From NCBI GenBank assembly GCA_903917345.1, contig CAIXAE010000015.1:1-34049 (forward strand): 34,049 nt of DNA. Direction: 5' to 3'. Of the stretch, positions 1 to 34,049 are shown one piece after another; position 1 is the first letter of the stretch; every line of letters starts with the position of its first letter. The notes beneath the pieces were generated by a model. The model had not been told where the DNA came from. It saw only the letters and a program-made list of their open reading frames with translations, and did no database searches. A program made the position numbers and the translations under genes. Source of the DNA: an uncultured Methylococcaceae bacterium. GTDB taxonomy: Bacteria; Pseudomonadota; Gammaproteobacteria; Methylococcales; Methylomonadaceae.

Positions 1-20
1 AAATGTATATCTTAGAAGAA

Positions 21-319
21 AGTGTAACCATATATAGCCTATCTACATATCACAACTGACTAAGTGACCATCAAAGTGACTTGTTAAGTGTAACCAACTA
101 TAGCCTATCTACAAATCACAACTGGAAGCGTATGGGGTTGCCCTGCCTGATCAGTGTAACCAACTATAGCCTATCTACAAATCACAACATAGAACCTCAA
201 GCCCAGACCAAATACCAAGTGTAACCAACTATAGCCTATCTACAAATCACAACGCCCACCATCTCGATAATCTTGCTCGCTTCAGTGTAACCAACTATAG
301 CCTATCTACAAATTATAAT
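21..319. CRISPR. CRISPR array, 5 repeats of 36 nt, probably type II (II-C-like)
   Basis: Five 36-nt repeats are visible at 21-56, 87-122, 153-188, 218-253 and 284-319, separated by four unrelated spacers of 30, 30, 29 and 30 nt. On the plus strand the repeat begins AGTGTAACC and ends ATCACAAC; on the minus strand it begins GTTGTGAT and ends GGTTACACT. The middle three repeats are identical. Repeat 1 has a few internal substitutions, and repeat 5 has its last eight bases changed to ATTATAAT, so the array ends there. Positions 1-20 may be the tail of another spacer, so the array may continue left of the window. The 36/30 geometry and the GTTGT start fit type II; the TACACT at the minus-strand repeat end resembles the -10 box embedded in II-C repeats. 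This suggests leftward transcription, but the degenerate right-end repeat would equally fit rightward transcription. No cas gene or tracrRNA is seen. Confidence 0.95.
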
Positions 320-403
320 ATATGTCAAATGGGTGGTGTTTTTAATCGGGTATTAACAGCGACAATAGACATGAAATGATTAATCCCGAGCATAGGCGTA
401 ATT

Positions 404-434
404 TTCATATTGACCAATAATGGGTCAATATGAA
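404..434. repeat. 12-bp inverted repeat near the CRISPR array end
   Basis: TTCATATTGACC (404-415) and GGTCAATATGAA (423-434) are perfect inverted copies around a 7-nt loop. There is no U-rich tract on either side strong enough to call a terminator. It lies about 85 nt right of the last repeat, where a leader would be if the array is read leftward, so a protein-binding dyad or a hairpin are both possible. Confidence 0.5.
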
Positions 435-489
435 TAAAATTAAATAAATACAGTCTGTTGTGGAATCTACTTTTTGTTTTTAAATACAG

Positions 490-512
490 TTATCCACAGA
501 AATTGTGGGTAA
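490..512. promoter_or_regulatory. Inverted DnaA-box pair (copy 1)
   Basis: TTATCCACA at 490-498 is a perfect match to the DnaA-box consensus TTATNCACA. It is followed after 5 nt by TGTGGGTAA (504-512), an inverted box with one mismatch. The same arrangement recurs at 2015, 2384 and, more weakly, 2586. Confidence 0.55.
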
Positions 513-1250
513 CTGTTGATTTGCCACATTAACGTTGCTTGATAAGACTGTGACGATTATCTCGGTTTACGCACACAAATATTTTGAATTTCTGCTTAAT
601 TAACAATAAACCTTGTGCTTTATAAGTATAAGACTTATAGTCTAAACACGAACTCGCATAGACAACAGTTGACTCGTCTAGCAAACCATCCTACCAAGCC
701 TGCTTGTTCTGGCACTCCAAATACCTCAATGGGTATTGCTCCAACTAGATCCATTGCTTCAGTTATCTGCGCCACTGCTGCAAAGTATAGAAAAACCTAT
801 GGAAGCATCTGATAGACCACTTGGTTTATCCAGTAGACTACTGGACACTTCTGTTTAAGCACTAGAAAATCAAATCACTGTATTTTTTATGTCGATTCAC
901 TGTTCGTCCAGATCAGTAGAGCACTGGGTGGTTTTTTTGTAGCCCTTAAAAAGGGTAGTCCACTCATTGCACAGACAACAGCTTATGAGGGTGGGTGTGT
1001 TGAAGCAGTTAAACAGATCAGTCCAGTACGTTTACGTGTTCTTCTAGTAGTAAATAATGATTTTTCGCTTAGGATTGCGATAGTGAGGTGCTTAAAAGTG
1101 CTGACTAGATAGCAGGTGCGAGCTTTTTAAATACCTATCCGTTTTGGCAAGATGCACTTTAAGACTAGCTGGATGCTAACCAACGATTGCAAAGCGTTCT
1201 TTTAGCTTTGTATATCACCCGCAAGTTCCTCCCGAAAGGAGTACTACCGT

Positions 1251-1940
1251 ATGACAACGACCACTTTTATGCCTGTTACTGATGGCGGTAAAGCTAATTT
1301 GCTAGACCATCTTTCCACGGCTTTATTGCCGTATTCAACCGTATTAAATATCGCCCCAGAGGATATTGCCTCGCTCTCCGCGGATGCGCAGTCTTTTAGA
1401 TACACCTTGCAAAGTGCCAGTGATATGCAGGCCTATTCACAAAGCTGGACCGCTTTTAAAAATAACCAACGAGACGGAACAGGTGCTATCGCTAGTTGGC
1501 CGGTGGTGCCTGCCTTAGTAGTACCTATGCCCACAGCGGTTAAACCGGGTATTATTGGTCGGTTGTCGAGTTTAGTGGCGCAAATTAAAACCAATAAAAA
1601 TTATACCGCCGCTATGGGTAAAGACTTATGGTTAATTGGGACTGAGATTGTTATTGATCCCGTGTCATGGAAGCCGGTTATCAGTGTGCAGTTTCAGGCG
1701 GGGCATCCAACGGTACTGTGGACTAAAGGCCAAGCGTCTGCGATTGAAATATGGGTCGACCGTAATGACACCAAAGGTTTTTTACTGATGACGATTAATA
1801 CAGACCCCAATACAGCAGACACCGCTAGTTTGCCATTTGCAGGGTCGAGTGAAATGTGGCGCTATAAAGCCATTTATTTACTGCATGATGTGCAAGTAGG
1901 GCAGTGGAGTGATGTGATCAGCGTGTCTGTCGGTAGTTAG
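1251..1940 (+). CDS. Uncharacterised 229-aa protein
   Basis: A real gene by its reading-frame length, a good ribosome site (AGGAG about 10 nt before ATG) and a dedicated terminator downstream. The protein has no signal peptide and no transmembrane segment. Residues about 1-75 are probably helical. The C-terminal half (about 125-229) has the look of a fibronectin-III-like beta sandwich: a GHPTVLWTKG stretch, then EIWVDR, and a WRYKAIYLLHDVQVGQWSD strand pair near the end. I associate this architecture with small unannotated bacterial proteins that carry a similar sandwich ending in a G.WSD.VSV motif; no function is known to me. It sits alone between DnaA-box modules and near the CRISPR array, with no operon partner. 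Confidence 0.8.
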   Translation: MTTTTFMPVTDGGKANLLDHLSTALLPYSTVLNIAPEDIASLSADAQSFRYTLQSASDMQAYSQSWTAFKNNQRDGTGAIASWPVVPALVVPMPTAVKPGIIGRLSSLVAQIKTNKNYTAAMGKDLWLIGTEIVIDPVSWKPVISVQFQAGHPTVLWTKGQASAIEIWVDRNDTKGFLLMTINTDPNTADTASLPFAGSSEMWRYKAIYLLHDVQVGQWSDVISVSVGS

Positions 1941-1973
1941 TTTTAAACGCCGTTTACGATTGATCTAAATTAT

Positions 1974-2003
1974 AAAAGCCTTGCTATTTAGTGAGGCTTT
2001 TTT
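1974..2003 (+). terminator. Rho-independent terminator of the 229-aa gene
   Basis: AAAAGCCT (1974-1981) pairs with AGGCTTTT (1994-2001), and the 3' arm runs into a T tract (1998-2003). It lies 34 nt after the stop codon of the gene at 1251-1940. Confidence 0.85.
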
Positions 2004-2014
2004 ATGTCTAAAAC

Positions 2015-2049
2015 TTATCCCCAGAAGCTGTGGATAACTCTGTGTATTA
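2015..2049. promoter_or_regulatory. DnaA-box module (copy 2)
   Basis: TTATCCCCA (2015-2023, one mismatch), TGTGGATAA (2029-2037, perfect inverted TTATCCACA) and TGTGTATTA (2041-2049, inverted, one mismatch) follow each other closely. Confidence 0.6.
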
Positions 2050-2383
2050 GCGCATGCGGTGCCAACTAACTTACTCATTTTATTTGATTTTAGTTAGATC
2101 GTTTAAATAATATACAGTCATCTTTGTTTTATTAAAATCAATGGCTTATCGTTATGTCGTTGGTTTTTATGTGTTTAATATTCTGATTTTTTAGGTTTAT
2201 CACTTTATAAGATGTGTATATTTGTAAATGTGAATAAGTGTTACAAATGGGTTACAGTTTTATGACAAAAAATCTGTAAAATTTTTGCGATAGATCAATT
2301 TTATGGCTTGCATAATTTTTGTGTGTGTGGAAAACATTTGTAATGTTTTAAGGCTAGGAATAAGGTTATTCCGTTAGGGAAAG

Positions 2384-2418
2384 TTATCCCCAGAAACTGT
2401 GGATAACTTTGTGGATTA
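2384..2418. promoter_or_regulatory. DnaA-box module (copy 3)
   Basis: TTATCCCCA (2384-2392), TGTGGATAA (2398-2406, perfect inverted box) and TGTGGATTA (2410-2418, one mismatch) have the same order and spacing as copy 2, exactly 369 nt further on. Confidence 0.6.
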
Positions 2419-2585
2419 TTATGTTTGCAAGTACGTAACTGACTAATTTTTGGTCTATTTATTTAAATTGTCTAAAAGTTGGACAAAGATATAAGTTTAT
2501 TTTAAATCAATAACTTACGATATGTTTTATAACAAAAGTACCGGTGTGATTGGCTAACTTTTGTACAATAAATTTGAAGAAGCTA

Positions 2586-2606
2586 TAAATCACAAAATGT
2601 GGGTAA
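2586..2606. promoter_or_regulatory. Degenerate DnaA-box module (copy 4)
   Basis: TAAATCACA (2586-2594, two mismatches) is followed by TGTGGGTAA (2598-2606, inverted box with one mismatch). The half GTGGGTAACTGTT is identical to the one in copy 1 (505-517). Confidence 0.4.
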
Positions 2607-2718
2607 CTGTTAAAAGATTATGGATTTATTTTACCCTTTATGGGTAACATCTTTTGTAACATAGAGTTACGTTGAACGGTCTTTTTATGGTTTAAAGTAT
2701 CTTAACTTTGCGAGGGTT

Positions 2719-4032
2719 TTATGTTGGAATGGGGTGAATTTCTACTTGCACTATTTGAGGGCCTTGCATGGTTTTAACCAAGATGCTGAATTGGTTAAAG
2801 GCTATATTTTGGCCTTCAACGGGGATGTCTTGCAGTTTAGACATGATAAGGCCACCGATGGATACTTCATCTTCCAGTTCTAGTTCTTCGTTTTCAATAT
2901 CAATGCCTAAGATGCGCTCTAAGGAGAAGATGGGTAAACTGCCTTTTACAACGAGTGTGCCATCATCTAGACGGTTCCAGTCATTATTATTTTGTCTAAA
3001 TTCATCACGAATCTCACCCACCATGGCGCTTAAGATATTATCTAACGTGATAAAACCTTCGGGGCTATGGCCTTTTTGGCCAATAATCGCAAAATGAGCG
3101 GCGCCCATTCTAAAAGATCTAAATAAGTCTAGGGCAGGAGTGTCTGCGGATATGTATTGTACCGGCCTTAAAAAGGCATGGAGGTCTGTGATTTCTTGTC
3201 CCGTTTGTTGGGCAAAGAACAAATCCTTTAAATGAATAACACCTAAAATGTCGGTACCATTATCATCAAAATAGGGGTAACGACTGTAGCGTTTTTCTGA
3301 GATGATCTTTAGATTGCTTTGCAATGATTTGTTGCGGTGTAAGGCAATCAGTTCATGCAGAGGTCTCATTAAATCGGAGACTTCTAATTTACTAAAGTCT
3401 AAGGTTTTAGCGAGTGTGTTCCATTCATCACGGGTAAAGCGATCGTCTTGATTGTTGCCCCGGATAATCAATTTCAACTCATCAGCTGAATAATGCACGT
3501 CGTGGCTACCGACATTGTTTAAACGAAAAATACGTAGAATCAAAATGGCGCTTGAGTTAAGCAGCCAAATCGCGGGATACATGAGCCAATAAAAACCATA
3601 GATAGGGCCCGCACACCAAAGACTGATTTGCTCTGGGTTTCTGATGGCTAAAGACTTGGGGGCAAGTTCACCTACGACGATGTGTAAAAACGAAATGATA
3701 GAGAAGGCGAGTGTAAAAGCAATGCCGTGAATGAGTTCAGGTGAAATGATGCCGAGTTCACTAAAAGTAGGTTCTAAAAGACTGGCAAAAGCGGGTTCAC
3801 CTACCCAGCCTAAACCTAAAGACGCTAAGGTGATGCCGAGTTGGCACGCTGATAAATAGGTATCTAATCTTGCGTGTACTATGGCTAAAATACGCCCCCG
3901 CCAACCTTGAGTTTTAGCGATTTGTTTTAAACGCGTGTGTCTGAGTTTAACTAAACCAAATTCTGCGGCGACGAAAAAACCATTGAGTATGACTAAAAAG
4001 AAAGCAACTGCGATTAAAACAATATTATTCAT
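2719..4032 (-). CDS. CNNM/CorC-HlyC family membrane protein
   Basis: This 437-aa protein has the standard order of the family. An N-terminal DUF21/CNNM membrane domain (about residues 1-190, four hydrophobic segments) includes the stretch LSACQLGITLASLGLGWVGE. A pair of CBS domains follows (about 205-330), then a C-terminal CorC/HlyC transporter-associated domain (about 345-430). Relatives are linked to magnesium or cobalt efflux and are often misannotated as hemolysins; transport itself is unproven for most. It is transcribed alone, leftward, divergent from apbE, with 148 nt between the two starts. Family assignment is firm; substrate is not. Confidence 0.92.
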   Translation of the reverse strand: MNNIVLIAVAFFLVILNGFFVAAEFGLVKLRHTRLKQIAKTQGWRGRILAIVHARLDTYLSACQLGITLASLGLGWVGEPAFASLLEPTFSELGIISPELIHGIAFTLAFSIISFLHIVVGELAPKSLAIRNPEQISLWCAGPIYGFYWLMYPAIWLLNSSAILILRIFRLNNVGSHDVHYSADELKLIIRGNNQDDRFTRDEWNTLAKTLDFSKLEVSDLMRPLHELIALHRNKSLQSNLKIISEKRYSRYPYFDDNGTDILGVIHLKDLFFAQQTGQEITDLHAFLRPVQYISADTPALDLFRSFRMGAAHFAIIGQKGHSPEGFITLDNILSAMVGEIRDEFRQNNNDWNRLDDGTLVVKGSLPIFSLERILGIDIENEELELEDEVSIGGLIMSKLQDIPVEGQNIAFNQFSILVKTMQGPQIVQVEIHPIPT

Positions 4033-4180
4033 ACTTCTAAAAGTTGATAGCGTAAGGTGTGAGGTTTATGGGGGTTAATGTACGTAATTTTAACTAATTC
4101 AATGTGCATTTAAGATTATAATGCTCATATTTTGCAGTATTTAAAGTAGCGCTGCTGTGTTCATGCAATAAAAGGTTTTA

Positions 4181-5257
4181 ATGTTTATTAAGCAAACTAT
4201 CGATCGAACATTTTATAAAAATTTTAATTTGAAGGCAGTGCACTTTTTTCACCCCTGCGCTTTAATGTTGAGTTTAGCACTCTTAACAGCCTGTTCTGAG
4301 CCTGCTATTCAAAAAATTGAAGGTCATGCACAAGGTACGACTTATCATATCAGTTATTGGTCTAAATTACCGACAGACAGTCAGGGTATTGAAAAAAGTA
4401 TCAAAGATGAATTACAGGCTATCGATAAAGTGCTGTCTAATTATCGCCCAGACTCTACAATTGAAGTCTTTAACAGTATAGAAAATACTCAAAGCCAAGA
4501 AGTGGGTGCAGAAATTGTAGAATTGGTGCGCACTGCTCGAGGTGTATATCAAGCAAGTCAAGGTTGTTATGATTTAACCACTAAGCCTTTGTTTAATATT
4601 TGGGGTTTTCACGGTGATAATCCTGCGATCCCTACGCAAGAAAAGATTGCTAATACCTTGTCATTAATAGGTATGGATAAATTAGAGGTAGTGGATGACA
4701 CGCATTTGCGTAAACAACAAGCCAATATTAAGGTGGATTTATCCTCTATTGCGCAAGGCTATAGTGTCGGTAAACTCAGTCGTGTGTTAGAGCAACAAGG
4801 GATTAACGATTATTTGGTTGAAATCGGCGGGGAATTACAAACCCGGGGTGCTAAGCCAGATGAGCAGCCTTGGCGTATTGCTTTAGAGAGACCGTTGCCT
4901 AGTGAGCAGCACATGCAAAAAAGATTAACTATGCCTAAAGATTCGGTTATGGCAGTGATGACATCGGGTACTTATAATCACTACTTTGAGCATGAGGGCA
5001 AACGTTATAGTCATATTATTGATGCTCGAACCGGTTGGCCTATTGAACACGACTTGGTTTCTGTTACCGTGATAACAGATAACCCAACAGTGGCCGATGC
5101 TTGGGATACAGCCTTACTTTGTTTGGGTCAAGAAACGGGTTTAAAAGCCGCGAATGATGCCAATATCCCCGCCTTGTTTATTCAACAACAAGGTACAAAT
5201 CTTATAGAAACCCGAAGTGCTGCTTTAATGGCTTTGGACAAAGTGATTATTGAATAA
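4181..5257 (+). CDS. apbE: FAD:protein FMN transferase (ApbE), lipoprotein
   Basis: ApbE covalently attaches FMN from FAD to threonine residues of target flavoproteins such as Rnf and Nqr subunits. The 358-aa protein starts with a long basic N-region and a hydrophobic segment ending in a lipobox, LLTAC, with the lipidated cysteine near residue 38, so it should sit in the periplasm anchored to a membrane. Family signatures are the EGHAQGTTYHI strand after the signal, VDLSSIAQGYSV, a LVEIGGELQTRG core, and the C-terminal HIIDARTGWP and ADAWDTALLCLG metal/FAD-binding stretches. It is followed 14 nt later by hpnN, so the two are probably cotranscribed. No Rnf or Nqr genes are adjacent, so its substrate is unknown. 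Confidence 0.95.
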   Translation: MFIKQTIDRTFYKNFNLKAVHFFHPCALMLSLALLTACSEPAIQKIEGHAQGTTYHISYWSKLPTDSQGIEKSIKDELQAIDKVLSNYRPDSTIEVFNSIENTQSQEVGAEIVELVRTARGVYQASQGCYDLTTKPLFNIWGFHGDNPAIPTQEKIANTLSLIGMDKLEVVDDTHLRKQQANIKVDLSSIAQGYSVGKLSRVLEQQGINDYLVEIGGELQTRGAKPDEQPWRIALERPLPSEQHMQKRLTMPKDSVMAVMTSGTYNHYFEHEGKRYSHIIDARTGWPIEHDLVSVTVITDNPTVADAWDTALLCLGQETGLKAANDANIPALFIQQQGTNLIETRSAALMALDKVIIE

Positions 5258-5271
5258 ATTGGAATACATGC

Positions 5272-7935
5272 ATGTCGTTTAAAAATTCTATAGCTCAGTG
5301 GTTTTCTCGTTGGAGTGATTGGACTCTGGCTCATCCGATTCGGGTGTTGTTATTAGTCATTTTGTTTACTGGATTAGCCTTTCAGTATACGGCGACACAT
5401 TTAAGTATCGATACGGATACTACGGATATGGTGGCACCCAATGCACCCTTCCAAAAGAATTTACGCGCTTATGAGAAGGCCTTCTCTCAAGATATTCATA
5501 CGCTATTGTTAGTCGTTGAATCAGATACACCTGAACTCACCAAAGCGGCAACAAAGCGTTTGAGTCGTATTTTGAGTGCAGATAAAACTAATTTCGAAAC
5601 GGTTTACGTGCCGAGTGATAACGCGTTTTTCCATAAAAATGGTTTGCTCTATTTAGATAATCCTGAGTTACAGAGCTTGTCTAATCATTTATCTCAAGCA
5701 CAAGCCTTTATTGGACGTATTTCTGAAGAGCCCAATTTAACGGGCTTCCTTTCTATATTTAATGATGCGTTAGGTAATGCGAATAAAGATCAAGCCGTAC
5801 CTATTGATTTAACGGATTTGGTTAAAAAGGTGAGTTTATCGTTGCATAGAAGCATGCAGGGTGACACCAACTTGTTGTCTTGGGAAAAGTTGATCGCTGA
5901 TAAAAAACTAACAGCCGGTCAAGTGGATAAAGGTTTTATTACCGTATCGCCTAAGTTTGATTTTACCCAGATTCGTCCGGCAGAAAATGCAATTAATGCC
6001 ATACATAAAGCCGTAGCAGAAATTCAACAAGCTGATGTGCCCCCTGTTAAAGTTTCTATTACGGGTGAAGCAGGCTTAGAAGATGATGAGTTAGTGGGAA
6101 TGAGTACGGGTACTTTTAATGCCAGTATTTTTTCTATTGTCTTGGTGTTATTTATTTTGTTGTTGGCTTATCGTTCAATTTTGTTAACGATTGCGACCTT
6201 AATATCTTTAGCGTTAGGCATGGTGTTTTGTGGTGCCTTTGCGGCCGTTGCAGTAAAAGAGCTTAACTTAATATCCGTGGCTTTTGCTGTATCTAATATT
6301 GGCTTGGGTGTTGAATACGCGATCCATTTCTGTTTACGTTATCAAGATAACTTACAGCACCACGTCCAAAAAGCGCGTGCTTTACGCAGTACTTTAATAT
6401 CCACCAGTCCGTCTTTAATATTATGTGCAAGCACCACGGCGATTGGTTTATATGCATTTGTACCCACAGATTATAAAGGCGTCTCTGAACTAGGTTTATT
6501 AGCAGGGACCAGCTTGTTTATTTGTTTGGTGGTAACGTTAACGGTGCTACCCGCTTTAATACGTTATATTCCAGCGTCACCCGAAAAGTTACAACCACCC
6601 TCATCACATCCTGTTTTAGCGACTTTTGCAGAGAAAATGGCGACCTTAACGTTGCATTTTGCTAAACCCATTTCAATTATCACTGTGGTCATGGCGCTGA
6701 TTTCTGTAGCGCTAGTTTTTAAGGTACAAGTCGACTTTAATCCCATTAATTTAAGAGATCCTCATACGGAATCTGTGATGGCCTTTAAGGAATTAACTAA
6801 AGATCCTGAAACCACACCGATGACTTTGACGGTGTTAGCCAATAGTCCTGAAGAAGCAAAAACCTTACAGAAAAAGCTTGGTGAATTAAAGACAGTTGAT
6901 AAGACGCTGAGTATTTTTGATTTTGAACCGACAGAACAAGAAGAAAAGCTGGCAGTGATTGAGGAGATGGCCTTATTGTTAGGTTCACAAACTAAAGGCT
7001 TCCCTGCGTTGACTGAAGATCATGACCCGATTCCGGGGATCAATAAATTAATTAAGACCATTGATGCGAGTATAGCGGATAAGAAAGACCCTAATGAAAT
7101 AGCGGTGCTTAATGCATTTAAGAGCGAGTTGCAGGGGGTTCTGCTTGAGTTAGACAATCGTCAAGAGCCCAGTCGTCGTCAATTTATCGAAAAAATACAA
7201 ACGACTTTGTTAGGCACGTTACCCAGTGCGATGAATGAGTTGTTGGGTAGTTTAAATGCGAATGAATTCAGCTTAGATGATTTACCGGCAGATTTTAAAA
7301 TTCGTTGGTTAAGTAAAGAAGGTACTTATCGCATTCAGATTTTCCCTAAGAAAGACTTAATTGATTTGGCAAATCTGCAAGAATTTATTTCAGATGTACA
7401 GACTATTGCACCTAATACTACGGACTTACCGGTCATTTATTGGGAGTCGATGAAAGAGGTGGTTTATTCTTTCCAAAAAGCCATTACGATTGCTTTAGTG
7501 GTCATTGCGTTGTTGTTATATTTTATTCGACGGAATATAACCGATACTTTATTGGTGATGACACCGTTAATTTTAGCGGGCTTATTTACCATGGCCAGTA
7601 CGGTGATAACTAATACACCGATCAATTATGCCAATATTATTGCGCTGCCTCTGCTGTTGGGCTTAGGGGTGGATAACGGTATCCATATGGTAGAAAAATT
7701 ACATCATTCTTTATCTGAAGAACAAAATATTTATCAATCCAGCACAGCTAGAGCTATGTTTTATGGGGCGTTAACCACGGCCTCTAGTTTTGGTGGCTTA
7801 GCCTTTTCAAGTCATCAAGGTATAGCCAGTATGGGCTTGGTGATTACGATCGGTATCTTTTGGATTATGACCTGTACTTTTGTGGTGCTACCTGCATTAA
7901 GTAAAATCGTTTTAAAAGATAGCGTTAAGGCTTAA
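5272..7935 (+). CDS. hpnN: HpnN-like hopanoid RND (MMPL) transporter
   Basis: This 887-aa inner-membrane protein has two repeated RND halves, each with one leading transmembrane helix, a large periplasmic loop and a block of five helices. The halves carry matching motifs in their helices, GLGVEYAIHF near residue 341 and GLGVDNGIHMVEKLHH near 797. The first loop has the FFHKNGLLYLDNPELQSL stretch that I associate with hopanoid-linked HpnN rather than general MMPL proteins. HpnN moves hopanoids from the inner to the outer membrane in the bacteria where it was studied. Hopanoid production is typical of methanotrophs. No other hpn genes are near, so the hopanoid cargo is inferred from family only. 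Confidence 0.85.
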   Translation: MSFKNSIAQWFSRWSDWTLAHPIRVLLLVILFTGLAFQYTATHLSIDTDTTDMVAPNAPFQKNLRAYEKAFSQDIHTLLLVVESDTPELTKAATKRLSRILSADKTNFETVYVPSDNAFFHKNGLLYLDNPELQSLSNHLSQAQAFIGRISEEPNLTGFLSIFNDALGNANKDQAVPIDLTDLVKKVSLSLHRSMQGDTNLLSWEKLIADKKLTAGQVDKGFITVSPKFDFTQIRPAENAINAIHKAVAEIQQADVPPVKVSITGEAGLEDDELVGMSTGTFNASIFSIVLVLFILLLAYRSILLTIATLISLALGMVFCGAFAAVAVKELNLISVAFAVSNIGLGVEYAIHFCLRYQDNLQHHVQKARALRSTLISTSPSLILCASTTAIGLYAFVPTDYKGVSELGLLAGTSLFICLVVTLTVLPALIRYIPASPEKLQPPSSHPVLATFAEKMATLTLHFAKPISIITVVMALISVALVFKVQVDFNPINLRDPHTESVMAFKELTKDPETTPMTLTVLANSPEEAKTLQKKLGELKTVDKTLSIFDFEPTEQEEKLAVIEEMALLLGSQTKGFPALTEDHDPIPGINKLIKTIDASIADKKDPNEIAVLNAFKSELQGVLLELDNRQEPSRRQFIEKIQTTLLGTLPSAMNELLGSLNANEFSLDDLPADFKIRWLSKEGTYRIQIFPKKDLIDLANLQEFISDVQTIAPNTTDLPVIYWESMKEVVYSFQKAITIALVVIALLLYFIRRNITDTLLVMTPLILAGLFTMASTVITNTPINYANIIALPLLLGLGVDNGIHMVEKLHHSLSEEQNIYQSSTARAMFYGALTTASSFGGLAFSSHQGIASMGLVITIGIFWIMTCTFVVLPALSKIVLKDSVKA

Positions 7936-7964
7936 GCGTTAAACACATTTATTATTCATTCATG

Positions 7965-7984
7965 GTTCCAGTAGGAACTTTATT
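7965..7984 (+). terminator. Weak hairpin before serS
   Basis: GTTCC (7965-7969) and GGAAC (7974-7978) form a short stem with a 4-nt loop, followed by TTTATTT. With only five base pairs this may be a weak terminator for the apbE-hpnN unit or chance. Confidence 0.3.
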
Positions 7985-7998
7985 TATATACAAGGTAA

Positions 7999-9760
<1,762 letters not shown>

Positions 9761-9768
9761 ATATCAAC

Positions 9769-11172
9769 ATGACAATTACTACTCGTTTTGCACCCAGTCC
9801 TACCGGTTATTTACATGTAGGGGGTGCGCGCACAGCACTTTTTTCTTGGTTATATGCGCGTAAATACGGCGGCCAATTTATTTTACGCATAGAAGATACT
9901 GATTTAGAGCGTTCAACTCAAGAGTCAGTTAATGCGATTCTTGAAGGGATGGAATGGTTAGGGCTAGATTATGACGCCGGACCATTTTATCAAACTCATC
10001 ATTTTGATCGTTATAAAGAAATTATTCAGCAGTTGTTAGATCAGGGTGATGCTTATTATTGTTATTGTAGTAAAGACGAATTGGAACAGCTGCGTACTGA
10101 GCAAATGGCTAATAAAGAAAAGCCGCGCTATAACGGTAAATGCAGACATTTAGGCGCCAGAGATGAGTCTAAGGAAGCTGTGATTCGTTTTAAAAATCCA
10201 GTCGATGGCGCTGTGACCATTCACGATTTAGTGAAGGGTGATATTGTGGTGGGCAATAAAGAATTAGATGATTTGATTATCGCTAGAGCGGATGGTACGC
10301 CTACTTACAATTTAACGGTTGTGGTGGATGATATGGATATGAAAGTAACGCACGTTATTCGCGGGGATGATCATATTAATAACACTCCGAGACAAATTAA
10401 TATTCTGGCGGCTTTGGGTGCTGAATTGCCCTTGTACGGTCATTTGCCAATGATATTAGGGCCCGATGGGGCGCGTTTATCTAAAAGACATGGCGCTGTG
10501 AGCGTTATGCAGTTTAGAGATGAAGGGTATCTGCCTGATGCGTTATTAAATTATTTGGTGCGTTTAGGTTGGTCTCATGGTGATCAGGAGATCTTTACCA
10601 TTGCCGAAATGATTCAATATTTTGAGTTAGATGATGTCAATGTTTCAGCGTCTACTTTTAACATGGAAAAGTTATTGTGGTTGAATCATCAATACATCAT
10701 GAACTCTGATCCTGCTCATGTGGCTAAGCATTTAAGCTGGCATATAGGGCAGTTGGGTATTGATCTCGCTGCTGGGCCAGCGTTAGTGGATGTTGTTAAA
10801 GCCCAGAGAGAGCGAAGTAAAACATTAGTTGAGATGGCGAACGCGAGTATTTACTTTTATAAAGAATTTGATAGTTATGATGAAAAAGCGGCTAAAAAGA
10901 ATTTTAATGTCGAGGCCGCCGATATATTAGCGCAATTGCGGGTTGAGTTTGAAAAAGCGCCTGTTTGGGAAGGTGAAGCTTTACATCAAGTGATTGTAGA
11001 TTTATCGGAATCTTTAAGTGTGGGCATGGGTAAAGTGGCTCAACCTTTACGCGTGGCAATTTGTGGTTCTGCTGTATCACCGGCTATTGATATCACGCTA
11101 TCGTTGCTAGGCAGGGAAAAAACTTTAGCCAGAATAGAAAGAGCTGTTAATTATATTCGAGCAACAAATTGA
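9769..11172 (+). CDS. gltX: Glutamyl-tRNA synthetase
   Basis: Class I synthetase that loads glutamate onto tRNA-Glu. The 467-aa protein has the HIGH-type site near residue 17 ([13 protein letters not shown]) and the KMSKS-type site near 237 (GARLSKRHG). Between them are the typical [12 protein letters not shown] and [14 protein letters not shown] stretches. The C-terminal about 330-467 is the anticodon-binding helical domain. It is followed by tRNA-Ala and two tRNA-Glu genes, its own substrate, on the same strand. Confidence 0.98.
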
Positions 11173-11174
11173 CT

Positions 11175-11202
11175 TTGACAAATGAGCTATTTCCTGTAGA
11201 AT
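11175..11202 (+). promoter_or_regulatory. Promoter for the tRNA cluster
   Basis: A perfect -35 box TTGACA (11175-11180) and a -10 box TAGAAT (11197-11202) with 16-nt spacing lie directly after the gltX stop and 15 nt before tRNA-Ala. Confidence 0.75.
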
Positions 11203-11216
11203 ACCCGTTCTTTACT

Positions 11217-11292
11217 GGGGCCATAGCTCAATTGGTAGAGCGCAACACTGGCAGTGTTGAGGTCAGCGGTTCGATTCCGCTTGGCTCCACCA
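11217..11292 (+). tRNA. tRNA-Ala (GGC)
   Basis: A 76-nt cloverleaf with the encoded CCA end. The acceptor stem GGGGCCA pairs with TGGCTCC (one G-U), the D-arm is AGCTCAATTGGTAGAGC, the anticodon stem CAACA/TGTTG encloses loop CTGGCAG giving anticodon GGC, and the T-loop is TTCGATT. Confidence 0.97.
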
Positions 11293-11324
11293 ATAGTAAA
11301 AGTGTTAAGATTTAAATTACGCTA

Positions 11325-11400
11325 GTCCCCATCGTCTAGCGGCCTAGGACACTGCCCTTTCACGGCGGTAACAGGGGTTCGAACCCCCTTGGGGACGCCA
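11325..11400 (+). tRNA. tRNA-Glu (TTC), copy 1
   Basis: A 76-nt cloverleaf with acceptor GTCCCCA/TGGGGAC, anticodon loop CTTTCAC (anticodon TTC), T-loop TTCGAAC, discriminator G and encoded CCA. Confidence 0.97.
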
Positions 11401-11492
11401 TAATTTATCTGTGTGATAAACAGTTAGCGTTTATAAATATAGTTTTGGTTAATCATGTTTTGATTAATTTAGGCCAGACTAAACCAGTTTTA

Positions 11493-11568
11493 GTCCCCAT
11501 CGTCTAGCGGCCTAGGACACTGCCCTTTCACGGCGGTAACAGGGGTTCGAACCCCCTTGGGGACGCCA
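11493..11568 (+). tRNA. tRNA-Glu (TTC), copy 2
   Basis: Identical in sequence to the copy at 11325-11400. The identity extends a few bases into both flanks (TA before, TAAT after), consistent with a recent duplication or gene conversion within one tRNA transcript. Confidence 0.97.
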
Positions 11569-11575
11569 TAATATT

Positions 11576-11608
11576 AAAAAGGCTTATCTATTGATAAGCC
11601 TTTTTTTT
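11576..11608 (+). terminator. Rho-independent terminator of the tRNA cluster
   Basis: GGCTTATC (11581-11588) pairs perfectly with GATAAGCC (11593-11600) around a 4-nt loop; five A residues before and eight T residues after extend the stem and give the release tract. Confidence 0.93.
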
Positions 11609-11649
11609 GTCTTTCAGTTTGGTGATGATTGTTTATCGTAATGTCCTGG

Positions 11650-11677
11650 TTGTAAAATTCAATCCCACCAATATAAT
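11650..11677 (+). promoter_or_regulatory. Putative promoter of the MoxJ/XoxJ-like gene
   Basis: TTGTAA (11650-11655) and a perfect TATAAT (11672-11677) are 16 nt apart, 35 nt before the start codon and downstream of the tRNA terminator. Confidence 0.5.
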
Positions 11678-11712
11678 GCTTAGGGTGTTCAGCTTTTTTA
11701 AAAGGAATCAAA

Positions 11713-12549
11713 ATGGATAATGTAAGAAAATTAGTGATAGGCATGTCGTTAATGGCTGTGATGCAATTTGCTGGTGCAGTTGAAACATTAAAGGTATGCG
11801 CAGATCCTTTAAATCCTCCGTATTCAACTAAAGATGAGCAAGGGTTTGAGAATAAAATTGCTGAACTGTTTGCTAAAGAATTAGGTCAAAAAGTTGAATA
11901 TACGTGGTTTGCACAACGTATAGGTTTTATCCGTAATACCTTAACAGCCGATGTTAATGATTGGGATGCTACAAGTAATAACTATAAATGTGATTTAGTT
12001 ATGGGTGTGCCTACGGGTTACGATTTAACTTTAAATACAGAGCCTTATTACAAATCAACTTATGTATTATTAATTGCTAAAGGTCGTGGATGGGATGATA
12101 TTAAATCAGCGAATCAATTAACTGAGCTAGCTGATACTCAATTAGAAAAATTAAAAATAGCGATGTTTGATCGGGGGCCTGGCACAACTTGGCTGCAGCA
12201 AAATGGTTTACTTGATCAAGGTATTTCTTATCAATCGATGTCGGGTGACAGTGAAAATAATGTCGCTATGCAAATCGATAAAGATTTTAAAGCTAAAAAG
12301 ATTGATATGGTTATCTTATGGGGGCCAATGGCTGCTTATGTTATCTCTCAGAGTCCTAAAGACAGCTATAACATGATTGCTATGCAGGCAGCACCTGGGA
12401 TTAGGTTCGACTTTTCGATGGCAATGGGTGTTCGAAAGGGTGATAAAGACAGAAAAGCGGCGTTAGATAAATTGATTGTGAAGAACGCCGATAAAATTAA
12501 CAAGATTATTGAAAGTTACCAGGTACCTTTATTACCACTACAAAAATAA
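11713..12549 (+). CDS. MoxJ/XoxJ-like periplasmic binding protein of PQQ-dehydrogenase systems
   Basis: The 278-aa protein has a signal peptide (cleavage near residue 22, after MQFAGA). The mature protein is a family 3-type periplasmic solute-binding fold: LKVCADPLNPPYSTKDEQGFENKIAELFAKELG, then KCDLVMGVPTGYD, TEPYYKSTYVL, and a C-terminal lobe with DMVILWGP. These are signatures of the MoxJ/XoxJ family, whose members are encoded beside methanol dehydrogenases (MxaF or XoxF) and are needed for their assembly or activation. Here no dehydrogenase or cytochrome gene is adjacent: tRNA genes lie upstream and malQ convergent downstream. It has its own promoter and an AAAGGAAT ribosome site. Which dehydrogenase it serves cannot be told. 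Confidence 0.85.
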   Translation: MDNVRKLVIGMSLMAVMQFAGAVETLKVCADPLNPPYSTKDEQGFENKIAELFAKELGQKVEYTWFAQRIGFIRNTLTADVNDWDATSNNYKCDLVMGVPTGYDLTLNTEPYYKSTYVLLIAKGRGWDDIKSANQLTELADTQLEKLKIAMFDRGPGTTWLQQNGLLDQGISYQSMSGDSENNVAMQIDKDFKAKKIDMVILWGPMAAYVISQSPKDSYNMIAMQAAPGIRFDFSMAMGVRKGDKDRKAALDKLIVKNADKINKIIESYQVPLLPLQK

Positions 12550-12613
12550 ACAGCTGATGGGGTAATCTGTAAAGGCAAGCTGAATTATTGAGCCTACCTT
12601 GTTTCAATAAGAT

Positions 12614-14089
12614 TTATTTTCTATTAAATAACGCGATTAAGTGTGTAAAGTGAGCCACTTTATCATGTGATAATTGTGGCCACTGAAAGCGCCATTTCCA
12701 ATTCCCTACCGTCGTGCCAGGAACATTCATGCGCGCATCAGACCCTAGATCAAGTATGTCTTGCATAGGAATAATAGCTAAGTTTGCAACAGAGCTAAGC
12801 GCGGCTTCTATTAGCGCACTGTGAAGAGGGATAGAAGGCTTACCCAAATAATCATAAGCATGATTTCTTTCATGGTCTTGAATGCTTTGGGTCCAGCCTA
12901 TAGTGGTGTCATTGTCGTGGGTGCCGGTATAAACAACGCAGTTTTGTACATAGTGGCTGGGTAAATAGGGGTTATCTGGGCCACTTCCAAAAGCGAAGTG
13001 TAAAATTTTCATGCCGGGTAAATTAAAGTCATCTCTTAAGGCTTCAACTTCAGATGTGATAATGCCTAAATCTTCAGCGACCAAAGGGATAGCACCGAAT
13101 TTTTTCTCAATCGCTTTTAGTAAGGCTCCTCCTGGGGCTGTAACCCATTCACCTTTTTGTGCAGTCGGTTCGGTTGCAGGTATTTCCCATGCAGCTTCAA
13201 GTCCACGGAAGTGATCAATTCTTAGAATGTCAAATTGTTCTAATTGCGTCTCCATGCGTTCAATCCACCATTTGAAGCCATTTTTACTGAGATACTTCCA
13301 GTCATAATGGGGGTTACCCCAGCGCTGTCCTGTTTCAGAAAAATAATCGGGAGGTACGCCGGCGACAACTGACATTTCACCGTCTTTGGTAAGTTTAAAA
13401 ACATTTCGATTAGCCCATACATCAGCGCTGTCATAAGAAACGAAGATGGGGATGTCGCCAAATATGAGGACGTCATGTGCATTGGCGTAGGCTTTTAAGG
13501 CCATCCATTGTTTAAAAAAAACGAATTGCTCAAATTTTATATTGCGGATGTCTTCGGCTAGGCGGGTAGACGCTTCTTTTAAGGTTTTAGAATCTCGTTC
13601 TTTAAAGGGGGTCGGCCATTGATTCCAAGATTGTTGATTAAACAATTTTCTAAGCGCCATGAAGAGAGCAAAGTCGTTTAACCAAAACGCTTTGTCTTTA
13701 CAGAATTTGGCAAATTCATCTTTATCTTTTTGTGTAGCGCGATCTAAAAAGCCTTCGTAAACTTTTGCTATTAAACAACTCTTATTAAATATATCACTGC
13801 CTTGACACTCATCACATTGGTCAGAAGGTTTCAGCCAGTCGAGTTCAACTAATGACTCTAGATCGATTAATGAAGGATTGCCAGCGTGTGCGGATAAACA
13901 TTGATAAGGAGAGCCATCAGCATGAGGCATGCCTAACGGTAGGGTTTGCCATACTGTAATGCCAGCACTTTTTAGAAAGTTAATGAAATTATAGGCTTCT
14001 TTACCTAAATTACCCTGCTTATCAGAACCAGGTAAGGAGGAAATGTGCAGGAGTACGCCTGCTCTGCGTTTATTTAAAAGGTTATCCAC
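12614..14089 (-). CDS. malQ: 4-alpha-glucanotransferase (amylomaltase)
   Basis: GH77 enzyme that moves alpha-1,4-glucan segments between chains, used in glycogen and maltodextrin turnover. The 491-aa protein starts RRAGVLLHISSLPG, a typical MalQ opening. The nucleophile region ILRIDHFRG is near residue 290, the acid/base glutamate is in VAEDLG near 338, and the third acid is in GTHDNDTT near 395. The start is GTG (MDNLLNK) with GAGG upstream. It follows the GH57 gene by only 12 nt on the minus strand, so they form an operon. The convergent gap to the MoxJ-like gene is 64 nt. Confidence 0.96.
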   Translation of the reverse strand: MDNLLNKRRAGVLLHISSLPGSDKQGNLGKEAYNFINFLKSAGITVWQTLPLGMPHADGSPYQCLSAHAGNPSLIDLESLVELDWLKPSDQCDECQGSDIFNKSCLIAKVYEGFLDRATQKDKDEFAKFCKDKAFWLNDFALFMALRKLFNQQSWNQWPTPFKERDSKTLKEASTRLAEDIRNIKFEQFVFFKQWMALKAYANAHDVLIFGDIPIFVSYDSADVWANRNVFKLTKDGEMSVVAGVPPDYFSETGQRWGNPHYDWKYLSKNGFKWWIERMETQLEQFDILRIDHFRGLEAAWEIPATEPTAQKGEWVTAPGGALLKAIEKKFGAIPLVAEDLGIITSEVEALRDDFNLPGMKILHFAFGSGPDNPYLPSHYVQNCVVYTGTHDNDTTIGWTQSIQDHERNHAYDYLGKPSIPLHSALIEAALSSVANLAIIPMQDILDLGSDARMNVPGTTVGNWKWRFQWPQLSHDKVAHFTHLIALFNRK

Positions 14090-14101
14090 AAATATGCCTC
14101 G

Positions 14102-15784
14102 TTAATGTTCAACACCTGGTCGCATTGCTCCACCCATACTGGGGTCACCATGGCCTCGTGTAAAGGATTCTGCCAGGTAAGCCGGAGGCTCTTCGCCTAA
14201 TAAAAGATATAAATTAGTTAGATTAAGTCGGAATTGCTTTTCGAAACTACTGACAGCCTCTCCCGGGTTGTAGTCTCCAAACCACCAGAACCAGTCAGAT
14301 CCTTCACATACTGCGAGTTGAAATTCTGCTTCTAGTATTTGTTGAGTTGTTAAACGCTTAGATAGTATCGCTGTATCGAAAACACATTTTACGTCACCAA
14401 GCATATCCCAGCCACGATTTTTATCAGCCGAACCAATCCACGTAGAAAATGTACCATAAACCCAGCTACCTGCTGTTAATTTATTTAATGGATATATCGT
14501 TGAATTGTTGTTTAAACATTCGGAAAAGGTACATAAATCAATAGCGGGGTGCGTTGATAAGCGTTTGTAAAAAGCATTAAGGAATTCATAGCCGTTATTG
14601 GGAAAGTACTCCCACGCATTTTCACCATCCATAATAATTGAAACGACTTTGTCCCCAGGTTCATGTGCAGCTATATTTTCTATGTGTTTAATAAAATCGT
14701 TAACAGCGTCTTCTGCTTGCCATTTTGAATATTCAAAGCCAATCAGATCGGATAAGCCATCATCTCTAAAAAAACAGCTGATATTCGTGTTTATTAATTG
14801 ATAGGGGTGATGTATGTCCATTGTGTTATTAGGCCTTAAACTGTTATGTAAGACAGATCCTCCGCTCGCAGTCCATTTAAAGCCAAAATCACTTAAAACC
14901 TGTAAAGTTTCATTGCTGATACTGCCTTCCGATGGCCAGCAGCCCGTTGCTTTAATCCCGAAATAATGTTCAAAAGTTTGCATGCCTTTTTGTAGATGCC
15001 ACAGAACGCGTTCTCTACCTTGTGGGTAATTCTTTAATTTGGGTAAAGGCGCTTCGGGCATGGCCTCATGTGCAGAGTTTAAATCAAGCAATAAAGGCAT
15101 TATAGGGTGGGCATAAGGCGTGACCGAAAGTTCTATTTGGCCCTTTTCAGCTAACACTTTGTAGCGATTAACTACCGATTCAATTAATTCGCCGATAATT
15201 GTAAACAATAGGGTTCTGTCTTCGAGAGTGAAGTTTGTGGCCTTGGCAATTAAGGCTTGTATGCGCTTATCACTCTGCTTGACTGACTCAGCTATCCAAG
15301 CTAAATGATACCAAACCAACATGTCCTCAAGAAATTGAGTGCTAATGTAGTTTAAAGCATAGAAGTGATGTTCTAACCAAGTAGCTATCTTAGCTAGGTT
15401 TTTAAACGCGAGGTATCGATTGATTTGTCGTTCTTTATTGGCACGTAAACAATCTTTAATTAATTGCCAGTAAAGTGGTTGATCTTCGGGAGGGTAGGGA
15501 GCAATTAAGGCGCTGAGTAGTGGGTCATTTAAGGGGAGTCCCTCTTTGAGATACAGATGGATTTGCTGAACATAATCATCAATTTGTTCTAATAGTATTG
15601 GCGCAAAATTAACGACTGCTTTTGCTTGTGGCGTTGACTCTAAGTGAGCGGCCATGTCCACATAGTCTTTTATGACATGTAGATAGGTCCACGGTAGCTT
15701 AAATTCACCCGATTTTAAATCCCTATATTCCGGTTGATGCATGTGCCAGCATAAGACTAGCTTTAACTTATTTGTGTCAGTCAT
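14102..15784 (-). CDS. GH57 family alpha-amylase / glucanotransferase
   Basis: GH57 enzymes hydrolyse or transfer alpha-glucans with retention. The 560-aa protein begins LVLCWHMHQPEYRD, the family conserved region 1. The nucleophile glutamate is in GCWPSEGSIS (near residue 283) and the acid/base aspartate in IMDGENAWEYF (near 385); HPIMPLL is another conserved block. All catalytic residues are present. GH57 includes amylases, 4-alpha-glucanotransferases and branching enzymes; the length and the neighbouring malQ favour glycogen degradation or chain remodelling, but activity cannot be fixed by sequence. It lies between glgC and malQ, all minus strand. Confidence 0.92.
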   Translation of the reverse strand: MTDTNKLKLVLCWHMHQPEYRDLKSGEFKLPWTYLHVIKDYVDMAAHLESTPQAKAVVNFAPILLEQIDDYVQQIHLYLKEGLPLNDPLLSALIAPYPPEDQPLYWQLIKDCLRANKERQINRYLAFKNLAKIATWLEHHFYALNYISTQFLEDMLVWYHLAWIAESVKQSDKRIQALIAKATNFTLEDRTLLFTIIGELIESVVNRYKVLAEKGQIELSVTPYAHPIMPLLLDLNSAHEAMPEAPLPKLKNYPQGRERVLWHLQKGMQTFEHYFGIKATGCWPSEGSISNETLQVLSDFGFKWTASGGSVLHNSLRPNNTMDIHHPYQLINTNISCFFRDDGLSDLIGFEYSKWQAEDAVNDFIKHIENIAAHEPGDKVVSIIMDGENAWEYFPNNGYEFLNAFYKRLSTHPAIDLCTFSECLNNNSTIYPLNKLTAGSWVYGTFSTWIGSADKNRGWDMLGDVKCVFDTAILSKRLTTQQILEAEFQLAVCEGSDWFWWFGDYNPGEAVSSFEKQFRLNLTNLYLLLGEEPPAYLAESFTRGHGDPSMGGAMRPGVEH

Positions 15785-15884
15785 TTTAATAAATTCTCAC
15801 AAAATATAGCCATGTAGCGGCGGGATCAGTAAATACTACATATTAAAATTAATTTTTTGCTTATGAATTTATAGTCACACGAAT

Positions 15885-15926
15885 TAAGCACTGCAACCTC
15901 TTTATATTTGAGGCTAACAGTGCTTA
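15885..15926 (-). repeat. Nested inverted repeat between glgC and the GH57 gene
   Basis: TAAGCACTG (15885-15893) pairs with CAGTGCTTA (15918-15926), enclosing a second stem CCTC (15897-15900)/GAGG (15910-15913). It begins 10 nt after the glgC stop in the transcribed direction. There is no U tract, so it may be an RNA-stabilising or attenuating hairpin rather than a classic terminator. Confidence 0.55.
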
Positions 15927-15936
15927 TTAGCTTATC

Positions 15937-17217
15937 TTATCTAACGTAATGCAATCGTTGTCCCAACATGTCGGGAGTCACTAATACTACGCCACCCGCA
16001 CTGACATGAAATCTTTTTTCATCATCAGCTCGGTTTTCACCAATTATCGTACCTTCAGGGATATCACAGCCTTTTTCAATAATGGCTTTGGTGATTCGGC
16101 AATGACGGCCAATGTTAACTTCAGGTAGTAAAATGGAATCCTTCACTGAGCTATAAGAGTTGACTCTTACATTTGAGAATAATAATGAATGTCTAACAGC
16201 TGCGCCAGAGATAACGCAGCCGCCAGAAACCATTGAATCCACTGCGAGACCTCTTCTGTCATCGTCATCAAATACAAATTTAGCGGGAGGCGTTTGTTCT
16301 TGATGAGTCCAAATTGGCCACGTATTATCGTATAAGTTTAGGCCAGGGTTAACGCCAATGAGTTCCATATTGGCCGCCCAATAGGCGTCTATGGTTCCTA
16401 CATCGCGCCAGTAACTTTGGGCTCCGCTTTGTAAATCTAAGAAGGGGTAAGCATTGACAATATATTTATCAATAACGGCTGGAATAATGTCTTTACCAAA
16501 ATCATTGGTCGAGTTTTTATTGTCTGCATCTTTGAGCAACTGCTCAAAAAGGAAACCAGTGTTAAAAATATAGATACCCATTGAGGCCAATGCTGTATCA
16601 GTTCTGCCTGGCATAACAGGGGGGTGTTCTGGTTTTTCTACAAAGGCTTTTACGCGACGATTGTCATCAACATCCATCACGCCAAAGGCTGTTGCTTCTT
16701 CTAGGGATACTTCAATACAGCCAATAGTTAAGTCGGCTTTTTTCTGAATGTGATCAGCGAGCATCGCGCTGTAATCCATCTTGTAGATATGGTCGCCCGC
16801 TAATACTAAAATGTGACTTGGATTTCGGCTACGCAATATATCAATATTTTGGAAGATTGCATCAGCAGTACCTTTGTACCAAGAATTTTCATCATGTCTT
16901 TGTTGAGCAGGCATTAAATCAACGTACTCACCAAACTCACCTCGTAAGAATCCCCAGCCTTGTTGAATATGGCGGATGAGAGAGTCAGATTTGTATTGAG
17001 TTAAGATCCCGATTTTTCGGATGCCAGAATTGACACAGTTTGATAATGGAAAGTCGATAATGCGAAATTTACCACCAAAAGGAACGGCTGGTTTCGCCCT
17101 CCAGTCAGTCATGTTCATCAATCTTGAGCCACGGCCGCCAGCTAATATTAATGCAATTGTGTTTCGGGTCAATTGACCTAAATTTGGGTCAAATTGGTTA
17201 TTGCTTGGCGCTGACAT
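15937..17217 (-). CDS. glgC: Glucose-1-phosphate adenylyltransferase
   Basis: Makes ADP-glucose from glucose-1-phosphate and ATP, the committed and allosterically controlled step of bacterial glycogen synthesis. The 426-aa length is normal. The nucleotide-binding loop [12 protein letters not shown] is at about 22-33, with [16 protein letters not shown] after it; the substrate-binding FVEKPEHPP is near 190. The C-terminal beta-helix domain runs from about 310 to the end. A short N-terminal lead (residues 1-20) precedes the fold. It is divergent from glgB across 96 nt, which must hold both promoters, and upstream of the GH57-malQ pair. Confidence 0.97.
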
Positions 17218-17313
17218 TTTTTATCTCCATGCTGATATAGATATTACAACTCAAAGTTATTTTGGTAAGATTTACTCGACATTCATTCTACTACTACACC
17301 AAGGCCATTTAAA
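17218..17313. promoter_or_regulatory. Divergent glgC/glgB promoter region
   Basis: The 96 nt between the two start codons must contain at least one promoter in each direction. It is AT-rich; I see no convincing consensus -35/-10 pair or operator repeat. Confidence 0.4.
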
Positions 17314-19704
17314 GTGAAAAAGCATTCTGATAAGACGGTTGACTCTGATACTGCAAAAACAATCTCAGATAAAACAGAAGTTAATGCGCCAGATTCTGAA
17401 ATTATCACAGAAGTTAAAAAAGTTGCGCCCAAGCCTAAGACGGCAACAGCAATTAAAAAAGTGGTGAAAACGAAGGTGGGAAATCAAGAAGAAGTTAAGG
17501 TGGCTAGGCCAAAAGCAATTAAAAAAGCATCTTTAAACTCAGGTGTTTACGAATTAAATGAAGATGAGCAAAAAATTATTTCAGCTAAGCATCATGACCC
17601 TTTTGCAATTTTAGGTAGGCATGAAGAAGATCAGAAAATAAAGATAAAAGTTTATCTGCCTTATGCTGAAACGGTTAGTTTAAGTCATGATGGCTCTGAA
17701 TTAGAGCGTTTAACGGGTTCTGATTTTTTTGAATATTATACAGATGCTAAAACACTTCCTGTTCACTATGAATTAACGTGGATTGACAAGGATGGTTATG
17801 CCCATAAAAATTATGATCCTTATGATTTTGGCGTGCAGTTACCTGCGTTTGATCAACACTTATTTGGTGAAGGCAAGCATTGGCATATTTATCAAAAACT
17901 AGGGGGGCATTGTTACAGTGTAGATGGAATTGACGGCGTTTTATTTACAGTTTGGGCACCCAATGCGGGGCGTGTCAGTATTGTCGGCGACTTTAATCGC
18001 TGGGATGGTCGTTGTAATCCTATGCGTAGCTTGGGGGGGAGTGGTATCTGGGAGATTTTTATTCCGGGACTAAAAGCGGGCTCCTTGTACAAGTTTGAAA
18101 TCCTCAATCGTTATACTCAAGAAATTTTATTAAAGACAGATCCTTACGGACAGCAATTTGAATTCCGTCCCAACACTTCTTCTATCGTTGTTAAAGAAAA
18201 AAACTACGATTGGCAAGATGAGCAATGGCTCACTCAACGTGCGAAGCGGGATTGGTTACATGAACCTATGTCTATTTATGAAGTGCATTTAGGTTCCTGG
18301 AGACGTGATAATCAAAATAACTTTTTAACTTATCGTACGTTGGCTGTTGAGTTGGTTAATTACGTAAAACAAATGGGTTTTACACATGTTGAATTATTGC
18401 CTGTTACAGAACATCCTTTTGATGGGTCTTGGGGTTATCAGACCACGGGTTATTTTGCGCCTACTAGTCGACATGGTTCACCCGATGATTTTCGTTTCTT
18501 CATAGATACGTGTCATCAAAATGGCATTGGGGTGATTTTAGATTGGGTGCCCGCACATTTTCCAAAGGACGCTTTCGCTTTAGCACGTTTTGACGGTAGT
18601 GCGCTTTATGAGCATGAAGATCCGCGTAAAGGTGAGCACCGTGATTGGGGGACTTTAATCTATAACTACGGTCGTAATGAAGTTAAAAACTTTTTATTAG
18701 CCAGTGCAAACTTTTGGTTAGAGGAGTATCACTTAGACGGTTTAAGAGTGGATGCGGTAGCTTCTATGTTGTATCTAGATTATTCGCGTGAAGCCAATGA
18801 TTGGGTACCTAATCAATATGGCGGAAATGAGAATTTAGAGGCTATTGATTTTTTTAGACAACTCAATGCCGTGACTCATGATTTGCATCCGGGTACGGTA
18901 ATGATGGCTGAAGAATCAACTTCTTGGCCGCAAGTCACTCGCCCAACATGGACAGGTGGTTTAGGTTTTTCCATGAAATGGAATATGGGCTGGATGCACG
19001 ATGTGCTGAGCTATATGAGTGAAGAACCTATTCATCGTAAATATCATCATGACAAATTAACTTTTGGAATGTTATATGCGTTTACTGAGAATTTTACGCT
19101 ACCGTTTTCACATGATGAAGTGGTGCATGGTAAGGGTTCATTAATCAGTAAAATGCCAGGGGATGAATGGCAACGTTTTGCTAATCTAAGATTGTTGTAC
19201 ACTTTCATGTATACCTATCCAGGTAAAAAATTATTATTCATGGGCTGCGAGTTTGGACAAGGCACAGAGTGGAATGCTAATAGAGAGTTAGATTGGTATG
19301 TTTTAGATTATCCTCATCACAAAGGCATGCAAACTTTAGTTAAAGATTTAAATAATGTATACAAAACACATCCCGCTTTATTTACGCATGATTTTGAACC
19401 GCAAGGTTTTGAGTGGCTTGATTGTCATGATGTGCAACAGTCAATCATCAGTTATAGACGCAAGAGTATGCATGAAGAAATTATTGTTATTCTTAATTTT
19501 ACTCCCGTGCCTAGAGAAAATTATCGATTAGGCGTCCCCTATGAAGGGACATACACTGAGATATTTAATTCAGACTCTAAATTTTATGATGGTAGTAATG
19601 TGGGTAATGGTGCAGTAGTTTCTGAAACAGTTGCATGGATGAATCAGCCTTATTCCGTTAATCTTAACGTACCTCCTTTGGGTGCTTTAGTTTTGAAAAT
19701 ATAA
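17314..19704 (+). CDS. glgB: 1,4-alpha-glucan branching enzyme with lysine-rich N-terminal extension
   Basis: GH13 enzyme that introduces alpha-1,6 branches into glycogen. From about residue 78 it is a standard GlgB: N-terminal beta domain ([11 protein letters not shown]), CBM48 ([20 protein letters not shown]), then the catalytic barrel with nucleophile Asp in [11 protein letters not shown] (near 479), acid/base Glu in MMAEEST (near 533) and the third acid in [11 protein letters not shown] (near 600). At 796 aa it is longer than the usual about 730 because of residues 1-75, a low-complexity Lys/Val/Ala/Thr stretch with no fold signature. The start is GTG; if translation began nearer the core the extension would be lost, but no in-frame ATG lies before the conserved domain, and the coding frame is open throughout. 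glgA follows after 53 nt. Confidence 0.96.
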
Positions 19705-19757
19705 GCAATACAAATATCCACTATTTAAAAGCTACTTATTAAACGATTTTAGATTAA

Positions 19758-21191
19758 ATGAAAAAAATTCTTTTTGTAACCAGTGAGGCACATCCGCTTA
19801 TCAAAACTGGAGGTCTCGCGGATGTCTGCGGAAGTTTACCTAAAGCCTTAGCCGAGCTGGATCAAGATATAAGACTCATTATTCCTAATTATCAAGCATT
19901 GAAGTCGACAGAAAGTGTGCGCTTTTTGTTTTCTTTACGTGTTGATAATCGAAATATAAACATTTTGGAAACAAGATTACCTGATAGTCAGGTTGTTGTT
20001 TGGCTGGTTGATTATCCAACTTTTTATAACTATCCAGGAAATCCTTACGTGGATGAGACGGGAGAGCCATGGGCTAATAACGCAGAACGATTTGCTTTGT
20101 TTTGTCGAGTAGTCGTTGAAGTAGCGATGGATAGAGGCTATCAAGATTGGAAGCCTGATGTTGTTCATTGTAATGATTGGCAATGCGGATTAGTTCCAGC
20201 GCTTTTATCCTTGGAGCAGGATAGGCCTGCGACCTTATTTACTATTCATAATATGGCTTATCAAGGTTTATTTCCTGTCAGTGAAGTGGCTTTATTGAAT
20301 CTCCCCGGTCAATTATGGCACCCAGAGGGACTTGAATTTCATAGTAAATTATCTTTTATTAAGGGCGGCTTGGTTTATTCGGATTACATAACGACGGTCA
20401 GTCCCACTTATGCTACAGAGATTCAGACGGCTGAATACGGTTATGGTCTTGAAGGATTGTTGGAGCATCGTAAAGAGTCTTTGGGTGGGATTATAAATGG
20501 TATTGATTTAGATCAGTGGGATCCAGAAACAGATGCGTATCTCACACATAATTTTTCGATAACTACGCTTGATCAAAAGCGCCTAAATAAGAAAGAGTTG
20601 CAAACGAGATTTTCATTGCCGATTAACGAAAATGTGCCATTGTTTGGTTTGATTGGGCGATTAGTTGAGCAGAAAGGCATAGACTTAATTTTGGAATGTC
20701 TGCCGGAAATGCTAAGTATGAGTGTGCAATTTGTGTTGCTTGGCAGTGGCGATAAAGACTTTGAAAAGTTAGTACAAAAGTTAGCGCAAGAATATCCAGA
20801 TAAGATGGCGATTAAAATTGGTTATGATGAAAGTTTGGCGCATTTAATAGAGGCCGGTTCAGATATCTTTTTGATGCCATCAAGATTTGAACCGTGTGGT
20901 TTAAATCAAATGTACAGTCAGCGTTATGGCACGATTCCTATCGTTAGAAAAACCGGTGGCTTAGCAGACACGGTAATTGATACATTGCCAGATACATTAT
21001 TAAATAATACGGCCAGTGGTATTGTTTTTAATGAGGCCAGTGCTAGTTCTTTATTAGAGTCTATAAAGCGAGCATTAGTGCTTTATAGCATCCCTAGTAG
21101 TTGGAAAAAAATGCAAATCACAGGGATGAAAAAAGATTTTTCTTGGCAAAAGAGCGCCGAGCAATATTTAGCTTTATACGATAGTCTTTAA
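19758..21191 (+). CDS. glgA: Glycogen synthase
   Basis: GT5 ADP-glucose-dependent synthase that extends alpha-1,4 chains. The 477-aa length is normal. The ADP-glucose-binding lysine is in IKTGGLADVCGSLP (K16). HCNDWQCGLVPALL near 137-150 and IHNMAYQG near 165 are the usual GT5 blocks. The C-terminal domain has IGRLVEQKGIDLI near 298 and the E-x7-E type site PSRFEPCGLNQMYSQRYGT near 375-393. It follows glgB in the same direction, and a perfect 12-bp hairpin separates it from the CBM21-EEP gene. Confidence 0.97.
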   Translation: MKKILFVTSEAHPLIKTGGLADVCGSLPKALAELDQDIRLIIPNYQALKSTESVRFLFSLRVDNRNINILETRLPDSQVVVWLVDYPTFYNYPGNPYVDETGEPWANNAERFALFCRVVVEVAMDRGYQDWKPDVVHCNDWQCGLVPALLSLEQDRPATLFTIHNMAYQGLFPVSEVALLNLPGQLWHPEGLEFHSKLSFIKGGLVYSDYITTVSPTYATEIQTAEYGYGLEGLLEHRKESLGGIINGIDLDQWDPETDAYLTHNFSITTLDQKRLNKKELQTRFSLPINENVPLFGLIGRLVEQKGIDLILECLPEMLSMSVQFVLLGSGDKDFEKLVQKLAQEYPDKMAIKIGYDESLAHLIEAGSDIFLMPSRFEPCGLNQMYSQRYGTIPIVRKTGGLADTVIDTLPDTLLNNTASGIVFNEASASSLLESIKRALVLYSIPSSWKKMQITGMKKDFSWQKSAEQYLALYDSL

Positions 21192-21195
21192 TAAC

Positions 21196-21227
21196 GGATC
21201 ACATCAAACTGATTATTGATGTGATCC
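21196..21227 (+). terminator. Perfect 12-bp hairpin between glgA and the CBM21-EEP gene
   Basis: GGATCACATCAA (21196-21207) is exactly complementary to TTGATGTGATCC (21216-21227) around an 8-nt loop, starting 5 nt after the glgA stop and ending 21 nt before the next ATG. It lacks a T tract, so it may be an mRNA stability or partial attenuation element or a protein-binding dyad instead of a true terminator. Confidence 0.45.
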
Positions 21228-21248
21228 ATTGATCCGGTGGTTGTATCT

Positions 21249-22745
21249 ATGAATGAAGTTCAATTGCTGTATGTAGAAAATGTAATTTATAAGAAGAAAA
21301 CGACTCTTATTCAAGAGCTAACTTTTTTTATAAAAGTACATAATTTAAGTCCCGATAAGATTTGTGAAGTGGTGTGGACAGGTGAAGATGATGAGTGGCA
21401 TACACTATCTGCACATTTCCACAGTCCAATAGATGAAGACCAAGAGTACTGGAAAGCCAGTGTTACTTTTCAAGCGAGTGATGATCAGTCATTACCGGGC
21501 AATATTGAATGTGTACTGCGCTATAAGGTGCTTGATGAAGAATATTGGGATAATAATCAGGGACTCAATTATTTTAGTCAGGCAGATTCCGGTGTTCGAC
21601 TGACTCATTCTCAGGCTATTCAAAACATTGGGTTTGATAATAAATTTTATCAAGGACAATGCTTTCTTCCCGTTACCATTGCGGTTCAACAAAATATTAA
21701 AGTTGACGCTATCGTTATTCATTGGACCACCGATAATTGGCGCACTACCCAAAAGACAGTCTGTCAATATAAGCGAAACCATTGGTCTGATAATCAAGGC
21801 AGTTATGCGCGTAACCCCAATCAATATGGCGTACAAATTTGGGGCGCTTTACTTAAAATAGAAGATCCTTTCTCATTACAGTATAGTCTTTGCTGTGAAA
21901 CTAAGAATGTAGCCTACTGGGATAATAATTTTGATAAGAATTATTCTTTAACACATGATTTGTTACGGATCCTTATTCTCAATTTACATTGTTATCAGGA
22001 AGCCGATCAAGATTATAAGTTTTCACAAATAGCGAAAGCGATTGATGAGCAACAAGTGGACGTGATTTGTTTGCAAGAGGTTGCAGAATTGTGGAATAAC
22101 GGTCATGGTGATTGGGATAGTAATTCCGCCAAGATAATCAATGATAGGCTTAAAAACCCCTATTATTTATACACTGATTGGTCTCATTTAGGCTTTGATA
22201 AGTTTCGCGAGGGTGTGGCTATTTTAAGTCGCTTTCCATTGCTAAAAAAAGCCTCAAAATATGTTTCTTCTGATACAAATCCAGAAAGTATTAATTCAAG
22301 AAAAATAGCAATGGCTCAGGTCAATGTACCTTATATGGGGTTGATTAATTTATATTCTGCACATTTAAGCTGGTGGATTGATGGGTTTTCTGAACAGTTT
22401 AATAATTTAAATGTATGGGCAACAACACAGCATTCAGGAGAGGTGCAAGCGACATTGTTGTGCGGAGACTTTAATGTTGTACCTAAATCAGAGGGTTATG
22501 ATTTAGTGGTCAAAGAAGGGTACGAGGATGTTGTTAATCATGTGCAAAGTAGTCTTGAAAATAGTTTTAAAGTGACTGATCACTATTGGCGAGATTATCC
22601 TGCTGAGGATCATCGTATTGATTATGTTTTTATGAAGACACAAAGTGCTTTGCAAACTGTTTCTGTAAGGCCCATATTTACTGAGCATGATTATGGTCGT
22701 GTGTCTGATCATTGTGGATATTTAATGACGTTTGAGCCAAAGTAA
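21249..22745 (+). CDS. Tandem CBM21-like glycogen-binding domains fused to an EEP phosphodiesterase/phosphatase domain
   Basis: 498 aa from the ATG at 21249; a GGTGG ribosome site (21235-21239) favours it over the in-frame GTG at 21237. Residues about 1-112 and 125-236 are two domains that each look like CBM21: strands with W (VVWTGEDDEWHTL; IVIHWTTDNWRTTQ) and a closing motif, EYWDNNQGLNYF at about 98-109 and AYWDNNFDKNYSL at about 222-234. YWDNN.GKNY is the hallmark of the CBM21 of eukaryotic glycogen-targeting PP1 subunits. Residues about 240-498 are an endonuclease/exonuclease/phosphatase fold with every catalytic motif: ILNLH, CLQE (near 277), REGVAILSRFP (320-330), SAHLSWW (His near 372), CGDFN (near 406-409), HRIDYVF (near 456) and SDH (486-488). 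No signal peptide, so cytoplasmic. It follows glgA; substrate unknown, perhaps phosphorylated glucan, lipid or nucleic acid. Confidence 0.88.
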   Translation: MNEVQLLYVENVIYKKKTTLIQELTFFIKVHNLSPDKICEVVWTGEDDEWHTLSAHFHSPIDEDQEYWKASVTFQASDDQSLPGNIECVLRYKVLDEEYWDNNQGLNYFSQADSGVRLTHSQAIQNIGFDNKFYQGQCFLPVTIAVQQNIKVDAIVIHWTTDNWRTTQKTVCQYKRNHWSDNQGSYARNPNQYGVQIWGALLKIEDPFSLQYSLCCETKNVAYWDNNFDKNYSLTHDLLRILILNLHCYQEADQDYKFSQIAKAIDEQQVDVICLQEVAELWNNGHGDWDSNSAKIINDRLKNPYYLYTDWSHLGFDKFREGVAILSRFPLLKKASKYVSSDTNPESINSRKIAMAQVNVPYMGLINLYSAHLSWWIDGFSEQFNNLNVWATTQHSGEVQATLLCGDFNVVPKSEGYDLVVKEGYEDVVNHVQSSLENSFKVTDHYWRDYPAEDHRIDYVFMKTQSALQTVSVRPIFTEHDYGRVSDHCGYLMTFEPK

Positions 22746-22767
22746 ATAAAACAGATTAGGTCTTGAT

Positions 22768-24363
22768 ATGCCAATAGCAGAGCATTACGCCATGCCACTT
22801 GCTGGGGTGTTGGGTGGTTACTTCCAAAGAGTAAATGATTTTAATGATAAATTTCAGGTGCGATGGGGAAAGATAGATTTTGATGTTTTTTATGGCACCC
22901 AAGTTAATGTAAAAACTGTCTTAAAAGTTTATCGAGAAGCCGGGCTTTGCGAAACTTATTTAGTAGACACAGATGCCTATGATATTCAATGGAATCGACA
23001 TAAGCGCCGAACTAGAGATTTTTATATTTTGCCGTGGTCTAAACACTTCGGACATATCAACTGCATTAAGTTTTCTTATATTATTCATTTAGGTGAGCGG
23101 TCAATAGCCTCGCAAAATGAATATATCTATATGGATGGTCATCATATCCGTAGCGATGATGATCAACATCGACACATTTCTCATGAGTATTGCATTCATA
23201 ATTCTTTTTATACGCATGAGTTAAATGCTGGGCAACTGCAGAGTGATGCCGATTGGTATAACCATCATTTCGACACTCTAAATTTGACGCCAAAGTTTAC
23301 TAAAGGCCAGCAATATCATCCTTACCACCCTAAACGATATCTTCATGATCATATAGATAAAGTCATACGAAGTAAGTGGGAAAACCCAGAGCGCTTGTGC
23401 ACTATAAAAGTGAGCGTGGATTGTATTGATGATACGGATTTCACAGCCCATTTGATCTATGCAAGTCATCAGGGAGTCTTGGTTCAGTGCATTGTCGATT
23501 GGCGAAAAATGACCTTAACAAATAGTGATAATTACGCACACTTAAAGTCTGCAAACGTAGAGTTAATTGGCGTATTTTGTACGCCTAAGCATCATTTGAT
23601 AGAAGTTGAGCCCGATATGCATACTAAGTTTGTCATTTTTAATGATGAAGATTGTATTCTGGGTTCGTTTAATATTACTTTTGATCGATGGTGGGCTAAT
23701 TGGGAATCAGGGATGACATTTCATTCCAAAGGCGTGTGTCGATTGTTGGATAATATTTTTCAGAGTCAGCGAGGGGGCGTGAATCAAAGATATGGAATTG
23801 ATCCACTCAGTCACTTTAATTTACTCTACACTTTTGGGCGTCAGATGTTGCTGAATGGCAAGCCTTATAGGCCACATCATGCTATTTTGGCTGAAGTACA
23901 TCGTGCCAAGCATTCCATTAAATTATGTTTATTTTTGATGGGTGATTTATTAGGCGAGCATCATGATAGTGTGGTCGATGCCTTAATACATGCGAAAAAT
24001 CGTGGGGTAGATGTACATATTCTTTTCAATGGACATCTCGCTAGGCAGGGTAAGATTGGTGTTGAGCGATCAATGTCAGATGAGTTGCAACGACCCTTAT
24101 TGCCATCAATACAGCATTTAAAAAACTCAGGCATTAGTGTGGGTTTGGTCTATGGTCAAGACGATCATCGTGTACCGTACTCACCGATTCATTCAAAATA
24201 CTGCGTTATCGATGAAACCGTAGTGTTAGAGGGTAGTTTTAATTGGTACAACACCTCGGTTTTTTCGCATGATTTATTAGTGATAGTTAATAATCATAAA
24301 GTAGCACAACCGTATCTTTATGAGTTTCAGCAGATACAAAACTCCTTTAGAGTTTATTACTAA
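22768..24363 (+). CDS. Phospholipase D-like protein with two HKD motifs
   Basis: The 531-aa protein has two PLD half-sites: MHTKFVIFNDEDCILGSFN (His285, Lys287) and IHSKYCVIDETVVLEGSFNW (His475, Lys477), so it can form a complete active site for phosphodiester hydrolysis or transfer. The N-terminal 200 residues are not PLD; they are rich in His, Tyr and Asp and probably a beta-rich domain, which I do not recognise. No signal peptide or membrane segment is seen, unlike cardiolipin synthases. It starts 22 nt after the CBM21-EEP stop and is surely cotranscribed with it. Two unrelated phosphodiester-type enzymes side by side after glgA suggest a shared substrate, which may be glucan-linked. Confidence 0.85.
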   Translation: MPIAEHYAMPLAGVLGGYFQRVNDFNDKFQVRWGKIDFDVFYGTQVNVKTVLKVYREAGLCETYLVDTDAYDIQWNRHKRRTRDFYILPWSKHFGHINCIKFSYIIHLGERSIASQNEYIYMDGHHIRSDDDQHRHISHEYCIHNSFYTHELNAGQLQSDADWYNHHFDTLNLTPKFTKGQQYHPYHPKRYLHDHIDKVIRSKWENPERLCTIKVSVDCIDDTDFTAHLIYASHQGVLVQCIVDWRKMTLTNSDNYAHLKSANVELIGVFCTPKHHLIEVEPDMHTKFVIFNDEDCILGSFNITFDRWWANWESGMTFHSKGVCRLLDNIFQSQRGGVNQRYGIDPLSHFNLLYTFGRQMLLNGKPYRPHHAILAEVHRAKHSIKLCLFLMGDLLGEHHDSVVDALIHAKNRGVDVHILFNGHLARQGKIGVERSMSDELQRPLLPSIQHLKNSGISVGLVYGQDDHRVPYSPIHSKYCVIDETVVLEGSFNWYNTSVFSHDLLVIVNNHKVAQPYLYEFQQIQNSFRVYY

Positions 24364-24581
24364 AAGTGTGGCCCTCACAAGTAAATTTATTTTTTAAGTT
24401 CAAAACTATTTTGATAAAACCTATCATTTACTCAAAGAAGTTTTTATAAACTTACTGAAGACAAATATGATTCAAACGTGATGGAGTGCGTCAAATAACC
24501 TTTAAAAACCAACTGATTGAACATCAATTTAAAACAAGTCATACTGCTGACATATAACAATGTAAATAATACTAAGGGTTT
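24364..24581. other. 218-nt gap between the PLD and CE7 genes
   Basis: An AT-rich gap with no ORF or RNA gene. It is long enough for a new promoter for the CE7-esterase pair; I see no clear consensus or terminator hairpin. Confidence 0.4.
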
Positions 24582-25544
24582 ATGGCTGTAACGCAATACG
24601 AATTTGATCCAAGTTATGGATATACGTTAGAAACTTTACTCAATGTGAGTGCGCCTAAGGAGCCTAAAGATTTTGATGCATTTTGGGAGCAGCGATATCA
24701 AAGAGCATTAAAAATTGATGCAAATCCACAAACAAAGCTTATTTCTGAGAACACGTCTGGCTGGCAGGTGTTAGGAATACGTTATACATCAACAGATAAT
24801 TTTATTATTCGAGGCTGGTTATTATTACCAGCTTCTGGTGTTATTAAGAGAGGCTTTGTTGTGGGTCATGGGTATGGTGGTTGTGATGGTCCTGAGCTTA
24901 AATTTCCTTTTAAAGATGCAGCAATACTCTTCCTATGCTTTAGGGGGTTGGCACTTAGCGCACATCCAGAAATATCCTCAGAACCTTACTGGCATGTTTT
25001 GCACAATATTGATGAAAAAGACAAATACATATTGGGTGGCTGTGTTGAGGATGTATGGCTAGGCGTTAGTGCATTATTATCTTTGTTCCCCTTTTTGTCG
25101 GGACATATTGGGTACATGGGTATTAGTTTTAGTGGGGGTATTGGAGCATTAGCGTTGGCATGGGATGATCGAATTAGCAAAGGACATTTAAATGTCCCCA
25201 CTTTTGGTAACCAAGTATTGCGCTTAAGGCTTCAAACACATGGAAGTGCCTATAGTGTTCAGCAATATTATTTAAGTCATAAAAAACAGACGATTAAGGT
25301 TTTGCGTTATTACGATGCGGCTATTGCAGCTAAGCGTATTAAGATGCCCGTTCATTTTGCTTGCGCACAATTTGATCCTTGTGTTGCCCCGCCGGGGCAG
25401 TTCGCCATTTGTAACTCAGTGGGATCAGAAAAACAACTCTATACTCTAGAGGCGGGTCATCATGATTACCCTAATAAGCATCATCAAGATGTTGATTTGA
25501 TGCAACAGCTTGAAGTTTTTTTTGCCTCTTTGATAGGTGAGTAA
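24582..25544 (+). CDS. CE7/AXE1-type alpha/beta hydrolase
   Basis: This 320-aa protein resembles acetyl xylan esterase / cephalosporin-C deacetylase (AXE1). The N-terminal PKEPKDFDAFWEQRYQRAL block, IRGWLLLPA, and VVGHGYGG (near 94-100) match the family. The nucleophile serine is S182 in MGISFSGG, against the usual GxSQGG; the acid is probably D265 in AQFDPCV, and the base one of H293/H294 in AGHHDYP. The usual RGQG oxyanion strand reads FRGLALS here. The catalytic triad is intact, so it is likely an active esterase removing acetyl or similar acyl groups from sugars, but substrate is unknown. It lacks a signal peptide. It comes after the PLD gene by 218 nt and precedes another esterase by 83 nt. 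Confidence 0.8.
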   Translation: MAVTQYEFDPSYGYTLETLLNVSAPKEPKDFDAFWEQRYQRALKIDANPQTKLISENTSGWQVLGIRYTSTDNFIIRGWLLLPASGVIKRGFVVGHGYGGCDGPELKFPFKDAAILFLCFRGLALSAHPEISSEPYWHVLHNIDEKDKYILGGCVEDVWLGVSALLSLFPFLSGHIGYMGISFSGGIGALALAWDDRISKGHLNVPTFGNQVLRLRLQTHGSAYSVQQYYLSHKKQTIKVLRYYDAAIAAKRIKMPVHFACAQFDPCVAPPGQFAICNSVGSEKQLYTLEAGHHDYPNKHHQDVDLMQQLEVFFASLIGE

Positions 25545-25627
25545 TTATAAATTGAAGGGTGGTGTTTTTTGCTAATAATGACAGCAGAGTTAGAAGTGAT
25601 AATTTGACTTTAATATGAGAAGTTGCA

Positions 25628-26356
25628 ATGAATCGAGAATATCATAAGTGGCGGAGTAAGCAATTAGGGCGAGACATGGAGTTGTTGGTCTTTGGGCATG
25701 CCGGTGCAAAAGTATTAGTTTTGCCATCTCGGTTTGGGCGATTTTATGAATATGAGAATTTAGGTATCGTAAAGTCACTACAAGCGAAAATTGAACTAGG
25801 TTATCTCCAGCTCTATTGTATTGACAGTGTTGATGCAGAGAGTCTTTATAATAAACAAGCCCATCCCAAAAGTCGCATATCACGACATATCGAATATGAA
25901 TCGTATATTGTCGAAGAAGTCATGCCCTTTATGAATGAAAGGAATCCTCATGAGTGTGTTATCTCTCATGGCTTAAGTTTGGGTGCTTTTCATGCCGCCA
26001 ATATCGCATTCCGTTATCCACACTTTTTTAAAAAATTAGTCGCATTCTCAGGTCGTTACGACCTAACGTTAAACGTAGAGTACTTTAATGATTTGTTTGA
26101 TGGTTATTATGATGAGGATATTTATTTTCATACGCCGAATCATTTTTTACCGAATTTAGACTGCTCTTGGCGATTAAATAGTCTCAGAGATATGGACATC
26201 GTTTTAGTCATTGGAAAGGAAGATCCTTTTTTAGAAAATAATTTCAGGCTCAGTGAAATACTAAAATCTAAAAATATAGATCATCAGTTATTTCTTTGGG
26301 ATGATAGGGCGCACAGCGGGTATTATTGGAGGCGAATGGCAAGACTTTATATCTAG
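25628..26356 (+). CDS. COG4947-like small esterase
   Basis: A 242-aa alpha/beta hydrolase. The nucleophile S117 sits in SHGLSLGAFHAANIAFRYP; the acid is likely D199 in GKEDPF and the base H229 in DDRAHSGYYWRRM. Other family-like stretches are YYDEDIYFHTPNHFLPNL and VLPSRFGRFYEYENLG. I place it with the uncharacterised esterase-domain group COG4947; members are often adjacent to carbohydrate metabolism genes, but no reaction is established. No secretion signal. It is the last gene of the plus-strand glycogen-linked series; the ribosomal operon promoter follows. Confidence 0.78.
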   Translation: MNREYHKWRSKQLGRDMELLVFGHAGAKVLVLPSRFGRFYEYENLGIVKSLQAKIELGYLQLYCIDSVDAESLYNKQAHPKSRISRHIEYESYIVEEVMPFMNERNPHECVISHGLSLGAFHAANIAFRYPHFFKKLVAFSGRYDLTLNVEYFNDLFDGYYDEDIYFHTPNHFLPNLDCSWRLNSLRDMDIVLVIGKEDPFLENNFRLSEILKSKNIDHQLFLWDDRAHSGYYWRRMARLYI

Positions 26357-26404
26357 TAAACGCCTTGATTTAACAAATACTTTTCTTCTGGCATAAAATT
26401 CCTT

Positions 26405-26410
26405 TATAAT
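26405..26410 (+). promoter_or_regulatory. -10 box of the rpsF operon
   Basis: A perfect TATAAT lies 85 nt before the rpsF start. The -35 is poor (TTTCTT at 26382-26387 with 17-nt spacing), so the call rests on the -10 box and the operon position. Confidence 0.55.
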
Positions 26411-26422
26411 ACGCGGTTCATC

Positions 26423-26476
26423 GAGGCAGATCGCCTCTCCTTGCTTTACCTTCTTTTTAAGACAGAGAAGGGAGGC
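26423..26476 (+). promoter_or_regulatory. Structured leader of the rpsF operon
   Basis: GCCTCTCCTT (26433-26442) pairs with AAGGGAGGC (26468-26476) with one bulged T, a 9-bp stem just upstream of the ribosome site. The same GCCTC can instead pair with GAGGC at 26423-26427, so two alternative hairpins compete. A CCG (26481-26483) follows the stem. S6:S18 feedback binding to rpsF leaders with a hairpin and CCG element is known in bacteria; whether this leader is that type is inference. Confidence 0.45.
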
Positions 26477-26495
26477 TTAACCGAAAGGAAAAATA

Positions 26496-26972
26496 ATGCG
26501 ACATTACGAAATTGTCTTTTTAGTCCATCCGGATCAATCAGCTCAGGTTCCTGCAATGATTGACCGTTACAAGTCAACAATTGAAGCTTCTTCTGGCAAG
26601 ATCCACCGTTTAGAAGACTGGGGTCGTAGACATTTAGCTTACCCCATTAGAAAAATTCACAAAGCACATTATGTTTTATTAAACATTGAGTGTGATCAAG
26701 CTACTTTAGAAGAATTAGAAAGTGGTTTCCGTTTTAATGATGCTATTTTGCGTAGTATGACTTTATTGCAAAAAGAGGCCATCACTGAGCCATCTTTAAT
26801 CGCAACTTCAACTGCTGAAGAAAATAAAGCGGCTGAATCAAGAGCTAAAGAAGCTGCTGCAAGAGAAGCTGTTATAGTGCCTGCAACAGGTGATGTTGAC
26901 GAAGAAATCGACTTAGATGATGTTGATTTTGACGCTGATATAGATGACGCTGACGATATCATCGTTGAATAA
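26496..26972 (+). CDS. rpsF: 30S ribosomal protein S6
   Basis: The 158-aa protein starts [15 protein letters not shown], the canonical S6 opening, with the fold covering residues about 1-100, including the [27 protein letters not shown] core. It heterodimerises with S18, encoded next, on the 16S central domain. The C-terminal about 55 residues form an Ala-rich then strongly acidic tail ([20 protein letters not shown]), longer than the usual 95-135 aa total. The ribosome site GAAAGGA is clear. First gene of the rpsF-rpsR-membrane protein-rplI operon. Confidence 0.98.
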
Positions 26973-27004
26973 CACGATAACTTTATTAGATAACGGAAAT
27001 TAAT

Positions 27005-27232
27005 ATGGCACGAAATATTAGACGTAAGAAATTTAGCCGAGTTAGCTCAGAAAGCGGCTCTCAAATTGATTATAAAGATCTAGATTTATTAAGCGATTAT
27101 ATTACTGAAACAGGCAAGATTGTACCTAGCCGTATTACAGGAACTAGCGCTAAGCATCAAAGACAAATCTGTGTTGCAATCAAACGTGCGCGTTTTATTG
27201 CATTACTACCGTTCTGCGACGCACACAAATAA
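27005..27232 (+). CDS. rpsR: 30S ribosomal protein S18
   Basis: A 75-aa basic protein with the S18 core: [25 protein letters not shown] and [26 protein letters not shown]. It binds S6 in the 30S platform. It starts 32 nt after rpsF and continues into the membrane-protein gene 21 nt downstream. Confidence 0.98.
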
Positions 27233-27253
27233 CAGCATAAATCGGCAGGGGCA

Positions 27254-28147
27254 GTGAATTTTTTAGCGACCTATATTATGCGGGGGCGTATTCAAGCCAT
27301 GATAGTGGCTACGTCTCTTGCATTATTGTCACTAATGATGCCTCCCGTAAGTGTTTTAAGTTCAGCTACTGTAGCTCTTGTCACCTTAAGATTGGGTGCA
27401 AAAGAGGGGCTTACAATATTGGGTTGTTCAAGTTTAGCAACTGCAATATTAGGTTTTTTAGTTATCGGTAGTTTCCAGTTTGCATTAATGTATGTCATGG
27501 TGCTTTGGTTGCCAGTTTGGCTGATAGCAATAGTGTTAAGAGAAAGTAGATCGTTATTCTTAACTATTGAAATAGCCGTATGGGTAGGTGTTATAGGTGT
27601 TATAGGGTTTTATCTTTATGACGCTGATCCAGCTACACTTTGGAAATCTATATTGACGCAAATGATTCCTGTAGAGGCTCCTGTTGTGGATCTTCAGCAG
27701 AAAATGGATATGCTAGTGCATTACATGACAGGAATTATAGCCGTAGGCTCTGTATGCGGATTATTATTTGGGTTGTTTCTGGGAAGATGGTGGCAAGCTA
27801 ATCTATATAATCCAGGTGGCTTTAAGCAAGAATTTTTATTTTTGCAATGTAAAGGCAGGTTGTCTGTTGGAGCTTTTGCTCTTGTAGGTATTGCCGTAGC
27901 AACTTCTGGCGTTATTTCTGAGATAGTTTGGAACACAACAATTCTATTGTTTGTTCTATTTGCCGTTACAGGTACTGCTGTTTTGCACACTGTTTTCTCA
28001 AAGATGAAGTTGGAGCGATTTATTGTACCTATGTTGTACATAACTCTCTTTTTGATACCCCATGCTATCTTATTGGTTGTATTGGTTGGTTTGAGTGACC
28101 CGTGGTTGAACTTACGTAAAATTAAAATCGAATCTACACACGCTTAA
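27254..28147 (+). CDS. DUF2232-type multi-pass membrane protein
   Basis: The 297-aa protein is almost wholly hydrophobic with about eight transmembrane segments and short loops, including MMPPVSVLSSATVALVTLRLG at the N-terminus. It starts at GTG 27254, preceded by GGCAGGGGC; the next in-frame ATG (27287) would delete the first 11 residues. An equivalent membrane protein sits between rpsR and rplI in many gammaproteobacteria. The family has no established role, though relatives resemble ECF-type S components or MreD-like proteins in topology. Assignment rests on position and hydrophobicity. Confidence 0.8.
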   Translation: MNFLATYIMRGRIQAMIVATSLALLSLMMPPVSVLSSATVALVTLRLGAKEGLTILGCSSLATAILGFLVIGSFQFALMYVMVLWLPVWLIAIVLRESRSLFLTIEIAVWVGVIGVIGFYLYDADPATLWKSILTQMIPVEAPVVDLQQKMDMLVHYMTGIIAVGSVCGLLFGLFLGRWWQANLYNPGGFKQEFLFLQCKGRLSVGAFALVGIAVATSGVISEIVWNTTILLFVLFAVTGTAVLHTVFSKMKLERFIVPMLYITLFLIPHAILLVVLVGLSDPWLNLRKIKIESTHA

Positions 28148-28192
28148 CAGCGTATAAATATTGGTTAATAACCGAAAGGTGAGGATAAAAAG

Positions 28193-28642
28193 ATGGAAGT
28201 TATTCTTCTTGAAAAGATAGCAAATTTGGGTAACCTAGGTGACAGAGTCACTATTAAATCAGGTTATGGAAGAAACTATCTTGTTCCACAAGGTAAAGCA
28301 GTTGCAGCAACAGCAAACAAAATTGCTGAATTTGAAGCGCGACGTGCAGAACTAGAACAAGCTGCTAAAGAAAAATTACAAGCGGCTCAAAAAATAGGCA
28401 CAGAATTAAGCAAATTAGAAATCTCAATCGCTCATAAAGCGGGTGATGAAGGCAGATTGTTTGGTTCTATTGGTACTCATAACATATCAGAAGCCATTAC
28501 TGCTGCGGGTATCGCTATCGAAAAACACCAAATTCGTTTGCCACACGGTGCAATACGAAACATTGGCGACTATGATATCGACATCAACTTACACTCTGAT
28601 GTGATCGTTACTTTAAGCATTAAAGTAGTCGCTGAAGCATAA
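28193..28642 (+). CDS. rplI: 50S ribosomal protein L9
   Basis: The 149-aa protein begins MEVILLEKIANLGNLGDRVTIKSGYGRNYLVPQGKA, the strongly conserved L9 N-domain, followed by the long connecting helix (about 42-75) and the C-domain. L9 projects from the L1 side of the 50S and affects frame maintenance. AGGTGAGG gives a strong ribosome site. A terminator follows its stop. Confidence 0.98.
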   Translation: MEVILLEKIANLGNLGDRVTIKSGYGRNYLVPQGKAVAATANKIAEFEARRAELEQAAKEKLQAAQKIGTELSKLEISIAHKAGDEGRLFGSIGTHNISEAITAAGIAIEKHQIRLPHGAIRNIGDYDIDINLHSDVIVTLSIKVVAEA

Positions 28643-28654
28643 TAGTTTAAAACG

Positions 28655-28710
28655 CAAGGTATCAAAGACGTTGGTTATTATGGCCAATGATCTTTGAACC
28701 TTGTTTTATT
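28655..28710 (+). terminator. Terminator after rplI
   Basis: CAAGGTATCAAAGA (28655-28668) pairs with TCTTTGAACCTTG (28691-28703) with a single bulged A, with an inner TTGG/CCAA stem, and is followed by TTTTATT (28704-28710). It ends the ribosomal operon and abuts the ATG of waaA. Confidence 0.82.
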
Positions 28711-29973
28711 ATGCGTGTTATTTACACCGTTTTATTTTATTTCCTAACTCCTTTTATACTGTTACGTCTATTCTGGCGAAGTATTAAGGCACCTGACTAT
28801 CGATTGAGATGGTTGGAACGATTTGGCTTTTATAAGCAAATCTATCCCCAAGATGTGATTTGGTTTCATGCTGTCTCCGTAGGAGAGGCTGAAGCATTAT
28901 TCCCCCTGCTTAAGTTAATTCAACAGCGAAATTCTGACGCAAATATCTTAATTACCACCACCACTCCAACTGGATCAGCACGCGTTAAAGCTGTAATGGC
29001 TGAGTCAGTGAGTCATGTTTATCTGCCTTATGATATGCCCGATTCGGTCAATCGGTTCATTGCTAAGTTTAAGCCTAAGTTGGCAGTCATTATGGAGACT
29101 GAAATCTGGCCTAATTTGTATAGGGCTTGTGCAAATAATCATATTCCGCTCTATGTTATCAATGCACGGTTGTCAGAGAAATCTGCACGGGGCTATCAAA
29201 AAATACCATCGCTCGTGAACATAGCTTTGGCCAGCATTAAAAGTATTGCTACTCAAACGCAAGAGGATACTGATCGGTTTATTGGAATAGGCGCGAATAA
29301 AGCATGCGTTTTAACTTTAGGTAATATTAAGTTTGATCTTGAGGTTTCTGAATCTGTTATTTCAAGTGGTGCAGAGTTAAAAGAAACGTTGTTTGCTGGC
29401 CGCTTTGTATGGGTTATTGCTAGTACTCATAAAGACGAAGAAGCTATTTTCTTAGCGATATATAAACAGTTAAAATTAAAGATTCCACAATTACTATTGC
29501 TTATAGTTCCCCGGCACCCAGAGCGTTTTAATGACGTAAAACTGCTCTGCATCCAAGATCAATTAAACGTTGTTTTAAGAACCTCTGGAGAACCCGTTAC
29601 TCAGTCTACTGATATTTATCTGGTAGATACGATGGGGGAGTTAAAGCTACTCTATGCGTCCTCTGATGTGGCTTTTGTGGGTGGCAGTATGGTGCCGGTA
29701 GGTGGTCATAATATTTTAGAGGCATCTGTCATTGGTGTTCCAGTAATGTTTGGCCCTTACATGACTAACTTCAAAGAAATTTCACGCCGAGTGATAGAGC
29801 AGCAAGCAGCTATCCAATGCAATACTTCAAATGAGGTGATTGATAATCTGTTACGTTTATATCAACACGTTGATCAAAGAACTACTTTAATTGCGCGTGG
29901 CAAGCAATTTATACAACAAAATCAGGGTGCTATTAATAGAATTTATGCTCTATTGTCTGAGCATCTTTCATAG
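28711..29973 (+). CDS. waaA: 3-deoxy-D-manno-octulosonic acid (Kdo) transferase
   Basis: Adds Kdo residues from CMP-Kdo to the lipid IVA precursor on the inner face of the cytoplasmic membrane. About 420 aa from ATG 28711. An upstream in-frame ATG at 28687 lies inside the 3' arm of the rplI terminator, and the family normally starts with the R.IYT..FY membrane anchor, here MRVIYTVLFYFLTPF, so I chose 28711. Motifs include WFHAVSVGEAEALFPLL, METEIWPNL with its catalytic-type Glu, and the nucleotide-sugar site GGSMVPVGGHNILEAS near 330-345. No clear ribosome site precedes either start. The next gene is 128 nt away. Confidence 0.95.
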   Translation: MRVIYTVLFYFLTPFILLRLFWRSIKAPDYRLRWLERFGFYKQIYPQDVIWFHAVSVGEAEALFPLLKLIQQRNSDANILITTTTPTGSARVKAVMAESVSHVYLPYDMPDSVNRFIAKFKPKLAVIMETEIWPNLYRACANNHIPLYVINARLSEKSARGYQKIPSLVNIALASIKSIATQTQEDTDRFIGIGANKACVLTLGNIKFDLEVSESVISSGAELKETLFAGRFVWVIASTHKDEEAIFLAIYKQLKLKIPQLLLLIVPRHPERFNDVKLLCIQDQLNVVLRTSGEPVTQSTDIYLVDTMGELKLLYASSDVAFVGGSMVPVGGHNILEASVIGVPVMFGPYMTNFKEISRRVIEQQAAIQCNTSNEVIDNLLRLYQHVDQRTTLIARGKQFIQQNQGAINRIYALLSEHLS

Positions 29974-30028
29974 AATTTATTATTATTTGTCCTGTTCTGT
30001 TACAGAATTAACTCTATAAATATTCAGC

Positions 30029-30074
30029 TATAATAGTGTGAGGGTTGCTACGAGATTTTATATCTTGATAGCAA
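30029..30074 (+). promoter_or_regulatory. Promoter -10 and leader hairpin of the PP-loop gene
   Basis: A perfect TATAAT is at 30029-30034; no well-placed -35 is seen. It is followed by TTGCTA (30045-30050) pairing with TAGCAA (30069-30074), with an inner AGAT/ATCT stem. The hairpin would lie in the 5' leader and is followed by a short T run (30082-30086), so attenuation is possible but unproven. Confidence 0.35.
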
Positions 30075-30101
30075 TATCGCGTTTTTAATCCCAAAGGTGT
30101 T

Positions 30102-31145
30102 ATGAGTAAGCAAAGAAAAGCGGTTGCGTTAATTTCAGGTGGTTTAGATTCTATGCTAGCTGCGAAAATAGTCATGGAACAAGGTGTTCATGTAGAAGGG
30201 ATTAACTTCTTTACGGGCTTTTGTGTAGAAGGCCATACTCATGCTATTCGAGCTCAAGATAACGCAAAGCCTAATAGAAATAATGCCTTATGGGTTGCTG
30301 AGCAATTAGGGATAAAACTGCATATTGTTGATGTGATACAAGAGTATAAAAAAGTACTCATCAATCCAAAGCATGGCTACGGCACGCATATGAATCCGTG
30401 TTTGGATTGTAAGATTTTTATGGTTAATAAAGCCAAACAATGGATTGTTGAAAATGATTTTGACTTTATCATCACTGGAGAAGTGATTGGTCAAAGACCT
30501 ATGTCACAAACCAAATCAAAAATGCCGATTGTAGCTAAACAATCGGGTGCTGATGATTTATTGTTACGCCCCATGTGCGCTAAAAATTTGCCGGCGACTA
30601 AGCCAGAACTTGAAGGTTGGGTAGATAGAGAGAAACTACATGATATTACCGGTCGTTCTCGTAAACCACAAATAGAAATGGCTAAGCAATTCGGTATCGA
30701 TGATTATTCCCAACCTGCGGGTGGCTGTTGCTTTTTAACGGATAAGTATTATTCAGCAAAACTTGTGGATTTATGGAAAGCGCAAGGCGATAAAGACTAC
30801 GAATTAGATGACATCATGTTGTTAAAAGTGGGGCGACATATCAGACCTAAGCCTAACTTTAAATTGATCGTTGCTAGAGAAGAAGGTGAGGGTCGTTTCC
30901 TGCAAGGCTATAAAAAAGAATTTATCAGTATGCATTGCTCCAGTCATCCTGGTCCATTAACTTTAATTGATGGTGAGATGTCTGCGGAAGATCTGTATTT
31001 TGCTGCACGGGTGGTAGCACGTTATGCTCAAGGCCGAGATGAAGACCAAGTGGATATCACTATTACCCAGAAAGACGGTTCAGAAAGAATAATACAAGTG
31101 AAGCCCTTTTCTAAAGCAGAAGTCCTTAACGAATGGCACGTTTAA
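30102..31145 (+). CDS. PP-loop ATPase related to tRNA 2-thiouridylases
   Basis: The 347-aa protein has the PP-loop SGGLDS (12-17) that adenylates a base or substrate. Cysteines that could carry persulfide are at C100 and C103 (NPCLDC) and C209-C210 (QPAGGCCFLTD); ITGEVIGQRPMSQ near 124-136 fits the MnmA/ThiI type of active site. It is not MnmA itself, being distinct in the C-terminal region, where KVGRHIRPKP and VAREEGEGRFL are seen. It is often annotated as a thiouridylase; the target is unknown. A TusA-like sulfur carrier is encoded 10 nt downstream, a strong hint of a sulfur-transfer pair. Confidence 0.85.
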   Translation: MSKQRKAVALISGGLDSMLAAKIVMEQGVHVEGINFFTGFCVEGHTHAIRAQDNAKPNRNNALWVAEQLGIKLHIVDVIQEYKKVLINPKHGYGTHMNPCLDCKIFMVNKAKQWIVENDFDFIITGEVIGQRPMSQTKSKMPIVAKQSGADDLLLRPMCAKNLPATKPELEGWVDREKLHDITGRSRKPQIEMAKQFGIDDYSQPAGGCCFLTDKYYSAKLVDLWKAQGDKDYELDDIMLLKVGRHIRPKPNFKLIVAREEGEGRFLQGYKKEFISMHCSSHPGPLTLIDGEMSAEDLYFAARVVARYAQGRDEDQVDITITQKDGSERIIQVKPFSKAEVLNEWHV

Positions 31146-31155
31146 AATAGTAGTT

Positions 31156-31395
31156 ATGCAAGAAGCCATAAGAGAAACTTTAAACGCCAGACGTTTATTA
31201 TGTCCATTGCCGGTCATTCGGACACAAGATAAAGTCAAGCAACTCAATACAGGTGATCAATTAGAAATAATTTGTACAGACCCTGGTGTAATGCACGATA
31301 TTCCTGCTTGGTGCCGTATTAATGGTCATAAAGTACTTGAGACAAATTCGGGTAATCACGAATACATCATTATTATTGAAGTAGGTGCAAAGTGA
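31156..31395 (+). CDS. TusA-like sulfur carrier protein
   Basis: The 79-aa protein matches the TusA/SirA fold, with the active cysteine C16 in LLCPLPVIRTQDKVKQL, then GDQLEIICTDPG and DIPAWCRINGHKVL. TusA proteins carry persulfide sulfur from a cysteine desulfurase to tRNA-thiolation or other sulfur enzymes. The first residue of the usual D.RG..CP motif is N here (NARRLLCP). It is sandwiched between the PP-loop enzyme (10 nt) and the cation transporter (4-nt overlap), and most likely serves the PP-loop enzyme. I give no tusA symbol because it need not be the main TusA. Confidence 0.88.
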   Translation: MQEAIRETLNARRLLCPLPVIRTQDKVKQLNTGDQLEIICTDPGVMHDIPAWCRINGHKVLETNSGNHEYIIIIEVGAK

Positions 31396-32546
31396 CTGAA
31401 GCAATAGAAACAGTGAAATTGAATAAATTAAAAGCGAAAGCCAGTTATGTCGGCGCCGCTGTTAATATATTTCAGACGTTGATTAAAATTGGTTTTGGTA
31501 TTTGGGGACAGTCAGCGGCTCTAATAGCCGATGGTGTGCATTCACTCTCTGACTTATTGAGTGATTTCTTAGTCATTGTTGCCGTTAGACTGGGTAGTCG
31601 TGAAGCGGATTATGAGCATCCCTATGGACATCGTCGTTTTGAAACCATAGCCACCGTCATTTTAGGTTTAAGTTTAATCGTTATTGGTGGCGGTATTTCA
31701 TGGGCAGTCATGACTAGAATTACTCATCCAGAAGCGCTGCCAGCCCCTAACTCATTGGGTATAGCAGTTGCGTCTTTATCTATCATTATTAATGAGTGGC
31801 TGTATCACTATACTAAGCGTATCGCTAGAAAAACACGCTCTAAACTCTTATTGGCGAATGCGTGGCATCAGCGTAGTGATGCTATTTCATCACTCGTCGT
31901 TTTATTTGGTATTGGTGCAGTCATGTTGGGCTATCCGTTAGCCGATGCTATTGCTGCAATCGTTGTAGCCCTGATGGTTGTTAAAATAGGTCTTAACCTC
32001 ATTTTTGAAAGCATTAAAGAATTAGTGGATACCTCATTGCCTCCAGTACTCGTGGCCGAAATTCGTAATGCTATTATGGATATTGAAGGCGTTGAAGGGA
32101 TACATTTATTACGCACGCGTCAAATGGGTGAGGACGCATTAATTGACGCTCATATCGTCGTGGATTCACGAATTACCGTATCAGAGGGTCATACGATTGG
32201 GGATATTGTCAGAGATGAATTGATCAGTCGATTTGATGATGTCATGGATGTGTTAGTGCATGTCGATCCTGAAGATGATGAAGCTTTATTTGAAAAACAC
32301 AAACCTCTCACACGTAATGAAGTCAAGCTGATACTGGATCAGTATTTGCCTGATTTTAAGAGTCATATTGAAGATTTTAGAATTCACTATCTGAGTGAGT
32401 GTATTGAAGTTGAACTTATTTTACCGTTTGACGTAAGCGCCGATGCTTTATTAATGACAGCATTAAAGAAGCAGATTCGCGTTATGAAGAAACGCGTAAG
32501 AAATATCAGCAATATCGTATTATTTTTTAAACAGAACGAGGACTAA
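31392..32546 (+). CDS. Cation diffusion facilitator family transporter
   Basis: Antiporter that exports divalent metal (Zn, Fe, Cd, Mn) from the cytoplasm. The 384-aa protein has six transmembrane helices with the metal-site pairs in ALIADGVHSLSDLLSD and ANAWHQRSDAISS (H..xD type), and the HPYGHRRFE loop. The cytoplasmic domain begins near 210 and is long: after DVLVHVDPEDD, an added about 85 residues look like a second copy of the ferredoxin-like C-terminal domain. The GTG start overlaps the TusA stop by 4 nt. Metal specificity cannot be read. argJ follows after 3 nt. Confidence 0.92.
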   Translation: MTEAIETVKLNKLKAKASYVGAAVNIFQTLIKIGFGIWGQSAALIADGVHSLSDLLSDFLVIVAVRLGSREADYEHPYGHRRFETIATVILGLSLIVIGGGISWAVMTRITHPEALPAPNSLGIAVASLSIIINEWLYHYTKRIARKTRSKLLLANAWHQRSDAISSLVVLFGIGAVMLGYPLADAIAAIVVALMVVKIGLNLIFESIKELVDTSLPPVLVAEIRNAIMDIEGVEGIHLLRTRQMGEDALIDAHIVVDSRITVSEGHTIGDIVRDELISRFDDVMDVLVHVDPEDDEALFEKHKPLTRNEVKLILDQYLPDFKSHIEDFRIHYLSECIEVELILPFDVSADALLMTALKKQIRVMKKRVRNISNIVLFFKQNED

Positions 32547-32549
32547 CAG

Positions 32550-33764
32550 ATGGCTGTAGGACAATGCGATTTTCCAATCATGCACAATGTCAATGGAATA
32601 ACGCTAGGCACAAGTAATGCTGGTATTAAGCAAACTGTTAGAGATGATATTTTAGTATTTCAAATGGCAAAAGGATCCACCTGTGCCGGTGTGTTTACGC
32701 AAAATGCTTTTTGTGCTGCGCCAGTCCACGTAGCTAAAGCTAATTTAGCGCACAATCCGCGTTGGTTATTAATCAATTCAGGCAATGCCAATGCCGGTAC
32801 AGGTGAGCAGGGCATGCAAGATGCACTGCAATCATGTGTTGAGGTCTCCAAAGTAGTGGCTGGTTTAGCAGAACAAGTGCTTCCCTTTTCTACTGGTGTT
32901 ATAGGCCAACCTTTACCCGTTGATAAAATTACCTTGGCTTTACCTACAGCGGTTAGCAATCTGGCGATAGATAATTGGGATAAAGCCGCTCAGGCCATTA
33001 TGACGACAGACACTTTTCCTAAAGGTGTTTCTAAAGTTATTAGTATTGCCGGTGAGACTATTACTATTAATGGTATTTCAAAAGGCGCAGGTATGATTCA
33101 ACCTAATATGGCCACCATGTTAGGCTTTATGGCGACTGACGCTAAAATTAGCCAAACACTATTGCAAGAATGTTTAGCTTTAGCGGTTGAGCAATCGTTT
33201 AATCGTATTACTGTAGATGGCGATACCTCAACTAATGATGCTTGTATGTTAATGGCCAGTGGTTGCTCTGCGGTGCCAGAAATTTTAGCGGGCACTGAAA
33301 ATTACACGATCTTTGCTGATGCCGTGATGACTGTCTGCAAACAATTAGCGGAAGCTATTGTTAGAGACGGTGAGGGTGCCACTAAATTAATGCGTATTAA
33401 GGTTGAAGGTGCATTAACTGATGAAGAAGCGGTGCGCGTTGGTAAAACAATTGCACATTCACCTTTAGTTAAAACCGCATTTTTTGCCAGCGATCCTAAT
33501 TGGGGACGTATCCTTGCTGCCGTAGGGCGAGCAGGGGTTGAAAATATGGTCTTAGAAGATGTGCAACTTTTCTTAGATGATGTGTGTATCGTTAGAAACG
33601 GTGGACGTGCAGATGATTACACAGAAGAAGCCGGTCAAGCAGTGATGGATAGAGAAGAAATTACCGTGACCGTTAAATTAGGTCGTGGTGTGGCAGTACA
33701 AGAAGTACTGACTTGTGATTTATCGTATGATTACGTAAAAATTAATGCAGAATACAGAACATAA
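32550..33764 (+). CDS. argJ: Glutamate N-acetyltransferase / amino-acid acetyltransferase
   Basis: ArgJ recycles the acetyl group from N-acetylornithine to glutamate in arginine synthesis. The 404-aa precursor is self-cleaved before the nucleophile Thr189 in QPNMATMLGFMATDAK; the oxyanion pair is T116-G117 in FSTGVIGQ. The NSGNANAGTG block near 76-85 and the C-terminal SDPNWGRILAAVGRAG are typical. Starts at ATG 32550 after a GAGGA ribosome site, 3 nt after the transporter gene. It is followed by a MutT-like Nudix gene, an arrangement common in gammaproteobacteria. Confidence 0.97.
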   Translation: MAVGQCDFPIMHNVNGITLGTSNAGIKQTVRDDILVFQMAKGSTCAGVFTQNAFCAAPVHVAKANLAHNPRWLLINSGNANAGTGEQGMQDALQSCVEVSKVVAGLAEQVLPFSTGVIGQPLPVDKITLALPTAVSNLAIDNWDKAAQAIMTTDTFPKGVSKVISIAGETITINGISKGAGMIQPNMATMLGFMATDAKISQTLLQECLALAVEQSFNRITVDGDTSTNDACMLMASGCSAVPEILAGTENYTIFADAVMTVCKQLAEAIVRDGEGATKLMRIKVEGALTDEEAVRVGKTIAHSPLVKTAFFASDPNWGRILAAVGRAGVENMVLEDVQLFLDDVCIVRNGGRADDYTEEAGQAVMDREEITVTVKLGRGVAVQEVLTCDLSYDYVKINAEYRT

Positions 33765-33773
33765 GTTAGATAC

Positions 33774-34049
33774 ATGACCGATAAATCAGTATTAGAAGTG
33801 GCTGTTGGAGTATTAAAAAATTGTGATGGCCAAATTCTTATTTCTTTAAGAAAGTCGGGTGTGCATCAAGGTGGCTTGTGGGAGTTTCCGGGCGGTAAAT
33901 TGGATGCTAACGAAAGCGCAGAACAGGCTCTGGTTAGAGAGTTTAAAGAAGAATTAGATATCACAATAAACAGTGCCAGCCCGTTGATCGCTATTAAGCA
34001 TAAGTATGCTGATTTGGCTGTGCAATTACATGTATTTTTAGTCACAGAG
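33774..34049 (+). CDS. mutT: MutT-like Nudix hydrolase (partial, runs off the window)
   Basis: The first 92 residues are present: MTDKSVLEVAVGVLKN, then LISLRKSGVHQGGLWEFPGGKLDANES. The Nudix box is complete, from GKLDANES to REFKEELDI, with its REFKEEL metal-binding core. MutT hydrolyses 8-oxo-dGTP to avoid A:T-to-C:G changes. The GGLWEFPGGK stretch is typical of that branch. The gene begins 9 nt after argJ. In some gammaproteobacteria the protein is fused to a thiamine-phosphate-synthase-like domain, which cannot be judged here. Confidence 0.9.
   Translation, partial: MTDKSVLEVAVGVLKNCDGQILISLRKSGVHQGGLWEFPGGKLDANESAEQALVREFKEELDITINSASPLIAIKHKYADLAVQLHVFLVTE

Follow-up and report, generated by a model that had tools for sequence, protein, structure and literature searches.

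A tandem-CBM21 protein fused to a MapP-related EEP domain in Methylococcales, and its PLD-superfamily neighbour: candidate enzymes acting on phosphorylated alpha-glucan

The stretch of DNA analysed here, referred to as the window, comprises 34,049 nucleotides from an uncultured Methylococcaceae bacterium (contig CAIXAE010000015.1). Its minus strand carries genes for a GH77 4-alpha-glucanotransferase (12614..14089), a GH57 protein (14102..15784) and the ADP-glucose pyrophosphorylase GlgC (15937..17217), and these are followed on the plus strand by glgB, encoding the branching enzyme (17314..19704), and glgA, encoding a glycogen synthase of the ADP-glucose type (19758..21191). The next gene on the plus strand is an uninterrupted open reading frame of 498 amino acids (21249..22745) that joins two CBM21 modules to an EEP (endonuclease/exonuclease/phosphatase) domain, and 22 bases after it lies a gene of 531 amino acids belonging to the PLD superfamily (22768..24363, plus strand). 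An 11-bp inverted repeat (21196-21206 / 21217-21227), recognized by eye, occupies the gap between glgA and the fusion gene, with no T tract immediately after it.

The reading frame of the fusion runs unbroken to 22745; the mechanically called start is a GTG at 21237, and the ten aligned relatives have their common start codon at ATG 21249. In Pfam, the protein matches CBM_21 in two stretches (5e-17, 62.6 bits, cut-off 28.9) and Exo_endo_phos (PF03372; 6.8e-19, 68.9 bits, gathering cut-off 24.5). Each CBM21 copy also exceeds the PF03370 cut-off of 28.9 bits when scored alone, module A (21267..21572, plus strand) with 35.3 bits and module B (21678..21950, plus strand) with 40.3 bits. The EEP domain extends over 21960..22724 on the same strand according to its match to structure 3TEB (residues 238-492), with PF03372 at 21999-22712. 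When a profile of 10 sequences (A1; the window protein plus nine relatives) is run against the PDB, it retrieves 3TEB as the best match at 2.6e-29, the next EEP structure reaching only E 0.054, together with the CBM21 of Rhizopus glucoamylase (1.2e-6) and the PP1 regulatory subunits 3B, 3C and 3A (1.5e-6 to 1.1e-3). An earlier note on this DNA, made from the sequence alone, had described tandem CBM21 domains fused to an intact EEP domain and had proposed searches with these two Pfam families; its observation is confirmed by the scores above and by the conservation of the catalytic residues. A chance motif is ruled out, given that both CBM21 copies lie above the cut-off, that the profile finds CBM21 structures and that the relevant residues are kept across 49 proteins.

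The structure prediction suggested in the same note gave a model of the fusion with a mean pLDDT of 79.5. In a Foldseek search of the PDB, 3TEB again comes first (E 1.5e-18), followed by 4RUW (5.7e-14) and by TDP2 structures from 1.2e-13. The EEP fold is thereby recovered. All 50 matches listed are EEP structures, so that the CBM21 sandwiches rest on the sequence profiles and on strand-rich predicted segments rather than on matches of fold.

All parts of the fusion are conserved. Among 49 aligned full proteins, the EEP residues N245, H247, E277, H372, D407, N409, D458, D487 and H488 (first to last codon 21981..22712, plus strand) are invariant, and the roles of N245, E277, H372, D407, N409, D458, D487 and H488 in catalysis are presumably those known from the EEP superfamily. 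In the same domain, S374 and W375 are likewise invariant and W447 nearly so. In module A, K37, W43, W68 and N102 are present in all 49 proteins, W50 in 48, W100 in 46 and N32 in just 38. We take N32, W50, W100 and N102 of this module to correspond to the ligand sites Asn29, Trp47, Tyr94 and Asn96 of the Rhizopus glucoamylase CBM21; the equivalent of glucoamylase Tyr83 is variable in the alignment. Module B retains W159, W164, W198, Y212 and Y232 in 49/49 proteins, N226 in 47 and W224 in 45. Measured against the window protein, mean identity peaks in the EEP domain (0.64), compared with 0.52 for module A and 0.47 for module B. When a single relative (L034) is compared with the window, dN/dS amounts to ~0.06 for module A, ~0.11 for module B and ~0.06 for the EEP domain, values low enough to place each part under purifying selection; for the PLD gene and glgA the corresponding figures are ~0.03 and ~0.04.

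The fusion is a recurrent feature of the order to which the window belongs. Its protein finds matches in 97 of 201 genomes of the order, 93 of which are counted as carrying the fusion, a number that leaves out G172, G189, G005 and G022 (whose EEP matches are all stand-alone or weak) and includes G193 (truncated by the end of its contig) and G157 (matched over residues 206-498 only). This survey across Methylococcales, also proposed in the earlier note, rules out a one-off gene. No other full-length fusion appears in 369 genomes of the class (13 matched at E<=1e-3, the window included) or in 398 genomes of the phylum (7 matched), and a scan of genome contigs, whose reach is confined to close relatives, yielded nine fusion loci, all from records titled Methylococcales, Methylococcaceae or Methylomonas. 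CBM21 itself occurs in two of the 369 class genomes, the window's own and G219, and among 244 phylum genomes in the window's own genome alone. The G219 match was discarded, as it scores 26.6 bits, below the cut-off, and belongs to a protein with no EEP match and a remainder that reads as unrelated. The glycogen synthase family PF08323 is found in 178 of the 201 order genomes as against 93 for the fusion, which indicates that glycogen makers can do without it, and that the fusion and its PLD neighbour form an addition to glycogen metabolism outside its core.

In order to describe the genomic context of the fusion, 49 loci were compared, namely the nine from the contig scan and 40 picked by hand across genera with no species thinning; L063, which lacks a clustered fusion ORF and in which tblastn gives the order glgA, EEP, PLD, was left out, leaving 48. 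An alpha-glucan gene lies within six ORFs of the fusion in 40 of these loci, the remaining eight being L064, L066, L067, L069, L071, L072, L074 and L087. The position directly after glgA, put forward in the earlier note, is correct for the window, where the glgA stop at 21191 falls 57 bases before the ATG, but it is not general: by manual count, glgA is the directly preceding same-strand gene in 14/48 loci and a GH57 branching-enzyme-type gene in 21/48, so that one or the other stands immediately upstream in 35/48. In 19 of those 21 loci the GH57 gene stands behind a DUF4912-type gene. The cluster representative of the GH57 proteins carries the branching-enzyme C-terminal domain BE_C, and the neighbour families (GH57 branching enzyme, DUF4912, GlgX-like) were each assigned from one such representative.

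A constant companion of the fusion is the PLD-superfamily gene, on which the earlier note was silent. It is present in 93/93 fusion genomes of the order, a co-occurrence that does not count independent events because the genomes are related. In total, the PLD protein matches 97 of the 201 genomes, two of which (G123 and G146) were left out of the co-occurrence count as weak; PLD occurs in the absence of the fusion in G189 and G096 (a partial match with one in-frame stop), and 106 genomes have neither. The PLD ORF is found at a distance of at most six ORFs from the fusion in 42 of the 48 loci. As for the other six, L038 and L080 are at a contig edge, L079 represents an ORF-calling artefact with the PLD gene actually there, and in L055, L074 and L078 the gene is elsewhere in the genome. 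Full-length rows in the order share 69-90% identity with the window copy in the case of PLD and 44-79% in the case of the fusion.

The PLD protein matches PLDc_2 at 2.8e-35 and bears two HKD-type motifs, both conserved in 9/9 sequences of alignment A2: the first (23620..23643, plus strand) reads HxKxxxxN instead of HxKxxxxD, and the second (24190..24213, plus strand) is HxKxxxxD. Its N-terminal ~185 residues (22768..23322, plus strand) match no family over the cut-off and are modelled as strand-rich with low confidence; the predicted structure is poor overall (mean pLDDT 45.7), PDB matches are at 9.2e-5 and weaker, and a search of the protein for a CBM21 profile link found none. The two motifs and PLDc_2 are shared with superfamily members such as NucT, mitochondrial cardiolipin hydrolase and DrmC, but unlike these the protein lies far below the named NCBIfam cut-offs and has the additional N-terminal region. 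The best NCBIfam and PADLOC matches include the nuclease NucT and the defence protein DrmC, the score against DISARM DrmC (NF038319) being 42.6 bits for a cut-off of 133. Like the fusion, the co-occurring PLD protein is strongly conserved and uncharacterised, and calls for an explanation of its own.

The kinship of the EEP domain bears on its substrate. MapP of Enterococcus faecalis was reportedly described by Mokhtari et al. in 2013 as a maltose-6'-phosphate phosphatase; the original work is said to show that the enzyme prefers O-alpha-glycosidically linked disaccharide phosphates, and to describe an operon of malP, phosphoglucomutase and mutarotase genes beside malT. Passages of PMC3737437 likewise present the enzyme as a maltose-6-phosphate phosphatase encoded downstream of malT, and mention that it had earlier been suggested to be an EEP protein without known function. 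In a plasmid collection, 62 records contain a relative, with identities that stay under 60% and matches that span less than 80% of the query in every case. Six of these were inspected, five of them annotated and the sixth (Niallia) without annotation, and in 5/5 annotated loci the EEP gene directly follows PTS IIBC. GH65 and beta-phosphoglucomutase (pgmB) genes lie alongside in Enterococcus faecium and Lactococcus garvieae, an alpha-glucosidase gene in Leclercia and Cetobacterium, and pgmB in Priestia; the E. faecium plasmid locus resembles the operon said to lie beside malT. In the gammaproteobacterial homologue G454 the gene order is GH77, phosphorylase, EEP, PTS IIBC, and the three PTS proteins tested (Cetobacterium, E. 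faecium, G454) belong to NCBIfam TIGR02003.

A profile HMM made solely from nine MapP-type rows, which are defined by gene context rather than by activity and do not include E. faecalis MapP itself, scores the 49 fusion EEP domains at 109.6-159.7 bits. Of 17 outgroup rows, 16 score at most 27.1 bits, although these frames were chosen mechanically as the longest at the match and the low scorers may be mis-picked, and the 17th, G370's protein, scores 130.8. When separate HMMs are built from the 49 fusion rows, the 9 MapP-type rows and the 21 stand-alone paralogues, each recognises the other sets at 77.7-223.2 bits, with outgroup rows at or below 37.6 bits except for G370's protein (130.8-212.3). 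In a tree of 44 rows, which contains just six other EEP rows and for which the program issued long-branch warnings, the three sets and G370 are joined with support of 87/88, the individual supports being 92/93 for the fusion, 98/98 for the paralogues and 100/100 for the MapP-type rows. The cross-recognising HMMs and the tree indicate that the fusion EEP is a divergent member of the clade holding the MapP-type proteins. Identity to the latter is ~28-30%, and at least 85% of the MapP-type rows share residues E251, K257, N292, H313, E321, R351 and W447 with the fusion. A link to glucan is not universal in the clade, to judge from the varied neighbours of the stand-alone paralogues, for which no neighbour cluster is common to more than four of 20 loci.

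On these grounds, the explanation towards which we lean, by a modest degree, is that the fusion is a glycogen-docked phosphomonoesterase of the MapP type that takes phosphate off alpha-glucan and shares its pathway with the PLD protein. The two CBM21 modules would hold the enzyme on glycogen, while the EEP domain, using the metal-dependent mechanism of its superfamily and residues in the roles established there, would hydrolyse phosphate esters carried by alpha-1,4-glucan chains. The kinship with MapP-type proteins favours a sugar phosphomonoester on alpha-glucan as the substrate. PTS EIIC was looked for in the window's genome and none matched, so a PTS-made MapP substrate is not expected there and was set aside; together with the polymer-binding CBM21 modules, this result points to glycogen or its fragments. 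The likely target would be glucosyl C6-phosphate on glycogen, arising from side reactions of synthesis, or the same group on released maltodextrins. A glucan dikinase was considered as a source of phosphate, and the sole PPDK_N protein of the window's genome reads, as far as its sequence tells, as a PEP synthase. Since the genome has a protein of the glycogen phosphorylase family and a PPDK_N protein of this kind, glucan phosphate, if present, probably stems from side reactions and from no plant-type dikinase. The PLD protein may belong to this pathway and might, for instance, cleave a phosphodiester to yield the monoester that the EEP domain removes, a role that is speculation based on co-occurrence and superfamily membership.

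The interpretation offered in the earlier note is partly supported. Its proposal of a glycogen-docked hydrolase with an unrelated catalytic fold fits the conserved residues and the alpha-glucan context of 40/48 loci, and its open list of substrates (phosphorylated glucan, phosphodiester-linked glucan, nucleic acid or lipid) narrows through the MapP kinship in favour of a monoester on alpha-glucan. Several observations speak against the MapP-type phosphomonoesterase explanation, namely the low identity to MapP-type proteins (~28-30%), the 8/48 loci with no alpha-glucan gene and the varied contexts of the paralogues in the EEP clade. To these may be added that TDP2, a DNA phosphodiesterase, provides the next fold matches after 3TEB and 4RUW, that among the CBM21 ligand positions N32 is kept in 38/49 proteins and the Tyr83 equivalent varies, and that many genomes of the order have the glycogen synthase family without the fusion/PLD module. 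Bacteria may also meet low or no glucan phosphate, as suggested in passages of PMC13011383. A wider proposal is put forward only tentatively, and we regard it as rather doubtful: that methanotroph glycogen carries covalent phosphate managed by a two-enzyme module, a PLD-fold protein and a glycogen-docked EEP enzyme of the MapP clade, which would have originated independently of laforin and SEX4 and would be the first case of glucan-phosphate removal in prokaryotes.

The comparison with known systems brings out what is distinctive in the fusion. MapP and the MapP-like 3TEB of Leptotrichia buccalis share with it the EEP catalytic residues, the clade (87/88) and an alpha-glucan metabolic context, whereas the fusion adds two CBM21 modules and a PLD partner, and MapP, unlike the fusion, is encoded with a maltose PTS. 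Like the eukaryotic glucan phosphatases laforin and SEX4, the fusion joins a glucan-binding module to a phosphatase-type domain in one chain, but its catalytic fold is EEP, and it has CBM21 where laforin has CBM20. A dual-specificity phosphatase domain gave no Pfam match in the fusion at E up to 1, which excludes it from the laforin/SEX4 family. The PP1 glycogen-targeting subunits (PPP1R3 family) also have CBM21, module B being closest in the PDB to R3B and R3C; these subunits recruit a separate phosphatase that acts on proteins, whereas in the fusion a catalytic domain with a different fold is part of the chain itself.

If the fusion works as proposed, it would represent a fold-unrelated bacterial counterpart of laforin and SEX4. 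A 2025 abstract (PMC12834914) calls laforin the only known glycogen phosphatase, and a bacterial glucan phosphatase was judged unlikely in 2009, in passages of PMC2714694, because such fusions were lacking. According to passages of PMC13011383, bacteria lack laforin and may have glycogen with hardly any phosphate or none. The available passages of PMC11046441 contain no occurrence of CBM21 or of laforin, nothing bearing on the fusion was found in those of PMC12706056 or in PMC3737153 and PMC8950772, and a search of the open-licence literature with narrow terms found no published description of the CBM21-CBM21-EEP architecture. Many methanotrophs have a predicted glycogen-gripping, phosphatase-like enzyme, a hint that stored glycogen may be dephosphorylated in some bacteria. 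The fusion is widely kept and combines a laforin-like layout with a different catalytic fold, and MapP, the member of its clade whose activity is characterised, takes phosphate off an alpha-glucoside. Were the activity of the fusion borne out, methanotrophs that can be cultured would allow tests of the phosphorylation of bacterial glycogen, the origin of the phosphate and the reason for its removal, and the enzyme might become a tool for work on phosphoglucans.

Other explanations assign the same two proteins a different chemistry. The EEP and PLD proteins might cut phosphodiesters attached to glycogen at the granule (cross-links, or adducts of the glycerophosphate or nucleotide type) instead of plain monoesters. 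Both catalytic superfamilies include phosphodiesterases, TDP2 enzymes are among the best fold matches and the PLD gene accompanies every counted fusion; on the other hand, the nearest characterised EEP relative, MapP, removes a monoester and we know of no diester of that type in bacterial glycogen, for which reasons we consider this alternative unlikely. A nuclease role, either in defence or on granule-associated RNA or DNA, seems less likely still. Many nucleases belong to the two superfamilies, and NucT and DrmC figure among the best matches of the PLD protein, but its DrmC score of 42.6 bits is far from the cut-off of 133, the fusion has no PADLOC match, and both the MapP-type kinship and the glucan-gene context argue otherwise. 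Nuclease models match the fusion weakly; with 24.3 bits against exodeoxyribonuclease III (TIGR00633; cut-off 99.05), and in view of its MapP-type HMM scores, a generic ExoIII-like nuclease is disfavoured.

A hydrolase of nucleotide sugars that degrades ADP-glucose on the granule and thereby restrains glycogen synthesis would suit the glgC gene nearby in the window and the glgA or GH57 branching-enzyme-type gene directly upstream in 35/48 loci; it is nevertheless improbable in our opinion, as MapP acts on a sugar phosphomonoester and, to our knowledge, no EEP enzyme hydrolyses ADP-glucose. Finally, it is very improbable that the protein is mainly a scaffold whose CBM21 modules position partners in the manner of PP1-targeting subunits, with catalysis mattering little: module B is indeed closest to those subunits and genome G194 encodes a 224-aa tandem-CBM21 protein with no catalytic domain, but in the fusion the catalytic residues are invariant in 49/49 proteins and the EEP domain is the most conserved part (0.64, versus 0.52 and 0.47 for the CBM21 modules).

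The PLD-superfamily protein encoded immediately downstream of the CBM21-EEP fusion gene (window 22768-24363) is found in 95 of the 201 Methylococcales genomes surveyed, its full-length copies in the order sharing 69-90% identity with that of the window. The N-terminal ~185 residues of the window protein match no family above cut-off. On the 3′ side of the PLD gene, window 24582-26356 encodes an AXE1-type esterase and another alpha/beta hydrolase, an arrangement present in six of the 48 loci with a clustered fusion gene.

Upstream, the glgA stop codon is separated from the fusion gene by a perfect inverted repeat with 11-bp arms and a 10-base loop (window 21196-21227). No T tract immediately follows this repeat, which is perhaps an attenuator or a processing signal. 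The glgB product carries a long, lysine-rich N-terminal extension (window 17314-17850), and its branching-enzyme match starts only at residue 180, after this extension. At L054 (genome G131), two glgA-glgB-glgC blocks are present, one on each side of the CBM21-EEP/PLD pair. In 23 of the 48 loci, a gene for a DUF4912-type protein precedes a GH57 branching-enzyme-type gene; the single representative of this cluster tested (L080:5714-6373) scored 35.1 bits against a cut-off of 29.4. This protein may take part in the metabolism of glycogen.

The stand-alone EEP paralogues (L088-L107) are about 280 aa long, show 32-38% identity to the window EEP domain and have no neighbourhood widely in common; at L074, one such paralogue directly adjoins the fusion gene. 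Genome G370, from a different family of the same class, encodes an EEP protein of the MapP (maltose-6′-phosphate phosphatase) clade with a lipoprotein-like N-terminus (L146:7982-8965), adjoined by an oxidoreductase-like gene. Finally, genome G194 encodes a 224-aa tandem-CBM21 protein without a catalytic domain (L150:601-1272; PF03370, 2.9e-19), located on a 5.8-kb contig.
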